Assembly (NCBI GenBank): GCA_002049795.1
Contig: MUKC01000004.1
Span: 1-64,000, forward strand
Source: Desulfobacca sp. 4484_104
GTDB lineage: Bacteria; Desulfobacterota; Desulfobaccia; Desulfobaccales; Desulfobaccaceae
Direction: 5' to 3'
Length of the DNA: 64,000 nt
Positions 1 through 64,000 of the stretch are shown piece by piece (position 1 is the stretch's first letter; each line of letters begins with the position of its first letter). The translations under genes were made by a program, and so were the position numbers. Under the pieces are notes generated by a model, which did not search any database, had not been told where the DNA came from, and saw only the letters and a program-made list of their open reading frames with translations.

Positions 1-84
1 CGAAATCTGGCCCGGCTATGTGCTGAGGGTTACCTGAAACAGCGGCAAGAGATGGGATTTCCTTTGCTCAAGCAGGCGGCCTGA
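1..84 (+). CDS. glyQ: glycyl-tRNA synthetase alpha subunit, C-terminal end (partial)
   Basis: The left edge cuts this gene; 27 codons and a TGA stop remain. The encoded tail (RNLARLCAEGYLKQR then EMGFPLL) is the usual C-terminus of the alpha subunit of the two-subunit (alpha2beta2) glycyl-tRNA synthetase, which carries the aminoacylation site. The beta subunit gene begins 23 bases downstream, which is the normal glyQ-glyS arrangement and supports the assignment. No start or promoter is visible. Confidence 0.85.
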   Translation, partial: RNLARLCAEGYLKQRQEMGFPLLKQAA

Positions 85-107
85 GCCAAGGGCTAAAGAG
101 GGGTAAG

Positions 108-2180
108 ATGGCACTGCAACTGCTAGTTGAGATTGGCACTGAAGAAATCCCGGCCCGGTTTATTCCACCGGTCTTGGAAGAAATGAAGACCTCCTTCCAG
201 AAACGTCTGGACCAGGAACGCATTCGGGTGGCAGAGTTGAGCACCATGGGGACGCCGCGGCGGCTGGCTCTGATGGGGCGCGACCTTGCTGCCCAACAAG
301 ACGAAATTACCGCCGAGATTATCGGTCCCCCGCAGACCGTGGCCTTTGATGCGGAGGGCCGTCCGACCCAGGCGGCCCAGGGTTTTGCCCGTGCCCAAGG
401 TGTGACGGTGGCCGACTTGGTGATGGTGTCCACGGAGCGCGGGCCTTATCTGGCGATAAAAAAGAGTACTCCGGGGCAGCCCACCCGGCAGCGGTTGCCC
501 GAGATTCTCCCCGAATGGATCCTGGGGTTGTCCTTTCCCAAATCCATGCGCTGGGGGTCGGAGACTATTACCTTTGCCCGACCGATTCACTGGATTGTCG
601 CTTTGTTGGGAGATGAGGTCATCCGTTTTAGCCTGGGTGGAGTCAGCAGTGGAGCCGTAACCTATGGCCACCGGTTTATGGCCCCACAGGCCATCACCCT
701 GGTGGCTGCCGATTCCCAGGCCTATCTCAAGGCCCTGGAGCAGGCCTACGTGCTGGTGGACCCGGTGGCGCGGCAGGAGAAACTGGTCAAAGAGCTGGAG
801 CAGGCCGCGGCCCAGGTTAACGGTCAGGTGGTCCACAACCCGGAGTTGGTGCAAGAAAATACCTTTCTGGTGGAATTTCCCTCGACTTCGTGCGGCAAAT
901 TTGAGGCTAAGTTTCTGGAGCTGCCGGACGAGGTATTAATTACCGCCATGCGCGAACACCAGCGCTATTTTTCCTTGCGGGAGGCCTCGGGGAAACTGTT
1001 GCCGCATTTTATCGCCATCAACAACACCCTGGCCCGAGATCCCCAGGTGGTACAACAAGGGCATGAGCGGGTGCTGCGGGCTCGCCTCAGTGATGCCATG
1101 TTCTTCTTCCAGGAGGATAGCAAAATACCCCTGGATAACTGGGTGGAGGAACTGAAAGGTGTGGTGTTCCATTCCTTGTTGGGCACCTCGTACGAAAAAA
1201 TGGAACGCTTCCGAGCCTTAGGCCGGTATCTGGCCGAAAGACTGTCGCCGGACAAAGTCGAAGCCGTCAGCCGGGCCGCGACGTTGTGCAAGGCCGACCT
1301 GGTCAGTGGCATGGTGGGGGAGTTTCCCAGCCTGCAGGGCGTCATGGGGCGAGAATATGCCCGCCGGGCCGGGGAGGCTATAGAGGTGGTGGAGGCGATT
1401 TTTGACCACTATCTGCCCCGACATGCCGGGGATCGACTGCCCGACAACCAGGTAGGGGCGCTGGTCGGCCTGGCCGACCGCCTGGATACCATCTGCGGGT
1501 GCTTTGGAGTCGGGCTGATCCCCACCGGCGCGGCCGACCCTTATGGCCTGCGCCGTCAGGCCCTGGCGATTATCAATATTCTGGCGGACAAGAAATTTTA
1601 CCTGGACCTGGCTGCGGCCATCGGCTTCAGCCTTAATCTGCTACAGGACAAACTGACGGCCGCGTCCGAGCAGACTGGGGCGGAAGTGCTGGACTTTTTC
1701 CGCGCCCGACTGCATCACCTGCTGACCGGCGAGGGCTTTAGCTTTGAAGTGGTGGATGCAGTCCTGTCAACCGCCTTTACCGATGTGGTGGAGGCCCTAG
1801 AGAAGGTCCGGGCCTTGCAAGAAGTGCGTCGCAGCCCCGATTTTCCGGCTTTGGCGGTGGCCTTCAAACGGGTGATCAATATTTCACGGGATACCCCGCC
1901 GGGCCCTATCGACCCAAAGTTATTTGAATATCCGGCCGAGCATGATCTGCTGGCCGCCACCGAACAGATGGAAGCCACAGTCAGCCAGGCGTTGCCGGCC
2001 CGCGACTACCCCGCGGTCTGTCGGGCCTTAGCCGCACTCAAAGAGCCAGTGGATCGCTTCTTTGACGACGTCTTGGTGATGACTGAGGATTTATCCCGGC
2101 GGCACAACCGACTGGCCCTGCTGGTACGGATCAGCCAGACCTTTTTAAAAATGGCGGATTTCTCCCGGATTACTATCTGA
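108..2180 (+). CDS. glyS: glycyl-tRNA synthetase beta subunit
   Basis: 690-residue beta subunit of cytoplasmic glycyl-tRNA synthetase, involved in tRNA(Gly) binding. The N-terminus MALQLLVEIGTEEIPARF is diagnostic for GlyS, and the length matches the family (about 690). The central part contains the HD-like fold segment and the C-terminal part (around residues 580-680) looks like the DALR-type anticodon-binding helix bundle. It follows glyQ by 23 bases with a GGGG-rich ribosome site before ATG 108, so the two are co-transcribed. The gene looks intact. Confidence 0.97.
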   Translation: MALQLLVEIGTEEIPARFIPPVLEEMKTSFQKRLDQERIRVAELSTMGTPRRLALMGRDLAAQQDEITAEIIGPPQTVAFDAEGRPTQAAQGFARAQGVTVADLVMVSTERGPYLAIKKSTPGQPTRQRLPEILPEWILGLSFPKSMRWGSETITFARPIHWIVALLGDEVIRFSLGGVSSGAVTYGHRFMAPQAITLVAADSQAYLKALEQAYVLVDPVARQEKLVKELEQAAAQVNGQVVHNPELVQENTFLVEFPSTSCGKFEAKFLELPDEVLITAMREHQRYFSLREASGKLLPHFIAINNTLARDPQVVQQGHERVLRARLSDAMFFFQEDSKIPLDNWVEELKGVVFHSLLGTSYEKMERFRALGRYLAERLSPDKVEAVSRAATLCKADLVSGMVGEFPSLQGVMGREYARRAGEAIEVVEAIFDHYLPRHAGDRLPDNQVGALVGLADRLDTICGCFGVGLIPTGAADPYGLRRQALAIINILADKKFYLDLAAAIGFSLNLLQDKLTAASEQTGAEVLDFFRARLHHLLTGEGFSFEVVDAVLSTAFTDVVEALEKVRALQEVRRSPDFPALAVAFKRVINISRDTPPGPIDPKLFEYPAEHDLLAATEQMEATVSQALPARDYPAVCRALAALKEPVDRFFDDVLVMTEDLSRRHNRLALLVRISQTFLKMADFSRITI

Positions 2181-2185
2181 ATGAT

Positions 2186-2257
2186 AGTTTTCAGTTTTCT
2201 GTTGAAAAAAAGCGAAACTAACAACTAAAATTAACAACTAAAAAACTGAAGTTCTTA
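2186..2257 (+). repeat. A-rich intergenic inverted repeat (CAACTAAAA type)
   Basis: The spacer after glyS holds a low-complexity inverted repeat: a left arm with CAGTTTT and GTTG, and a right arm with CAAC and AAAACTG, plus two tandem copies of AACAACTAAAA. Similar A-rich units recur at 20527-20586, 36876-36955 and 55325-55377, so this is a dispersed repeat class. It could fold as a weak hairpin after glyS. Confidence 0.5.
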
Positions 2258-2270
2258 AAAAGGCTGTTGG

Positions 2271-3203
2271 ATGGAAAAAACCAGGAAATTCACCGGTAAG
2301 ATTCGCGATAACCCGATTGTTGCCTTGGAACGGGGCACTTGTGAAGTGATGGCCACTCTCTGGGAAGAATATTTTACTGAACTCATCGGGATGGAACCCA
2401 AGTCAGGGCGCTTTAAGGAGCTGGAAGGCCGGATCAAGCGCGAGGCCAATTTTGAGCGTTTATACCAGGAGTGGAATGACTTGACGGTACCTGAAAGAGG
2501 TTTCCGGTGGTATCAATTACTGGAGATCACCAAGAAACATAAACGCAATACCGAAGGCCTCTGTGTCCGCTGTGGAGAATGCTGTCGGCGGCATACTCCT
2601 ACCTTGATGCTCAGCGATCTGCGTCTCTTTCAGAACAATGTCCTGAGTTGGACCGACGTCTATACCTTGAGGACCGGGGAAAGAGTGTCGTCGCCCCGGA
2701 GCGGCGAGGTGTTTGCCTTGCCCGAAGAGCGGATCAAGATCCGGACGCTTCCCGGCTCCCGGCAGTGCCTGTTCTATCGGGAAGAGCCGAACCGCTGTCT
2801 GATCTATGAGCAGCGGCCCCAGCAATGTCAGGCCCAGGCCTGTTGGCATACCGAAGAAGAACGTCCCCCACAGACTGAGACTCCGCTCAGTAGGCGCCAG
2901 CTCTTTGGTGACCTAGCGGAATTATGGGAATTGATCGAAGCCCATGAACAACGCTGTGCCTATTTGCGGTTCGAGAAGGCGGTGCAGGAAGTCGCGCAAG
3001 GCGGGGTAGAGGCTCAAGAAGCGTTATTTGACCTGCTCCATTTTGATCACTACCTGCGTCAGATGTTGATTGATGACTGGGAAGTCCCGGCGCTGGCCAC
3101 GAATCTGTTGTTGGGCCGGTCACTCAGCCAACTCCTGGGCCAGCTGGGTATTAAAGCTACTATGACGCCGGACGGAATTTTTCAGTTGGAGCCTGCTGCA
3201 TAA
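2271..3203 (+). CDS. YkgJ-family cysteine cluster protein
   Basis: 310-residue protein with a C-x2-C-G-x-C-C motif at residues 98-105 (LCVRCGECCRRHTP) and a second cysteine set around residues 165-195 (QCLFY, RCLIY, QQCQAQACW). This is the pattern of the YkgJ/UPF0153 'zinc- or iron-chelating' family, which resembles an Fe-S or Zn cluster binder; the family's reaction is not established. The N-terminal 90 residues and the C-terminal 100 residues are lineage-specific extensions without a fold I recognise. It stands alone between glyS and alaC. The start ATG 2271 follows a spacer with little Shine-Dalgarno signal. Confidence 0.75.
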   Translation: MEKTRKFTGKIRDNPIVALERGTCEVMATLWEEYFTELIGMEPKSGRFKELEGRIKREANFERLYQEWNDLTVPERGFRWYQLLEITKKHKRNTEGLCVRCGECCRRHTPTLMLSDLRLFQNNVLSWTDVYTLRTGERVSSPRSGEVFALPEERIKIRTLPGSRQCLFYREEPNRCLIYEQRPQQCQAQACWHTEEERPPQTETPLSRRQLFGDLAELWELIEAHEQRCAYLRFEKAVQEVAQGGVEAQEALFDLLHFDHYLRQMLIDDWEVPALATNLLLGRSLSQLLGQLGIKATMTPDGIFQLEPAA

Positions 3204-3401
3204 CCCGCTTCTAGGTATATCATCTCTAAAAATAAGCATTGCAGAGGGGGGCCACAGCTTGATGGTCCCCTTGGAGGGGCCTTCTATTGTCCGAAAGCTA
3301 GCTAAACTAGGTCTATTGGTTAATCCTAGATAAAATTGCCAGCTATTGAAGTTCACAAAATCTAATGGTGATTAGGCCTTAGAGACAGCCATGCAGAGGG
3401 T

Positions 3402-3431
3402 TTGACAAATCATGGTTATTTGATGTAATTA
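3402..3431 (+). promoter_or_regulatory. putative sigma-70 promoter of alaC-hom
   Basis: TTGACA at 3402-3407, then an 18-base spacer and TAATTA at 3426-3431, lies about 30 bases before alaC. The rest of the 3204-3461 spacer has a GC hairpin at about 3246-3272 (GGGGGCCA against TGGTCCCC) without a T-run and no gene. Pattern match only. Confidence 0.45.
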
Positions 3432-3461
3432 TTAATTATTTAAAAAAATTCTGGGCCGCTG

Positions 3462-4658
3462 ATGGCCGTAAAGGAAACCGTAATGGAAGAATTTCCCCGC
3501 ATGAAACGGTTGCCGGAGTATGTCTTTGCCACCGTCAACGCTTTGAAGATGGAAGCTCGGCGACGGCAGGAAGACATCATCGATTTAGGCATGGGCAACC
3601 CTGATCTCCCCACTCCTCAGCATATTGTTGCCAAATTGCTCGAAGCGGCGCAGAAACCTCATAACCATCGCTATTCTGCCTCCCGTGGCATAACCAAACT
3701 CCGGGGGGCGATCGCCGATTGGTATAAACGCCGCTATGATGTTGACATCGATCCGGAAACCGAAGCCATTGCTACCATCGGCGCCAAGGAGGGTCTATCC
3801 CACTTGGTGTTGGCGACCAGCAGCCCCGGCGAAGTGGTGCTGGTCCCTAATCCTACCTATCCCATCCATGCTTATTCCGTGGTCATCGCGGGTGGCGACT
3901 TGGTGAGCATTCCGCTAGATCCTGACCGGGATTTTTTTGAGGATCTGGTAACCATCACTCGGCTTATTCAACCACGGCCCAAGATGCTGATCATCTCTTT
4001 TCCACATAATCCCACTACCGCAGTGGTCGATCGACAGTTTTTTGAGAAGGTGGTGGCCTATGCGCAAGAATATAATGTCATGATTGTTCATGACTTTGCT
4101 TATGCCGACCTGGTCTTTGATGGCTACGTGGCTCCGAGTTTCCTGGAGGTGCCGGGAGCCAAGGAGGTCGGGGTGGAACTGTTTTCGCTGTCCAAAAGTT
4201 ATAGTATGCCGGGCTGGCGCTTAGGTTTTACAGTGGGCAACCCGAAATTAGTGCACGCCCTGACCCGGATCAAGAGCTACCTGGATTACGGGGTTTTTCA
4301 GCCGATTCAGATCGCCGGCATCATCGCCTTAAATGGCCCGTACGAGCCGGTGCTAGATATTGTTAATACTTATAAGGAACGACGCGACGCCCTCTGTCGC
4401 GGTCTGAAACGCATCGGCTGGCGAGTGGAGCCGCCCAAAGGGACGATGTTTGTCTGGGCCAAGATCCCCAAGAAATTTCGCCACTTGAAGTCAGTAGAAT
4501 TTTCTAAAATGTTGATCAGGGAGGCCAAAGTGGCGGTCTCGCCCGGCCTGGGTTTCGGCGAATATGGCGATGAATACGTGCGCTTTGCCCTGGTCGAGAA
4601 CACACACCGGATTAATCAGGCGATTCGTGGACTGAGAAAAGTACTACAAGGAAAATAA
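3462..4658 (+). CDS. alaC: alanine transaminase / class I-II aminotransferase
   Basis: 398-residue PLP-dependent fold-type I aminotransferase. The sequence from [12 protein letters not shown] through YSASRGI and the PLP-lysine motif [12 protein letters not shown] (Lys245) matches the AlaC/YfdZ group, which makes alanine from pyruvate and glutamate; related LL-diaminopimelate aminotransferases are the alternative. The first usable start is ATG 3462; an internal ATG at 3483 is an alternative that removes seven residues. hom starts two bases after its stop, so the pair is translationally linked. Substrate cannot be fixed from sequence. Confidence 0.88.
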
Positions 4659-4660
4659 GC

Positions 4661-5986
4661 GTGAAACCTGTCCAGGTGGGGCTAATCGGCTGGGGCACGG
4701 TCGGGTGTGGAGTGGCGCGCCTGCTTACCGAGAGTGGCAATCGCTATCACCAGCGCCTGGGAACGCAGTTAATCCTACGAAAAGTCGCGGACTTAGATTT
4801 AGAGACCCCGCGACCGATGAATCTTGACCCCCGGCTGCTGACCCGACAGGCTCAGGACATCCTGGATGATCCGGAAATCGACATCGTGGTGGAACTGATC
4901 GGCGGTGTCGACGCGGCCCGGGAGTTGGTGATGGTGGCTATTGCCCGGGGTAAACACGTCGTCACTGCCAACAAGCATCTGTTGGCTCTGTACGGCAATG
5001 AGATTTTCCAGGCCGCGGCCCAGGCCGGGGTGGAAATCGGCTTCGAGGGCAGCGTCGGCGGCGGCATCCCTTTGATTCTATCCCTGCGCCAGGGATTGGC
5101 GGCCAACCGGATTCAGGAGATGTTTGGCATTTTGAACGGCACCGCCAACTATATCCTGACCCGGATGGCCGCCGAGGGTGCTTCTTTCCAGCAGGCCTTG
5201 CAAGAGGCCCAGGATCAAGGCTATGCCGAAGCCGATCCTAGCCTGGACGTCGAAGGGACGGATACCGCGCATAAGCTGGCCATTCTGATGGCTTTGGCCT
5301 ACGGGGTGCCCATCAACTTTGAGGCCATCGCCATCGAAGGCATCTCCGATCTCGAGTTGGTGGATCTGCAATTCGCCCGAGAATTCGGTTATCAGATCAA
5401 GCTGTTGGCTATCACCCGGGATGACGGCGAGCGCATCGAAGCCCGGGTCCACCCGACCATGATTCCCTTGGACCATATCCTGGCCAATGTCAACGGTGCG
5501 TATAACGCGGTATACATCACCGGTGACGCGGTGGGGCCGATTCTGCTCTACGGCCAGGGGGCAGGGATGATGTCCACCGGCAGTGCCGTAGTTGCGGATC
5601 TGATTGAGTTGGCCCGCAATCTAACCCACGGTATCAAGCGGCGCTTGCCGGCTTTAGGGATTGAGCATGTCAGTCAGACCAACCGGGAAGTCAAACCCCT
5701 CGACGATCTGATCACCAATTACTATTTCCGCTTTGCCGCCCAGGATCGCCCGGGAGTGCTTTCCAAGGTGGCGGGTATCTTGGGTCAGAACCAGATTAGT
5801 ATCGCCGCGGTGATCCAGAAAGGCCGGGGCCTCCAGGAATCGGTGCCCATCGTTATGATCACCCATGAGGCCCGCGAAGCCCATGTCCGACAGGCGTTGG
5901 CGGCGATAGATCAACTGCCAGAAATTGCTCATAAAACTATACTCTTGCGCATTGAAGATCCAGGTCTCGATGCCGCGCAGATCTGA
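4661..5986 (+). CDS. hom: homoserine dehydrogenase
   Basis: 441 residues, GTG start. The N-terminal Rossmann domain has GLIGWGTVGCGVARLL (residues 7-22) and the ANKHLLA motif; the middle holds the catalytic domain with FGILNGTANYILTRM and EADPSLDVEGTDTAHKLAIL; a C-terminal ACT domain (FRFAAQDRPGVLSKVAGILG, about residues 350-430) is expected to give feedback control by threonine. It reduces aspartate semialdehyde to homoserine in threonine/methionine synthesis. It lies two bases after alaC and 60 bases before the phosphoglycerate-mutase-like gene, which together look like an amino-acid operon. Confidence 0.96.
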   Translation: MKPVQVGLIGWGTVGCGVARLLTESGNRYHQRLGTQLILRKVADLDLETPRPMNLDPRLLTRQAQDILDDPEIDIVVELIGGVDAARELVMVAIARGKHVVTANKHLLALYGNEIFQAAAQAGVEIGFEGSVGGGIPLILSLRQGLAANRIQEMFGILNGTANYILTRMAAEGASFQQALQEAQDQGYAEADPSLDVEGTDTAHKLAILMALAYGVPINFEAIAIEGISDLELVDLQFAREFGYQIKLLAITRDDGERIEARVHPTMIPLDHILANVNGAYNAVYITGDAVGPILLYGQGAGMMSTGSAVVADLIELARNLTHGIKRRLPALGIEHVSQTNREVKPLDDLITNYYFRFAAQDRPGVLSKVAGILGQNQISIAAVIQKGRGLQESVPIVMITHEAREAHVRQALAAIDQLPEIAHKTILLRIEDPGLDAAQI

Positions 5987-6048
5987 CTTGGCAACCTGGC
6001 ATATATGGGTCATATTTTTAAAAAAAGCTGTCTTGATCTGAGGTTTAG

Positions 6049-7254
6049 ATGAAATACGTTATCCTGATCGGCGATGGCATGGGGGATTATCCCCTGCCGG
6101 AATTGGACGGGCAAACCCCGCTGCAAGCGGCCCAGACCCCGAACATGGATTTTTTGGCCACGCACGGCGAACTAGGGCTGGTGCGCACCATCCCTTCCGG
6201 TATGGAACCGGGCAGCGACGTGGCCAACATGGCCATCATGGGCTATGATCCGGGCCGCTATCATACCGGCCGGGCACCGTTGGAGGCCGCCAGTATGGGG
6301 GTGTACCTGCAAGCGGAGGAAGTGGCCTTTCGCTGCAATCTGGTTACCCTACGCCACGAACCCGGCGGTGACATCTTTATGGAGGACTATAGCGCCGGAC
6401 ATATCAGCAGCGAAGAAGCCCGGGAACTGATCATCACCATCAATCAGAATCTGGGAAATGCCACCAAGCGCTTCTACCCGGGGGTCAGCTATCGTCATCT
6501 GCTGGTCTGGCAAGGGGGTCAGGATAACTGGCGCACCTATCCGCCCCATGATCTCACCGGACAGAGTGTCAGAGACTATCTGGGCGGGAAGGGGCCGGAA
6601 AAACCAGTGCTTGATCTGGTCAAGGCCTCGTGGCCGTTATTGGCGGAGCATTATATCAATCAACAGCGTCAGGAACGCGGGCTGAATCCGGGGAACTCGA
6701 TCTGGCTCTGGGGACAGGGGCAAGCGCCCCAGATGCCGACCTTGCAGGAACGATTTGGGTTGCACGGCGCGGTCATTTCCGCGGTAGATCTGATGCGCGG
6801 CTTGGGCATCTATGCCGGCATGAAGCCGATTCAGGTCCCCGGCGCTACCGGCTACCTGGACACCAACTATGCCGGTAAGGTGGCCGCGGCTTTACAGGCC
6901 CTGCAGGAAATTGACCTGGTCTATCTGCATGTCGAAGCTCCCGACGAAGCCGGCCACAGCGGGGAATTAAAGGACAAGCTGCTGGCCATTGAAGACTTTG
7001 ACTGCCAGGTGGTAGGTCCCATGCGGCAGGGATTGACATCTTTGGGGGCGCATCGGGTGCTGCTGCTCCCCGACCATCGGACGCCGGTCAAGGTGCGAAC
7101 CCATACCACCGAACCAGTGCCGTTTATAATCTACGATTCTCGTAAGTCCGAAAACAGACCGGAGCGCGGCTTTGACGAGTTCAGTGCCGAAGCTACCGGA
7201 CTATTCGTTGACCGGGGGGACGCGCTCCTGGAATATTTACTTGGCTTAAGGTAG
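6049..7254 (+). CDS. cofactor-independent phosphoglycerate mutase-like protein, probable homoserine kinase
   Basis: 401-residue alkaline-phosphatase-superfamily protein. The metal site starts MKYVILIGDGMGDYPL, the serine nucleophile region is PGSDVANMAIMGYDP, and the C-terminal metal cluster includes HVEAPDEAGHSG and LPDHRTPV. This is the ApgM-like group; a subgroup next to hom in genomes lacking thrB has been proposed to be an alternative homoserine kinase, and this gene follows hom directly. I therefore favour homoserine phosphorylation over glycolysis, as inference from context. TGAGG upstream of ATG 6049 is a good ribosome site. Confidence 0.8.
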   Translation: MKYVILIGDGMGDYPLPELDGQTPLQAAQTPNMDFLATHGELGLVRTIPSGMEPGSDVANMAIMGYDPGRYHTGRAPLEAASMGVYLQAEEVAFRCNLVTLRHEPGGDIFMEDYSAGHISSEEARELIITINQNLGNATKRFYPGVSYRHLLVWQGGQDNWRTYPPHDLTGQSVRDYLGGKGPEKPVLDLVKASWPLLAEHYINQQRQERGLNPGNSIWLWGQGQAPQMPTLQERFGLHGAVISAVDLMRGLGIYAGMKPIQVPGATGYLDTNYAGKVAAALQALQEIDLVYLHVEAPDEAGHSGELKDKLLAIEDFDCQVVGPMRQGLTSLGAHRVLLLPDHRTPVKVRTHTTEPVPFIIYDSRKSENRPERGFDEFSAEATGLFVDRGDALLEYLLGLR

Positions 7255-7289
7255 TTTAAATGGCGCGCAGACGGACCCGATGATAACCA

Positions 7290-8123
7290 TCAATCCGAGG
7301 ATGTTCCAAAGGTTGCTTGGAGATAGGTAATGGCGTTACGGAATAAATGCATCCCGGCCCCTTCCAGAGAGGGGGGAGGCTGATGTTGCCGCCGCCAGGT
7401 TTCTTTCTGGCGGGTCCAGGTGGGGTGTTGGGTAAATTGGATATAGGCCTCGGGGTGAGGCATCAGACCCAGCACCCGGCCGCTGGGGTCGCAGATCCCG
7501 GCAATATCGTCGAGGGAGCCATTAGGATTATCGGGGAAGCGGCCGTGCGCCGGATGGCCTTCCGGAGTGGCGTATTGGAAGACCACTTGTTGCCTGGCGA
7601 ATAACTCCGCCCGAACCTCAGGGGGAGCAAAAAACTTGCCTTCGCCGTGGCGCACCGGGAGTTCCAGATGGTTCAGGTGACGGGTAAATACCGAGCGTTC
7701 GGAGGCCACTTGGAGGTGCACCCAGGCATCCCGGAAATTACCGCAATCGTTGGGGATCATGGCTACCTGACGCCGGTTATAATCTCCGTTCAAGCCCGGT
7801 AATAACCCCATATTAACCAGCACCTGGAAACCATTGCAGATACCCAGAATTAGCTTTCCGTCCTGAATAAAATCAATCAGTTGAGACTGGAGGGCGAGTT
7901 TCAGGCGCAGCCCCAGAATCACCCCGGCCCCATGGTCATCGCCCCAGCTAAAGCCGCCGACCAGGGCCAGAAGATGAAAATCAGTGAGCCGCGCCTCACC
8001 GCAGATTAGTTCATTAATATGCACCCGCACGGCTTCGGCGCCAGCCTGAGCCAGGGCAAACTGGGTTTCATAATCACAATTCAAACCATAGCCACAAAGA
8101 ACCAACGCTTTGATGGGGGGCAT
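7290..8123 (-). CDS. purQ: phosphoribosylformylglycinamidine synthase, glutaminase subunit
   Basis: 277-residue class I glutamine amidotransferase. The nucleophile motif is LILGICNGFQV (Cys near residue 97), and the catalytic His-Glu pair is in LMPHPEAY. The N-terminus LCGYGLNCDYET corresponds to the PurQ motif usually reading G-x-N-C-D-x-E-T. It supplies ammonia to PurL in purine synthesis. It is longer than the common 225-residue form, matching the long PurQ type with an insertion before the C-terminal helix. It converges with the gene ending at 7254 and lies five bases after the secDF stop on the same strand. purL is not in the window. Confidence 0.93.
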   Translation of the reverse strand: MPPIKALVLCGYGLNCDYETQFALAQAGAEAVRVHINELICGEARLTDFHLLALVGGFSWGDDHGAGVILGLRLKLALQSQLIDFIQDGKLILGICNGFQVLVNMGLLPGLNGDYNRRQVAMIPNDCGNFRDAWVHLQVASERSVFTRHLNHLELPVRHGEGKFFAPPEVRAELFARQQVVFQYATPEGHPAHGRFPDNPNGSLDDIAGICDPSGRVLGLMPHPEAYIQFTQHPTWTRQKETWRRQHQPPPSLEGAGMHLFRNAITYLQATFGTSSD

Positions 8124-8128
8124 CGCTC

Positions 8129-10798
8129 TTAACGCCGTGAGCCTTTCTTTTTCCGGTTGGCGGTTTCCCGCTTCTGGGCTTTTTTCTGTTTCTGGGCCGC
8201 CAGCTCGATGACCTTCTCCTTTTTGATTACCACTTTTTTAGTTTCTTGGCGCCAGCCATAGATGATCGGACTGGCCACAAATACCGAGGAATAGGAGCCA
8301 ACCATCACCCCGAGCAACAGCGCCAAGGCAAAATCATGGATTACCAGGCCTCCGAACAGGAGCAGGGCCAGCAACACTAAGATCACCGTGAGGGAGGTAA
8401 CAATGGTCCGGCTCAAGACCTCATTAATGCTGTTGTTTAGGGTGTTATACAAGCTTTCCCGCCGCCGGCCCAGGTTTTCCCGGATGCGATCAAAGACCAC
8501 CACGGTGTCGGTGAGGGAGTAACCGGCCAGGGTCAGCAGGGCGGTGACCACCAGGAGGGAAATCTCTTTATTTAAAAGATAAAAGATTCCCAAGACGGCC
8601 AAGACATCATGAAAAGTGGCGGTAGCGGCGGCGATCCCGAAAATCAATTCAAAACGCCAGGCCAGATAAAGGATGATGCCGATTAAGGAGATGCCGATGG
8701 CCAGCAAGGCGCGGTTGCGCAAATATTTGCTAACTGAAGCCCCGATTTCGGAAGTGCCCTCGATTTTAAAGCTATTGCCAGATATACTCTGATTGAGCAC
8801 CGCGCTCATGTCCTCGGCCATCTGGCCCACTGATGCGTCGGATTTTTTTAGCTTGACCATCAGACCGCGGCCGCCCTCTATGGACTGGATTTCCGCCTGT
8901 TGCCAACCTTTTTCGGTTAGCGCCTGGCGGACTTCGTTTACCGTAAAGGGTTTCTGAGCTGTGAATTGCACCATGGCCCCGCCAGCAAAATCTACTCCCA
9001 GGTTGCCATGGCCGCGACCTAGTTGCACAAAGGCAAACAACCCTAAGAGACAGAGCACCGCCGACACTGCAAAGGCAATCTTCCGGTAGCCCATGAAGTT
9101 GATATGGGGCTGTTTGAAAAATTCCAGAAAAGACAGTTTCTGGAGCCAACGTTTGAACAGCAGGTAATCATAGACCACCCGGGTGCCGAATAGCGCGGTG
9201 AACAGATTGAGGGCAACGCCCAGACTGAGGGTCACCGCAAAGCCTTTAATCGGTCCGGTACCGAACAGAAATAACGCCATGGCGGTGATCAGGGTGGTCA
9301 CGTGGGAGTCGATGATGGTCCAGAAGGCCTTATCATAGCCGCCATCAATTCCGGACTTGAGGGGCTTGCCGGCATGAAATTCCTCACGCATGCGTTCATA
9401 AATGAGCACGTTGGAGTCCACCGCCATCCCCACCGACAGGATGATCCCGGCAATTCCAGGGAGGGTAAGGGTGGCATTAAACAGGGATAGGGCACCCATG
9501 ATCATGATGAGGTTGAGGATCAGGGCATAATTGGCTACCAAGCCGCTCAGCCGGTAATAAATAAACATGAACGCCACGACCAGGAGGGTTCCCAACAGGC
9601 CGGAGAAAATTCCTTTGTGAATAGAGTCCAGCCCCAGGGTAGGGCCGACGGTGATATTTTGGACGATCTTGACGCTGGCCGGTAAGGCCCCGGCCCGTAG
9701 GACAATGGCCAGGTCGGAGGCCTCTTCCGGGGTAAAGGAGCCGGTGATCTGACAGGTGCCACCGGAGATGCGCTCCTGGATCACCGGGGCGGATTGGACC
9801 ACATTGTCCAGGACGATAGCCAAGCGGCGCTTGACATTGGCCGCGGTAATTTGATCAAAACGCTTGGCTCCCAAACTATTAAAATCGACTAAGACCTCGG
9901 GTTCGTTGTAATCGCCGTAGCGCACCCGGGCCCCTTTAATAGCGGCACCGGTGAGCAAAACCTTTTTTTCCAGCAACAGCGAGCTCCATTTGATGCTGCC
10001 GGTCTGGCGATCGACACTCTTATATTTAAAAACTTCGGTGTTTGGGGGGATCTTATCGGCCAGGACGCGATTGAGTTCTTCATGGCTGTAACCCGGCTTC
10101 AAGCGACCGTCGGCCAGCGCCTGCTCGATCAATTCATCTAGATTAATCTGGGTCTGGTCATCTACTAATTTAAATTCCAGTTGCGCGGTCTTGCCGATCA
10201 GATCCATGGCCCGCTGGGGGTCCTGAATACCCGGCAGTTGGACGACGATCTGATAGGCCCCTAAAATGGTCTGCGGAGCAATTACCGGCTCCCGGACCCC
10301 GAACTGATCAATACGGTTGCGCAGCACTTCCAGACTCTGGGCCTGGGTGCGCTTTTCTAAATCTTTCCGCTCGCTTTCCCGCAGGTCCAGCAGATATTTG
10401 ACACTGGTTCCTTGCCGTTGGGTGCTTTTAACCTCTAATTGGCTGAACTCGTCTTTGAGCAAGCGGTTAAAAACCGCCTGTTCATCCTGGTTTAAGAGCG
10501 TCACCGCCAGGTTTTCCTGGGATACCGCCCCGATCTGCAGGGACAAGCCCCGTTTTTCGGCCAGTTCTTTGAGGTCCTGAGAACTCATGGACAGGAAATT
10601 TTGTACCGCCTGCTCCATGTCCACTTGCAGGATGAGGTGCATGCCGCCTTTTAGATCAAGTCCCAGGTTAATGCCGCGGCCCACATAGGTTTGCCACCAG
10701 CTCGGTAACCGGTCAGTAAAAGACGGCAACACAAAGGCTATTGAAGCCACAGTCAGAATTAATAAAAATAAGAATTTTAGGCGGATTTTTCTCAACAT
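8129..10798 (-). CDS. secDF: fused protein-export membrane protein SecD-SecF
   Basis: 889 residues. The SecD half (about 1-550) has an N-terminal membrane segment, the motif GINLGLDLKGGMHLILQVD, a large periplasmic domain, and the five-helix RND-type block beginning near TVGPTLGLDSI. The SecF half follows: HINFMGYRKIAFAVSAVLCLLG, then LGVDFAGGAMVQF, then a second RND block with SLTDTVVVFDRIREN. SecDF uses proton or sodium gradient to pull translocated proteins out of SecYEG. SecD and SecF are separate genes in many proteobacteria, so a single fused chain here is notable. The C-terminus is lysine-rich. yajC is absent next to it. Confidence 0.95.
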   Translation of the reverse strand: MLRKIRLKFLFLLILTVASIAFVLPSFTDRLPSWWQTYVGRGINLGLDLKGGMHLILQVDMEQAVQNFLSMSSQDLKELAEKRGLSLQIGAVSQENLAVTLLNQDEQAVFNRLLKDEFSQLEVKSTQRQGTSVKYLLDLRESERKDLEKRTQAQSLEVLRNRIDQFGVREPVIAPQTILGAYQIVVQLPGIQDPQRAMDLIGKTAQLEFKLVDDQTQINLDELIEQALADGRLKPGYSHEELNRVLADKIPPNTEVFKYKSVDRQTGSIKWSSLLLEKKVLLTGAAIKGARVRYGDYNEPEVLVDFNSLGAKRFDQITAANVKRRLAIVLDNVVQSAPVIQERISGGTCQITGSFTPEEASDLAIVLRAGALPASVKIVQNITVGPTLGLDSIHKGIFSGLLGTLLVVAFMFIYYRLSGLVANYALILNLIMIMGALSLFNATLTLPGIAGIILSVGMAVDSNVLIYERMREEFHAGKPLKSGIDGGYDKAFWTIIDSHVTTLITAMALFLFGTGPIKGFAVTLSLGVALNLFTALFGTRVVYDYLLFKRWLQKLSFLEFFKQPHINFMGYRKIAFAVSAVLCLLGLFAFVQLGRGHGNLGVDFAGGAMVQFTAQKPFTVNEVRQALTEKGWQQAEIQSIEGGRGLMVKLKKSDASVGQMAEDMSAVLNQSISGNSFKIEGTSEIGASVSKYLRNRALLAIGISLIGIILYLAWRFELIFGIAAATATFHDVLAVLGIFYLLNKEISLLVVTALLTLAGYSLTDTVVVFDRIRENLGRRRESLYNTLNNSINEVLSRTIVTSLTVILVLLALLLFGGLVIHDFALALLLGVMVGSYSSVFVASPIIYGWRQETKKVVIKKEKVIELAAQKQKKAQKRETANRKKKGSRR

Positions 10799-10848
10799 GT
10801 TATAAACTCCTGAGCCGAACCCCCGCCCCTTTGGGTCGTTTCGAGGGT

Positions 10849-11493
10849 CTAACGAGACCAGTAAAAGATCTCTTCCGGCAGTTTAATACAGGTCAGGTAG
10901 TTGCCATAGACGGCGCCGGTATCAATGCCGATCTTATTGGGCCAGATAAAGGGCTTGGGAAAGGGGGTATGGCCAAAGATCACCCGTTTGCCGAAGTCAT
11001 CTAAACAACTGAGAAATTCTTCACGGATCCACAGGACATCGTCTTCCTGCTGCTCGGCCAGGGGAATACCGGGCTTGAGGCCGCCATGCACAAAGATGTA
11101 ATCCTCGGTTTCATAGATCATTTGTAATTGCTGAAAAAATTCCTCATGGTCGGGCGGCAATCGCCAGGGATGATTTCTCCAATCTTTGCCCCAGTAACTC
11201 TCCAACGTAGATCTACCCCCATTAATGAGAAAGAGGAGTTGATTTTCACCCTGTAAAAAGTCCAGGAACATACGTTCGTGGTTGCCCATCAGAAAGATGA
11301 TATGCTCCGGCGGGTAATTATTCTTAAGATTGATGAGGTAATCGACCACGCCCCGCGAGTTTGGGCCGCGGTCAATATAATCGCCGATGAAGATCAGCTT
11401 ATGGTGATCGAGGTCAGGTCTAACTTTGGCCATCAAACGTTTCAGATGTCCTAAACAGCCATGGATATCGCCGATGGCATAGATTTGCGACAA
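10849..11493 (-). CDS. serine/threonine protein phosphatase-type metallophosphoesterase
   Basis: 214 residues with the full PPP-family signature: GDIHG (8-12), GDYIDRGPNS (about 37-46) and GNHERM (about 70). These residues bind two metal ions and the phosphate. The size fits bacterial PrpA/PrpB-like phosphatases, and diadenosine-tetraphosphatase-like activity is a possible alternative. It lies in a minus-strand series, nine bases after the radical SAM gene and 50 bases before secDF. The target is unknown. Confidence 0.88.
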   Translation of the reverse strand: MSQIYAIGDIHGCLGHLKRLMAKVRPDLDHHKLIFIGDYIDRGPNSRGVVDYLINLKNNYPPEHIIFLMGNHERMFLDFLQGENQLLFLINGGRSTLESYWGKDWRNHPWRLPPDHEEFFQQLQMIYETEDYIFVHGGLKPGIPLAEQQEDDVLWIREEFLSCLDDFGKRVIFGHTPFPKPFIWPNKIGIDTGAVYGNYLTCIKLPEEIFYWSR

Positions 11494-11502
11494 CTCAGGC
11501 TC

Positions 11503-12438
11503 CTACAGCCAACGGAATAGTTTGTTGCGCTGATCCAAGCGGGTCAGTCCGGCTTCCCGCGCCTGTTTTTGGGCCTCAAGATGCTCTAGCCCGGTAAGGA
11601 AGCGATTTAACGATGGATGTTCACTGGCCCGTCCGCAAGGCCGATATTGACCCATGACGTTGACATAGGTGTTAGGTGAAATTTCCTCAGCCAAAAACTT
11701 CATAATCTCTCGCGTCCCGGCCAGACCGTCCGGCAAGACCAGATGCCGAACCAACAGACCGCGGTAGGCGATACCCTCTTCATCCATCACCAGGTCCCCG
11801 ACCTGGCGGTGCATTTCTTTTAAGGCAGCCCGCGCCACTTCCGGGTAATCCGGGGCGACGGTCAGTTGCGCCGCGAGTTGGGCATCCCAGAACTTGAAGT
11901 CCGGCATATAAATGTCAATCACCCCATCCAGGAGCTTCAGGGTCGGCACCGCGTCGTAGCCGCCCGAGTTATAGACCAGGGGGAGGTGCAGACCGCCGCG
12001 GATGGCCGGCGGCAGGGCCGCCAGAATCATCGGCACCTGGTGGGTGGGCGTCACAAAATTTATATTATGGCAGCCCCGGCGTTGCAGAGCAAGCATAATC
12101 GCCGCCAGATTTTCTATAGAGATTATAGTACCTTCACCACCATGACTGATCTCCCAGTTCTGACAAAAGATGCAAAAGAGATTACAGTTGGTGAAGAAGA
12201 TCGTCCCGGAGCCATGCTTTCCGACCAGGGGGTCTTCCTCGCCGAAGTGCGGGCTATAGCTGGAAATTATGGGTTTATCGCCGGTGCGGCAGATACCCAG
12301 CTCGCCGTGCAAGCGATCGACGTGGCAATGGTGCGGGCAGATTTCGCACTGGGACATGATCTCATACGCGGCACTGATGCGCTGCTCCAGGATGCCCTGG
12401 CGGTAGGTCTCTAAGTAGGCAGGTTCCCACTCATTCAT
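11503..12438 (-). CDS. radical SAM protein, pyruvate formate-lyase-activating-enzyme-like
   Basis: 311 residues. The SAM-cluster motif is C-x3-C-x2-C at Cys85, Cys89 and Cys92 (TNCNLFCIFCQNWEISHG). An N-terminal set Cys31, Cys34, Cys38 and Cys50 (CEICPHHCHV then GICR) suggests a second metal site. This pattern is the PflX/COG1313 group of uncharacterised radical SAM enzymes rather than classical PflA. Its start overlaps the stop of the helicase gene by four bases (ATGA), so it is translationally coupled. No glycyl radical enzyme is adjacent, so the substrate is open. Confidence 0.85.
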   Translation of the reverse strand: MNEWEPAYLETYRQGILEQRISAAYEIMSQCEICPHHCHVDRLHGELGICRTGDKPIISSYSPHFGEEDPLVGKHGSGTIFFTNCNLFCIFCQNWEISHGGEGTIISIENLAAIMLALQRRGCHNINFVTPTHQVPMILAALPPAIRGGLHLPLVYNSGGYDAVPTLKLLDGVIDIYMPDFKFWDAQLAAQLTVAPDYPEVARAALKEMHRQVGDLVMDEEGIAYRGLLVRHLVLPDGLAGTREIMKFLAEEISPNTYVNVMGQYRPCGRASEHPSLNRFLTGLEHLEAQKQAREAGLTRLDQRNKLFRWL

Positions 12439-14411
12439 GGGTCGATCCTCATCTTGGTCAGGATCCGATCCGGCAAGTCCTGGACAAAGCGGGAGACCTC
12501 GTTATAGGTGGTCCCTAAATATCTATTATAACTGACCGCGGGGAAAAGGATAAATAAGTAATGCCGGGCCCGGGTGGTGGCCACATACATCAACCGCCGT
12601 TCTTCCTCCAGGTCTTCCTCGTTATCCTGCGAATAGCTGGAGGGAAAGCGCCCTTCCGCGGCCCAGATAATAAACACCGCCTCCCACTCCAGGCCCTTGG
12701 CGGAATGGATGGTGGACAGGTTCAGATAGTCCCCCCGTTCCTGGGTGACATCGGCCAGACTGGTCGGCGGCTCCAGCGTAAGGTCGTTTAACAGATTCCC
12801 CAGTTGCCGGTAACGGGCGGTAATGGTCACCAGATGTTCCAGGTCCCGGAAACGTTTGGGATAATCGTCAAAACGGGTCTTCAAGATCGGCTCATAATGC
12901 GTCAGGGCCAGGTTGAGCTGGGTAGCCGGGCTGAGCGTCGGCTCGTTCAATTGGGCCAAAAGTTCGGCCAATGACTTGAGACCCTGCTTGGAACCTTTCT
13001 GGGCATTCAGCCAGGCCAGGGCTGAGGGTAGGGTAAAGTCCTCCTGCTTCAGCAGGGTCAGCAATTTCTGGCTGGTTTTTTTGCCCACCCCCGGAACCAG
13101 TTGTAACAATCGGTTCCAACTGATGGGATCGCGGGGATTGGCCACCACCCGCAGATAAGATAACAGGTCCTTGATATGGGCGCTTTCCATGAATTTAAAG
13201 CCGCCGAACTTCATGAACGGCACCTGGTGCCGCAGCAGTTCAATCTCCAGATCAAAGGAATGAAAGGCGGCTCGAAACAACACCGCCATCTGGTGGAGCG
13301 CCACCCCTTGCTCCTGGAGTTCGGCGACCAGATTGCAGACCAGTTGGGACTGCTCGTTTTCGCTGCCCGTCCTTAAGAGGTGTGGTTTAGGGCCTTCTTT
13401 CTTCCGGGTGAACAGGCACTTGGTATATTTCTCGCGTGCCTGGGCGATGATGGTATTGGTCAGATCCAGAATCGGTTGGGTGCTGCGGTAATTCTCCTCT
13501 AATTTGATGATCTGGGTGCCGGGAAACAGGCGCGGGAAATCTATGATATTCCTAAAGTTGGCGCCTCGGAAGGAATAGATCGACTGCGAGTCGTCCCCCA
13601 CCGCCATGACATTATTATGACAAAAGGCCAGCAGCCGCACCAGTTCCGCTTGCAGCCGGTTGGTATCCTGGTATTCATCGACCATGATGTAGCGATAACG
13701 TTCCGATAGGGTCTGGCGCAGGTCGGGATGCTCTTCGAGCAGACGCTTGCCCTCCACCAACAGGTCATCGTAATCGAGTAGCTGATGCTCCCGTTTATGA
13801 CGCTGGTAAAGTTGATAAAGCTGGTGCAACAACCCGGTCTGAGGCTCAAATTGCGGATAATTTTGGGCCAACAGAGTTTCCAGGGGAAGATTTTTGTTGA
13901 CTATAGCCCCGAACAGTTCGGCGATGGTCTCCTTGCGAGGGAACTGGCCGGGACCAGCCTTAATCTTTAAAGGTTCGCGCAGCAGTCGCAGCAGATCCCC
14001 CTGGTCGCTGCGGTCTAAGATGGTAAAGCCGGACTCATAGCCCAGGCGGTTGCCGTAGCGCCGCAGCCAGCGATGGCAGACGGAATGGAAGGTGCCCCCC
14101 ACCACTTCATGGAGCTGCCGATCAATCAGGTACGCGGCCCGGGACAGCATTTCCTGAGAGGCCTTGCGAGTAAAGGTGAGCAGCAGAATGGCCCAGGGCG
14201 GCACTCCCGATTCCACCAGATAGGCCAGGCGATACACCAGAGTCCGGGTCTTACCGCTGCCCGCCCCGGCTATTACCAACACCGGCCCTTCCCGGGTGGT
14301 CACCGCCTCATATTGGGCCGGATTAAGCTCCCGGCGATAATCGATGGCTGGTGCCAAGGGCGGGGTCACTGCTTGGTCTTCTAAGGTGGTCAAGGACTTC
14401 AGATTTTTCAT
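12435..14411 (-). CDS. UvrD/Rep-type ATP-dependent DNA helicase
   Basis: 658-residue superfamily 1A 3'-5' helicase. Visible motifs are Q-motif LNPAQYEAVT (29-38), Walker A VIAGAGSGKTRT (47-58), motif II VDEYQDTN, motif III GDDSQSIYSFRGA, motif IV EENYRST, and motif V/VI STIHSAKGLEWEAVFI and RRLMYVATTRARH. It is a little shorter than UvrD/PcrA (about 720) and lacks their long C-terminal tail, so a Rep-like or PcrA-like role in repair or replication restart fits. It overlaps cobA-hemD upstream and the radical SAM gene downstream by ATGA junctions. Confidence 0.93.
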   Translation of the reverse strand: MKNLKSLTTLEDQAVTPPLAPAIDYRRELNPAQYEAVTTREGPVLVIAGAGSGKTRTLVYRLAYLVESGVPPWAILLLTFTRKASQEMLSRAAYLIDRQLHEVVGGTFHSVCHRWLRRYGNRLGYESGFTILDRSDQGDLLRLLREPLKIKAGPGQFPRKETIAELFGAIVNKNLPLETLLAQNYPQFEPQTGLLHQLYQLYQRHKREHQLLDYDDLLVEGKRLLEEHPDLRQTLSERYRYIMVDEYQDTNRLQAELVRLLAFCHNNVMAVGDDSQSIYSFRGANFRNIIDFPRLFPGTQIIKLEENYRSTQPILDLTNTIIAQAREKYTKCLFTRKKEGPKPHLLRTGSENEQSQLVCNLVAELQEQGVALHQMAVLFRAAFHSFDLEIELLRHQVPFMKFGGFKFMESAHIKDLLSYLRVVANPRDPISWNRLLQLVPGVGKKTSQKLLTLLKQEDFTLPSALAWLNAQKGSKQGLKSLAELLAQLNEPTLSPATQLNLALTHYEPILKTRFDDYPKRFRDLEHLVTITARYRQLGNLLNDLTLEPPTSLADVTQERGDYLNLSTIHSAKGLEWEAVFIIWAAEGRFPSSYSQDNEEDLEEERRLMYVATTRARHYLFILFPAVSYNRYLGTTYNEVSRFVQDLPDRILTKMRIDP

Positions 14412-15946
14412 TTCGAACTCTTGGTGAAATAGGCCACGATCGCCGCACTCAGGGCCGGAATCGTGTAAGTCTGGGGCTGAATCTGGGCCTTTAGGCCATA
14501 TCTTTCCAAGGTTTGCGCGGTAATCGGGCCGATGGCCGCAATTACCGCAGGGGCTGCCAGTTCCGAAAAACGCGCCTCGCCGACCAGGGCGGCAAAATTG
14601 GTTACCGTGGAAGAACTGGTAAAGGTCAAAACATCCACCTGGCCTTGCTGAAAACTGGCCTCGACATCGGGGGGCAAACCCGGTCCCGGAACGGTCTTAT
14701 AGGCGGCGACGACATCCACCAAGGCTCCCCGTTTTTCCAATTCCTGGGGCAATACTTCCCGCGCTATCTGGGCCCGGGGCAGCAGAATCAGACTGCCGGG
14801 GCGGATCTGCGGGCCCAGACTGGCTACCAAGCCCTCGGCCCGATAGTCCGTGGGTACACAATCCGCCACCAGACTGTATTCCCGTAAAGCCTGAGCGGTA
14901 GCCGCGCCGATGGCGGCAATTTTCAGACCGCCCAAGGCCCGCACATCCTGCCCGGACTGGAACAGCCGGGTCATAAAGGCCTTGACCCCATTGGTGCTGG
15001 TCAGAATCAACCAGTCATAGCGGGAGAGTTGTCCTAAGGCGTTGTCCAGGCCAGCATAGCTGTCCGGAGGTTGCATCTGGATGGTCGGAACCTCGATACA
15101 GGTGGCACCTTGTTCCGCCAACAGTTTGACAAAGGCGCTGGTCTGATCCCGGGACCGGGTCACCACCACCCGTTTGCCCGACAGGGGCCGGGTTTCGAAC
15201 CAGTTGAGCTTGGGGCGCAGTTCTACCACCCCGCCCACGACCAGCACCGCCGGGGGCTTGATTCCCGCGGCCTGGGCTAAGGTAGCAATATTCCCCAGGG
15301 TGCCGCAGACCGTGCGCTGGGCCGGGGTAGTCCCCTGCTGAATCACCGCGGCCGGGGTCTGCGCCAGTTTGCCATGAGCTTGTAATTGTTCGGTGATTTC
15401 GGCCAGGTTTTTTACCCCCATCAGAAAGACCAGGGTGCCGGGGCTGTGCGCCAGAATCTCCCAGGGGATGGCGCTCTCTGGTTTGCTGGGGTCTTCGTGG
15501 CCGGTGATCAAGGACGCCAGAGAGGCATAGCGCCGATGGGTCAGCGGGATCCCGGCGTAGGCCGGGACCGCTACCGCTGAGCTGATTCCCGGCACCACCT
15601 CAAAAGCAATGCCGTGTTGGGCCAACTCCTCCGCTTCTTCGCCGCCGCGGCCAAAGATATAGGGGTCGCCGCCCTTGAGGCGCACGACTTTCAGACCGGC
15701 CTGGGCCTTGGCTACCAGCAACTGGTTGATCCTTTCCTGGCTCAGGGTGTGATCGCCGCCGCGTTTGCCCACATAAATGATCTCGGCCTCCGGCGGCGCG
15801 GCCGCCAGCAGGGTCTGATTGGCCAGATAATCATAGACCAGGCAGTCGGCCTGCTGGAGCACCTCCAAACCGCGCTGGGTGATCAGCCCGGGATCGCCCG
15901 GCCCGGCGCCCACCAAGTAGACTATGCCTTTAAGGTCTTTAACCAT
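14408..15946 (-). CDS. cobA-hemD: uroporphyrinogen-III C-methyltransferase / uroporphyrinogen-III synthase fusion
   Basis: 512-residue bifunctional enzyme of siroheme, heme and cobalamin synthesis. The N-terminal SUMT domain (about 1-245) has VYLVGAGPGDPGLIT, YVGKRGG, VVRLKGGDPYIFGRGGEE and PAYAGIPLTHR. The C-terminal HemD domain follows from about residue 255 (KRVVVTRSRDQ to AAIGPITAQTLERYGL). Start: reading could open 16 codons earlier at 15994, but those codons (TPRRQDAKTP) are encoded by the dispersed CGCCAAG repeat and overlap queH, so ATG 15946 is preferred. The corrinoid link suits the B12-dependent mutase elsewhere in the window. Confidence 0.95.
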   Translation of the reverse strand: MVKDLKGIVYLVGAGPGDPGLITQRGLEVLQQADCLVYDYLANQTLLAAAPPEAEIIYVGKRGGDHTLSQERINQLLVAKAQAGLKVVRLKGGDPYIFGRGGEEAEELAQHGIAFEVVPGISSAVAVPAYAGIPLTHRRYASLASLITGHEDPSKPESAIPWEILAHSPGTLVFLMGVKNLAEITEQLQAHGKLAQTPAAVIQQGTTPAQRTVCGTLGNIATLAQAAGIKPPAVLVVGGVVELRPKLNWFETRPLSGKRVVVTRSRDQTSAFVKLLAEQGATCIEVPTIQMQPPDSYAGLDNALGQLSRYDWLILTSTNGVKAFMTRLFQSGQDVRALGGLKIAAIGAATAQALREYSLVADCVPTDYRAEGLVASLGPQIRPGSLILLPRAQIAREVLPQELEKRGALVDVVAAYKTVPGPGLPPDVEASFQQGQVDVLTFTSSSTVTNFAALVGEARFSELAAPAVIAAIGPITAQTLERYGLKAQIQPQTYTIPALSAAIVAYFTKSSK

Positions 15947-15953
15947 TATTTTT

Positions 15954-16535
15954 TCACGCCAAGGCGTCTTGGCGTCTTGGCGTCTTGGCGTCATACTTTC
16001 TTTTCGCAGGGTGATAGTAGCGATCCCGTTCGCTGTAAATACAGCCGCAATAACTCTGCCGATAAAGCTGCAGCCGCTGCGATTCCTCTATGCCTTGCTT
16101 CCAGCCCGGACGAAAATCCTGATAGTAGAAGGGCACCCCCAATTCGCGGCCGACCTGCTCGCCGATCTCCCGGATCAGCTCATGTTGCTGTTGTTTGCTG
16201 TAGAGTAAGGTAGTGGTGAAGGCGTCAAACTTGCCATGCCGGGCCACATGGGCCGTGCCTTTTAAGCGCAGATGGTAACAGATGCGGCAACGCTGCTGTT
16301 CGCGAAAGACCATCAGGCGCAAGAATTCCTCCAGGTCATAACGCCGGTCCACGATCAGAGGGAGGCCGGAGCTGGCCGCGTAATCTTCCAGGGTGCTTAA
16401 CCGGCGGGCAAACTCCTGGTAGGGCTGAATATTCGGGTTATAAAAATAGCCGTGCACCTTCATCCCGGCGGCGCTGAGCTCCTGCCGCGGGTAAAGGGCG
16501 CACGGCGCGCAACAGATATGTAATAAAATTTTCAT
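15954..16535 (-). CDS. queH: epoxyqueuosine reductase QueH
   Basis: 193 residues of the DUF208/COG1636 family, the cobalamin-independent enzyme for the last step of queuosine synthesis. The cysteine pattern fits: ICCAPC (Cys8, Cys9, Cys12), CRICYHLRL near residue 85, and SYCGCIYSERDRY near residue 170; the latter cysteines plus His hold Fe-S and metal. The last 14 residues (KYDAKTPRRQDALA) are encoded by a copy of a dispersed intergenic repeat, so the natural C-terminus has been extended or replaced by repeat insertion. It lies seven bases after sucD on the same strand. Confidence 0.9.
   Translation of the reverse strand: MKILLHICCAPCALYPRQELSAAGMKVHGYFYNPNIQPYQEFARRLSTLEDYAASSGLPLIVDRRYDLEEFLRLMVFREQQRCRICYHLRLKGTAHVARHGKFDAFTTTLLYSKQQQHELIREIGEQVGRELGVPFYYQDFRPGWKQGIEESQRLQLYRQSYCGCIYSERDRYYHPAKRKYDAKTPRRQDALA
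15956..15996 (+). repeat. dispersed CGCCAAG/CTTGGCG repeat
   Basis: CACGCCAAGG followed by three tandem CGTCTTGG units between cobA and queH. CGCCAAG and CTTGGCG are complementary, so it folds as a hairpin. A second member with the same TTCACGCCAAGACGC opening lies at 50206-50279. It contributes the C-terminal codons of queH. Confidence 0.7.
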
Positions 16536-16542
16536 AAAACCA

Positions 16543-17415
16543 TCAAGTGCCCATCACCTTTTTACAGATCGCCCCCAATTCGCCGATATTGCGCACCACC
16601 GTGATCCCCGCGGCTTCCAGGGCGGCAATCTTATCCGCGGCCTTGCCGCTGCCCCCGGAGATGATCGCCCCGGCATGACCCATGCGTTTGCCCGGCGGCG
16701 CGGTCTGCCCAGCAATAAAGGCCACCACCGGCTTGTTGACTTCCGCCTTGATAAACGCCGCGGCCTCTTCTTCCGCGGTGCCGCCGATTTCGCCGATCAG
16801 CACCACCCCGCTGGTCTGGGGATCCGCCTGAAACAGCCGCAGCATATCAATAAAATTGGTGCCGATAATCGGATCGCCGCCGATGCCCACACAGGTGGAC
16901 TGCCCCAGATCCTGCAAAGTTAGCTGATAGACCGCTTCGTAGGTCAAAGTGCCGCTGCGCGACACCACCCCGATCGGACCGGGTTGATGAATCTGGCCGG
17001 GCATGATCCCCACCTTGGCCTGGCCCGGCGAGATGATGCCGGGGCAATTGGGGCCGATCAGTCGGATATCGGTGCCTTCCAGATAGCGGGCTACCTTCAC
17101 CATGTCCAGGGTGGGAATGCCCTCGGTAATGCAAACGATCACCTTGATCCCGGCCTCGGCAGCCTCCAGGATGGCATCGGCGGCAAAGGCCGGAGGCACA
17201 AAAATCATCGCAGTATTGGCCCCGGCCTGGGCCACCGCCTGCTTAACGGTGTTAAATACCGGGATGTCGTCCATGTGCTGACCGCCTTTGCCCGGCGTCA
17301 CCCCGGCGACCACGTTCGTGCCATATTCCACACACTGCCGGGTATGAAACGATCCTTCCTTGCCGGTAATCCCTTGCACCACCAGTCGAGTATCATTATT
17401 TACCAAAACGCTCAT
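16543..17415 (-). CDS. sucD: succinyl-CoA synthetase alpha subunit
   Basis: 290 residues. The CoA-binding Rossmann domain comes first ([15 protein letters not shown]), and the ligase domain carries the phospho-histidine in [17 protein letters not shown] (His near residue 247). Together with SucC it makes ATP or GTP from succinyl-CoA. Length equals the family norm. It follows sucC by 48 bases; the spacer has three GTTCAAG units. In this organism it would join the methylmalonyl-CoA/succinate route and the TCA cycle. Confidence 0.97.
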
Positions 17416-17463
17416 TTTGTCGCTTTCTGCTTAAATAGTTCAAGGTTCAAGGTTCAAAGTCCA

Positions 17464-18621
17464 TTAGGCTAACGCCGCCACCTTGTGCGCCGCGTCCAGC
17501 ATGTCAGAGGCCACCGTGAAGTCGAGGCCCGAGTCTTTTAACAGGTCGCGGCCGATCTCGCAGCGGGTGCCTTCCAGGCGGATAATGATCGGCACCTGGA
17601 CTTGGACCTGTTTGACCGCCTCCAACACCCCCTGGGCCAGGACATCGCAGCGCAGGATGCCGCCGAAGATATTGATCAGGATGGCCTTGACCCGCGGGTC
17701 GCCCAATATGATGCGAAAGCCATTGGTGATCATGTCGGCGCTGGCGCCGCCGCCGACGTCCAGAAAGTTGGCCGGTTCCGCGCCGGCCAGCTTGATCAGG
17801 TCCATGGTGGCCATGGCCAGGCCGGCGCCGTTGACCATCGCCCCCACCGTGCCATCCAGCCGGATGTAGTTGAGATTGTGTTTCTTGGCCTCCAGTTCGA
17901 GGGGATCGATTTCGTTCGGGTCTTCGAGTTCAATCAAGTCCTTATGGCGATACAAGGCGTTATCGTCGAAATTGACCTTGGCGTCCAGGGCCAGCAGCTG
18001 ACCACCATTGGTGACCACCAACGGATTGATTTCCACCAGGGAGCAGTCATAGGCCATGAACATCTGGTAAAGATTGGTGATAAAATTGGAGGCGGTGCGG
18101 ATCAAGGCCCCATCCAGCCCCACCCCAAAGGCCAGGTTGCGGGTCTGGTAGGGCATCAGACCCACTGCCGGGTCAATGGCCTCCTTGACAATCAACTCCG
18201 GGGTCCGGGCCGCCACTTCTTCGATCTCCATGCCCCCGGCGGCGCTCATCATGATCACCGGCCGGGCCTGGGCGCGATCAATGACGATGCCCAGATAAAG
18301 CTCCTGCTTGATGTCCAGGGCCTGTTCCACCAGGACCTTTTTGACCACCCGGCCTTCCGGCCCGGTCTGATGGGTCACCAGGGTCATACCCAGGATGGCT
18401 TCGGCCAGTTGCCGGACCTCATTTAGGTCGGCCGCGACCTTGACTCCCCCCCCCTTACCGCGGCCGCCAGCATGGATCTGGGCCTTGACTACATAAGTCA
18501 TGCCCCCGAGGGCTTCGGCAATCTGATAAGCCTCATGGGGGTCTGTCGCCACCCCCCCTTGGGGGATGGGCACGTTGAATTTTTTTAATAACTGTTTAGC
18601 CTGATATTCGTGGATTTTCAT
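17464..18621 (-). CDS. sucC: succinyl-CoA synthetase beta subunit
   Basis: 385 residues starting MKIHEYQAKQLLKKFNVPIPQGGVA, the standard SucC N-terminus, with the ATP-grasp domain (VKAQIHAGGRGKGGGVK) and the C-terminal ligase domain (FLDVGGGASADMITNGF, INIFGGILRCDVLAQG). It provides the nucleotide and succinate sites of succinyl-CoA synthetase. It is first in a sucC-sucD pair, with a promoter-like sequence about 60 bases upstream. Confidence 0.97.
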   Translation of the reverse strand: MKIHEYQAKQLLKKFNVPIPQGGVATDPHEAYQIAEALGGMTYVVKAQIHAGGRGKGGGVKVAADLNEVRQLAEAILGMTLVTHQTGPEGRVVKKVLVEQALDIKQELYLGIVIDRAQARPVIMMSAAGGMEIEEVAARTPELIVKEAIDPAVGLMPYQTRNLAFGVGLDGALIRTASNFITNLYQMFMAYDCSLVEINPLVVTNGGQLLALDAKVNFDDNALYRHKDLIELEDPNEIDPLELEAKKHNLNYIRLDGTVGAMVNGAGLAMATMDLIKLAGAEPANFLDVGGGASADMITNGFRIILGDPRVKAILINIFGGILRCDVLAQGVLEAVKQVQVQVPIIIRLEGTRCEIGRDLLKDSGLDFTVASDMLDAAHKVAALA

Positions 18622-18678
18622 GTTTTGTCCTTTGCCCAGAGAATCTCCCGATAGTGCAGAATATTATAAACTGTGTTC

Positions 18679-18707
18679 ATTTAAATATAATCTACTAATG
18701 CCGTCAA
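18679..18707 (-). promoter_or_regulatory. putative promoter of sucCD
   Basis: On the minus strand TTGACG is followed by a 17-base spacer and TTAAAT, about 58 bases before sucC. A TATAAT also occurs nearby (18663-18668) without a good -35 element. Pattern match only. Confidence 0.4.
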
Positions 18708-18744
18708 CCTCAAATTCACAGAATTATTTCGTGGTGCCGGGCCA

Positions 18745-18942
18745 TTAGTCGGAAAACCCGTGTTTAAAGGAAATTTCCAGGCCCTGTCGATCCAGGTACT
18801 CCAAAAATAGATCCACAAAATGGGCCGCCGACACCTTCCAGGCTGCGGCATAGGGCTGGAATTCCCGAGGAATCAGTTCCAGATTTTCCCTGATAAATTC
18901 CTCTTTCAGCCGCATCAGATCAATTACTTGCCGAAATTCCAT
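18745..18942 (-). CDS. small protein of unknown function
   Basis: 65 residues, predicted mostly helical and soluble (MEFRQVIDLMRLKEEF, then FVDLFLEYLDRQGLEISFKHGFSD). I do not recognise a family. It begins 43 bases after the lipoprotein stop on the same strand, with a strong GC hairpin (CCCCGC/GCGGGG) between them, so it may be co-transcribed with it. Codon use looks like the surrounding genes and the frame is not a shadow of another gene, which supports it being real. Confidence 0.55.
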   Translation of the reverse strand: MEFRQVIDLMRLKEEFIRENLELIPREFQPYAAAWKVSAAHFVDLFLEYLDRQGLEISFKHGFSD

Positions 18943-18985
18943 ATCAGCTCACAGTGGTCGGGGTCTCCCCCGCTGGCCGGCGGGG

Positions 18986-19708
18986 TTAAAGGATCAGGTT
19001 TAAATTATAGGTCTTTTCCGTTTCTTTCTCTTTAATTTGTAATCTTAACACTTGCGGCCGTCCCGCTTCGGCGGGAAACAGGATAATGCCTTGCGCCATT
19101 TCCTGCGGCTTGATGGGATTATTGCTCAGACTCCGGTTATAAAGGTCCTCGGTAATCGTCCGGCCCAGGTCAGAACTGCCTCCGCTTCCGGCTCCCAGGA
19201 CGGCGCCGGTCGCGGCCCCGGCCACCGCACCGCGCATGGCGTAATCACCGGCATCGCGGCCCGCGACTACCCCAACCGCAGCGCCGATCAGGGCACCGGC
19301 CGCTCCACCCAAAAATCCACCCTTGGCAAAGCCGCGCACTGCTTCGGGAAAGTCGGAGGCCTGGCTGACCCGATCATAGGCGATCTGATCATCCAGCACC
19401 GGGAATAATTCATTATGATAGTTGACTAAAAAAGTCTGACTGGGATTGATCTGTAAGGTCTGGGAGCCCTGATTGTCAAAGACTACCTGGACCGGCAATA
19501 ACCCGGCTCTGATTATGTTGAAGCCAAAGGCAGCCCGGGCTTCCTCTATCTGGTCCCAGGCTCGGGCCGCGATAGCAGTGCCATTGATTTGCTGCATATT
19601 GGGATAGGCCTGGGGCAATTTAAACGGGGTTACCCGCGACTGATAAGTGGCACAGCCCATGAAGATCAGCGCGGTAATAACCAGGCAGACATGCAATGGT
19701 CGGCGCAT
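18986..19708 (-). CDS. glycine-zipper lipoprotein
   Basis: 240 residues. A short basic and hydrophobic signal peptide ends in IFMGC, giving a lipid-modified Cys19. Residues about 130-175 form a glycine/alanine zipper (GFAKGGFLGGAAGALIGAAVGVVAG then GAVAGAATGAVLGAG) like outer-membrane-associated glycine-zipper proteins, which insert in or span membranes. The flanking domains are beta-rich. Function is unknown; envelope integrity is a guess. It is transcribed in the same direction as ymdB upstream. Confidence 0.75.
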   Translation of the reverse strand: MRRPLHVCLVITALIFMGCATYQSRVTPFKLPQAYPNMQQINGTAIAARAWDQIEEARAAFGFNIIRAGLLPVQVVFDNQGSQTLQINPSQTFLVNYHNELFPVLDDQIAYDRVSQASDFPEAVRGFAKGGFLGGAAGALIGAAVGVVAGRDAGDYAMRGAVAGAATGAVLGAGSGGSSDLGRTITEDLYNRSLSNNPIKPQEMAQGIILFPAEAGRPQVLRLQIKEKETEKTYNLNLIL

Positions 19709-19742
19709 TTTTATTACTCCAGATATTTTTATAAGTTAATCA

Positions 19743-20522
19743 TTAACTTAACGGCAATTGGATTCTATTCAGGGCAAGACAATGCCCTTTGGCATCGATG
19801 TCTAGCACCACCCCCTGTAATTGGATATTTTGAGTGGCTACTTTAAATTGTTGCGGGCGCTGAGTCAAGAAGCGCTTGATAATGACATCCTTATTCATGC
19901 CGATCACCGAATCACAGGGGCCGGTAAAGCCGGCGTCGGTAAGATACCCCGTCCCTCCGGGCAGGATGCGTTCATCCGCGGTCTGCACATGCGTATGAGT
20001 GCCGATCACGGCGCTGACCCGGCCGTCCAGATACCACCCCAGAGCCTGCTTTTCGCTGGTCGCCTCGGCATGGAAATCAACCAGGATAACCTTTACCTCC
20101 GGAGGGATAGTGGCCAGTTGGCGATCCGCGCACCGAAAAGGGCACTCCAACGGACTCATGAACACCCGACCTTCCAGATTGAAAATGGCCGCGGGTTCCC
20201 CGGCCGGGGTCTCGACGAGGGCCAATCCCTGTCCCGGGGTCTCGGGCGGATAATTGGCCGGACGCAACAGGCGGTCACTGGACTCCAGAAAGGGAATAAT
20301 CTCTTTATGTTTCCAGAGGTGGTTGCCGCTGGTCAGGATATCGATTCCTTGTCCCAACAGTTGCTCAGCCAGGGCTGGGGTAATGCCGATGCCACCGGCC
20401 GCATTTTCACCATTGGCGACCACCAGATCGATCTGATGCTGATCGACCACCTTGTGGAGCAGTTGGGCGATGGCCCGGCGTCCCGGTGCCCCCATGATGT
20501 CACCGATAAAAAAGATTTTCAT
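19743..20522 (-). CDS. ymdB: YmdB-family metallophosphoesterase
   Basis: 259 residues starting MKIFFIGDIMGAPGRRAI, with VVANGENAAGGIGIT, TSGNHLWKHKEI, VDFHAEATSEKQALG and IGTHTHVQTADERIL. These are the metal-ligand motifs of the YmdB/TIGR00282 family, which hydrolyses 2',3'-cyclic nucleotides. It lies directly downstream of rny, the same neighbourhood as in Firmicutes, consistent with a shared role in RNA turnover. Length matches the family. Confidence 0.92.
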   Translation of the reverse strand: MKIFFIGDIMGAPGRRAIAQLLHKVVDQHQIDLVVANGENAAGGIGITPALAEQLLGQGIDILTSGNHLWKHKEIIPFLESSDRLLRPANYPPETPGQGLALVETPAGEPAAIFNLEGRVFMSPLECPFRCADRQLATIPPEVKVILVDFHAEATSEKQALGWYLDGRVSAVIGTHTHVQTADERILPGGTGYLTDAGFTGPCDSVIGMNKDVIIKRFLTQRPQQFKVATQNIQLQGVVLDIDAKGHCLALNRIQLPLS

Positions 20523-20526
20523 TTGG

Positions 20527-20586
20527 TTTTAATTGGTAGTTTCAACTTTTTTCAACTAAAACTAAAAACCAAAACTACCAACCAGA
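20527..20586. repeat. A-rich inverted repeat between ymdB and rny
   Basis: GGTAGTTT on the left is complementary to AAACTACC on the right, with CAACTAAAACTAAAAACC in between. It resembles the repeats at 2186-2257 and 55325-55377. It may form a weak hairpin between rny and ymdB. Confidence 0.45.
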
Positions 20587-20591
20587 ACTCC

Positions 20592-22163
20592 TTACCGGGC
20601 GTATTCTACGGCCCGGGTCTCACGGATTACCGTAACCTTGATCTGTCCGGGATAGGTCAGCTTCTTTTCCACTTCTTTGGCTACCTCCCGGCTAAGCAAT
20701 ACCGCCTCCTCATCGCTGAGTTGGTCGCTGTCCACGATCAGGCGCACCTCGCGGCCGGCCTGGATGGCATAAGTCTTGCTCACGCCATTAAAGGAGCGGG
20801 CAATCTTTTCAAGTTCCTCCAGCCGTTTGACATAGGACTCCAGCATTTCCCGTCGGGCTCCCGGCCGGGCTCCGGATAGCGTATCCGCGGCTTGCACCAG
20901 GATAGCCAACAAACTTTCCGGCGGGACATCCTCATGATGAGCCGCGATGGCATGCACGACCTTGGGCGACTCGCCGTAACGTTTGGCTAATTCGGCTCCG
21001 ATCAGGGCATGCGGACCCTCGATTTCGTGGTCCACCGCTTTGCCCAGATCATGCAACAGCCCGGCCCGTTTGGCCTGTTTGACATTAACTCCCAGTTCCG
21101 AGGCCATGATACCGCACAGGAAAGCGACTTCCTTAGAATGTTGCAGGACGTTCTGGGCGAAACTGGTGCGGTATTTCAGCTTGCCCAACAGCTTGATCAA
21201 TTCCGGGTGCAGACCGTGCACGCCCACATCGAAGGTCGCTTCTTCACCTGCTTCCCGGACATTGACCTCCATTTCCTGGGTCACTTTGTCAACAATTTCC
21301 TCAACCCGGGCCGGATGAATGCGACCGTCGGTAATCAAACGCTCCAACGACAGGCGGGCCACCTCCCGGCGGATAGGATTGAACCCGGAGAGAATTACCG
21401 CCTCGGGAGTATCGTCAATGATGACGTCAATCCCGGTGGCGGCTTCAATAGCCCGGATATTACGGCCTTCTCGACCGATGATGCGGCCTTTCATCTCTTC
21501 GTTGGGTAAGTTTATTACCGACACCGTCTGCTCCGCGACATAATCACCGGCATAACGTTTGATGGCCAGGGCGATGACCTCTTTGGCCTTCTTGTCGGCC
21601 AGTTCCCGGGCCTCGGCCTCGATCCGTTTGACCATGCGGGCGGCATCAGTCCGAACCTCCCGTTCCAAGGCCTGGAGCAGCAGACTGCGGGCTTCTTCCG
21701 AACTGATGCCGGCCAGGCGCTCCAACTGGTTTTTTTGTTCCTGGATTAATTGCTGATAACGGTTTTCCTGTTCTTGTAAGCCTCTCTCGGTCTTGACGAT
21801 GGTTTTTTCCCGCTTGGCCAATTCCGAGTCTTTGGCGTCCAGGGTAGCGGTTTTGCGTTCCAGATGCTCCTCTTTTTGCAGCAGCCGTTTCTCTAAAATA
21901 TTTAATTCTAGTCGACGTTCCCGGGCCTCCTTATCGAACTCGACTTTTAGTTGATAAAGCTGGTCCTTTGCCTGAAGACTGGCTTCCTTTCTGATGCTTT
22001 CGGCTTCTCTCCCGGCTTCGTCCAACATTTTCTTTGCCAGGCACTCCACCGATTTGACCCGGGATTCCAGGATCATTTTGCGGAGGTAGAAGCCGGCCAG
22101 CATTCCCAAGCCGCCAGTCACTACTATCACTAGCAGTATGGTCGATCCTCCCGGCCAACCCAT
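20592..22163 (-). CDS. rny: ribonuclease Y
   Basis: 523 residues. One N-terminal membrane helix ([20 protein letters not shown]), then a long coiled coil (about 30-200), a KH domain ([19 protein letters not shown], about residue 215-235) and an HD domain ([13 protein letters not shown], then [12 protein letters not shown]). It is the membrane-tethered endoribonuclease that starts mRNA decay. Length matches the family. It is followed by ymdB and preceded by the 6S RNA and zapA, a conserved neighbourhood. Confidence 0.96.
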
Positions 22164-22429
22164 AGTGGTTCTCCCCTCTATATTGATTACTGCTTCACTA
22201 TTAAGCCAGGAAGCAGATTATGTGAAAATTGTTTCAAAGCTGTTTAATGATAATTTTTTAGATTGGCGGTCGCGACCGAAAGCCGCGTGAGGCTGGATCA
22301 ACAGGGCGGGAGAAAACCATGATCGGGTCAGCCGTGATCAGGCTAACCTAAATATAAAAATCTGCTATAAGATATTGCTCGAGGTAAACAATACCCCAGC
22401 GCGGTACAGACTTTGATTAACCTCCTTTC

Positions 22430-22673
22430 TTTGAAGCCTGACCTTGCCTGGAGGGAATTGAAGATCCCCCTCCGGGAGAGGTTTTTACCTCCACAAGATC
22501 TTGTTTTCTATGTAAAACCATCCCCGCAGGTGGTAATAGCTTAACCTGATATTTGGGGCCCGAATACTCTTACATCCGCCCCGGGCACCGATAATACGGT
22601 GTTCTCCAGTCTGAGGACTCCCTGGCAAACTAGGAGTCACGACCTGGCCCAAAAAATTTCGCTTCCCCCACAA
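22430..22673 (-). other. gene-free structured stretch downstream of 6S RNA
   Basis: Read on the minus strand, this stretch contains several short hairpins in a row: GACTCC/GGAGTC (22616-22638), CACCG-tattat-CGGTG (22586-22601), GGGGC/GCCCC flanking an AT-rich loop, and GAGGT-aaa-ACCTC near 22480. An open frame of 62 codons at 22485-22673 has no recognisable protein features. It may be the 3' part of the 6S transcript, a rho-independent termination region, or a separate RNA. 22164-22429 shows nothing beyond AT-rich sequence. Confidence 0.35.
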
Positions 22674-22676
22674 ATA

Positions 22677-22832
22677 ATGCCGTGTTAACAGGAAGTTTTG
22701 AACCTCTAAAGTTCAAGTGGGTCTCTATGGTTGCTCCTTCAGGCTTTCCCTTTCGGGCCCTGCACAACGGAGTCCACCCGAAACCCGGTTTTGTAGTGTT
22801 GGAACATCAACTAATCTGTTAATCACGAGCAT
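22677..22832 (-). ncRNA. ssrS: 6S RNA (SsrS)
   Basis: Between zapA and rny, as in many proteobacteria. The ends pair in a closing stem: ATGC-CGTG-TTAACAG on both arms (22832 to 22816 with 22691 to 22677), interrupted by two single-base bulges. Inside, TTTCGGG pairs with CCCGAAA (22777-22783 with 22751-22757) as the apical stem, and near the 3' side the small hairpin TTGAAC...GTTCAA (22698-22716) follows CCCA, as in the 3' central-bubble arm of E. coli 6S (CACCTTGAACCAAGGGTTCAAG). 6S binds the sigma-70 holoenzyme as a promoter mimic. Ends are approximate; the 5' arm overlaps the zapA stop. Confidence 0.7.
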
Positions 22833-23122
22833 CGCAGGGGAAGCGAACTGCGCATCTCGATTAATTTTATTAAATGTTGCGATTTGGTTTCAACTTCCCT
22901 TTGGAGTTGCTGGTAATCCTCCTTAATCTCCACATATTCATAAGCCAGGTTGAGGGCAGCCATAATAGCCACCTCCAAAGGAGATATAGCGGGCAAGGCC
23001 TGCCTGATTTCTTTGATTTGGTCATCCACCAGACGGGTGATGGATTCAATCCGTCCGGGGGGCGCCTCACTTTTCAGGGTGATCGGCCGACCCAGTATCT
23101 CAATCTTTATAGTTTCCGGCAC
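22823..23122 (-). CDS. zapA: cell division protein ZapA
   Basis: 99 residues. The N-terminal beta-rich part (IKIEILGRPITLKSEAPPGRIESITRLVDDQIKEI) and the C-terminal coiled coil (LNLAYEYVEIKEDYQQLQREVETKSQHL) are typical of ZapA, which bundles FtsZ filaments at the division site. It follows zapB by 17 bases, and the predicted 6S RNA begins within its last codons. Confidence 0.9.
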   Translation of the reverse strand: MPETIKIEILGRPITLKSEAPPGRIESITRLVDDQIKEIRQALPAISPLEVAIMAALNLAYEYVEIKEDYQQLQREVETKSQHLIKLIEMRSSLPLRCS

Positions 23123-23139
23123 CAGTAAATAATTACTCC

Positions 23140-23370
23140 TTAGGTTTCGGCGCCGAGGCTTCCTAATTTGTGCAACAGCTGGTCTATGCGCTGCTTTACC
23201 AACTCCCGCTCTCGGCCTATTTTGTCGAGATTTTCCTGAGCCTCCTTGAGCGCCTGCTCCTTTTCCTGCAGAGATTTAAGTAGAGAGGCATTATCCGTTT
23301 TCAAAGTTTGGTACTGAGTGAGGATCTGTTCCAGTCGGTTCTCCAAGACTTCAAAGAGCTCTAGTGACAC
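23140..23370 (-). CDS. zapB: ZapB-like coiled-coil cell division protein
   Basis: 76 residues, coiled coil for nearly its whole length (LENRLEQILTQYQTLKTDNASLLKSLQEKE as heptads). Size, heptad pattern and position directly before zapA suggest ZapB, a FtsZ-ring/ZapA-associated factor. Sequence identity in such proteins is weak, so the family call rests mainly on context. Confidence 0.7.
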   Translation of the reverse strand: MSLELFEVLENRLEQILTQYQTLKTDNASLLKSLQEKEQALKEAQENLDKIGRERELVKQRIDQLLHKLGSLGAET

Positions 23371-23401
23371 TCCCGCTTCCCCTTTAGTTTCTATGGGATT
23401 G

Positions 23402-23429
23402 ATTTTATTCGATACAGATAAAAAGTCAA
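23402..23429 (-). promoter_or_regulatory. putative promoter of zapB-zapA-6S
   Basis: On the minus strand TTGACT (23424-23429), a 16-base spacer and TAAAAT (23402-23407) lie about 30 bases before zapB. The -35 element overlaps the recD2 stop codon. Pattern match only. Confidence 0.45.
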
Positions 23430-25444
23430 GGACTTTTAGACCCTGATCCAGTCAAGCTCTGACGCAGACGTGCAGCCAAACCGGAATAGCGTTTCAAGGG
23501 CCGATCGTTGCGGATGGCCATGCTCAGGGCCTTTTTACTACCCAACAGGACGACCAGCCGTTTGCCGCGGGTAATGGCGGTGTAGATCAGATTCCGTTGC
23601 AGCATTAAATAGTGGTGGGTGGTGAGCGCAATAACCACCGCGGGAAACTCGTTGCCTTGAGCTTTGTGGACCGACACCGCGTAGGCCAGACTTATTTCAT
23701 CCCATTCGGCCGGTTCATAACTCACTTGCCGACCCTCAAAATTAACCCTCAGTAAGTTGTTTTCAGCATCATAGCCGCTGACCAGACCGATATCCCCATT
23801 AAACACCTCTTTATCATAATTATTGCGCAGTTGCATGAGCGGCAGTCTGTGGGCCACTATCTCAAGCAATCGATCCCGTAGGATTTCCGGGTCGTCGATC
23901 TCCAGAAAGAAGAAATCCGCGCTCTGGGCCTGAGGGGGAATAATCGGAAACTGGCCCTGATTGATCCGATGGGCATTAATAACTATCAGACTCTGACGGG
24001 CCTGGCGATAGATTTCCCGCAACTGGACTACCGGGATCACCCCCGAATCCAGCAGATCTTTGAGGACATTACCCGGACCGACCGAGGGCAACTGGTGGGC
24101 ATCGCCGACCAGTATGAGGCGGGCGACCGCGGGCAGGGCCTTCAACAGGTGGTACATCAGGATGGTGTCCACCATGGAGACCTCATCGACCACCACCACA
24201 TCGGTCTTTAACGGATCCCCCGCATTGCGCCGAAAGCCTCCGGTCTGCGGCGAAAATTCCAGGCAGCGGTGAATAGTGGAGGCCTCGCTACCGGTAGCTT
24301 CGGACAGACGCTTGGCGGCCCGGCCAGTGGGCGCCAACAGGGTTACCCGGGCTCCCAACGACCGATAAATATCCGTAATGCAACTGATGATCGTGGTTTT
24401 GCCGGTTCCCGGGCCGCCGGTTATCACCAGCACCTTTTCGGTCAGGGCTGTAGTCACCGCCTGCGCCTGTTCGGCGGATAACCTTAACCGGCGGCGTTGC
24501 TGGGCCCATGCTAGGGCCTGATCCAGAGCCAGCGGCCGTTCCAATCCCGCTCCGGCGCGCAGCCGGGCCAGGAGCTGGGCAATGCCGGTTTCGGCCACAA
24601 AAAACGGTTTGCGGTAGATGCCGGTCTCTCCTCCCTCCAGACGCTCAATCACCAGGTGACCCTCCTGCACCTGGCTCTCCAAGGCGGCTTCCAGGGCTGG
24701 CACTTCGGATTCCAACAACTCTTGGGCCTTGGTGATCAATAGCTTACGAGGGACATAGACGTGCCCTTGTTTGGCCAACTGGTCCAGGCTGTAAAGCAGA
24801 CCCGCGGCCAGGCGAGCCGGTGATTGACGATCAATGTTGAGGCGGGCGGCCAGGCGGTCGGCAGTAAGGAAGCCGATGCCGTAGACCTCGGTGGCCAGTT
24901 GATAGGGGTTGTCGCTGACTATCTGGATGGCCTGCGCACCGTACTGTTTATAAATCTTGGTGGCATAGGCCACACTCACCCCATGCTCCTGGAGAAACAG
25001 CATGACCTCGCGAATGTCTTTCTGGGTTTCCCAGGCCGCCTGAATCTGGGCGGCGCGTTTACTGCCAATCCCGGGGACTTCCTGTAAGCGTTGGGGGTAG
25101 TTATCTATAATATCCAGAGTTTGCGGGCCGAATTGCTTGACCAGACGTGCGGCCAATTCGGGACCGATGCCGTGAATAAAACCGGAACCCAAGTATTTTT
25201 GGATTCCGGCAGCCGTGGCCGGGACTACCGAGGTCCACCAGAGCACCTGGAACTGCTCGCCAAAGCGGGGGTGAACCGCCCAGCGTCCCTTAAGACGCAG
25301 TTGCTCGCCTTCCTGGATACCAGTCAGGGGTCCGACTACTGTGACCAGGTCAGGGCGGCCCTTGGTCTTGAGACGGGCTACGGTAAAGTGACTCACCGGA
25401 TCAGTAAAGCTGATCCGTTCCACCTGCCCGGCCAGCGTGGCCAA
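23426..25444 (-). CDS. recD2: RecD2-type DNA helicase
   Basis: 672-residue superfamily 1B 5'-3' helicase. The N-terminal OB-like part (LAGQVERISFTDPVSHFTVARLK), helix-hairpin-helix repeats (VPGIGSKRAAQI, YGIGFLTADRLAARL), Walker A VITGGPGTGKTTII, Walker B VVVDEVSMVD, VGDAHQLPSVGPG and the C-terminal AYAVSVHKAQGNEFPAVV and YTAITRGKR identify RecD2/YrrC, found in bacteria that lack RecBC partners for it. Start: no ATG or GTG lies in frame upstream before a stop; TTG 25444 gives the usual RecD2 N-terminus. It is slightly shorter than most family members. Confidence 0.93.
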   Translation of the reverse strand: MATLAGQVERISFTDPVSHFTVARLKTKGRPDLVTVVGPLTGIQEGEQLRLKGRWAVHPRFGEQFQVLWWTSVVPATAAGIQKYLGSGFIHGIGPELAARLVKQFGPQTLDIIDNYPQRLQEVPGIGSKRAAQIQAAWETQKDIREVMLFLQEHGVSVAYATKIYKQYGAQAIQIVSDNPYQLATEVYGIGFLTADRLAARLNIDRQSPARLAAGLLYSLDQLAKQGHVYVPRKLLITKAQELLESEVPALEAALESQVQEGHLVIERLEGGETGIYRKPFFVAETGIAQLLARLRAGAGLERPLALDQALAWAQQRRRLRLSAEQAQAVTTALTEKVLVITGGPGTGKTTIISCITDIYRSLGARVTLLAPTGRAAKRLSEATGSEASTIHRCLEFSPQTGGFRRNAGDPLKTDVVVVDEVSMVDTILMYHLLKALPAVARLILVGDAHQLPSVGPGNVLKDLLDSGVIPVVQLREIYRQARQSLIVINAHRINQGQFPIIPPQAQSADFFFLEIDDPEILRDRLLEIVAHRLPLMQLRNNYDKEVFNGDIGLVSGYDAENNLLRVNFEGRQVSYEPAEWDEISLAYAVSVHKAQGNEFPAVVIALTTHHYLMLQRNLIYTAITRGKRLVVLLGSKKALSMAIRNDRPLKRYSGLAARLRQSLTGSGSKSP

Positions 25445-25617
25445 ATCATCAGGATGCGATGGTTCTGGAATTGTAGTTAAGAAGGAAAGAAGACTTGCCG
25501 GTGATTATCAAGATTTTTGGCACTAGGGACTATGAGGAGAGGGTCTTAACCAACCAGAGATTGTCTAATGCTCTGTTAAGTTTATCGGGCTGAATATCCG
25601 CATCTGACCTGGTTGCC

Positions 25618-26076
25618 TCAGTCGCCGCCGTCGTCCCCGGTCTCGAGCCTTTCTTGACACTGGGGACAGACGCCCTGGACTTCCAGGGTATGGGTTTTAA
25701 CCAGATAACCAAACCTCCAGGCCAGTTTCTGTTCCACACAAATCAGCAGCGGATCTTCAAATTCGACAATTGCTCCGCATTTCAGGCAGCGCAGGTGGCA
25801 ATGATGCGGCTGACCATAGATGGACTCGTAGTGCCAATGACCGTCGGTGAAATCGACTTCACGAATCAGGCCGCAATCCAACAACAGCGGTAGAGTTCGA
25901 TATATAGAGGCCTTGGAAATCTTGATGCCCTGGCGGCGGAGCCTGAGATAGAGTTCGTCCACATCAAAATGGCCCGTAAAGGTGGTTATCTCCTGGAGGA
26001 TATTCTCCCGCTCCGGGGTTTGGCGTAAGCCCTGCCCCCGGATATATTCTTTAAAAATTTCTAGTTCAGATTTCAT
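25618..26076 (-). CDS. Fur-family transcriptional regulator
   Basis: 152 residues from the chosen ATG. The winged helix includes RGQGLRQTPERENILQEI and KISKASIYRTLPLLLDCGLI; the metal part has HWHYESIYGQPHHCHLRCLKCGAIVEF and the second zinc pair CPQC near the C-terminus. The family includes Fur, PerR and Zur, and the specificity cannot be read from sequence. Start: an ATG at 26109 lies inside the predicted -10 element of its promoter, so ATG 26076 is preferred. It is transcribed away from the hdrA cluster, with a palindrome between them that could be its operator. Confidence 0.92.
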   Translation of the reverse strand: MKSELEIFKEYIRGQGLRQTPERENILQEITTFTGHFDVDELYLRLRRQGIKISKASIYRTLPLLLDCGLIREVDFTDGHWHYESIYGQPHHCHLRCLKCGAIVEFEDPLLICVEQKLAWRFGYLVKTHTLEVQGVCPQCQERLETGDDGGD

Positions 26077-26109
26077 GACCACAGATAATTTATTGAGATT
26101 CAGATACAA

Positions 26110-26138
26110 ATTTTAATGATTTAGGGCTAACTTGTCAA
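26110..26138 (-). promoter_or_regulatory. putative promoter of the Fur-family gene
   Basis: Minus-strand TTGACA (26133-26138), exactly 17 bases, then TAAAAT (26110-26115). Transcription would begin near 26103, which excludes a start codon at 26109 and supports ATG 26076. Confidence 0.6.
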
Positions 26139-26280
26139 GCGAAATCGGCCAGCCCGGCCAGCTTAAATGGTAAGATTGTGCGGAAGATAACAAATCCGAC
26201 TGGCTATCGTTTCCTTTCCGCAGGCCCTTGGGCAATTGTGCAGCTTGATAATATTTTAACCCACGCTTAGGTCATTCTAG

Positions 26281-26334
26281 TGAATATTTATTCATAATTG
26301 TTATTGACAGGTCCAGGGACACAATGGTAATAAT
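26281..26334 (+). promoter_or_regulatory. putative promoter and palindromic operator of the hdrA cluster
   Basis: TTGACA at 26304-26309 with an AT-rich -10 region (TAATAA, 26328-26333). Ten bases before it is the palindrome TGAATA-TT-TATTCA (26281-26294), an AT-rich dyad of the size and kind bound by Fur/PerR-type dimers. The adjacent Fur-family gene is the obvious candidate regulator. Inference from position and pattern. Confidence 0.4.
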
Positions 26335-26608
26335 AAATGCTAATGTTGGAGAATGAGAAATATTTTACAAGATTATCCCTTGGTTTCCGAGGTTCCATGC
26401 CGGGAAACTTGGTTTGAGGTTATGCCATCATATCCGGAGGCGGAGCGTTTTGCGCCACCGCCAAGCCGGGGGTTTAACCTAACGCTAGCCGATGACTCAT
26501 TCTCCCCGGACGATCAGGACGACAGCGGTCACGCTCCGGGAACCGACAAATCTCGGTGTCAAAGATTGGCTAACTGGTCTGAAATCTCTCTAAAAGAGGA
26601 AGGAAAAA
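26335..26608 (+). other. untranslated leader before hdrA
   Basis: About 270 bases between the predicted promoter and hdrA. An open frame from 26353 runs into hdrA (104 codons) but has no ribosome site, no recognisable fold and poor residue composition, so I treat it as leader. No riboswitch class is recognisable. Confidence 0.35.
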
Positions 26609-28705
26609 ATGGCGGAGCGAGGTATAGAAAAAAGTGGGTCGAATCCAGGCCAGAGTGGTGGTCCTAGTGGCGCCGTCCTGGTAGTTGGAGCCGGGGTGAC
26701 AGGCGTCCAGGCCGCCGAAGATTTGGCCAACTCGGGTTATTACGTTTATTTATTGGAAAAAACCGCCAAGGTTGGCGGGGTCACCGCAGAACTGGACAAG
26801 ATGTTTCCCACCCATGACTGTTTCCTCTGCATGGTCTGCCCGAAACAGGATACCCATGGATTTGTGGAAGTTACCCGCCATCCCTTTATCGAGTTCCTGC
26901 CCCAGGCTGACCTCCAGAAATTAGAGGGGGAACCGGGAAACTTCCAGGCCCAGGTCCAGGTCGGCGCACAGTCCCAGGCCCGAAACCTGAAGGTAGGGGC
27001 CGTGATTCTGGCCCCCGGCTATGAGGTCTTTGATCCAACCATCTGTGACGTATATCATTATGCAGACTATCCCAATGTCATCAATAGCTTAGAATTTGAA
27101 CGCCTCTTGTCGGGGACCGGTCCCACCGGCGGCCGTCTCCTCCGCCCGTCTGACGGACAAGAGGCCAAGAAGATTGCCTGGTTCCAATGCGTGGGTTCCC
27201 GGGACATTCATCATGGCGATAATGCCTATTGTTCTTCGATCTGCTGCATGTATGCGCTTAAAGAAGCCATGATGGCCAAGGAGCTGTGTCCGGAGCCGCC
27301 CGAAACCAGCATCTTTTTTATGGACATCCGCACCTTTGGCAAGGATTTCGAGCTATATCTGCACCGGGCGGAGAATTTAGGAGTGCGACTGATCCGCTCC
27401 CGTATTCATACCATCGACCCGGTTGAAAACCACAACTTAAGTCTGAAGTACATTGATGATAGCGGTAATACCCACGTCGAGGTTTACGACCTGGTGGTGC
27501 TATCCGTGGGTATGCAAATCACCAAGGCGACCCAGGAGTTGGCCCATAAATTAGGGGTCGAACTCAATCAACATAATTTTGCCAAGACTTCTATCTTCCA
27601 GCCGGTGAAGACCAACCGGCCGGGGATCTATGTGTGCGGCGCTTTTCAGAACCCGTTAAATATTCCCGAATCCGTGACCCAGGCCTCGGCCGCGGTGGCT
27701 GCGGTATCGGCTGATTTAAATAATGTTCGGGGCACGCTGGCCCAACCCAAGACCTATCCGCCGGAGCGTGAGGTCAGTGGCGAAGCCCCGCGGGTGGGAG
27801 TATTTATTGATAGTTGCGGGATTGAGCCCAGCAGTCTAGACCTTCCGGCCTTGGCCTCTTATGCCAAGACCCTGGCTAACGTGGCCCTGGCCGAGATCGG
27901 TGAATTCTTGTGCAAGCCCGGTGGCCCGGAAAAGATGAAGGACATCATCCAGCAGAACAACCTCAATCGGGTGGTAGTAGCCGCAGGTTCGGTCCGCAAC
28001 TATCGGGAACAGTATCAGGATATTGTGCAAAGTGCCGGTCTCAATAAGTATCTGTTGGAAATGGCCAACATTCGGGAACAGGTGGCCTGGGTCCATAAAG
28101 GTGAAGCCGCAAAAGCTACCCAAAAGGCCAAGGGCCTGATCCGCATGGCAGTCGCCGACGCCAACCTGCGGCAACCGATTAGCGAAGCCGAGGTCCCGGT
28201 CACCAGAACTGGTCTGGTCGTGGGCGGCGGCATCGGTGGCCTGAATGCTGCCCTGAGTCTGGCCCAGCAAGGGTTTCCCGTGACCCTGGTCGAAAAGAGC
28301 GGCGAACTGGGAGGCATCGCCCGCCGCCTCTATAGCACTATTGAGGGCGACGATGTCCAGGCCTACCTCCAGGACCTGATTGCCCAGGTCCAGGCCCATC
28401 CGCAGATCGAGGTCCTGACCAATAGCGAGATCGTTGAATTTAAAGGGATAAAAGGTGACTTTACCTCAAAAATTAAGGTAGCTGGGGATACCCGGGAGCT
28501 CCGGCATGGCGTCGCGATTGTCGCCTCCGGGGCTGAGCCTTATAAACCCAAGGAATATTTATATGGTCAGAATCCGGCCGTGCTGACGCAACTGGAATTG
28601 GGAGAGCGTTTGGCCATTATCAGGAAGCCCGCAGACAAGGGGTCATGTTGTTCCGTTATCGGCGTCAGGAGCCGCCGATGGTGGAGGACAAAGGCGGTCG
28701 GTTAA
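26609..28705 (+). CDS. hdrA: HdrA-like heterodisulfide reductase subunit A, N-terminal part of a disrupted gene
   Basis: Good ribosome site GAGGAAGG before ATG 26609. The first flavin module has VLVVGAGVTGVQAAEDLANSG, the cysteine segment HDCFLCMVCPK, and IAWFQCVGSR with YCSSICCMYALKEA. A second module follows: VGVFIDSCGIEP (about residue 395) and LVVGGGIGGLNAALSLAQQG (about residue 535). So this is a double-HdrA chain as found in sulfate reducers, a flavin/Fe-S electron-transfer hub. After ADKG (residue 678) the frame breaks at 28639-28647 and 20 unrelated residues precede the stop. The second module then lacks its QCVGSR/YCSR segment of about 65 residues, and the rest continues in another frame. 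Confidence 0.85.
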   Translation: MAERGIEKSGSNPGQSGGPSGAVLVVGAGVTGVQAAEDLANSGYYVYLLEKTAKVGGVTAELDKMFPTHDCFLCMVCPKQDTHGFVEVTRHPFIEFLPQADLQKLEGEPGNFQAQVQVGAQSQARNLKVGAVILAPGYEVFDPTICDVYHYADYPNVINSLEFERLLSGTGPTGGRLLRPSDGQEAKKIAWFQCVGSRDIHHGDNAYCSSICCMYALKEAMMAKELCPEPPETSIFFMDIRTFGKDFELYLHRAENLGVRLIRSRIHTIDPVENHNLSLKYIDDSGNTHVEVYDLVVLSVGMQITKATQELAHKLGVELNQHNFAKTSIFQPVKTNRPGIYVCGAFQNPLNIPESVTQASAAVAAVSADLNNVRGTLAQPKTYPPEREVSGEAPRVGVFIDSCGIEPSSLDLPALASYAKTLANVALAEIGEFLCKPGGPEKMKDIIQQNNLNRVVVAAGSVRNYREQYQDIVQSAGLNKYLLEMANIREQVAWVHKGEAAKATQKAKGLIRMAVADANLRQPISEAEVPVTRTGLVVGGGIGGLNAALSLAQQGFPVTLVEKSGELGGIARRLYSTIEGDDVQAYLQDLIAQVQAHPQIEVLTNSEIVEFKGIKGDFTSKIKVAGDTRELRHGVAIVASGAEPYKPKEYLYGQNPAVLTQLELGERLAIIRKPADKGSCCSVIGVRSRRWWRTKAVG

Positions 28706-29253
28706 GCATGCGCTTTAAAGATTTGCTCTTGGACCGCGAGGTTGTCCTCAGTCCTGATATTCTGGCCTTAAGCACCGGCGCGGTGCCTGGTGATAACGAG
28801 GGCTTAGCCCGGACCATGAAGCTGGAGCGCGACGATCTGGGCTGGTTCCAGGAAGTCCATTTAAAACAACGGCCGGTAGATTTCTTCACCGAAGGCGTCT
28901 ATATGTGCGGTTTGGCCCATGCGCCCAAACTGATCACCGAAACCATCGCCCAGGCCCAGGCCGCGGCCGGTCGGGCCTTAACCGTGCTGGCTGCTGAGCG
29001 CCAGCGCATCGGCGGGGTAGTGGCAGTAGTGGAGAAGGACCTCTGTGCCGCCTGTCTGATCTGTGTGCGGGCCTGTCCCTATGATGTGCCCTATATCTGC
29101 GAAGACGGCTACTCGATGATCGATCCGGCCCGCTGCCAGGGTTGTGGTATCTGTTCGGCGGAATGTCCGGCCAAGGCCATCACTTTGCAGAGCTATACTG
29201 ATGCCCAGTTGCTGGCTAAATGCGATGCCCTGTTAGCCGAAGCAGCCAGTTAA
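28645..29253 (+). CDS. hdrA: HdrA-like subunit, C-terminal part of the disrupted gene
   Basis: Continuation of the interrupted hdrA in a shifted frame, 202 codons. It resumes at VMLFRYRRQEPPMVE, the segment that in HdrA follows 'AR..GV', then DILALSTGAVP, the FAD-closing GVYMCGLAHAPKLITETIAQA, and two 4Fe-4S ferredoxin motifs (CAACLICVRACP and CQGCGICSAECP). These clusters would carry electrons to or from MvhD and MetVF. It has no ribosome site of its own, so it is probably not made as a separate protein unless the break is an assembly error. Confidence 0.8.
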   Translation: MLFRYRRQEPPMVEDKGGRLSMRFKDLLLDREVVLSPDILALSTGAVPGDNEGLARTMKLERDDLGWFQEVHLKQRPVDFFTEGVYMCGLAHAPKLITETIAQAQAAAGRALTVLAAERQRIGGVVAVVEKDLCAACLICVRACPYDVPYICEDGYSMIDPARCQGCGICSAECPAKAITLQSYTDAQLLAKCDALLAEAAS

Positions 29254-29330
29254 AGCCGGTAGGAGCTGTACCAGCCATTGCCAGTTAGGAAAGTGAAACC
29301 GGGCCGATTACCCGGGGAAAGGCCTTAAAC

Positions 29331-29792
29331 ATAGTTTTTGAACCGATAATCCTGGCTTTCTGTTGCCATTTCTGTGCTTACGCGGCGGCGGATCTGGCCG
29401 GATCCATGCGGTTAAGTTATCCGGCTAATGTCTTGATCATCCAAATCCCTTGTTCGGGACGGATCAAGACCATCCATCTGTTGCGGGCTTTGCAATACGG
29501 CGCGGATGGAGTCCTGGTAGCTGGGTGTCGGGAAGGGGAGTGTCATTTCCGGACCGGCAATTTCCGGGCCCGGTGTAAAGTGGAACGGGTGAAAGAGATT
29601 CTGGATGATCTTGGCCTCGGTGCTGATCGGGTGGAAATGTATAATCTATCCGCCAGCATGGGGCCTAGATTTGCGGAAATCGCCCAGGAAATGACCGCCA
29701 GAATCAAGGAATTAGGGCCTAACCCGCTAAGAGGGCCAAGGCCCGGGGAGAACGTCGCCGCGGCGCTCCGGCCCATGGTGACTCAGACCTAA
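29331..29792 (+). CDS. mvhD: MvhD-like hydrogenase iron-sulfur subunit, first copy, start unresolved
   Basis: The conserved MvhD/FlpD core is complete: FCCHFCAYAAADLAG, then IPCSGRIKTIHLLRAL and GCREGECHFRTGN, which hold the [2Fe-2S] cysteines linking Hdr to its partner enzymes. The N-terminal cysteines are encoded before the first ATG (29406), and no ATG, GTG or TTG occurs in frame back to a TAG. Aligned to the second copy, the start should fall at 29331, where the codon is ATA, preceded by GGGGAAAGG at the right distance. It may be a mutated start, a rare non-standard start, or a base error. 153 codons from ATA. Confidence 0.7.
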   Translation: MVFEPIILAFCCHFCAYAAADLAGSMRLSYPANVLIIQIPCSGRIKTIHLLRALQYGADGVLVAGCREGECHFRTGNFRARCKVERVKEILDDLGLGADRVEMYNLSASMGPRFAEIAQEMTARIKELGPNPLRGPRPGENVAAALRPMVTQT

Positions 29793-29837
29793 GATGGCAA
29801 GGTAGAATCGGAAGATTTTGCCAGAAGGAGTAGGGGA

Positions 29838-30272
29838 ATGAGCGAAGCTTTTGAGCCAACGATTATTGCTTATACCTGCCATTTCTGCCCTTATGAGATG
29901 GCCGATAAGGCAGGCGAGCAAGGTTTAAGTTATCCCACCAATGTCTCCATCATTGAAGTGCCCTGCACCGGAAGGATTGATGTCATCCATCTGCTGCGGG
30001 CTTTCCAAGACGGAGCCGACGGCGTTTATGTGGTAGCCTGCAAAGAAGGCGAATGTCATCACAAAACCGGCAACCTGGTGGCTAAGAAAAGGTTGCAATA
30101 TACCAAAAAGATCCTGGACGATCTGGAAATCGGCAGCGAGCGGTTAGAGATGCGTTACATCATGACCGGAGAAGTCCCGCACTTCGCCCGCATCGCTCAG
30201 GAGATGACCGACAAGATTCGGGCCTTGGGACCCAATCCGGTCAAAAACGGAGGCGCGGCCCACAAGGCCTGA
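29838..30272 (+). CDS. mvhD: MvhD-like hydrogenase iron-sulfur subunit, second copy
   Basis: 144 residues with the same motifs as the copy upstream: YTCHFCPYEMADKAG, VPCTGRIDVIHLLRAF and ACKEGECHHKTGN. It binds a [2Fe-2S] cluster and passes electrons between HdrA and a partner; here the partner is expected to be MetV/MetF. ATG 29838 has AGAAGGAG upstream. The two tandem copies are similar in the core but differ at the N- and C-termini, consistent with an old duplication. The gene looks intact. Confidence 0.9.
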   Translation: MSEAFEPTIIAYTCHFCPYEMADKAGEQGLSYPTNVSIIEVPCTGRIDVIHLLRAFQDGADGVYVVACKEGECHHKTGNLVAKKRLQYTKKILDDLEIGSERLEMRYIMTGEVPHFARIAQEMTDKIRALGPNPVKNGGAAHKA

Positions 30273-30314
30273 GTCAGTCCTGTTAAAAGTTAACCATCTG
30301 GAAAGGGTGAAAAA

Positions 30315-30983
30315 ATGATTGTCGCCGAACAAAAACCCCTCAAAGAGATCATCGCCATGACCTCTCCCTTTAAAAAATTGTTAATCGTCGGCTGTAACGA
30401 GTGCGTTACCGTCTGTCACGCCGGTGGTCGCAAAGAGGTCGAACAACTGGCCGCGGCCTTGGCGATGGCGGCTCAGAAAGATGGCCGGCCTTTAGAGATT
30501 AAAGAAGTTACTCTGGAACGTTGCTGTGACCCGGAGTACATTGAACAGGTGCGTCCCTTTATCGATCAGTATGAAGCGGTCCTATCTTGTGCTTGTAGCG
30601 TCGGGACCCAATATTTTGCCGACACTTATCCCACTAAATGGGCCTTGCCGGCCTTAAATACTTCGTTTATGGGCGGCTCGCTGGCGCAAGGCATCTGGGC
30701 GGAACGTTGTGCCGGTTGCGGTAACTGCATTCTCCATGAGACCGGTGGCATCTGCCCCATCGCTAGGTGCTCGAAACGGATGCTCAATGGACCGTGCGGC
30801 GGCTCCACCGGTGGCCATTGTGAGGTAAACCCTGATATCCCCTGTGGCTGGCAACTGATCTGGGACCGTTTGGTGGCCTTGGGACGGACCCCGGACTATG
30901 CCAAGATAATGGCCGCTAAAGATTGGAATACTAGCCGGGACGGTGGCCCACGGAAAATCGTTAGAGAGGATTTGACCATATGA
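30315..30983 (+). CDS. metV: MetV-like methylenetetrahydrofolate reductase partner protein
   Basis: 222 residues with two parts. The first half contains CNECVTVCHAGGRKEV and later CSCSVGTQ-like cysteines; the second half has a dense Cys set (CAGCGNCILHETGGICPIARCSKRMLNGPCGGSTGGHCEV) typical of the MetV / 'methylenetetrahydrofolate reductase C-terminal' family. In acetogens MetV is a zinc/Fe-S partner needed by MetF. The stop overlaps the metF start by four bases (ATGA), strong evidence for a complex. An internal ATG at 30357 is an alternative start, but GAAAGGGTGAAAAA precedes 30315. Confidence 0.9.
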   Translation: MIVAEQKPLKEIIAMTSPFKKLLIVGCNECVTVCHAGGRKEVEQLAAALAMAAQKDGRPLEIKEVTLERCCDPEYIEQVRPFIDQYEAVLSCACSVGTQYFADTYPTKWALPALNTSFMGGSLAQGIWAERCAGCGNCILHETGGICPIARCSKRMLNGPCGGSTGGHCEVNPDIPCGWQLIWDRLVALGRTPDYAKIMAAKDWNTSRDGGPRKIVREDLTI

Positions 30984-31906
30984 AAACCGAGAGCAAATTA
31001 GAAAAGATTCTGGAGTCGGGGCAATTGGCCGTAACTTCGGAAGCCGGGCCGCCGCGGGGCGCGGAGCCCGAAGTCATCCGGAAAAAAGGCGAGATGTTAA
31101 AAGCTTATGTGGACTGCTGCAACGTCACCGACAACCAGACCGCCATGGTGCGGGTCTGTAGTCTGGCTTCGTGCATTATCTTGAAGCAGATGGGGTTAAG
31201 TCCGATCCTGCAAATGACCGCCCGGGACCGCAACCGGTTAGCCATCCAGGCCGATATTCTGGGAGCCTATGCCTTTGGCATCAATACCATGCTGTGTCTG
31301 ACCGGCGACCACCAGAGTTTCGGTGACCATCCCACCGCCGCCAATGTCTTTGACCTTGATTCCATCCAGATGATTCAAGGGGTCAACAAGATTCGGCAAG
31401 AAGGCACCTTCATGGGCGGGGCCAAAATGACCCTGGCCCCCAAAATGTTTATCGGGGCCGCGGCCAATCCGTTCGCCGATCCCTTTGAGTTGCGGGTCAT
31501 GCGGCTGGCCAAGAAGATCGCCGCCGGGGTCGATTTTATCCAGACCCAGTGTATCTTTAACATGGATAAATTCGGCAAATGGATGCAGATGATCTGTGAT
31601 GAGGGCTTGGATCAAAAGGTCCACATCCTGGCCGGGATTACGCCGATGAAGGGCCTGGGTATGGCCCGCTATATGAAAAACAAAGTCCCTGGTATGGATG
31701 TTCCGGATGAAGTAATTAATCGCTTAAAAGGCGTCCCCAAGGAGAAGCAGGCCGATGAAGGCATTACCATGGCGGTGGAGCAGATCCAGCAGCTTAAGGA
31801 AATGAAGGGCGTGCACGGCTTCCACATCATGGCCATCGAATGGGAGGAAAAAGTCCCCGAGATCGTTGAACGGGCCGGCCTGCTGCCTCGCCCCAAGGTA
31901 GATTGA
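30980..31906 (+). CDS. metF: 5,10-methylenetetrahydrofolate reductase
   Basis: 308-residue TIM-barrel flavoprotein. EAGPPRGAEPEVI near the N-terminus, TDNQTAMVR, QMTARDRNRLAIQADILGAYAFG, CLTGDH and GVDFIQTQCIFNMDKF are MetF signatures. It interconverts methylene- and methyl-tetrahydrofolate, in the methyl branch of the Wood-Ljungdahl pathway when with Hdr-type partners, or for methionine. Being last in hdrA-mvhD-mvhD-metV-metF, an electron-transfer-linked role is likely (inference). It converges with the coiled-coil gene ending at 31930. Confidence 0.95.
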   Translation: MKTESKLEKILESGQLAVTSEAGPPRGAEPEVIRKKGEMLKAYVDCCNVTDNQTAMVRVCSLASCIILKQMGLSPILQMTARDRNRLAIQADILGAYAFGINTMLCLTGDHQSFGDHPTAANVFDLDSIQMIQGVNKIRQEGTFMGGAKMTLAPKMFIGAAANPFADPFELRVMRLAKKIAAGVDFIQTQCIFNMDKFGKWMQMICDEGLDQKVHILAGITPMKGLGMARYMKNKVPGMDVPDEVINRLKGVPKEKQADEGITMAVEQIQQLKEMKGVHGFHIMAIEWEEKVPEIVERAGLLPRPKVD

Positions 31907-31929
31907 GCAGCCTTGCCGAGGGAAGTGAT

Positions 31930-32667
31930 TTAGACTAGCAGGTCAGAGATCATACGGCAAGGTAAGGCCAGGACATTTTTGGACATGATCTTGAGTTTGT
32001 TTTCGCATTCCCTAAAAGCCTTGCCCAAATATTTATTTTTCTGCAGTTCCTCTTCCAAGTCAGCGTTTTTCGACCGCTGTTTCTTAAGCGCGTCCTTTAA
32101 GACCTGATTCTCGCAAGTGATACTTTCCAGGTCAGATTGCTGCACGGACAAACAAAGTTTTTGTTCCTGTAATTGATTGAGCAGTTCTTGTCGTTGGCGG
32201 GTCATTTCGCTCCGCATGTTAAGGATCTGACCTTCAATATGTTGGGCCCGGCCTTTGAGGTTGGTCAGATGATGGGATGATATAGTTTCCAATTCACCTT
32301 TTTCCAGGCTGTTGATTATCGGGTCCAGATCTTGCCGGAGACTGGTTAGAGTCCCTACAATCTGTTTCTGCTGCTGTTCTTGCTGATGCCCGCCTCCTTT
32401 AAAAATAAAATCGGTGATTATCTGGCTTCTTTGGATTAAACGATGATTGATTTCTTTCAGATAGACAATACTTTGCTGTTGCTTAGAGTTGACCTGACGC
32501 AATTTGGCGATTACTTTCTTGAGCTGCTCTACCGTTAACGCATTATCCTGCTCAACTGGCCGGTCAGCCTCCTTTGGTTTTAGAAAGCGGGACCACCAAC
32601 GCTGGGAACTAAAAACTGATCCTATCGCAAAACACAGGAGTTCCCCTGACTCTGGGAGGAGGAACAT
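31930..32667 (-). CDS. coiled-coil protein of unknown function
   Basis: 245 residues. After a short N-terminal hydrophobic stretch (GELLCFAIGSVFSSQRWWSRF) it is almost all charged helix with heptads (TVEQLKKVIAKLRQVNSKQQQSIVYLKEINHRL, and later LQEQKLCLSVQQSDLESITCENQVLKDALKKQ), and ends LALPCRMISDLLV. No family is recognised; a scaffold or response-domain partner is possible. It is AT-rich compared with neighbours and sits beside a truncated gene, so it may belong to an acquired patch. Confidence 0.6.
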   Translation of the reverse strand: MFLLPESGELLCFAIGSVFSSQRWWSRFLKPKEADRPVEQDNALTVEQLKKVIAKLRQVNSKQQQSIVYLKEINHRLIQRSQIITDFIFKGGGHQQEQQQKQIVGTLTSLRQDLDPIINSLEKGELETISSHHLTNLKGRAQHIEGQILNMRSEMTRQRQELLNQLQEQKLCLSVQQSDLESITCENQVLKDALKKQRSKNADLEEELQKNKYLGKAFRECENKLKIMSKNVLALPCRMISDLLV

Positions 32668-32929
32668 TTGAAGCCTTTATAGTTATAGTTAATCTATTTA
32701 ACAACAGACCAAAACTACAATTAAAAAGAATTTTTATTACTATTTGCTTATGGTTTAGTACTCAGTATATTCTTTATTAGTAATCGGTTTTAATCGGCAA
32801 AAACTTTAAAACCAGGAATAAGATGGTAAATCAGATAAATACACGCATTTTAACCAATTAGCCTTCTTTTGGTAAAGCCTTCTTTATGATCATACGTCAC
32901 TTGTCGCAAACAATCAATTTTAAAGCATA

Positions 32930-33376
32930 TTACCTAATCTCTTTAATCAGCCGCGACACCGCAAAGCGACAGGCCTGCCAGAAGGGAAAATTCCAGGGCA
33001 TGATCCCCAGAACCGCGCCGATCGGTTCAAAAGTAACAAAACTGCGGCCGGTCTCCAGGGGAATTGCTTCGTCGGCCAGCATGGCGGCAGCATGATCGGC
33101 ATAATAATCGCAGATTGAGGCGCACTTTTCCATTTCCGTCCGGGCGGTTTTAAGGATCTTGCCCATTTTCTGGGTAATCAATCGGACATATTGATCGCGG
33201 TATACCAGTAACTCTCTGCCCACCTGTTTGATTAATCGGGCCCGTTCCGAAAAGGCCGTAAATTTCCAGGATTCCCAGGCCTTATCGACTTTTAAGAGAA
33301 TATCACAACATTCTGCCAGGCTGTGTTCCGGGTATTCTTGGATGATTTGGCCGGTGGCCGGATTGATACTTTGCAT
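32930..33376 (-). pseudogene. truncated succinate-semialdehyde/aldehyde dehydrogenase
   Basis: 148 codons that match only the N-terminal third of an NAD(P)-dependent aldehyde dehydrogenase: INPATGQIIQEYP, KMGKILKTARTEMEKCASICDYYADHA, YEPIGAVLGIMPWNFPFWQ-like motif (here FEPIGAVLGIMPWNFPFWQACRFAV). After RFAV the sequence diverges and stops within eight codons; the NAD-binding and catalytic Cys regions of the usual ~455-residue enzyme are missing. The 32668-32929 stretch beyond is AT-rich with no gene. I call it a remnant. Confidence 0.8.
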
Positions 33377-33597
33377 AATCTTGCCTCTAAGTTTTAAATG
33401 AGCCTGTTCAGACCGACTTAATCTGACTTAAGCGGATCATATGGTCTTAAGACCTTGATCGCCCCGGTGGTGGCGGTGTCGGGCTTTAGGTATAATAATT
33501 TTGCCAGCCCCTGACCACGGAGAATTAATACAACTTCGGCAATGTAGTGGTATTAACCCCTGCTAAAATGTTTTAACTTAGACAATCTATGACATTT

Positions 33598-33626
33598 TTG
33601 CCAGTCCGGGATCAGATCCGTATAAA
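33598..33626 (+). promoter_or_regulatory. putative promoter upstream of the amidohydrolase gene
   Basis: TTGCCA (33598-33603), 17-base spacer, TATAAA (33621-33626): a strong sigma-70-like match. It leaves a leader of about 135 bases containing a perfect 16-bp palindrome GGGATATCGATATCCC (33714-33729). I see no known riboswitch. The remaining 33377-33597 spacer shows nothing else. Confidence 0.55.
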
Positions 33627-33766
33627 ATGGGGCTTCTCCGTAAGGGTAACCCGACAGCGTCGCCTTTTCCTCGCGGCCGGGATCTTTCTCTATTCTACTA
33701 CAAAAAATAGCAAGGGATATCGATATCCCGGTAGATGAATTTTGGAAATTATGTTAGTCTGGTCGC

Positions 33767-35092
33767 ATGCCAGGCGATCGTCTAATCTATAATGCCCTGG
33801 TCCTTACCCTGGAGCCGGGCGCGCCGCCCCTGGCCTGCGGTTATGTGGCGGTGCAGGGCGAGCGCATTGCCGCAGTGGGGCAGGCGGCCAGCCCTGAGAA
33901 GTTGCCGGCGGCCGGCGAACAGTTAGATGCCCAGGGCGGCTTGGTGATGCCAGGGTTAGTCAATACCCATAACCACGGAGCTATGACCCTGTTCAGGGGC
34001 TTGGCCGATGATTTGCCCCTGGATGACTGGCTCCAGAAACATATCTTTCCGGCTGAATCCCGATATGTGGATGCGGAATTCGTCTATTGGGGGACGCGGC
34101 TGGCGATTGCCGAAATGATCCGCAGCGGTACTACCACCGTATGCGATGCCTATTTTTTTGCCAATGTCGCCCGCCAGGCCTACCTCGAGGCAGGTCTGCG
34201 AGCGGTAGTGGCGCAGGGCATACTTGATTTCCCCGTTCCTGGCGTTCCTGATCCCCGGGATAACCTGAAAGTCGCAGCCGCTTTTATCGACTCGGGGGAA
34301 AATGGCGCTAAGGGTTTGGTGACCTCTACCTTGTTCTGCCATTCCCCCTACACCTGCGGGGCTAATACACTGCAACAGGCCAAGACTCTGAGCCGAAAAC
34401 GGAATTTGCCGTTTTTAACCCACCTGGCTGAATCCAGGAGCGAACTGGAACTGATGCAGCAGCAACACGGCCTCAGCCCGGTAGCTTATCTGGATGCGCT
34501 GGGCGTCCTCGATGGCTTGACCAGCGTAGCCCATGCCATCTGGGTGGATGAGGCCGACCAGGAGATCCTGGCCCGTCGCGCGGTCAAAGTCTGCCATTGT
34601 CCGGAATGTAACCTGAAGCTGGCCTCGGGCGTGGCGCCGATCCCCGACCTGTTAAAGAGAGGTATTTGCGTGGGTCTGGGCACTGATGGCGCGGCCTCCA
34701 ACAACAACCTGGATATGTTCGGCGAAATGGCACTGGCCGCCAAGCTTCACAAGGTTATGCGTGCTGATCCCACCTGCCTGGCGGCCGCCGAGGTCGTCGC
34801 CCTGGCTAGCCGGGAAGGGGCGCGCGTCCTGGGACTTGGGGATTGTTGTGGAACTCTAACCCCGGGTAAGGCCGCGGACCTGATTATCATTGATTTGAAT
34901 CAGCCCCACCTGACGCCACTTTTTGACCCTTATTCGCATCTGGTCTATACGGCCCGGGCCGCGGATGTTAGTGATGTGATGGTCGCTGGCCGCTGGCTGC
35001 TCCGGAACCGGGAATTTCTGACCCTGGAGTGGCCGGAAACCATTGACCAGGTGCAAAGTCTGATGCACTCCCGCGGCCTCCTCAACTACTAA
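33767..35092 (+). CDS. mtaD: amidohydrolase, 5'-methylthioadenosine/S-adenosylhomocysteine deaminase type
   Basis: 441 residues. The metal site begins PGLVNTHNHGAM (His68, His70), followed by TTTVCDAYFF, HSPYTCGANTLQQAK, HLAESRSELE, AHAIWVD and LGTDGAASNNNLDMF, which match the MtaD/SsnA/TrzN amidohydrolase group. Family members deaminate MTA, SAH or adenosine, and some act on other purines or on methylthio compounds, so the substrate is uncertain. It stands alone downstream of a well-formed promoter and is followed immediately by a repeat element. Confidence 0.88.
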   Translation: MPGDRLIYNALVLTLEPGAPPLACGYVAVQGERIAAVGQAASPEKLPAAGEQLDAQGGLVMPGLVNTHNHGAMTLFRGLADDLPLDDWLQKHIFPAESRYVDAEFVYWGTRLAIAEMIRSGTTTVCDAYFFANVARQAYLEAGLRAVVAQGILDFPVPGVPDPRDNLKVAAAFIDSGENGAKGLVTSTLFCHSPYTCGANTLQQAKTLSRKRNLPFLTHLAESRSELELMQQQHGLSPVAYLDALGVLDGLTSVAHAIWVDEADQEILARRAVKVCHCPECNLKLASGVAPIPDLLKRGICVGLGTDGAASNNNLDMFGEMALAAKLHKVMRADPTCLAAAEVVALASREGARVLGLGDCCGTLTPGKAADLIIIDLNQPHLTPLFDPYSHLVYTARAADVSDVMVAGRWLLRNREFLTLEWPETIDQVQSLMHSRGLLNY

Positions 35093-35251
35093 TTGGTGTC
35101 CATCCGGAAACTCCATAATTCCCTCGCCCCGCTGGCGGGAAGAGGGTTAGGGTGAGGGGTAAAAAGTGCTAATTTCCAAAGTTTAATCACATCCACCCTG
35201 ACCTTCCCCCATCAAGGAGTGAGGGGAAAAGGGTTTCCGGATGGACACCAA
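35093..35251. mobile_element. 159-bp MITE-like element with 18-bp terminal inverted repeats
   Basis: TTGGTGTCCATCCGGAAA at 35093-35110 is matched exactly, in reverse complement, at 35234-35251. The interior holds GC-rich arms (CCCTCGCCCC, GAGGGTTAGGGTGAGGGG at 35119-35159; a related GAGTGAGGGG at 35216-35225) and no coding frame. A non-autonomous element is the natural reading. No clear target duplication is seen at the ends. It lies between mtaD and a small membrane gene. Confidence 0.65.
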
Positions 35252-35336
35252 AGTTTGGGCCATGAACTGCCTAAGCCTCACTCCTTAATTGACAATAGCT
35301 ATTAGAATTGATAACTTTTACTACAAAGAGGTCCGA

Positions 35337-35594
35337 ATGGAGTTCAGTGCGCTGGAATTTATTTTGGGTCTACTGATCGGCCTCATTTTGGGGGTTGGCT
35401 TAACCCTGGCCGTAATCAAAATTAAAAGCCTGTTTAAAGGCTCGGAAGTTAAACGTCTGCGTGACGAAAACCGTCAACTGAAACGCCGTCTGGAGGAAAA
35501 GGATCGCCATATCGGGCGCATGCTGACCGAGACGGAAAAACTGGTTCAGGGGTTGGCCAAGGTCAAAATTACGGTTCCACCTCAGGTCGAATAA
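35337..35594 (+). CDS. small membrane-anchored coiled-coil protein
   Basis: 85 residues from ATG 35337, chosen because AAAGAGG lies 5-11 bases before it; an upstream in-frame ATG at 35289 lacks a ribosome site. One N-terminal membrane helix (FILGLLIGLILGVGLTLAVIKI) with the charged coiled coil (LRDENRQLKRRLEEKDRHIGRML) facing the cytoplasm. Family not recognised. A TTGACA element is present just upstream (35289-35294). Confidence 0.65.
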   Translation: MEFSALEFILGLLIGLILGVGLTLAVIKIKSLFKGSEVKRLRDENRQLKRRLEEKDRHIGRMLTETEKLVQGLAKVKITVPPQVE

Positions 35595-35661
35595 ATCGGA
35601 AATTACTTAACGGAAAATTTTCTTTTGGGAGTGTGACCCATGTCGAAACCAAATATTTCGG

Positions 35662-35877
35662 TTGTTGGAAGTGGTCGGCGTCGCGGTCGGCCTGTGGCGC
35701 TTAGACCGCCGCTTAGGCGAGTCATTGCGGGATACCATAGTCCGAGCCCGGCTCAACGATGGAGAAGACTACCGCCAGGTAGCCCAACGGATCGATGAGC
35801 TGACCGAGGACTTGCCTGAACTGCGGGAGACCATACTCAGGATGGTGGAAGCCGGGATGTCGGCCCAGAAGGCCTGA
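35662..35877 (+). CDS. small helical protein of unknown function
   Basis: 71 codons, highly charged and helical (RLDRRLGESLRDTIVRARLNDGEDYRQVAQRIDEL). Start is uncertain: the frame opens with TTG-TTG at 35662/35665, while a better-placed ATG with GGGAG upstream lies at 35640 in the +1 frame, so a one-base shift may separate the true start from the body. Its stop is one base before the ATG of the next gene, implying co-translation. No family recognised. Confidence 0.5.
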   Translation: MLEVVGVAVGLWRLDRRLGESLRDTIVRARLNDGEDYRQVAQRIDELTEDLPELRETILRMVEAGMSAQKA

Positions 35878-35878
35878 G

Positions 35879-36265
35879 ATGCTGGGCCTCAACCTGCTCT
35901 TTCGCTTGGGGCGCTGGCTACTGGCCGAACCCCTGGAAGATTCGGGCCTGATGCCCAAGGGTTACTACCGCTCTCAGGCCTTAGCAGCTCTAGAAGAGGA
36001 CGACTTTCCGGAGAGTTTACGATATCTGAAACTGGCCGGGCCGCCCGAGCGCGATGCAGTGCGGTTGCTGGGCCAGTTAATCATCCTGCGCCTACGGCTG
36101 CTCAAAGAACAGCACCAGCAGCGCTGCCAGGCGGTTGCGGAGCTGCTTCAGCAGGGGAAATTGTCTTCGTCGTCGGATTGCACTCAGGAACTCTTGGCCG
36201 AGGAGCAGAAAGCGGTGGCCCTCCTGGGACGCTACGAACAAGAGGCCCTGAAATATCTGGGGTGA
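35879..36265 (+). CDS. helical protein of unknown function preceding tadA
   Basis: 128 residues, mostly amphipathic helix ([50 protein letters not shown]), reminiscent of TPR-like repeats but no clear motif. It begins one base after the previous stop and its TGA overlaps the GTG start of tadA, so the three genes form one translation-coupled unit. Function unknown. Confidence 0.6.
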
Positions 36266-36756
36266 AAGTATCTCGGTCGGGGTTTGATACCGTGTTAGCG
36301 GAAAGCTATATGGCGCTGGCGCTGGAGGAAGCCAGAAAAGCTTTAGCTGCCGGCGAAGTGCCAATAGGCGCGGTGCTGGTCGGGCCGGACGGGGAGCTCT
36401 GGGGACGGGGTTATAATCAGCCCATTAAGCTGGCTGATCCCACCGCGCACGCCGAAATTTTGGCCTTGCGGGAGGCCGCGGCCAAAGTCCGAAATTACCG
36501 ATTGCCCGGCACTACCCTCTATGTTACTATTGAACCATGTCTGATGTGCCTGGGGGCGATAATCCAGGCCCGGGTGCAACGGCTGGTGTTCGGCGCGCCG
36601 GATCCGAAAGCCGGGGCTTGCATCTCCCTATACCAGATTCCCGCTGATCCCCGGTTGAATCATCGCCTGGAGGTCCAGGGCGGCGTCCGGGAAGCAGAAT
36701 GCCGGGCCCTGATGCAGGAATTTTTTCGCGAACGGCGAAAGGAAACTAACTTATAA
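36262..36756 (+). CDS. tadA: tRNA-specific adenosine deaminase
   Basis: 164 residues from GTG 36262. The catalytic motif is THAEI with His63 and Glu65 ([13 protein letters not shown]), and the other zinc ligands are in [10 protein letters not shown] (C-x2-C). PIGAVLV and GAPDPKAGA are also conserved. It converts A34 to inosine in tRNA(Arg). GTG is chosen because it overlaps the previous stop (GTGA); ATG 36310 is the alternative and would trim 16 residues. It is followed by two serine tRNAs and dnaX. Confidence 0.92.
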
Positions 36757-36774
36757 AGTAGACGAATAAATTTT

Positions 36775-36868
36775 GGAGGGGTACCGAAGAGGCCGTAACG
36801 GGGTCGACTCGAAATCGACTTGGGGGCTAATCACTCCCACGTGGGTTCGAATCCCACCCCCTCCGCCA
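36775..36868 (+). tRNA. tRNA-Ser (CGA)
   Basis: Acceptor stem GGAGGGG/CCCCTCC, discriminator G, encoded CCA. Anticodon stem GTCGA/TCGAC with loop CTCGAAA gives anticodon CGA (reads UCG). A long variable arm (GGGGGCTAATCACTCCC) marks a class II tRNA, and the T arm is GTGGGTTCGAATCCCAC. Confidence 0.95.
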
Positions 36869-36875
36869 TAATTAG

Positions 36876-36955
36876 TTTTCTATTTTCTGTTATTGATTAT
36901 TTGCCGCGTCAAGTCTAAGCCAACAGAAAACCGAAAACAGAAAACCGAAAACAGT
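36876..36955. repeat. A-rich repeat between the two serine tRNAs
   Basis: GTTTTCTATTTTCTGTT on the left is complementary to AACAGAAAACCGAAAAC on the right, which repeats (CAGAAAACCGAAAACAGAAAAC). Same general class as the spacers after glyS and rny. Confidence 0.5.
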
Positions 36956-36962
36956 TTTTCTA

Positions 36963-37055
36963 GGAGAGATGCCCGAGAGGCTGAAGGGGCGCGACTGGAA
37001 ATCGCGTGTACGCCCAAAAGGTGTACCGAGGGTTCGAATCCCTCTCTCTCCGCCA
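36963..37055 (+). tRNA. tRNA-Ser (GGA)
   Basis: Acceptor GGAGAGA/TCTCTCC, G discriminator and encoded CCA. Anticodon stem CGCGA/TCGCG with loop CTGGAAA gives anticodon GGA (reads UCC/UCU). Long variable arm (TGTACGCCCAAAAGGTGTACC) and T arm GAGGGTTCGAATCCCTC. Confidence 0.96.
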
Positions 37056-37084
37056 CCCATGACCGACAAACAGGGAGGTGCGCC

Positions 37085-37180
37085 ATGACCATGTGGTTAT
37101 ATGACGACTATGGGGAGATGGAGGACTATAAGGCCTTCAAAAAGCAATCCCTGTCCCTGGAATGGGGTTCGCCGCACTGA
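37085..37180 (+). CDS. 31-residue small protein
   Basis: MTMWLYDDYGEMEDYKAFKK then QSLSLEWGSPH. A strong ribosome site (CAGGGAGGTG) precedes ATG 37085 by 4 bases, which argues for translation. The segment MEDYKAFKKQS resembles MQDYQDFRQQA in the next gene, so it may be a truncated relative. No family recognised. Confidence 0.45.
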   Translation: MTMWLYDDYGEMEDYKAFKKQSLSLEWGSPH

Positions 37181-37225
37181 AAACCATGAAGATATCTCGA
37201 AATAGCCCAGCCCGGAACAAAGAAT

Positions 37226-37504
37226 ATGAGAGGAGCAGACGTCTTGCCCAGCTGCCTGGAAGATAAACCTGAACAAATGCAAGACTACCAGGATTTCCGG
37301 CAACAGGCTCGGGGTGTGGAGCAGGAATACCTCGAACTCCGGAAAGAGTTATGTGGGGCCGAGGCGGCCCGTTATCAGGATGCTGCTGATCGGTCTCTGC
37401 AAGCCAAGGTTGACTATTTAAAGAAGCGGCTGAGAGGGTTAGAGCAGCAAGCTCCCTGGCTGGCGGCTGACATGCCGCTAGATATCGCGGTCTGGGGCCA
37501 CTGA
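37226..37504 (+). CDS. small charged protein of unknown function
   Basis: 92 residues, helical and acidic (MQDYQDFRQQARGVEQEYLELRKEL, then KVDYLKKRLRGLEQQ). Start may be ATG 37226 or TTG 37244, the latter with GAGGAG at a good distance. It lies between a tRNA and dnaX, where some genomes carry the SRP RNA; none is seen here. A short part resembles the preceding 31-residue reading frame. Confidence 0.5.
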   Translation: MRGADVLPSCLEDKPEQMQDYQDFRQQARGVEQEYLELRKELCGAEAARYQDAADRSLQAKVDYLKKRLRGLEQQAPWLAADMPLDIAVWGH

Positions 37505-37587
37505 TAACTATCGGCAAGGCCCGCTGGAGTGCGGGTCGAGTATTTTTCAAAAAATTATTTTTATTATCAAGAACTTAAAATCAAATA

Positions 37588-39219
37588 ATGTCCTATCTGG
37601 TACTGGCCCGCAAGTGGCGTCCACAGACTTTTGATGAGGTAGTGGGGCAGGAGCATGCCACCCAGACTCTGAAAAACGCCATTGCTCAGGGCCGGGTGGC
37701 CCACGCCTTCCTGTTCAGCGGCCCGCGGGGAGTAGGCAAAACCTCGGTGGCCCGCATCCTGGCCAAGGCGCTGAATTGCGCGTCCGGGCCGACGCCCACT
37801 CCCTGCAACCACTGTCAGTCCTGCCAGGAGATTACTCAGGGCCATAGTCTGGATGTCCTGGAGATCGATGGGGCTTCCAACCGGGGCATCGATGAGATCC
37901 GCGAACTTAGGGAAAATATCAAATATCTACCCGCGCAGGGCCGCTATAAGGTCTATATTATTGACGAAGTGCATATGCTCACCAAAGAGGCCTTTAACGC
38001 CCTGCTCAAAACCCTGGAGGAGCCGCCGCCGCATGCCCTGTTCGTCATGGCCACTACTGAGCCCCACAAGGTGCCGGTGACTATTTTATCCCGCTGCCAA
38101 CGCTATGATTTTAAGCGTCTGCCCGCCCCAATGATCCAGGAGCATCTGGGCCATCTGATCGCCCAGGAAGGTTGGCAACTGGAGGCGGAGGGCTTGCAAC
38201 TCTTAGCCCAAGAGGCCGAGGGCAGCATGCGTGATGCCCTGGGGTTGTTGGACCAGGTGGTGACCTTTGGCGGCCAGCAAGTCAGCGCCGCAGAGGTGGC
38301 CCGCATCCTGGGTTTGACCGATCGCCGGATGTTGCTGCAGGCCCTGGCGGCGATCATCCACCGCCAGGGGGCCGAACTGTTGCAATTGGTGGAAGAACTG
38401 CACGAACATGGCCTGGATCTAAAACGCTTTTATCAGGATCTGGTGCTTTACAGCCGTCATTTACTGGTCGCCGGGTTGGGCCCCGAGGCCCGGACTTTGG
38501 TGGAAGTGGCCGACCCGGAATGGGAGCAACTGCAAGCCTTGGTTCAAGAGCGTCCGCTGTCGCATCTGTTTAATCTGCTTAATGAGCTGCTCCGGGGCAG
38601 TGAGGACCTGCGCCGCGCCAGTTTTCCGCGCCTGGCCCTGGAAATTCTGCTACTGCGCCTGGTCCATCTCGAACCCCTAGTACCGATCTCGGAGTGGCTA
38701 AAACGTTTGGCCGACCTGGAAGCCCGGCTGGGCCAGGGGGACATCGGGCCTGAACCATTAGCGGTTACACCGGATCGGCCCCAGACGGCGGTTAGTACCC
38801 CGGTAACCGAACCGATTATGGTGCTGGAGCCCGAGGTTGAGGAAACTGCCGCCTCCCGTTGGCCGCAATTTATCAAATTTGTGCAGACCCACGCCGGGAA
38901 TTCGCTGGCCGCAGGGTTAGAGAGCAGTTGCGTGGCCGAGGAAGCGGAACAGCGCCTGCTGGTCAACGTCGGCCCGGCCTGGCAGGCGGTCGAAGAGTCG
39001 CATCAGGCCCGCCTGCAAGAGTTGGCCCGAGAGTTTTTTGGCAACCAGTATCAATTAGTCATCCAAGCGCCCACCCCGCCGCCTGCCCCGAAGACGCCTG
39101 GCACGCCACGCCCACCGGCCACGATGGCCGAGATCAAACAGCAAGTGTTGGAGATCTTTGGCGGACAATGGATTACCGAAGAGGGGCGGCAGAACGTGCC
39201 TAAGGAGGAATCGGTTTGA
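37588..39219 (+). CDS. dnaX: DNA polymerase III gamma/tau subunit
   Basis: 543-residue clamp-loader ATPase. MSYLVLARKWRPQTFDEVVGQEHA is the canonical start; Walker A is GPRGVGKTS (45-53), the zinc set is in ALNCASGPTPTPCNHCQSCQEI, Walker B is YIIDEVHML, and sensor region KTLEEPPPHALFVMATTEPHKVP. The C-terminal third is a variable tau-like part. It is followed by ybaB and recR in the usual order, with the next start overlapping its stop (TTGA). Confidence 0.97.
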   Translation: MSYLVLARKWRPQTFDEVVGQEHATQTLKNAIAQGRVAHAFLFSGPRGVGKTSVARILAKALNCASGPTPTPCNHCQSCQEITQGHSLDVLEIDGASNRGIDEIRELRENIKYLPAQGRYKVYIIDEVHMLTKEAFNALLKTLEEPPPHALFVMATTEPHKVPVTILSRCQRYDFKRLPAPMIQEHLGHLIAQEGWQLEAEGLQLLAQEAEGSMRDALGLLDQVVTFGGQQVSAAEVARILGLTDRRMLLQALAAIIHRQGAELLQLVEELHEHGLDLKRFYQDLVLYSRHLLVAGLGPEARTLVEVADPEWEQLQALVQERPLSHLFNLLNELLRGSEDLRRASFPRLALEILLLRLVHLEPLVPISEWLKRLADLEARLGQGDIGPEPLAVTPDRPQTAVSTPVTEPIMVLEPEVEETAASRWPQFIKFVQTHAGNSLAAGLESSCVAEEAEQRLLVNVGPAWQAVEESHQARLQELAREFFGNQYQLVIQAPTPPPAPKTPGTPRPPATMAEIKQQVLEIFGGQWITEEGRQNVPKEESV

Positions 39220-39527
39220 AAAATATTAATAATCTAATGAAGCAGGCCCAGAAGCTGCAAAGCAAAATGATGGCCATCCAGGATGAGTTAGGGGAGCGGA
39301 CCGTAACTGCCCAGGCCGGTGGCGGCATGGTGGAAGTAACCGCCAATGGTCGTCAGGAATTGGTGCTGATCCGTATCGACCCGGAAGTGATCAATCCCGA
39401 TGACGTGGAAATGCTGCAGGACTTGGTGCTGGCCGCGGTGAACGATGTTTTACAGCGCTCCAAGGAAATGGTTAGTGAGGAAATGTCCAAGCTGACCGGC
39501 GGCTTCAAAATTCCTGGCCTGATGTGA
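39216..39527 (+). CDS. ybaB: YbaB/EbfC nucleoid-associated protein
   Basis: 103 residues. NLMKQAQKLQSKMMAIQDEL, VEVTANGRQELVLIRIDPEVI and DLVLAAVNDVLQ are family signatures; the proteins bind DNA as dimers. TTG 39216 overlaps the dnaX stop and gives a normal N-terminus; ATG 39237 would lose conserved residues. It sits in the dnaX-ybaB-recR unit. Confidence 0.95.
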   Translation: MKNINNLMKQAQKLQSKMMAIQDELGERTVTAQAGGGMVEVTANGRQELVLIRIDPEVINPDDVEMLQDLVLAAVNDVLQRSKEMVSEEMSKLTGGFKIPGLM

Positions 39528-39539
39528 GCTTAGGGTTCG

Positions 39540-40145
39540 ATGCCAAAAGGAATCTATCCGGCCCCGCTCCAGAAGGTAGTTAATTGTTTAAGTAAGTGGC
39601 CGGGGATCGGGGAGAAAACTGCCGCTCGCCTGGCCCTTTATCTCTTACGGGCCTCAACTGCCGAGGTTGCCGAACTTACTGAGTCTATTGCCGCGCTAAA
39701 GGATAAAATCCGTCTCTGTTCCCGCTGTTTTGCCTTTGCTGACCAGGAATTATGTCCAATTTGTGCTGATCCTGACCGGTATCAGGGTCAGTTATGTGTG
39801 GTTGCCGACCCCGGCGATCTGTTGGCCCTGGAACGGCCCGGGTTTTTTGCGGGAGTTTATCATGTCTTGGGCGGACTAATTTCCCCCTTGGAAGGCGTCG
39901 GACCGGAGGATCTTCGGATCGCCGAGCTATTCTCCCGCCTGGAGCCCGAAAACATTAAGGAAGTAGTGCTGGCCCTTAATCCCAGCCTGGAAGGGGAGAG
40001 CACCACGGCATATTTGTCAGAACAACTTCGCCAGCAAGGAATAAAGGTGACTCGCATTGCCTATGGCATCCCCATGGGCGGCGATCTGAAGTATTGCGAC
40101 CAGCAGACCCTCAAGGAGGCCCTGCGCCATCGGGTGGAGGCCTAG
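39540..40145 (+). CDS. recR: recombination mediator protein RecR
   Basis: 201 residues. Helix-hairpin-helix (CLSKWPGIGEKTAARLALYLL), zinc finger Cys60/63/72/75 (CSRCFAFADQELCPIC), and the Toprim domain (LCVVADPGDLLALERPG, VLALNPSLEGESTTAYL) are intact. It acts with RecO/RecF in gap repair. Its last 12 codons (40111-40145) are duplicated at 41427-41461, beyond an inserted AT-rich segment. Confidence 0.96.
   Translation: MPKGIYPAPLQKVVNCLSKWPGIGEKTAARLALYLLRASTAEVAELTESIAALKDKIRLCSRCFAFADQELCPICADPDRYQGQLCVVADPGDLLALERPGFFAGVYHVLGGLISPLEGVGPEDLRIAELFSRLEPENIKEVVLALNPSLEGESTTAYLSEQLRQQGIKVTRIAYGIPMGGDLKYCDQQTLKEALRHRVEA
40111..40145 (+). repeat. direct repeat copy 1 (recR 3' end), possible attachment site
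   Basis: 35 bases covering recR codons for LKEALRHRVEA and the TAG stop. It matches 41427-41461 at 30 of 35 positions. All five differences are C-to-T or G-to-A in the second copy. Together the pair brackets the 40146-41426 islet. Confidence 0.7.
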
Positions 40146-40263
40146 CAGAATCGGGGATTAACCCAAAAGCTTGGTATTTATTGAGGGGCACCAAGGTTGT
40201 CCAAACATTTCGATTTGCTTAACCTAATAGTGGTAATGGCAGAAAAGTTAGATGGAGCCGTAA

Positions 40264-40941
40264 ATGCCAACAAAATATGATTTGCAACATGTCGAGATTA
40301 TTTACAAAGCGGAGTTCAGTCCACCGCTTCTGGAAATTGCTTTACCTCAATATCAAGCTCAGTTACTGAATCTCCTCTGTAAGGAATTCGATCTGAAATT
40401 CAGAGACTTTGTTTTTAATAATCAGGCAATTAGCTCTGGACTGATATATTTCCGACGTTTTATTAGTCATGCTCCAGAGTTTTTTGATACCTTGATAGGA
40501 GCGGACGAACTTAAGACTAGCTATGTAAACCCTGCCACGGAAACCAAGGCATGGGAACTAACGTTGAGGCTCATGGCTGCAGTAAGCAAGTTAGGACAAC
40601 TAAATTTCAAAACTCAAACTTTAACTTTTAATTTGCACTGCTTAGCGGCAACATCTACTTATGCAGATTTTATTAATGATATCGTAACGTTTAAAAAGAA
40701 AGCAGACATTGTTATCTCAAGAGGTGCCACCTTTCTGATCCAACTACCCTGGCCAGGCTGCAATTTAAATATGATTTTTGACCGTTCTATGATAGTTGAA
40801 AATGGACTTTTTATGCAAATTCACGCTAACTTTGGTGAATCGGTGCAAGAATATCAAACTTTATTTGCCGATACCGTCTCTATACTGAAGGAAGACATTG
40901 AACCCATTTTTAATATCCAGTTGATATACAAGGAAATGTAA
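40264..40941 (+). CDS. islet protein 1, unknown function
   Basis: 225 residues, no recognised family. It reads as a mixed alpha/beta soluble protein: strands VEIIYKAEFSPP, LTFNLHCLAAT and FLIQLPWPGCNLNMIF, with a helical middle (TKAWELTLRLMAAVSKLGQL). No membrane segment, nucleotide-binding loop or cysteine motif is visible. GGAGCC precedes ATG 40264 at a good distance. Base composition is clearly more AT-rich and the codon choice differs from recR and rodA beside it, suggesting transfer. The next gene starts two bases after its stop. Confidence 0.7.
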   Translation: MPTKYDLQHVEIIYKAEFSPPLLEIALPQYQAQLLNLLCKEFDLKFRDFVFNNQAISSGLIYFRRFISHAPEFFDTLIGADELKTSYVNPATETKAWELTLRLMAAVSKLGQLNFKTQTLTFNLHCLAATSTYADFINDIVTFKKKADIVISRGATFLIQLPWPGCNLNMIFDRSMIVENGLFMQIHANFGESVQEYQTLFADTVSILKEDIEPIFNIQLIYKEM

Positions 40942-40943
40942 CA

Positions 40944-41291
40944 ATGGAAATTCAAACCGGTATTGGACAACCCCGGACTTCAAGAAATATTGGGCAATTG
41001 GTATGTGGAATAACTGCTGGTTTCCCGGATCAGATAGAATATGGGACAATATCAGATGTTCAAGGACGATATTACGATAAGGTTTATAAACAGGGGCCCG
41101 GTACGTGTGCTGAATGCTATGGTAGCAGCATAACTCTCTGCGGCAGCGACTCTGTCATGTGGACTATTAAGTTCAAGTATCCTGATACACTAGAGCGCTT
41201 TAAATTTCCTATACGAAATAAGGAAGAAGGCGCAACAGAGATAACAGATTCTGGGATTATAAAGATAAAAATTGGGGCATTGTTGATATAA
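40944..41291 (+). CDS. islet protein 2, unknown function
   Basis: 115 residues, beta-rich (QLVCGITAGFPDQIEYG, then YYDKVYKQGPGTCAECYGSSITLCGSDSVMWTIKFKYP), with three cysteines in a short loop (TCAECYG and TLCG). No family recognised. It starts two bases after islet protein 1 with AAGGAAATG upstream, so the two are one transcriptional and probably functional unit. AT-rich like its partner. Whether they act together (for example as a toxin-antitoxin or defence pair) cannot be read from sequence. Confidence 0.65.
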   Translation: MEIQTGIGQPRTSRNIGQLVCGITAGFPDQIEYGTISDVQGRYYDKVYKQGPGTCAECYGSSITLCGSDSVMWTIKFKYPDTLERFKFPIRNKEEGATEITDSGIIKIKIGALLI

Positions 41292-41305
41292 CCAGCTTAT
41301 TGATC

Positions 41306-41404
41306 ATGAAGAAATGTCATTGTCAATATGCCCTTGCCTTCGATCAACATTTTCGGGAAGCTGCTGAACAGTTTGAACATCCCTTCAAGGTTCTGGAGCT
41401 TTAA
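41306..41404 (+). CDS. 32-residue reading frame at the end of the islet
   Basis: MKKCHCQYALAFDQHFREAA then EQFEHPFKVLEL, ending TAA. It is a clean short frame in the AT-rich islet, but has no ribosome site I trust and no recognised family. It could be a gene remnant carried with the insertion. Confidence 0.2.
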   Translation: MKKCHCQYALAFDQHFREAAEQFEHPFKVLEL

Positions 41405-41426
41405 ATTAAGGTTTAGCAATAAATCT

Positions 41427-41461
41427 TTAAGGAGGCCCTGTGCCATCGGGTGGAGACTTAA
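41427..41461 (+). repeat. direct repeat copy 2 (duplicate recR 3' end)
   Basis: Still spells the recR tail in frame (KEALCHRVET then TAA) six bases before rodA. It is the partner of 40111-40145. The short distance to rodA suggests recR and rodA were adjacent before the islet inserted. Confidence 0.7.
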
Positions 41462-41467
41462 GCCCAG

Positions 41468-42580
41468 ATGCTGATCGATCGGCGCTATATCCATAATTTT
41501 GACTGGTTCCTGCTGAGCCTGGTGCTGATCATTGTTTCCGTGGGCATTCTTAATCTTTACAGCGCCGGACTGAGTCAAGCCGTCAAACAAGACACGCCGT
41601 TATATATCAAGCAACTTTACTGGCTGGGGATCGGTTTCGGGCTGATGTTGGCGACCTTGCTGTTTGATTACCGCTACCTGGAGAAAGCCGCCTATCCGAT
41701 CTTTTGGTTCACCGTGGCCTTGTTGGTGGCCGTGCTGGTAGTGGGCAAAGTAGTCTCCGGCTCCCAGCGCTGGCTACCCCTGGGGCCGTTATCTTTTCAA
41801 CCCTCGGAACTGACCAAGTTGGCCATTATCCTGGCTCTGGCGCGCCACTTTTCCCCGCGCGAGGAATTGACCCACCTGGGTATTCGAGAATTGTTGTTTC
41901 CTTTTCTGCTCGCCGCGGTTCCTTTCTGTCTGGTAGCCAAACAACCGGATCTGGGCACCGCGTTGTTAATCGCCCTGATCGCCGCCGCGATGGTTTTGTT
42001 TGTCGGGGTGCGCTGGCAGGCCCTGATAGTGTTGGCCAGTAGCTTATTATTATTGTCCCCGATCCTTTGGCACTTTCTTAAGGATTATCAGAAACAGCGT
42101 ATTCTTACCTACTTGAATCCCGAAGGTGACCCGTTGGGCGCGGGCTATCACATTATCCAGTCTAAAATTGCGGTAGGTTCTGGCCTGTTATGGGGGAAGG
42201 GTTTCCTGGCCGGGACCCAGAGCAAGCTTAATTTTTTACCGGAACAGCACACCGACTTTGTATTTTCAGTCTTTGCGGAAGAATGGGGCTTTGCTGGTTC
42301 GATAGTTATACTCCTGCTTTATACCCTGTTGATTCTCTGGGGACTCCAGATTTCCCGATCTTGTAAAGAGCGCTTCGGCAATCTGCTCGCCGTGGGCATC
42401 GTCGCCATGATCTTCTGGCAAATATTTATTAATATCTCTATGGTAACCGGAATGTTGCCGGTAGTCGGCATTACCCTGCCTTTGTTTAGCTATGGCGGGT
42501 CATCGTTAATTTCCACTCTGATGGGCATCGGCTTACTCCTTAATATCCGTATGCGCCACCAGCCGGCCGGGTCAATTTGA
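41468..42580 (+). CDS. rodA: rod-shape-determining protein RodA (SEDS glycosyltransferase)
   Basis: 370 residues, about ten membrane helices. SEDS motifs are clear: GSQRWLPLGPLSFQPSELTKLAIILALARHF, QPDLGTALLIALIAAAMVLFVGV, LNPEGDPLGAGYHIIQSKIAVGSGLLWGKGF, LPEQHTDFVFSVFAEEWGF and LPLFSYGGSSLI. RodA polymerises lateral-wall peptidoglycan with its PBP2 partner; FtsW is the alternative, but the length and GSQRWLPLGPLSFQPSE form favour RodA. The partner mrdA is not in the window. Confidence 0.93.
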   Translation: MLIDRRYIHNFDWFLLSLVLIIVSVGILNLYSAGLSQAVKQDTPLYIKQLYWLGIGFGLMLATLLFDYRYLEKAAYPIFWFTVALLVAVLVVGKVVSGSQRWLPLGPLSFQPSELTKLAIILALARHFSPREELTHLGIRELLFPFLLAAVPFCLVAKQPDLGTALLIALIAAAMVLFVGVRWQALIVLASSLLLLSPILWHFLKDYQKQRILTYLNPEGDPLGAGYHIIQSKIAVGSGLLWGKGFLAGTQSKLNFLPEQHTDFVFSVFAEEWGFAGSIVILLLYTLLILWGLQISRSCKERFGNLLAVGIVAMIFWQIFINISMVTGMLPVVGITLPLFSYGGSSLISTLMGIGLLLNIRMRHQPAGSI

Positions 42581-42598
42581 GATTTTGCAAAAAATCCT

Positions 42599-42627
42599 TT
42601 GACAGGAGAAGCAAAATAGGGTAAAAA
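42599..42627 (+). promoter_or_regulatory. putative promoter of the ATP synthase operon
   Basis: TTGACA (42599-42604), 17-base spacer, TAAAAA (42622-42627), about 80 bases before the first atp gene. Pattern match only. Confidence 0.5.
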
Positions 42628-42706
42628 TGCTAATTAACTTTGCGGAAAAGTTCACATAGTCTGATTTATTTGTTTTAACAAAAACTTATATGAGGTGGCC
42701 AGAGAG

Positions 42707-43135
42707 ATGATTGAGCTTAATTGGACACTGTACGTACAAATCGTCAACTTCTTGCTCCTGGTCTTTGTCTTGAATCAAGTGTTGTTCCGGCCGATCCGAG
42801 GGGCACTCAGAGACCGCCAGGCCCGGATTATGGGTTTTGAGGGCGACATTGCCAGCCTCACCGAGAATCACCAACAGGTGGAGGGGACTATCCAGGCCGA
42901 GCTCACTACGGCCCGCAAGAGTGGCATCGAAAAGCGGGAGATGATCAAGAAGGAAGGCAGTGATGCAGAAAGTTCCTTGCTGGAGCGGGTCAAGAAAGAA
43001 GCTGATGCGGAATGGGAGCACATGGAGAAAAAGATCAAAGAGGACATGGCCAAGGCCCGAGAGGCCCTGAAGCCACAGGCCCAATCCTTTGCCCTGGAGC
43101 TGGCTGCCAAAATCTTGGGGAGGGCGATGGCATGA
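42707..43135 (+). CDS. atpF': ATP synthase F0 subunit b'
   Basis: 142 residues from ATG 42707, which has TGAGGTGG about 9 bases before it; a GTG at 42695 inside that motif is less likely. One N-terminal membrane helix (LYVQIVNFLLLVFVLNQVLF) then RPIRGALRDRQARI and a long charged helix: the b-type peripheral stalk. Two b-type genes in a row (b' and b) are typical of delta-proteobacterial and cyanobacterial operons. Stop overlaps the next start (ATGA). Confidence 0.92.
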   Translation: MIELNWTLYVQIVNFLLLVFVLNQVLFRPIRGALRDRQARIMGFEGDIASLTENHQQVEGTIQAELTTARKSGIEKREMIKKEGSDAESSLLERVKKEADAEWEHMEKKIKEDMAKAREALKPQAQSFALELAAKILGRAMA

Positions 43136-43740
43136 GCACAGGCACGGAAAGAAACATGGGATCAGGAATTGGGGCGCTACTGGCGTTAGTGGGCACGGTC
43201 CTAATGGTTGGAGTGGCTGGGGCCACTGAGGCTGGCCACGGCGGCGGTGAACACGACGCGACCAGACTGAATGATCTGATCTGGCGGAGCGTAAACTTTG
43301 TGGTATTTGCCGGAGTTTTAATTAAACTGGCAACCAAGCCCATAAAGGAGTTCTTCGCCAGCCGCAAGCAGCAGATCGCTCAGAACCTGGAGGAGCTGGA
43401 AAGCCAGAAAGCCGCGGCCGAAAAGGCCCTGGCCGAAGCCCAGGCGAAATTGGCCGCGGTAGCCGAAGAGCGGGAAAAGATCATTCAACTCTTTATCTCT
43501 GAAGGCGAGGCCGAGAAGGCCAAGATCATCGCGCGGGCCGAACAGGCGGCAGCTCGTATCAAAGAAATGGCAGCCCTCACCATTGAGGGGGAAACCAAAA
43601 AAGCCGCGGCTCAATTAAAACGGGAGCTGGTGGAAACGGCCGCCCAGCTTTCCGAGGGTCTGATCAAAGAGCACATAACGGCCGATGACCAACAGCGGTT
43701 GGTTGATGACTACTTGACAAAGGTGGTGGAAGCCCATTGA
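43132..43740 (+). CDS. atpF: ATP synthase F0 subunit b
   Basis: 202 residues. An N-terminal hydrophobic stretch that may be a signal or extra helix (LLALVGTVLMVGVAGATEA) precedes the membrane anchor (LIWRSVNFVVFAGVLIKLATKPIKEFF) and a long coiled stalk (LEELESQKAAAEKALAEAQAKLAAVAEEREK). It tethers F1 to F0. ATG 43132 overlaps the b' stop. Its own TGA overlaps the TTG start of atpH. Confidence 0.94.
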   Translation: MSTGTERNMGSGIGALLALVGTVLMVGVAGATEAGHGGGEHDATRLNDLIWRSVNFVVFAGVLIKLATKPIKEFFASRKQQIAQNLEELESQKAAAEKALAEAQAKLAAVAEEREKIIQLFISEGEAEKAKIIARAEQAAARIKEMAALTIEGETKKAAAQLKRELVETAAQLSEGLIKEHITADDQQRLVDDYLTKVVEAH

Positions 43741-44288
43741 TTAATCTTATTATTGCCCGACGTTATGCCAAGGCTTTGCTGACCATCGGCAAAGAGGATG
43801 GCCGGTATAAGGAATATGGGGAGGAGCTTAACGCCTTTGCTCAATTGCTGGAACGGGAGCCAGATCTGAAAAATGCTATTGTTAATCCCATTTACAGCAA
43901 AGACGATCGCCGCGGTGTGTTATTGCGCGTTACCGAGCTCATTAAGCTTTCCCCTATGGTGTCAAACTTTGTTAAACTCTTGTTCGACAAGCGACGTATT
44001 GATGCCATTCTGGGAATTTCCCAAGTTTACCAACAATTAGTCGATCAGTTGGAGAACATCAGCCGCGCCCAGGTAAAGATTGCGGTGCCTCTAGAAGAAG
44101 CTACTTTATCCCGCATCCGTGAGACCCTAGAAAAGATTACTGGCAACACGGTGGTCATGGAAGTGGAAGAGGAACCGGCGATTATCGGGGGGATTATAGC
44201 CCGGGCCGGAGACTTGATCTTGGACGGCAGTGTTCGTACCCAACTTCAAAGTTTAACCGAATCTTTGAAAAGGAGTGAGGTTTTTTAA
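43737..44288 (+). CDS. atpH: ATP synthase F1 subunit delta
   Basis: 183 residues, TTG start overlapping the previous stop (TTGA). NLIIARRYAKALLTIGKEDG and the C-terminal IRETLEKITGNTVVMEVEEEPAIIGGIIARAGDLILDGSVRTQL are standard OSCP/delta motifs. It links the stalk to the top of the alpha3beta3 ring. Intact. Confidence 0.96.
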   Translation: MINLIIARRYAKALLTIGKEDGRYKEYGEELNAFAQLLEREPDLKNAIVNPIYSKDDRRGVLLRVTELIKLSPMVSNFVKLLFDKRRIDAILGISQVYQQLVDQLENISRAQVKIAVPLEEATLSRIRETLEKITGNTVVMEVEEEPAIIGGIIARAGDLILDGSVRTQLQSLTESLKRSEVF

Positions 44289-45809
<1,521 letters not shown>

Positions 45810-45850
45810 TGACCGGGGCCACCGGCAATCAAGGAGGGTAATCAAAGGCA

Positions 45851-46720
45851 ATGGCAACCTTACGTGATATCAAGCGAAAAATCGGTGCGGTCCATAAGAC
45901 TCAGCAGATCACCAAGGCGATGAATATGGTGGCGGCGGCTAAGCTGCGTGGCGCTCAAGGGCGGATGGAACAATTCCGCCCCTATGCCACGGCATTTTCC
46001 CAAATGTTAAGCAGCATTGCTGGTCGGGTAGAACCGGAAGCGCATCCTTTCTTTATCCAGGCCCCATTGGTAGAAAAGATCGAGCTGGTGTTGCTGACCG
46101 CTGACCGGGGTTTATGTGGCAGTTTTAATATGAACCTGATTAATACTGCCGATAAATTTATCAAGCAAAAACAAGCCGACGGCCTGGAAGTCTCGCTCAC
46201 CTGTGTAGGACGCAAAGGCCGAGACTTTTTCCGTCGTCGGAAGGCCAATATCCGCACCGGTTATGTGGATATGTGGAACAGATATGATTTCAACGACGCC
46301 ATCGCCGTGGCCCGTGAGGCAGTAGCGCCTTTTACCAACGGCGAGGTGCAGGAAGTCTATCTGATCTACTCGGAATTCGTGAATATGGCCATCCAGCGAC
46401 CGAGGCTGGTACAACTGTTGCCCGTTAGCCCGGCGGTGGCAGAGGAAGAAGGTCCTACTCAGGAATACCTCTGTGAACCCCCGGAAGCGCAGTTTCTGGA
46501 CTATCTCTTGCCCCGATATATCAATGTCATGGTATATCATGGGTTTTTGGAGAATTCCACCAGCGAACATGCCGCCCGGATGACCGCCATGGATAATGCC
46601 ACCAGTAACTGCAAAGAGATGGTTCAGCAACTTACCCTGGTAATGAATAAAGCCCGTCAAGCGGCTATTACCAAGGAGTTAATGGATATTATCGGCGGGG
46701 CCGAAGCCCTCAAAGGCTAG
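45851..46720 (+). CDS. atpG: ATP synthase F1 subunit gamma
   Basis: 289 residues. MATLRDIKRKIGAVHKTQQITKAMNMVAAAKLR and the C-terminal EHAARMTAMDNATSNCKEMVQQLTLVMNKARQAAITKELMDIIGGAEAL are the two coiled halves of the rotor shaft; LTADRGLCGSFN is in the middle. It couples ring rotation to catalysis. GGAGGG lies upstream of ATG. Intact. Confidence 0.97.
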   Translation: MATLRDIKRKIGAVHKTQQITKAMNMVAAAKLRGAQGRMEQFRPYATAFSQMLSSIAGRVEPEAHPFFIQAPLVEKIELVLLTADRGLCGSFNMNLINTADKFIKQKQADGLEVSLTCVGRKGRDFFRRRKANIRTGYVDMWNRYDFNDAIAVAREAVAPFTNGEVQEVYLIYSEFVNMAIQRPRLVQLLPVSPAVAEEEGPTQEYLCEPPEAQFLDYLLPRYINVMVYHGFLENSTSEHAARMTAMDNATSNCKEMVQQLTLVMNKARQAAITKELMDIIGGAEALKG

Positions 46721-46733
46721 CCCGAAAATTTAG

Positions 46734-48161
<1,428 letters not shown>

Positions 48162-48185
48162 GCCCTTTCAGGGAAAGGGGGAATC

Positions 48186-48593
48186 ATGGCAGAAAAGAAT
48201 TTATTACTGGAGGTCATTACTCCAGAGCGCAAGGTGGTCTCCGAGGAGGTTGACATCGTTGTGGCTCCAGGAGTGGAAGGCCAATTCGGGGTGCTGGTAA
48301 ACCATATCCCCTTCCTCTCGGCCCTGGACACGGGCGAGATGTATTATCGGAAGGGCGGTCAGGTCCAGTACCTGTTTGTCAGCGGCGGCTTTGCCGAGGT
48401 TACCGGCCAGAAAGTCACAGTTTTGGCCGATTCCGCCGAACGGGGCCATGAAATTGACGTCGAGCGGGCCCGTCGGGCTCGGGAACGGGCCGAACGCCGC
48501 CTGGCCATGGGCCGGACCGCGGAAATTGACTGGGCCCGGGCCGAGGCTGCCTTGCGCCGTTCTATTACCCGTATGAAGGTCGCTGGCCGCTAA
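48186..48593 (+). CDS. atpC: ATP synthase F1 subunit epsilon
   Basis: 135 residues. N-terminal beta sandwich ([42 protein letters not shown]) and C-terminal helical hairpin ([16 protein letters not shown]). It regulates F1. It ends the operon and is followed by a strong terminator, so subunits a and c must be encoded elsewhere. Confidence 0.96.
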
Positions 48594-48614
48594 AATTTTA
48601 TATTGACAACCTTA

Positions 48615-48651
48615 CCTAAAAAAGGCAAGTCTAGAAAGGCTTGCCTTTTTA
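48615..48651 (+). terminator. rho-independent terminator of the atp operon
   Basis: AAAGGCAAG and CTTGCCTTT form a nine-pair stem with a ten-base loop, followed by TTTATTT. It lies 25 bases after atpC. Confidence 0.9.
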
Positions 48652-48675
48652 TTTCATAAATTACTTGAGGACGCC

Positions 48676-48777
48676 ATGAAGGTGACCTATGACCCCGAAG
48701 TGGATGTATTACGCATCCTGTTTAGCAACGCCCCTATCGAGGAAAGTGATGCAGTAGATTATGCCGAGATGGGTTGA
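48676..48777 (+). pseudogene. truncated DUF2283-family reading frame
   Basis: 33 codons: MKVTYDPEVDVLRILFSNAP then IEESDAVDYAEMG and TGA. The first half fits the DUF2283 pattern (MKVxYDPEVDVLYIRFSxxPIEES), a small protein often seen near addiction or defence genes, normally about 65-70 residues. Here the C-terminal half (the ...GIEIL strand) is missing, so it is probably a remnant. TTGAGG precedes ATG 48676. Confidence 0.55.
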
Positions 48778-48829
48778 TTAAGCTTCTAAGATTAGATCAG
48801 TCTTAAAGATATATTCAAGAGTCGAATCA

Positions 48830-50203
48830 ATGAATACAGAAATGTCAAAACTGGTGGCCATTGTCCTGGCCGCGGGCAAGGGCACCCGGATGAAGTCGCA
48901 GCTCGCCAAGGTGCTGCACCCGATCATGGGCCGCCCCATGCTGGCCTATCCGTTGGAAACCTTAAAGAATCTGGGAATCAAGGAGATTATCGCCGTAGTC
49001 GGCTATCAGGCCGAGGCCGTGAAAGCGGTATTTTCCTCCTTTCCGGTCACTTTTGTCACCCAAGAACCGCAGTTAGGCACCGGCCACGCGGTCCAGGTGG
49101 CCTGCCAGGCCCTGAACCGCAATCAAGGGTCGGTGCTGGTGGTCTGCGGCGATGTGCCACTGTTGCCCGAAGTCTACCTGGAGGCCCTCTACCGCCAGCA
49201 TCAGCAAACCGGCGCCGCGGCTGCCGTGCTTACCGTCGAACTGTCGGATCCCGGCAGCTATGGCCGTCTGGTCAAAGATGTGCAGGGAAATATTCTCAAA
49301 ATTGTCGAAGCCCGGGATGCCACTCCGGAGCAATTATCAATCCGAGAAATCAATACCGGCATTTACTGCTTTCAAATCCCGTTTTTACTCAATGCCTTAG
49401 AAAATCTGCGCCCAGACAACGACCAGCAGGAGCTTTACCTCACCGATGTCATTGCCCAGGCTCAGGCCCAAAATTTGCGGGTCTCTAGCCTTAAGGCCCC
49501 GGAGGCCATTAGTTTCCAGGGGATCAATACCCGGGTGGACCTGGCGATCGTCAGTCGTCGGGTGCGGCAGCAAATCAACGAACGCCAGATGCTGGCTGGA
49601 GTTACCCTGATCGACCCGGAGACCACGTATATTGAGGCCGACGTCCAGATTGGCCCGGATACGGTAATCTATCCGAATTGCTATCTCATGGGTAATACGC
49701 GCCTTGGCTCGGGATGTTGTTTGGAACCCAATGTCAAAATTGCCGATAGTACTTTGGGGGCCCGGGTGACCATTAAAATGAATACGGTGATTACCGAGAG
49801 TATTATTGCCGACGAGGTGCAGATCGGACCGTTTGCGCATCTTCGACCTTTGAGCGAGATCCGGGAAAAGGCCCGGATCGGTAATTTTGTGGAAGTGAAA
49901 AAATCCCTGCTTCATCCTGGGGTAAAAGCGGGCCATCTCAGCTATCTGGGCGATGCCGAAATCGGCCCACAGGTGAATATCGGCGCCGGGACCATCACCT
50001 GTAATTACGACGGTCAGAAAAAGCACCGGACCAATATCGAAACCGGGGTGTTTATCGGCAGTAACAGTGCCCTGGTAGCGCCGGTACGGATAGGGGAGGG
50101 GGCATATGTGGGCGCTGGGTCGACAATTACCGCGGACGTGCCTCCCGGCAAACTGGCCATTGCACGAGGACGCCAGGTCATCAAAGAAATTAAACCTAAA
50201 TAA
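48830..50203 (+). CDS. glmU: bifunctional UDP-GlcNAc pyrophosphorylase / glucosamine-1-phosphate acetyltransferase
   Basis: 457 residues. The N-terminal uridyltransferase has VLAAGKGTRMKSQLAKVLHPI and LGTGHAVQVA, with VCGDVPLL. The C-terminal left-handed beta-helix (GPDTVIYPNCYLMG onward, about 255-450) is the acetyltransferase, including IGNFVEVKKSLLHPGVKAGHLSYLGD. It makes UDP-GlcNAc for peptidoglycan and LPS. It is paired with glmS, which starts 108 bases downstream. Confidence 0.96.
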   Translation: MNTEMSKLVAIVLAAGKGTRMKSQLAKVLHPIMGRPMLAYPLETLKNLGIKEIIAVVGYQAEAVKAVFSSFPVTFVTQEPQLGTGHAVQVACQALNRNQGSVLVVCGDVPLLPEVYLEALYRQHQQTGAAAAVLTVELSDPGSYGRLVKDVQGNILKIVEARDATPEQLSIREINTGIYCFQIPFLLNALENLRPDNDQQELYLTDVIAQAQAQNLRVSSLKAPEAISFQGINTRVDLAIVSRRVRQQINERQMLAGVTLIDPETTYIEADVQIGPDTVIYPNCYLMGNTRLGSGCCLEPNVKIADSTLGARVTIKMNTVITESIIADEVQIGPFAHLRPLSEIREKARIGNFVEVKKSLLHPGVKAGHLSYLGDAEIGPQVNIGAGTITCNYDGQKKHRTNIETGVFIGSNSALVAPVRIGEGAYVGAGSTITADVPPGKLAIARGRQVIKEIKPK

Positions 50204-50205
50204 GG

Positions 50206-50279
50206 GTTCACGCCAAGACGCTAAGTTCGCCAAGAGTTAGTGCTATAACTTGGCGGCCTTAGCCGTCGTGGTGTGATAA
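50206..50279. repeat. long imperfect palindrome of the CGCCAAG repeat family
   Basis: TTCACGCCAAGACGCTAAG and TTCGCCAAGAGTTA on the left face TAACTTGGCGGC and CTTAGCCGTCGTGGTGTGA on the right, so the spacer between glmU and glmS can fold into one long hairpin. It shares its opening with the repeat at 15956-15996. Confidence 0.7.
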
Positions 50280-50311
50280 TTTTTATAGCAAATATTAAGT
50301 TAGAGGAATAT

Positions 50312-52141
50312 ATGTGCGGTATTGTTGGCTATTTGGGGGCGCAGCAGGCCATGCCCCTGTTGTTGGAGGGCCTGAAACGTCTGGAATATCGGGGCTATGA
50401 TTCGGCCGGCATGGCAGTGATCGGCGGCAGTGGCCTGGAAATCCGGCGCAGTCTGGGCAAATTAAAAGAGCTGGAGAAAGTGCTGCAGGAGTCGCCGCTG
50501 GTCGGCACCATGGGTATCGGCCACACCCGCTGGGCCACCCACGGCCGGCCCTCCGAGACCAACGCCCACCCCCACCAGGTCGGGCACATTGCGGTGGTGC
50601 ACAACGGCATTATTGAAAATTACCTGGAGCTGAAACAGGCCCTGATTCAGGAAGGGCATAGTTTTTCTTCGGAAACCGACACCGAGATTGTGGCGCAGTT
50701 AATCTATAAATATAGCTCCCAGGGCGCGGATTTTGCCCAGTCGGTGCGGCTGGCGCTGAAGGATATCCGCGGTTCTTTTGCCCTGGTGGTGCTCAATGCG
50801 CAGGAGCCGCGCACCCTGATTGCGGCCCGCAAAGAAAGTCCGCTCATCCTGGGACTGGCGAACGGCGAATATTTTGTGGCCTCGGATATCCCGGCCATCC
50901 TGCACCATACCCGTCAGGTGATCTTTCTGGAAGATGATGATCTGGTCATCCTGAAAGACGGAGAATTTTTCCTGGAAGGCCCGGACTGCCAACCGGTGAC
51001 GCGGCCGGTGACCACCATCACCTGGAGCCCGGCCATGGCCGAGAAGGCGGGCTACAAGCATTTTATGCAAAAAGAGATCTTTGAACAGCCACGGGCCTTG
51101 ATCGACACCTTCCGTACCCGCATCGACCCGGATCGGGGGGATATTTTTCTGGAAGAGTTTAAACTGCCTGATTCAGAGCTGCATAACCTAAAGAAAATCA
51201 CCCTGGTGGCCTGCGGCACTTCTTTTCACGCTGCGCTGGTGGGCAAATTCCTGTTGGAGGATCTGTGCCGCCTGCCGGTGGAGGTGGACCTGGGTTCGGA
51301 ATTTCGCTATCGTAATCCCTTTGTGGATGCGAGTACGCTATTGATTCCCATCTCGCAATCGGGCGAAACCGCCGATACCCTGGCCGGGTTGCGGGAAGGC
51401 AAGGCCAAGGGCGCCCATGCCCTGGCCATCTGTAATGCGGTGGGGTCATCGATTGCCCGGGACTCCGAGAACGTCTTTTATACCCATGCCGGTCCGGAGA
51501 TCGGCGTGGCCTCCACCAAGGCCTTTACTACCCAACTGGTGGCCCTGTTCCTGATTGCCCTGTACCTGGCCCGGCGCCTGGGACGGCAGACCGCGGCTCA
51601 GGTCCGGGAGCAATTGAGCAATTTGCTGAAATTGCCGACCCTGGTGCAGGAGGTGCTGGATTACGATCAGGAGTTGCGGGAGATTGGCCGCCGCTATGTC
51701 CAGGCCCATAATTTCCTCTATCTGGGCCGGGGCATTCATTATCCCATTGCCCTGGAAGGGGCGCTCAAGCTCAAGGAAATCTCCTACATCCATGCTGAAG
51801 GCTATCCGGCCGGTGAGATGAAACATGGCCCCATTGCCCTGATTGATGAATATCTGCCGGTCGTAGTACTGGCCACGAGGGGGCCGGTCTTTGATAAGAT
51901 GATGGCCAATGTTGAGGAAGTCATCGCCCGCCGCGGCCGGGTGATTGCTTTAAGCGAAGCCGACAATTACCCGGTATATGAGAAGGTGGAGACTCTAATC
52001 CCGGTGCCGGAGACGCCGCTGGCGCTGTCCCCCATCCTCTTGGTAGTGCCGCTGCAACTGTTGGCTTACCATATTGCCGATCTCAGGGGCACCGATGTCG
52101 ATCAGCCCCGTAACCTGGCCAAAAGTGTCACCGTGGAATAG
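50312..52141 (+). CDS. glmS: glutamine-fructose-6-phosphate aminotransferase
   Basis: 609 residues from ATG 50312, which exposes the nucleophile as Cys after Met removal (MCGIVGYLG); an upstream ATG at 50273 would block it. AGAGGAAT is the ribosome site. The glutaminase part has [19 protein letters not shown]; two SIS domains follow ([59 protein letters not shown]), ending [13 protein letters not shown]. First step of UDP-GlcNAc synthesis. No glmS ribozyme is seen upstream. Confidence 0.97.
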
Positions 52142-52157
52142 GCGGCTCTGGAAAAAT

Positions 52158-52198
52158 AAACCCGGGGGAGCAGATCTAGCTAGCTTCCCCGGGGTTTG
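52158..52198. terminator. bidirectional terminator between glmS and mcmB
   Basis: AAACCCGGGGGAG pairs with CTTCCCCGGGGTTT around a 13-base loop. On the minus strand it is followed by TTTATTTTTCC, a good T-rich tail for the mutase gene; on the plus strand the tail is GTTTGAAAGTTTT. It serves the convergent genes. Confidence 0.8.
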
Positions 52199-52226
52199 AA
52201 AGTTTTGGCGGTATGGAGTAGCGCCT

Positions 52227-52631
52227 TTATTGGCGCTTGATATTTTCCCGAATAAAATTAACAATATCGGTGGTTTTGGTGCCCGGCCCAAAGACCTCGG
52301 CAATGCCTGCGGCCTTGAGGGGCGGGATGTCCTCATCGGGAATAATGCCCCCGCCCAGCACCAAGATATCGTCGATACCCTTGCTTTTCAGGATTTCGCT
52401 GACGCGGGGGAATAGATAGTCATGGGCACCGGACAGGCAGCTCATGGCGATGACGTCGGCATCCTCCTGGATGGCGGCGCTGACAATCTGCTCCGGGGTC
52501 TGGCGCAGACCCGTATATATGACTTCCATCCCGGCATCCCGCAGGGCCGCACAGATTACCTTGATGCCCCGGTCATGGCCGTCCAGGCCCGGCTTGGTGG
52601 TCAGCACCCGGATCTTTTTCTCTACCGGCAT
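52227..52631 (-). CDS. methylmalonyl-CoA mutase, B12-binding (C-terminal) subunit
   Basis: 134 residues with the cobalamin-binding DxHxxG motif (GLDGHDRG, His19) and the downstream [12 protein letters not shown] and [10 protein letters not shown] loops of the Rossmann-like B12 domain. It forms the small chain of a split mutase; the large chain is encoded just upstream. Such split enzymes are common in archaea and some anaerobic bacteria. Function: isomerisation of methylmalonyl-CoA and succinyl-CoA. ATG 52631 has AAGGAG upstream. Confidence 0.93.
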
Positions 52632-52689
52632 GATGTTCTCCTTATTCTTTAGAATTTCATATGGCCATGCTTGTTAAAATATGACTGAC

Positions 52690-52719
52690 TGTAGGGGCGT
52701 GATGAATCACGCCTCTACA
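52690..52719. repeat. 30-bp palindromic repeat between the two mutase genes
   Basis: TGTAGGGGCGTGAT - GA - ATCACGCCTCTACA: 13 of 14 bases pair. It resembles a widespread family of small extragenic palindromes containing GTAGGGGCG. In the minus-strand transcript it forms a hairpin between the two subunit genes. Confidence 0.75.
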
Positions 52720-52757
52720 AGAAATATCCAGTTGATGGCAATTTGGTCTTATTGGCC

Positions 52758-54434
52758 TCAGACAATCGGCGCGGCCTCATATTCACCAAATACCTCGCGC
52801 AGCACGTCGCAGATTTCTCCCAAGGTGGCTAAGGATTTAACCGCCTGCAGGATGGGCGGCATCAGATTGGCCTCGGTCTGGGCCGCGTGCTTGACCTCCG
52901 CCAAAGCCTGGGTGACCGCGGCGGCATCGCGCTGCGATTTTAAATCTTGCAACCGGGCGATCTGTTTGTCCCGCACCGCCGGATCCACCCGCAGCAGCTC
53001 CTTGGGCCGCTCCTCTTCGACCTGGAACTTGTTCAGACCGACGATAATCCGTTCCCCGGATTCGATTTCCTTCTGATAGCGGTAGGCGCTTTCCTGAATC
53101 TCCTTTTGGATATAGCCTTTCTCAATGGCCGCCACCGGCCCGCCCAGCTTTTCGATGGTGTCGATGTATTCCTGGGCCTTGGCCTCGATCTCGTCGGTGA
53201 GTTTCTCGACATAATAGGAACCGGCCAGCGGGTCCACGGTGTCGGTGACGCCGGTCTCATAGGCGATGAGCTGCTGGGTCCGCAACGCCACCTGCACGGC
53301 CACCTCCGAGGGCAGGGCCAGGGCCTCATCCATGGAGTTGGTATGCAACGACTGGGTGCCACCCAGAACCGCACTCATGGCCTGGAAGGCGACCCGGACA
53401 ATATTATTCAAGGGCTGCTGCGCGGTCAGGGTGCAACCCGCGGTCTGAGTGTGGAAGCGCAGCATCAAGGAGCGCGGATCTTTGGCTCCGAAGCGTTCTT
53501 TCATGGTCCGGGCCCAGAGCCGCCGGGCCGCCCGGAATTTAGCGGCTTCCTCAAAGAAATCGTTATGCGAATTAAAGAAAAAGGACAAGCGGGGGCCGAA
53601 GGTATCGACCGCCAGACCGGCCTTGATGGCGGCCTCGACATAGGCAAAGCCGTTGGCCAGGGTAAAGGCGACTTCCTGCACCGCGGTCGACCCGGCCTCG
53701 CGGATATGATAGCCGCTGATGCTGATGCTGTTCCATTGGGGCACTTCCTGGGAACAGTAGGCAAAAATATCAGTGATAATCCGCATCGACGGCCGGGGCG
53801 GGAAGATATAAGTCCCCCTGGAGGGATATTCCTTTAAGATGTCATTCTGAATGGTGCCCCGCAGTTGCCCGAAGGCGATGCCCTGTCTTTCGGCCAGGGC
53901 CAGGTACATGGCCATGACAATGGCGGCCGGGGAGTTGATGGTCATCGAGGTGCTGACCTTGTCCAACGGGATACCTTTGAACAAATTTTCCATATCCCAG
54001 AGGGAATCGATGGCCACCCCGACCTTGCCGACCTCGCCCTGGGCCAGTTCGTGGTCCGAGTCAAAGCCGATCTGGGTGGGCAGATCAAAGGCTACCGACA
54101 GGCCGGTCTGCCCCGCTTTTAATAGGTAATGGTAGCGTTCGTTGGTTTCCTCGGCGGAGCCAAACCCGGCGTACTGGCGCATGGTCCAGAAGCGGCCCCG
54201 ATAGGCGGTAGGCTGCACCGCCCGGGTATAAGGATATTGACCGGGAAAGCCCAACTTGTCCAGATAGTCAAAATCCTCCATTTCCAAGGGCGTATAGGCC
54301 CGCTCAATCGGAATGCCCGAGGTATTGACAAACTCGGATTTGCGCTCCGGCATCTTTTTCAGAGTCTTGTCCACCGCCTCCTGGTATTTCTCCCGGGCGG
54401 CGCGCAGCTGCTCCAATTTCTGTTTATCAAACAT
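52758..54434 (-). CDS. methylmalonyl-CoA mutase, large (catalytic) subunit
   Basis: 558 residues, the TIM-barrel part of the split mutase without a B12 domain. Signatures: [89 protein letters not shown] and [23 protein letters not shown]. Active-site Tyr and His regions are present. The small subunit follows after 126 bases that include a palindromic repeat. Role in propionate or methylmalonyl-CoA metabolism, linking to SucCD and the decarboxylase subunits nearby. Confidence 0.96.
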
Positions 54435-54489
54435 CAGTTCTCCTCCCTCTCCCGGATGAGTGGCGCGCTCATCCTGACAGATTATATGT

Positions 54490-54503
54490 GAGTTTCGAGT
54501 TTT
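54490..54503 (+). repeat. inverted repeat arm before the methyltransferase gene
   Basis: GAGTTTCGAGTTTT, the exact reverse complement of 55349-55362 on the other side of the methyltransferase gene. The spacer 54435-54643 shows nothing else. Confidence 0.45.
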
Positions 54504-54643
54504 GTATTTCCAGAAAAAACCTCCTTAAATTTGGATCCATGGTATCCTGTGGGCTAACTTACCATTTTTGGGTAATATCGATCGATTTGAAAATTCAAGA
54601 TCCGCAGGTCGATATTCGTTCCATCAACCTCAGATTTTCCCGT

Positions 54644-55219
54644 TTAACTTTCCACGACATTCTTGAACACCTGCATGTAGAAGTACTCGCCTATCTGTAC
54701 TGTGCCCAGGGAGGCCAAAGGTAGTGCTTGTTGCAACTCTTCCGGAGAGAACCTGATATCCAGAGGCGGACCGAAGGGGGTGGGGCGTTTTTCTATTTCG
54801 ATAATGGCCAGCTTGCCGCCGGGCTTGAGCAATCGTTTAACCTCGTCCCGGAAGCCCCGGACTTGTTCAGGAGAAAAGCCATGCAATACGGTCGAAACGT
54901 AGATGAAATCAATAGACAATTCCTCCAAGTCGGTTGTCGTACTAATATCTCCGACCAGCGCTTCAACATTCGTTCCAATCGTTTCATTCCGAAGTGCAGC
55001 TATGGCTTCTTCATCCGGGTCCAGAGCGTATACTTTGCCGGTGCTTCCCACTGCTTCTGAGAAAAGTTTGGACATGTAGCCATTGCCACAACCGGCGTCC
55101 AGCATTATCTGTCCAGGGCGAATTCCCAACTCTTTCATGATTATGGTCTTGTCCAAGAATCTCTCCGATGATTTTCCTCTATGGTGGTGTTCCCTGGTAG
55201 GCCTTTTTGCAAAATCCAT
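54644..55219 (-). CDS. class I SAM-dependent methyltransferase
   Basis: 191 residues. Motif I is MLDAGCGNGYMSKLFSEAV (about 39-57), the acidic strand is YALDPDEEAI, and motif IV region is DFIYVSTVLHGF; LLKPGGKLAIIEIEK is the post-I strand. The N-terminal DFAKRPTREHHHRGKSSERFLDK is unusual and His-rich. UbiE/arsenite methyltransferase-like proteins are nearest in appearance; the substrate is unknown. It sits between mcm and the pump genes, bounded by an inverted repeat. Confidence 0.85.
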   Translation of the reverse strand: MDFAKRPTREHHHRGKSSERFLDKTIIMKELGIRPGQIMLDAGCGNGYMSKLFSEAVGSTGKVYALDPDEEAIAALRNETIGTNVEALVGDISTTTDLEELSIDFIYVSTVLHGFSPEQVRGFRDEVKRLLKPGGKLAIIEIEKRPTPFGPPLDIRFSPEELQQALPLASLGTVQIGEYFYMQVFKNVVES

Positions 55220-55324
55220 GTGCTTGCTTCCCTCAAGTCTTGGTAATCATCGTCTGATAGGCATTGCCTACCATAATTAGAGCATTATTAGGATGATGAA
55301 TGAATTTATGGTGAGCAATGGTTA

Positions 55325-55377
55325 CCCTTAAATCAAAACCACCAACTAAAAACTCGAAACTCCAAACTCAAAACTCA
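55325..55377 (-). repeat. A-rich repeat tract between methyltransferase and oadB
   Basis: AACCACCAACTAAAAACTCG then AAACTCCAAACTCAAAACTC: tandem variants of AAACTC, matching the CAACTAAAA class elsewhere. It contains the partner (55349-55362) of the inverted repeat at 54490-54503. Confidence 0.5.
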
Positions 55378-56490
55378 GCCTCCCCACATGGCCCAAAGGA
55401 GGCCAGCAGTCAGGGTGGCGGCGATCAGGCCCCCCAGATTGGAGGCCAGGGCATGGATATACAAGTAATTTCGAGGATCTTCCTGACGGCTGACCAGATG
55501 CACCATCTGCGCCGCATCTGGCACTGAGCCCACCGCCGCGGCCCCGACCAAGGGATTGATCTTTTGCGTGAAAATTAGATTAGCCAGTTTGACGGCGACG
55601 ATGCCCATGACGGTAACCAGCACCAAGGCCACCGCGGCAAGCCCGATCATTTTTAAAAAATTAATGGATAGCAACAGGCCAGCCTGACAACGAGTCCCCA
55701 GATCAAGGCCGAAGAGGACGATGACCACATCCAGCATGCCCACCGAGATAGTACGGGCCAGACGATCGCTGACGCCGGATTCTTTGATAATATTGCCCAG
55801 GAAAAACATACCGGTCAGCAGTATGGCGCGCGGCACCAACAGTGCGGTAATCAGCAGGCCGCCCAGAGCAAAGCCCAGGCTCTCACTCTTGGTCACCTTA
55901 CGCATGGGCGGCATATAGAGCATCCGTTCCGCGGAAGTGGTCAGCAGCCGCATTAGCGAGGGTTGAATCAGGGGCAAAAATCCGATAGCCAGAAAAGCCA
56001 GCAATCCTAAAGGGCCGACCAGTTCCGGGGCCAGGCAGGAGGCTAAGAAGACGGTGCTGATGGCTTCGCCGCCGCCGATCATGCTGATAGCCCCGGCTTC
56101 CTGGGGGTGGAGGCCGAACCCCCAGGCCAACAGGATGGTCAGAAAAATGCCGGCCGGAGCGACCAGGGCTAGCAATAACTGACGGGGATGGGCAATGACA
56201 CTGCTCAAATCCGCGTTGGCTCCCCAGCCTAAGAGGATCAGGGCCGGATAAAGCCCGTTATCTAGCCCGGCGTCGAGAATGACCAGAAAGGGCTTGAGGT
56301 GAGCTATCAAGGAGGGATCCGGCAGGTTGGCCAGGATCAATCCGGCGGTCAGAGGCAGTAAAAATGGCGGGCGCAGGCGTTTGGCAATGGCCAGATAAAA
56401 TAGCCCTAAGGCTAATAAGGTTATAACGAAGACGGCCACCAGTGGAAAGCTCTGGGTTGCTGCTCCTGCTACCCCGGCCTGGGCCGCCAC
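55375..56490 (-). CDS. OadB-like sodium-pump decarboxylase beta subunit
   Basis: 371-residue membrane protein of the Na+-transporting carboxylic acid decarboxylase family (OadB/MmdB/GcdB). It has about nine membrane helices, with LLGWGANADLSSVIA, FLPLIQPSLMRLLTTSAERMLYM, LGNIIKESGVSDRL and TQKINPLVGAAAVGSVPDAAQ. In Klebsiella OadB the essential Asp203 lies in a GADGPTSIF motif; here that position reads GGGEAISTVF, with Glu142 in place of Asp. It may be a divergent or differently coupled pump. It follows the biotin carrier by two bases. The carboxyltransferase subunit is not nearby. Confidence 0.85.
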   Translation of the reverse strand: MAAQAGVAGAATQSFPLVAVFVITLLALGLFYLAIAKRLRPPFLLPLTAGLILANLPDPSLIAHLKPFLVILDAGLDNGLYPALILLGWGANADLSSVIAHPRQLLLALVAPAGIFLTILLAWGFGLHPQEAGAISMIGGGEAISTVFLASCLAPELVGPLGLLAFLAIGFLPLIQPSLMRLLTTSAERMLYMPPMRKVTKSESLGFALGGLLITALLVPRAILLTGMFFLGNIIKESGVSDRLARTISVGMLDVVIVLFGLDLGTRCQAGLLLSINFLKMIGLAAVALVLVTVMGIVAVKLANLIFTQKINPLVGAAAVGSVPDAAQMVHLVSRQEDPRNYLYIHALASNLGGLIAATLTAGLLWAMWGG

Positions 56491-56492
56491 TT

Positions 56493-56913
56493 TCAGGCCT
56501 CCGCCACCACGACCAGAACTTCGCCGACCGAGACGCTGGAGCCTTTAGCTACCCGGACCTCGGTTACCGTTCCCGATACCGTGGTGCGCAGATCATTTTC
56601 CATCTTCATGGCTTCCAGCTTGGCTACGGTGTCGCCACTTTGGACCTGATCCCCGACCTGGACCAGCAACTCCAAGATCATCCCCGGCATGGGCGCGACC
56701 ACGGCCCCCAGCCCGACCGGTTCCGCCAGACCTACCGGCTTTTCGGGCGGTGGGGGTGACGGGGCTGCGGGGGTTGGCATCGGTTTGGGGGGAAAGTCGA
56801 TAGTCAACTTCATATAGCACGCCATTGACTTTAACGCGGGCCTGATCACCTGTTACTTCCAGGATCTCAATGTCATATTCTTCTATACCGATGGTTATCT
56901 GAAAATGGCGCAC
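56493..56913 (-). pseudogene. biotin carboxyl carrier protein, frameshifted
   Basis: The protein is split between two frames. The first (from 56913) reads MRHFQITIGIEEYDIEILEV through VNGVLYEVDYRLSP; the second carries the Pro-rich linker (KPMPTPAAPSPPPPEKP) and the biotinyl domain with the modification motif EAMKMEN. The frames join at a run of six G (plus strand 56787-56792): one base fewer gives one continuous chain of about 139 residues. The domain order matches the biotin carriers of OadA/MmdC type. Sequencing error in the homopolymer is the simplest alternative to real inactivation. Neighbours OadG and OadB overlap or abut it. Confidence 0.8.
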
Positions 56914-56917
56914 GGGA

Positions 56918-57334
56918 TTACCTCTTTCTGACCGCGAGGCGAGCGTTCATGGCCTGCCAGCGTCCGGCCAGTGCCCAGGGGGAGGTTGGTCTGGAACCCG
57001 ATGGGCGGTCCAGCTTCAGGCCTGGCGTGGTTTCTAGATACAACGAGAGAGCCAGTCCGATGGCGGCAACCATTCTGGGATCGACATGTTCGGACTGGCC
57101 TTGTTGATCCCGGGCCACGGCGCGAGGAGGTGCTTGGACGCCTTCCGGTTTAACTGGCAACAGCCTGGGAGATAAAGATTCAGGCTGTTCCGGGGATTTC
57201 ATCGGAGAGACCGCTCTTTCCCCCCAGTTCAGCAGGGTAGGGAGCAAATAGAGAAATAGGGCCAGCAGACCGCCAACCAGCAATAATACTGCTAGCCCAC
57301 AAACTAAGGCCCCGATGACTTCCCCAAAATACAT
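56918..57334 (-). CDS. OadG-like sodium-pump decarboxylase gamma subunit
   Basis: 138 residues from ATG 57334, preferred over TTG 57355 because AGGGCGGTG lies just before it. One N-terminal membrane helix (GALVCGLAVLLLVGGLLALFLYLL), a proline-rich soluble part and the C-terminal SPWALAGRWQAMNARLAVRKR, which resembles the gamma-subunit tail (W-x-x-x-G-R-x-x-x-M). It anchors the peripheral carboxyltransferase/biotin carrier to the beta pump. It begins 94 bases after the Re-citrate synthase gene. Confidence 0.75.
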   Translation of the reverse strand: MYFGEVIGALVCGLAVLLLVGGLLALFLYLLPTLLNWGERAVSPMKSPEQPESLSPRLLPVKPEGVQAPPRAVARDQQGQSEHVDPRMVAAIGLALSLYLETTPGLKLDRPSGSRPTSPWALAGRWQAMNARLAVRKR

Positions 57335-57428
57335 CACGGCACCGCCCTGGTGCAATTTAAATGGTTAACTGTATGAGTAATTAGGCTTTATTGTCAAGGT
57401 CAATCGTGTCCTGGCCCCCAATAGGTAT

Positions 57429-59300
57429 TTAAAATTTAGGCTTAACCGGACTAGACTCCCGGGAATTAGCCTCAAGTTGACCATCCCGCTCCATCTTGGC
57501 CAGCGCTTCGAAGCGAATATCCAGGCCCAGCACTCCCTGGATTTCATCTTCCTCATTACGGATGGGCGCACTGACGGTAATACATAGGGCCTTAGTGAAG
57601 AAAGATGTATAGAAATCAGACACATATACTTTGCCAGATTTTAACGGTTCGATGAACCAGGACCGATCCGAAAGATCAGCATCCAGTTTCATGGTCTCGT
57701 ATTTGGCCCGATCGACAATATGGGTAATATTCCGGGTGATCTTCTTACCTTCCAGATTAGTGACATACATGAACTGAATGAACGGGTTGGCATTCAGCAC
57801 CTCTTGCATGACGGGTTCCATGGTCTCCGGAACCATGGTGCGGATTTCCTCCCGTTCGGCCAGGTCTTCGGCCAGATGCGCCGCCACTTCGCGGGCCTTT
57901 TGCTTTAAGAGATCGAACTCGGAGACAAATAATTCGGGCAGATGTTTGCGGGCTAAAGTTTCCATCTCGTTATTAGAGATAGAGGTCACCCGCCCTTCGT
58001 TATACATCTCGGTAATGCGATTTGAGATCTTAATAACCCCAGGATGACGTTTGTCGATAGCCTGTTCGCCGGTCAGCCCTAAACGAGCATTGAGCCAATG
58101 AGCAATCCCGGCTCTGCCGGTTTTGTCAGTGATGGTAATGGTAATGGGCCGCTTCAGGATCTTCTCGGTATCAAAGACATTGTAGATTTCCTGATTTTTC
58201 ATCAGGCCATCGGCGTGAATGCCAGCGCTGGTGGCATTGAAATCCTTGCCCACGAAGGGGTAGTTAGGAGGAATCTGATAATGTAATTCCTTTTCAAAAT
58301 AGCGCCCGATATCGGTAATCACCGTGGTATCTATGCCTCGGGTATCACCATGCAGGGCGATATATTCAATGATTAAGGCCTCGATCGGGGTGTTGCCGGT
58401 GCGCTCCCCGAATCCCAGGAGGCTGCCGTTGACCGCGCTGCAGCCGTAAAGCCAAGCGGTGGTGGCATTAATGAAGACTTTGTGAAAATCATTGTGACCA
58501 TGCCATTCCAACAGATGGCTGGGCACCCCGGCATCCTCCACAAAGGCCCGGATCAGACGGGGCACGCTGCGGGGCAGCGCCGCCCCTGGATAGGGAACGC
58601 CGTAACCCAGGGTATCACAGAGCCGCAATTTAATATCGATGCCGGATTGCTCCCGGAGTTTCATCAGTTCGATGGCGAAAGGAACACAGAAGCCGTAAAT
58701 GTCGGCCCGAGTGACATCCTCCAAGTGACAACGAGGAACAATCCCTAATTCCAAGGCAGCATTGACAATCCGTAGATAATTATCAAAGGCGCGGCGCCGA
58801 TCCAGATCCATCTTGTAAAAGATGTGATAATCTGAGGCCGAGGTCAGGATCCCGGTCTCCCTCACCCCCATTTCTTTGACTAACGGCAGATCCTCAGGTT
58901 TAGCCCGAATCCAGCCGGTGATCTCCGGATATTGATAATCCCGCGCCAGGCACCGTTCGACCGCTTCTTTGTCTTTTTTACTATACAGGAAAAATTCGCT
59001 TTGCCGGACAACTCCATTAGGGCCAGACAGCTTATGTAACATATCGAAAATATCGACGATCTGCCGGACAGTATAAGGCGGTCGGGCCTGTTGGCCATCC
59101 CGGAAAGTGGTATCAGTGATGACCATTTCTTCCGGCGGACAAGGCATGACGAATTTATAATCAAAGTCGATTCGGGCTATTTCACTATAGGGGAAAACCC
59201 CGCGCATCAGATTGGGACGATCAACCTCCTGCAGACGATGCTGCCAGAAGCTGGTGTGTTCATGTTCGAGAAGCCGACGCTCCTTATTCCAACGGGCCAT
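57429..59300 (-). CDS. Re-citrate synthase with C-terminal Cache/PDC-like domain
   Basis: 623 residues. Residues about 50-440 form an HMGL-like TIM barrel: TDTTFRDGQQARPPYTVRQIVDIF, RQSEFFLYSKKDKEAVERC, CHLEDVTRADIYGF, CDTLGYGVPYPGAALPRSVP, EWHGHNDFHK and FGERTGNTPIEALI. These match Re-face citrate synthase as in Clostridium kluyveri and Syntrophus rather than isopropylmalate synthase or OadA. From about residue 480 a second domain reads NPFIQFMYVTNLEGKK, RSWFIEPLKSGKVYVSDFY and VSAPIRNEEDEIQGVLGLDIRFEAL: a PDC/Cache sensor fold, here cytoplasmic. It makes citrate from acetyl-CoA and oxaloacetate. A promoter lies upstream; oadG follows. Confidence 0.88.
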   Translation of the reverse strand: MARWNKERRLLEHEHTSFWQHRLQEVDRPNLMRGVFPYSEIARIDFDYKFVMPCPPEEMVITDTTFRDGQQARPPYTVRQIVDIFDMLHKLSGPNGVVRQSEFFLYSKKDKEAVERCLARDYQYPEITGWIRAKPEDLPLVKEMGVRETGILTSASDYHIFYKMDLDRRRAFDNYLRIVNAALELGIVPRCHLEDVTRADIYGFCVPFAIELMKLREQSGIDIKLRLCDTLGYGVPYPGAALPRSVPRLIRAFVEDAGVPSHLLEWHGHNDFHKVFINATTAWLYGCSAVNGSLLGFGERTGNTPIEALIIEYIALHGDTRGIDTTVITDIGRYFEKELHYQIPPNYPFVGKDFNATSAGIHADGLMKNQEIYNVFDTEKILKRPITITITDKTGRAGIAHWLNARLGLTGEQAIDKRHPGVIKISNRITEMYNEGRVTSISNNEMETLARKHLPELFVSEFDLLKQKAREVAAHLAEDLAEREEIRTMVPETMEPVMQEVLNANPFIQFMYVTNLEGKKITRNITHIVDRAKYETMKLDADLSDRSWFIEPLKSGKVYVSDFYTSFFTKALCITVSAPIRNEEDEIQGVLGLDIRFEALAKMERDGQLEANSRESSPVKPKF

Positions 59301-59438
59301 GATTTAACTCCAGACTATATTAAAATTTGCCCCTCAGCTTGATTAGGGATTGACCTGAATCAAGCCAGGTTAGATTTGACAGTCAACTTTCCAGGGCAGA
59401 CATGTACGTTTCCATTTCCCACAAAATTTTACAATAAA

Positions 59439-59466
59439 AATTTAACAAAGGCGAGGTTCTTGTCAA
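59439..59466 (-). promoter_or_regulatory. putative promoter of the Re-citrate synthase cluster
   Basis: Minus-strand TTGACA (59461-59466), 16-base spacer, TAAATT (59439-59444), leaving a leader of about 135 bases. In that leader is a perfect dyad TTGACAGTCAA (59376-59386) that could be an operator. The 59301-59535 spacer has no gene. Confidence 0.45.
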
Positions 59467-59535
59467 GCTTCTACCTATAGATCGAAATGGATATGTGTGG
59501 CGCGGGCGATCGTTTTAATCAGAGCCGCAGCCAAA

Positions 59536-61317
59536 CTAACGGTCCAACCGCAACCCCAGTTCCAGCAACTGGCCGAGATCAACGGCGGCTGGGGCCTGGG
59601 TCAGCGGACAGACCGCCTTCTGGGTTTTCGGAAAGGCGATTACCTCGCGGATAGATTTGCCCCCGGCCAGGATCATTACCAGCCGATCAAAGCCAAAGGC
59701 GACGCCGCCGTGGGGCGGAGCGCCGTATTCCAAGGCCTCTAACAGAAAGCCAAAGCGATGCTGGGCCTCGTCTGCCGCAATTCCCAAGATCTGTAAGATG
59801 CGTTCCTGGACGGCACGGCGATGAATACGGATGCTGCCGCCGCCGATTTCGTTGCCGTTGAGCACCAGATCATAGGATCGGGCCCGGACCGCCCCGGGAT
59901 TGGTTTCCAATAGTTTCAGATCTGCTTCTAAGGGCGCAGTGAACGGGTGATGTACGGCCACATGCCGTTTCTGTTCATGGTCATATTCCAATAACGGGAA
60001 GTGAGTGACCCAGACAAAATCGTAGGTGTCGGGGTTGATCAGTTTCTCCTTTTTGCCCAGATGCAGGCGCAATTGTCCCAAGGCGGTATTTACCACCGCG
60101 GGTAAATCAGCGACAAACATCAGCAAGTCCCCGACTTGAGCTTGCAGACGCTGATTAAGAGCGGCGCGCTGTTCGGCAGTAAAATATTTGGCCAGGGGCG
60201 ACTGCCAGCCCGAATCCGAGATCTTGATCCAGGCCAGACCCTGGGCCCCAAAGATACCCACGAAATCGGTTAACTCATCCAGCTCCTTGCGGGATAAGCG
60301 GGCCAAACCCGGCCCCCGGATAGCCTTGACAATACCGCCTTGGGCCACCACCTCGGCAAACTGGCGGAACTCGGCCTGACCGACGATATCGGTCACTTCA
60401 ATCAACTCCAGGCCGAAGCGCCGATCGGGTCGATCCACTCCAAAGTGATCCAGGCAATCCTCATAGGTGAGACGGGGGAAAGGCAAGGAAAGCTCTTTAC
60501 CCAATAATTCCCGGAACAGCTCGGCCATCAGACCCTCAACCACCGTAATGACATCTTCCTCAGAGACAAAGGCCATCTCCAGATCGATCTGGGTAAACTC
60601 CGGTTGCCGATCGGCGCGCAAATCTTCATCCCGGAAACAACGGCAGATCTGATAATAACGATCGACGCCGGCCATCATCAGCAGCTGTTTAAAAAGCTGT
60701 GGTGATTGGGGCAGGGCAAAGAAACGCCCCGGATTGGTACGGCTGGGTACCAGGTAATCCCTGGCTCCCTCCGGCGTACTGCGGGTCAGGATCGGAGTTT
60801 CGACCTCGATAAAATCCTGTTGGTTGAGATAACCGCGCACTAACTGGGCGGCCCGATGCCGCAGCACCAGATTGTCCATCAGCGAGGGACGACGCAGATC
60901 CAGATAACGGTAACGCAGACGGATGGTTTCGGAAGTATCGGGCTTATAGTTTTCTAACTCAAACGGCGGGGTTTTAGATAAATTAAGGAGCCGTAATTCC
61001 TCAACCAAAACTTCGATCTCGCCGGTCGGCAGAGTGGGATTAACCATCCCTGCGGGCCGCCGGAAGACTACCCCGCGTACCGCCAGGACATATTCATCCC
61101 GTAAGATATGGGCCTTGAGATGGGTCTCGGAATCGACTTCGGGGTTAAAAACCACCTGAGTGATGCCGTGGCGATCGCGCAAATCCACAAAGATCAGTCC
61201 GCCATGATCGCGGCGGCGCAGCACCCAGCCCATTAATACCACTTCTTGACCCACATCACCGGCCCGTAAAGCGCCGCAGGAATGCGTCCGCTTTAAGCCG
61301 TGGAGCGAATCTAACAC
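59536..61317 (-). CDS. aspS: aspartyl-tRNA synthetase (bacterial type)
   Basis: 593 residues from GTG 61317, which comes one base after the hisS stop with GAGGAAGGAGCC upstream; reading could open at 61398 inside hisS, but the added 27 residues are a shadow of hisS. The OB fold ([31 protein letters not shown]), motif 2 ([26 protein letters not shown]), the GAD insertion and motif 3 ([14 protein letters not shown]) are present. A long bacterial insert is typical. It charges tRNA(Asp), possibly also tRNA(Asn). Confidence 0.97.
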
Positions 61318-61318
61318 C

Positions 61319-62593
61319 TTAGGCTCCTTCCTCAGCGGCGAATCGGCGGGCCAGGGCCGGGGCCAATCCCGCCAATGCCATAGTTTCCTGACCGCCACCC
61401 GCCATGTGACGTAGCGGGGCCTCGCCGGTGGCCAACTCGCGGTCCCCCAGAATCAATACATAAGTGGCTTTACGGCGGTCGGCAATGCTCATCTGGGCCT
61501 TCAGAGAGCGATCGCTGAATTCCAGTTCTACGGCCAATCCGAGCCGGCGCAGCTCCTGCGCCAGTTGAAAACCCCGCTGCCGGGCGGCCTCCCCCAGGGC
61601 GGCGATAAACAAAAACGGATGCGGCTCCGATCCCAGGCGCGAGTCAGTTAATAACGACGCCAGCCGTTCCTGACCAATAGCGAACCCGATGGCCGGGAGA
61701 TCCGGCCCGCCCAAGGCCTTTACTAAACCATTGTAACGGCCACCGCCGGCAATGGCATCCTGGGTCCCCAACTGGGTAGTCACCACCTCAAAGGCGGTGC
61801 GGGTATAATAATCCAACCCCCGGACCAGGCGCGGATTAATCTCAAAGTTAAGTCCGAAACCACTGAGCAGCTCCAAAACCCGGTCCAGATGCCGCCGACA
61901 ATCAGGACACAGTTGCTCCTGTAAAGTGGGCGCCGCGCTGACTATTTCCTGACAGGTCTTGGACTTACAATCGAACACGCGCAGCGGATTGGCGACCACC
62001 CGGCGTTGACAGTCAGGACAGAGATGCTCGACCTGACGGGCCAGAAATTCGGTCAGGTCCTGCTTAAAGCCAGGGCGACAGCCGGGACAGCCCAGTGAAT
62101 TGATTATCAGTCTAACCTGCCCAAGGCCAAATTTTTCCAGCATATCCATCAGCATCAGGATCAATTCGGCATCCAACTCCGGGGCATCGACCCCAAAAGC
62201 CTCACAGTTGATCTGATGGAACTGGCGATAACGCCCTTTCTGGGGTCGTTCATAGCGAAACATCGGGCCGATGGTATAGTACTTCTTGACGCCAGCGCCC
62301 TGATCCAGATGGTTTTCAATAAAGGCCCGCACCACCGAGGCGGTGGCCTCCGGCCTCAAGGTCAGGGAATCGCCATGCCGGTCGTTGAAGGTGTACATTT
62401 CCTTTTCGACAATATCGGTGGACTCCCCGATGGATCGGGCGAAGAGTTCAGTGCGCTCCAAGAGCGGCAGGCGGATTTCCTGGAAGCCATAACATCGGAA
62501 AACCTGGCGGGCCACTTGTTCGATGGCCTGCCAGCGGGCTGCCTCGGTCGGCAACAAGTCCTTCATGCCGCGGACCGCCTGGATCATCCCCAA
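61319..62593 (-). CDS. hisS: histidyl-tRNA synthetase
   Basis: 424 residues. [17 protein letters not shown], motif 1 area [36 protein letters not shown], motif 2 [23 protein letters not shown], the His-specific [13 protein letters not shown], and motif 3 [15 protein letters not shown] are all present, with a C-terminal anticodon-binding domain. It also carries an insert with several C-x2-C pairs ([23 protein letters not shown]) that looks zinc-binding. It is first in hisS-aspS. Confidence 0.96.
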
Positions 62594-62623
62594 ACTCCTT
62601 TAAGTAACATTCAAAGCTTATAA

Positions 62624-62652
62624 ATTTAACAGCCTAAAGCCGGCAATGTCAA
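62624..62652 (-). promoter_or_regulatory. putative promoter of hisS-aspS
   Basis: Minus-strand TTGACA (62647-62652), 17-base spacer, TTAAAT (62624-62629), about 30 bases before hisS. A short hairpin GCGACG-AA-CGTCGC lies further upstream near 62731. The 62594-62831 spacer has no gene. Confidence 0.5.
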
Positions 62653-62831
62653 TAAATTTGTGGTTTATCCTAATCCCCCAAACAAATATCTCCCGGTTGT
62701 TTCTAAGGGAGGGGTGATTGACAGGGGAGAGCGACGAACGTCGCTTGCGATAGACAAGATCCCGATAACTTTAGATAAGCAATTTATGCTATACTATGGG
62801 AAGAAAAATTCTTTATAATGCGGCGCTGAAT

Positions 62832-64000
62832 ATGACGGTTAAATCGAGTCAGTATAAAGTAGCCATCGTCGGCGGCGGGCGTCAGGGTATGGCCCTCTTG
62901 GAGGCCCTGGTGCCGCCGCAGAACAGCCATCAGTATCTTCAGGTGGTCGGCGTGGCGGATGTCAACCCCGAGGCCCCCGGGCTATTATATGCCCAACGGC
63001 ACGGCATCTTTACAACCGAACGCTATACTGAGTTGCTTAACCTGGAAGGGGTGGATCTAATTTTTGATGCTGCGGGCCAGCCTGAGGTGTCTCAGGAATT
63101 GGAACGGCAACGCCCGCCCCAGGTTACCGTCCTGACCGGTGAACGGCCCTATCCCTGGGATGATTTTTGGGATCTGATCGCCAAGGGTTTTGCACCCCCC
63201 AAGACTCCGGAACCTCTAAAGGTCGGGTTGGTAGGCGCGGGGCGAGGCGGTTCCGAGGTGCTGCGGCTGATCACGGGAGATCGCCAGCACCAGGATCGCA
63301 TTCAGATTTTAGGAGTGGCCGATCGTAATCCCCAGGCCCCGGGGATGGCTATCGCCCAGAACTTGGGGATTCCGACCTTTCTCAATTATCGGGAATTGCT
63401 CCGGCAAAATCTGGACCTGGTCATGGAACTTACCGGCAATCCCAAGGTGCGGGAAGAATTGATCCGCATCAAGCCGGCCACGACCCAGGTGATTGACCAT
63501 GTTGAAGCCCGGCTGTTTTACGAACTCCTGCGGCTGGCCGAGGATCAGTTCCGCCAAAAGATCGAAAGTGAGATCCGGTTGTCCACCCAACGCAACCGAT
63601 TTCAGCGCATATTTGATCACCTGCCGGATCCGGTATTGGTCCTCAATCCCGACCATACGGTGGAGTGGGTCAATTTCACCTTTTTACATCGCTTCCAGAC
63701 CACTGAGGGCCAGGTGCGGGGCCAGCGCTGTTATCAGGTCTTGCGCCAACTGGACGCCCCCTGTCATCAGCGGGGGCTTTTCTGTCCTTTGGAAGAGGTG
63801 TTGGAAAAGGGCACCACGGTCCAGGTAATCCATCGTTATCCGGGGCTGGATGGCGACATCAGATTTGATGAGATCAGTATGGCGCCGCTGTTTCCCCGTG
63901 AGGGCGGGACCCGGAAAAGAGTCATTGAGGTCATCAAAGACATTACTGCCCAGAAGCGACTCGAAGAAGACTTACAAAAATCCGAGGAAAAGGCCCAACA
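62832..64000 (+). CDS. sensor protein with two Rossmann-type domains and a PAS domain (partial)
   Basis: Runs off the right edge after 389 codons. First domain: VAIVGGGRQGMALLEAL, GVADVNPEAPGLLYA and VDLIFDAAG, a dinucleotide-binding fold. Second, in tandem: VGLVGAGRGGSEVLRLI, GVADRNPQAPGMAIAQ and LDLVMELTGNP, clearly homologous to the first. A helical linker (EDQFRQKIESEIRLSTQRNRF) leads to a PAS domain (QRIFDHLPDPVLVLNPDHTVEWVN, VIKDITAQKRLEEDL). The end resembles the PAS-to-histidine-kinase linker, so a kinase is expected beyond the edge (inference). ATG 62832 is chosen; an ATG at 62819 stops after three codons. Confidence 0.8.
   Translation, partial: MTVKSSQYKVAIVGGGRQGMALLEALVPPQNSHQYLQVVGVADVNPEAPGLLYAQRHGIFTTERYTELLNLEGVDLIFDAAGQPEVSQELERQRPPQVTVLTGERPYPWDDFWDLIAKGFAPPKTPEPLKVGLVGAGRGGSEVLRLITGDRQHQDRIQILGVADRNPQAPGMAIAQNLGIPTFLNYRELLRQNLDLVMELTGNPKVREELIRIKPATTQVIDHVEARLFYELLRLAEDQFRQKIESEIRLSTQRNRFQRIFDHLPDPVLVLNPDHTVEWVNFTFLHRFQTTEGQVRGQRCYQVLRQLDAPCHQRGLFCPLEEVLEKGTTVQVIHRYPGLDGDIRFDEISMAPLFPREGGTRKRVIEVIKDITAQKRLEEDLQKSEEKAQ

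Follow-up and report, generated by a model that had tools for sequence, protein, structure and literature searches.

A probable decayed toxin–antitoxin-like cassette in the recR–rodA junction, an integrase-free insertion hotspot of the order Desulfobaccales

The stretch of DNA analyzed, referred to as the window, comprises 64,000 nucleotides from Desulfobacca sp. 4484_104 and contains an AT-rich islet between the core genes recR and rodA. The features mapped from recR to rodA (39540–42580) lie on the forward strand. The left-hand flank is an intact recR (39540–40145; NCBIfam TIGR00615, 2.3e-70), the product of which is 97% identical to that of the sister genome G001, and the right-hand flank is rodA (41468–42580; TIGR02210, 2.9e-131). 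Two open reading frames from the ORF listing, ORF1 (40264–40941, 225 amino acids) and ORF2 (40944–41291, 115 amino acids), are located between them at a distance of 2 bases from each other. The G+C content of the islet was 0.35–0.42 versus 0.53–0.62 in most of the flanking intervals; thus, the gene order, the spacing, and the distinct composition described in the initial annotation agreed with the coordinates and the G+C drop. Scans of the islet for Rfam families, terminators, and an excess of promoters gave no result. A pair of tRNA-Ser genes with the anticodons CGA and GGA (36775–37055, within 300 bases) precedes the block formed by dnaX, ybaB, and recR, and the genome encodes a second RecR-like protein with 40% identity (G000:C150:5445–6023).

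The 3′ end of recR is present in two copies, an inner copy attached to the gene (40110–40145) and an outer copy (41426–41461) that ends six bases before the ATG of rodA. Over 35 bases (40111–40145 versus 41427–41461), 30/35 positions are identical. A repeat search over the 64 kb returned no other such match, against a chance expectation of 0, and local alignment of the two copies scored 49, higher than each of 100 shuffles (maximum 27); the direct repeat reported initially is therefore real by both measures. All five differences had been assigned to the outer copy as C-to-T or G-to-A changes. Their types were as described, but polarization with G001 and G002 as outgroups placed only two of them in the outer copy and two in the inner, recR-attached copy, with one ambiguous. 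When the 36 columns including the stop codon were considered, six differences were counted (three outer-derived, two inner-derived, one ambiguous), and the final GCC-TAG of the inner copy carries two derived changes. As the derived changes are split between both copies, the picture of an intact gene copy next to an outer copy decaying by C-to-T changes is only half right.

In G002, a genome of the same genus, the recR end and the ATG of rodA are about 9–10 bases apart, and only a single recR end is present. This empty site bears out the earlier proposal that recR and rodA were once adjacent. The outer copy, the six-base spacer, and rodA of the window align as one block to the recR tail–rodA junction of G002 (81% over 1392 bp). 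Because of this collinearity, and in line with the polarization, the outer copy represents the native end of recR, still in its ancestral place before rodA. Insertion of the islet into the ancestral recR–rodA junction at the 3′ end of recR, with the gene kept whole, is thereby supported. The sister genome G001, with a RodA 96% identical to that of the window, has the same junction filled by other cargo. The recR next to the islet was 93–100% identical to that of G001 outside one variable stretch (87–88%), and no divergent donor-like tract was found when the window recR, including its 3′ end, was compared with that of G001. Thus, any donor DNA came from a close relative or from the cell itself.

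The product of ORF1 showed no match to Pfam, NCBIfam, PHROGs, or PADLOC, so that for this gene the initial statement of no recognized family held, and a sequence search of solved structures gave nothing significant. Three members of the ORF1 family were found, the two relatives being 44% (locus L002; G023:C113 = VGSW01000113.1) and 31% (locus L003; G032:C143 = DTXE01000143.1) identical. Two peptide-pattern scans of 84,980 species genomes recovered only the two relatives already known, HMM searches of about 395 genomes, carried out twice, added none, and none were found in viral contigs, plasmids, or phages. Assignment of ORF1 to TIGR04255 was rejected (no NCBIfam match with hmmscan; hhalign probability below 1%). 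The genes for TIGR04255 proteins (L150–L165) mostly have a small gene of variable sequence behind them, with an overlap of a few bases. This arrangement resembles that of ORF1 and its partner; a sequence relation between these proteins and ORF1 was not detected.

In VGSW01000113.1, the genes downstream of the ORF1 relative are, in order, gene 2 (encoding 110 amino acids), an intact PIN gene (Pfam PIN, 1.9e-10), rodA, and ATP synthase genes. The three cassette genes overlap by a few bases, and the PIN gene is located directly before rodA (L002/L059). Gene 2, which overlaps the PIN gene, had no match in Pfam or PADLOC and no recognized antitoxin domain. Upstream of this cassette lies a gene other than recR. 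The MAG G023 contains two rodA genes (G023:C6 and G023:C113), 61–62% identical to that of the window, and for this reason the contig may derive from a different member of the order. The cassette resembles VapBC-type (PIN) systems in that the PIN gene is placed immediately 3′ of a small gene; it differs from them by the extra 225-amino acid ORF1-type gene ahead, by a gene 2 without a known antitoxin family, and, in the window, by a PIN gene reduced to a fragment. The PIN relatives examined in the phylum had small VapB-like partners, none with an ORF1-type gene upstream. In an intact cassette, the PIN protein would act as an RNA-cleaving toxin restrained by gene 2 and/or ORF1. In DTXE01000143.1 (L003/L058), a 187-amino acid gene lies downstream of the ORF1 relative, and next to it comes an ORF with a YYSAF motif and, in another frame, DYKL. 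The latter looks like an apparently frameshifted HEPN-like gene, judged by these motifs; Pfam gave no confirmation.

With the PIN protein of L002 as query, window positions 41243–41371 aligned to PIN residues 89–131 at 58% identity (E = 9e-13). The frame of this match, which differs from that of ORF2, runs on to a stop codon at 41402–41404, giving a PIN remnant at 41243–41404 that comprises only the C-terminal third and that had been missed when the content of the islet was described as two genes only. The first two thirds, including the N-terminal VDASAW segment and the N-terminal catalytic Asp, are complete in L002 and missing from the window; the toxin therefore cannot work here. Gene 2 was not detectable in the window.

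ORF2, which had likewise been described as without a recognized family, does match one. Its residues 63–99 hit the C-terminal family of AprB, the beta subunit of APS reductase (PF12139; 4e-8, 33.8 bits versus a cut-off of 25), and a search with an HMM trained on about 20 AprB sequences gave 1.8e-14; the score against full-length TIGR02060 was 25 bits versus a cut-off of 135.65. Residues 46–59 align to the AprB stretch KAYNQEPxQCWECY and residues 60–100 to SSTIPLRGTDSIMWTIKF...FKFPIRTTxEGSIDV, which defines an aprB-derived segment at 41079–41243 (amino acids 46–100). Between the two blocks, 23 AprB residues are absent in frame, and with them the second Fe-S cluster motif (4Fe-4S); the N-terminus of ORF2 is unrelated to AprB. 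A normal aprB is present elsewhere in the genome (contig C106). The aprB and PIN fragments join at about 41243, so that ORF2 consists of an N-terminal part (residues 1–44) unrelated to AprB, an aprB fragment, and out-of-frame PIN sequence. A relation of the N-terminus to gene 2, suggested by a short DxQGxYYxxV match, was rejected after shuffling (p = 0.035–0.10). Given an aprB fragment devoid of its second Fe-S motif and the PIN debris, ORF2 is best interpreted as a chimera of debris and not as a conserved gene.

The initial annotation had proposed a compact cargo pair for defense or addiction. Such a working two-gene module, in which ORF2 would be a novel effector or antitoxin based on the domain of the AprB tail, would be consistent with two open frames only 2 bases apart and with the in-frame nature of the 23-residue deletion. 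It is nevertheless highly improbable, as ORF2 contains an aprB fragment that has lost an Fe-S motif and ends in out-of-frame PIN sequence, and as no other genome was found to pair ORF1 with an ORF2-like gene. The expectation that ORF1 and ORF2 travel together thus failed; members of the ORF1 family are paired with different genes, after which comes a PIN or HEPN-like gene.

Whether ORF1 is still maintained was evaluated with the three derived changes in the 36 columns of the outer copy, a small number of sites, as a measure of neutral divergence since insertion. At that rate, ORF1 should have acquired ∼2.6 stop-creating substitutions, and it would have escaped all of them with a probability of ∼0.08, which, in view of the few sites, is suggestive of maintenance. 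That ORF1 is still open may reflect either a recent loss of the toxin or its own retention, perhaps in the role of an orphan antitoxin or sensor. A harmless partner of this kind would be compatible with its persistence in the window, which has no working toxin, and in DTXE01000143.1, where the neighboring HEPN-like gene appears to be broken.

An AlphaFold2 model of ORF1, computed from the three-sequence alignment (pLDDT 77, pTM 0.79), displayed a beta-alpha-beta4-alpha arrangement occurring twice, in agreement with the succession of elements in the duplicated TBP fold. The best PDB match in Foldseek was chain U (178 residues) of a human Pol III initiation complex, which we take to be TBP (probability 1.0, E = 7.6e-5, TM 0.33–0.40). 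Viral TATA-box-binding proteins were on top of the BFVD list, and weak matches to RnlA-like phage proteins were obtained. A second model with the relative at L109 as query had a similar order of elements, nearly agreeing with the duplicated TBP order; no TBP-like match was found among its top 50 Foldseek hits. Sequence symmetry between the ORF1 halves was not detectable, and the duplicated fold therefore rests on the predicted structure. We tentatively assign a TBP-like fold to the ORF1 model. If true, this would be of interest since the RnlA/LsoA (RNase LS) toxin families also carry TBP-like domains, there linked with a HEPN RNase in a toxin–antitoxin system (PMC3710099, PMC7221094). Unlike RnlA/LsoA, ORF1 is a separate protein that lacks a nuclease domain, and it had no RnlA sequence match in Pfam or NCBIfam.

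The genes recR and rodA are neighbors throughout the order. In 21 resolved recR–rodA junctions, the gap ranged from 10 to 3986 bp; 13 exceeded 400 bp and hold inserts of 0.4–4 kb, and the other eight were ≤178 bp. For the neighboring junctions ybaB–recR and rodA–atp, the maxima were 456 and 725 bp, respectively, within the 1.5-kb flanks covered. The cargo differs between genomes. G001 carries a pair matching the PADLOC candidate defense system HEC-01A/B (7.6e-101 and 5.7e-51; AAA_21 and DUF4276), G004 and G014 a ParE-type toxin gene preceded by a small gene, and G011 a nucleotidyltransferase (MNT) and HepT-like pair (MNT-HEPN), with similar ORFs in G012. In G006, the tail of gene 2 (E = 8e-6) is followed by a truncated PIN gene. 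A common family of 176–257 amino acids with a D...VEAKA motif is found in the junctions of G007, G011, G012, and G025 (members at L097:461–1195, L062, L066, and L096); one member tested had no match in Pfam or PADLOC, and from the motif the family may possibly represent a PD-(D/E)XK nuclease, perhaps a new stand-alone one. Judged from their sequences, we take genes in the junctions of G012, G014, G020, and G022 to encode a polysaccharide deacetylase and a methyltransferase. Neither an integrase nor another mobility gene was seen in the islet or among the ORFs of the 13 occupied junctions. The recR–rodA junction is thus a recurrent integrase-free insertion hotspot for toxin–antitoxin, defense, and other cassettes in the order. 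The defense or addiction character proposed for the islet fits the cargo of relatives (HEC-01, ParE-type, MNT-HEPN, PIN); the compact intact pair did not stand.

Empty junctions, differently filled ones, and ones with the same cassette are all demonstrated among the relatives, and their distribution bears on when the cassette arrived. Three genera, represented by the window, G006, and VGSW01000113.1, have the cassette or its remnants ahead of rodA. This would be expected if the ancestor of the order already carried it at recR–rodA and passed it on vertically, with loss or replacement in most descendants and a recR duplication unrelated to its arrival. We regard this course of events as unlikely since the nearest relatives are empty (G002) or differently filled (G001) and since the outer copy in its ancestral position ties the duplication to the insert.

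CAGTAGT-like heptamer arrays are present on the recR side of the gaps in the sister family (L102 in G016, L107 in G023, L062 in G011, and L055 in G017), and in several of these gaps the reverse complement of the heptamer is found at the rodA side. Such arrays could provide extra homology for insertions.

Core defense hotspots (cDHS) of Pseudomonas aeruginosa are not obviously part of one class of mobile elements, and their transfer by homologous recombination through the flanks has been suggested (PMC10250203). Like these, the recR–rodA slot has conserved core genes as flanks, variable defense cargo between them, and no dedicated mobility genes, the formal term cDHS being defined in P. aeruginosa only. 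It differs from cDHS by its tiny size (0–4 kb, one or two cassettes), by its occurrence in another bacterial group, and by the duplicated recR 3′ ends.

Extra recR 3′ ends were found in three of the 21 junctions, with lengths of 35 bp in the window, about 91 bp in G011, and about 99 bp in G017; the duplication is absent from G001 and from most of the occupied junctions. The copy in G011 is 97% identical over 88 aligned bases and sits between the MNT-HEPN pair and the nuclease-like gene. This arrangement reads as the entry of a new cassette beside recR at a time when the nuclease-like gene was already in place in the junction, as it is in the congeners G007 and G025. The copy in G017 is decayed, and a palindromic GGCGGCCACGGGCCGCCC-type element is located ahead of it in the same insert (L055). 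The copies begin at different recR codons, two of the left ends being close together near codons 170–172.

Insertion exactly at the end of a gene that is left whole, recR-end duplications in three genomes, and the proximity of two left ends would all be accounted for by a small integrative element of the ICE or phage-satellite type that inserts site-specifically at the recR 3′ end, with its integrase supplied in trans or lost and the repeats serving as attL/attR. The initial annotation had compared the insertion with that of integrative elements. Of this comparison, the position at the recR 3′ end, the preserved gene, and the missing integrase were retained; the varying length of the recR segments did not fit. 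Unequal repeats of 35, about 91, and about 99 bp do not suggest a single fixed att core, so that a constant-core repeat is missing along with an integrase, which was seen in none of the 13 occupied junctions. Most of these junctions have no recR-tail repeat, and the cargo is unrelated between genomes. An integrative element is therefore an improbable source of the islet.

With no mobility gene seen in the inserts, the insertion mechanism has to be read from the scars. At one side, incoming DNA carrying recR and a cassette would pair with the resident gene; at the other, it would be joined illegitimately inside the 3′ end of the resident recR. The product would be a full recR, then the cassette, and then the original recR tail before rodA. 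Taken by itself, we give this homology-facilitated illegitimate recombination slightly less than an even chance. A one-sided homologous insertion model has been proposed for the T6SS effector–immunity arrays of Vibrio cholerae (PMC5361080). The recR–rodA slot is similar to these arrays in the successive modular insertion from a conserved anchor, with displaced remnants, and there with retained immunity genes; it differs in that the anchor is the core gene recR and not an effector cluster, and in that the cargo consists of toxin–antitoxin and defense cassettes (PMC5361080).

Overall, the islet is probably a decayed toxin–antitoxin-like cassette with the original layout ORF1–gene 2–PIN RNase, residing in the recurrent integrase-free hotspot between recR and rodA. 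The intact PIN homologue in a relative, the loss of most of the PIN gene and the presence of an aprB fragment in the window, and the recR-end duplication in three genomes are direct observations. Arguments against this reading are the lack of a visible mobility gene in the inserts, the absence of a divergent donor tract from recR and of a duplicated tail from G001, the non-recR gene upstream of the cassette in VGSW01000113.1, and a gene 2 with no recognized antitoxin domain. A further-reaching proposal is that ORF1 founds a previously undescribed family of antitoxins or sensors with a duplicated TBP-like, nucleic acid-binding fold, which would control interchangeable RNase toxins (PIN or HEPN-like, depending on the lineage). 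Such cassettes would enter the recR–rodA slot without an integrase by capturing the 3′ end of recR, each insertion leaving a single recR tail behind. We consider this proposal doubtful in its full form.

The islet may also serve as a caution, as a seemingly novel compact pair may turn out to be one real gene plus an ORF composed of an aprB fragment and toxin debris. Defense and toxin–antitoxin cassettes are often located in core-gene hotspots in which no mobility gene is visible. The recR–rodA slot can be read base by base in its empty, occupied, remnant, and double-occupied states, with the recR-end scar present in three genomes. Owing to its small size, the several states, and the scars, one-sided homologous insertion becomes testable as an entry route. 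The recR–rodA slot itself is the larger finding: it is short, has gained cassettes with no integrase in sight, and repeatedly bears scars of the recR end.
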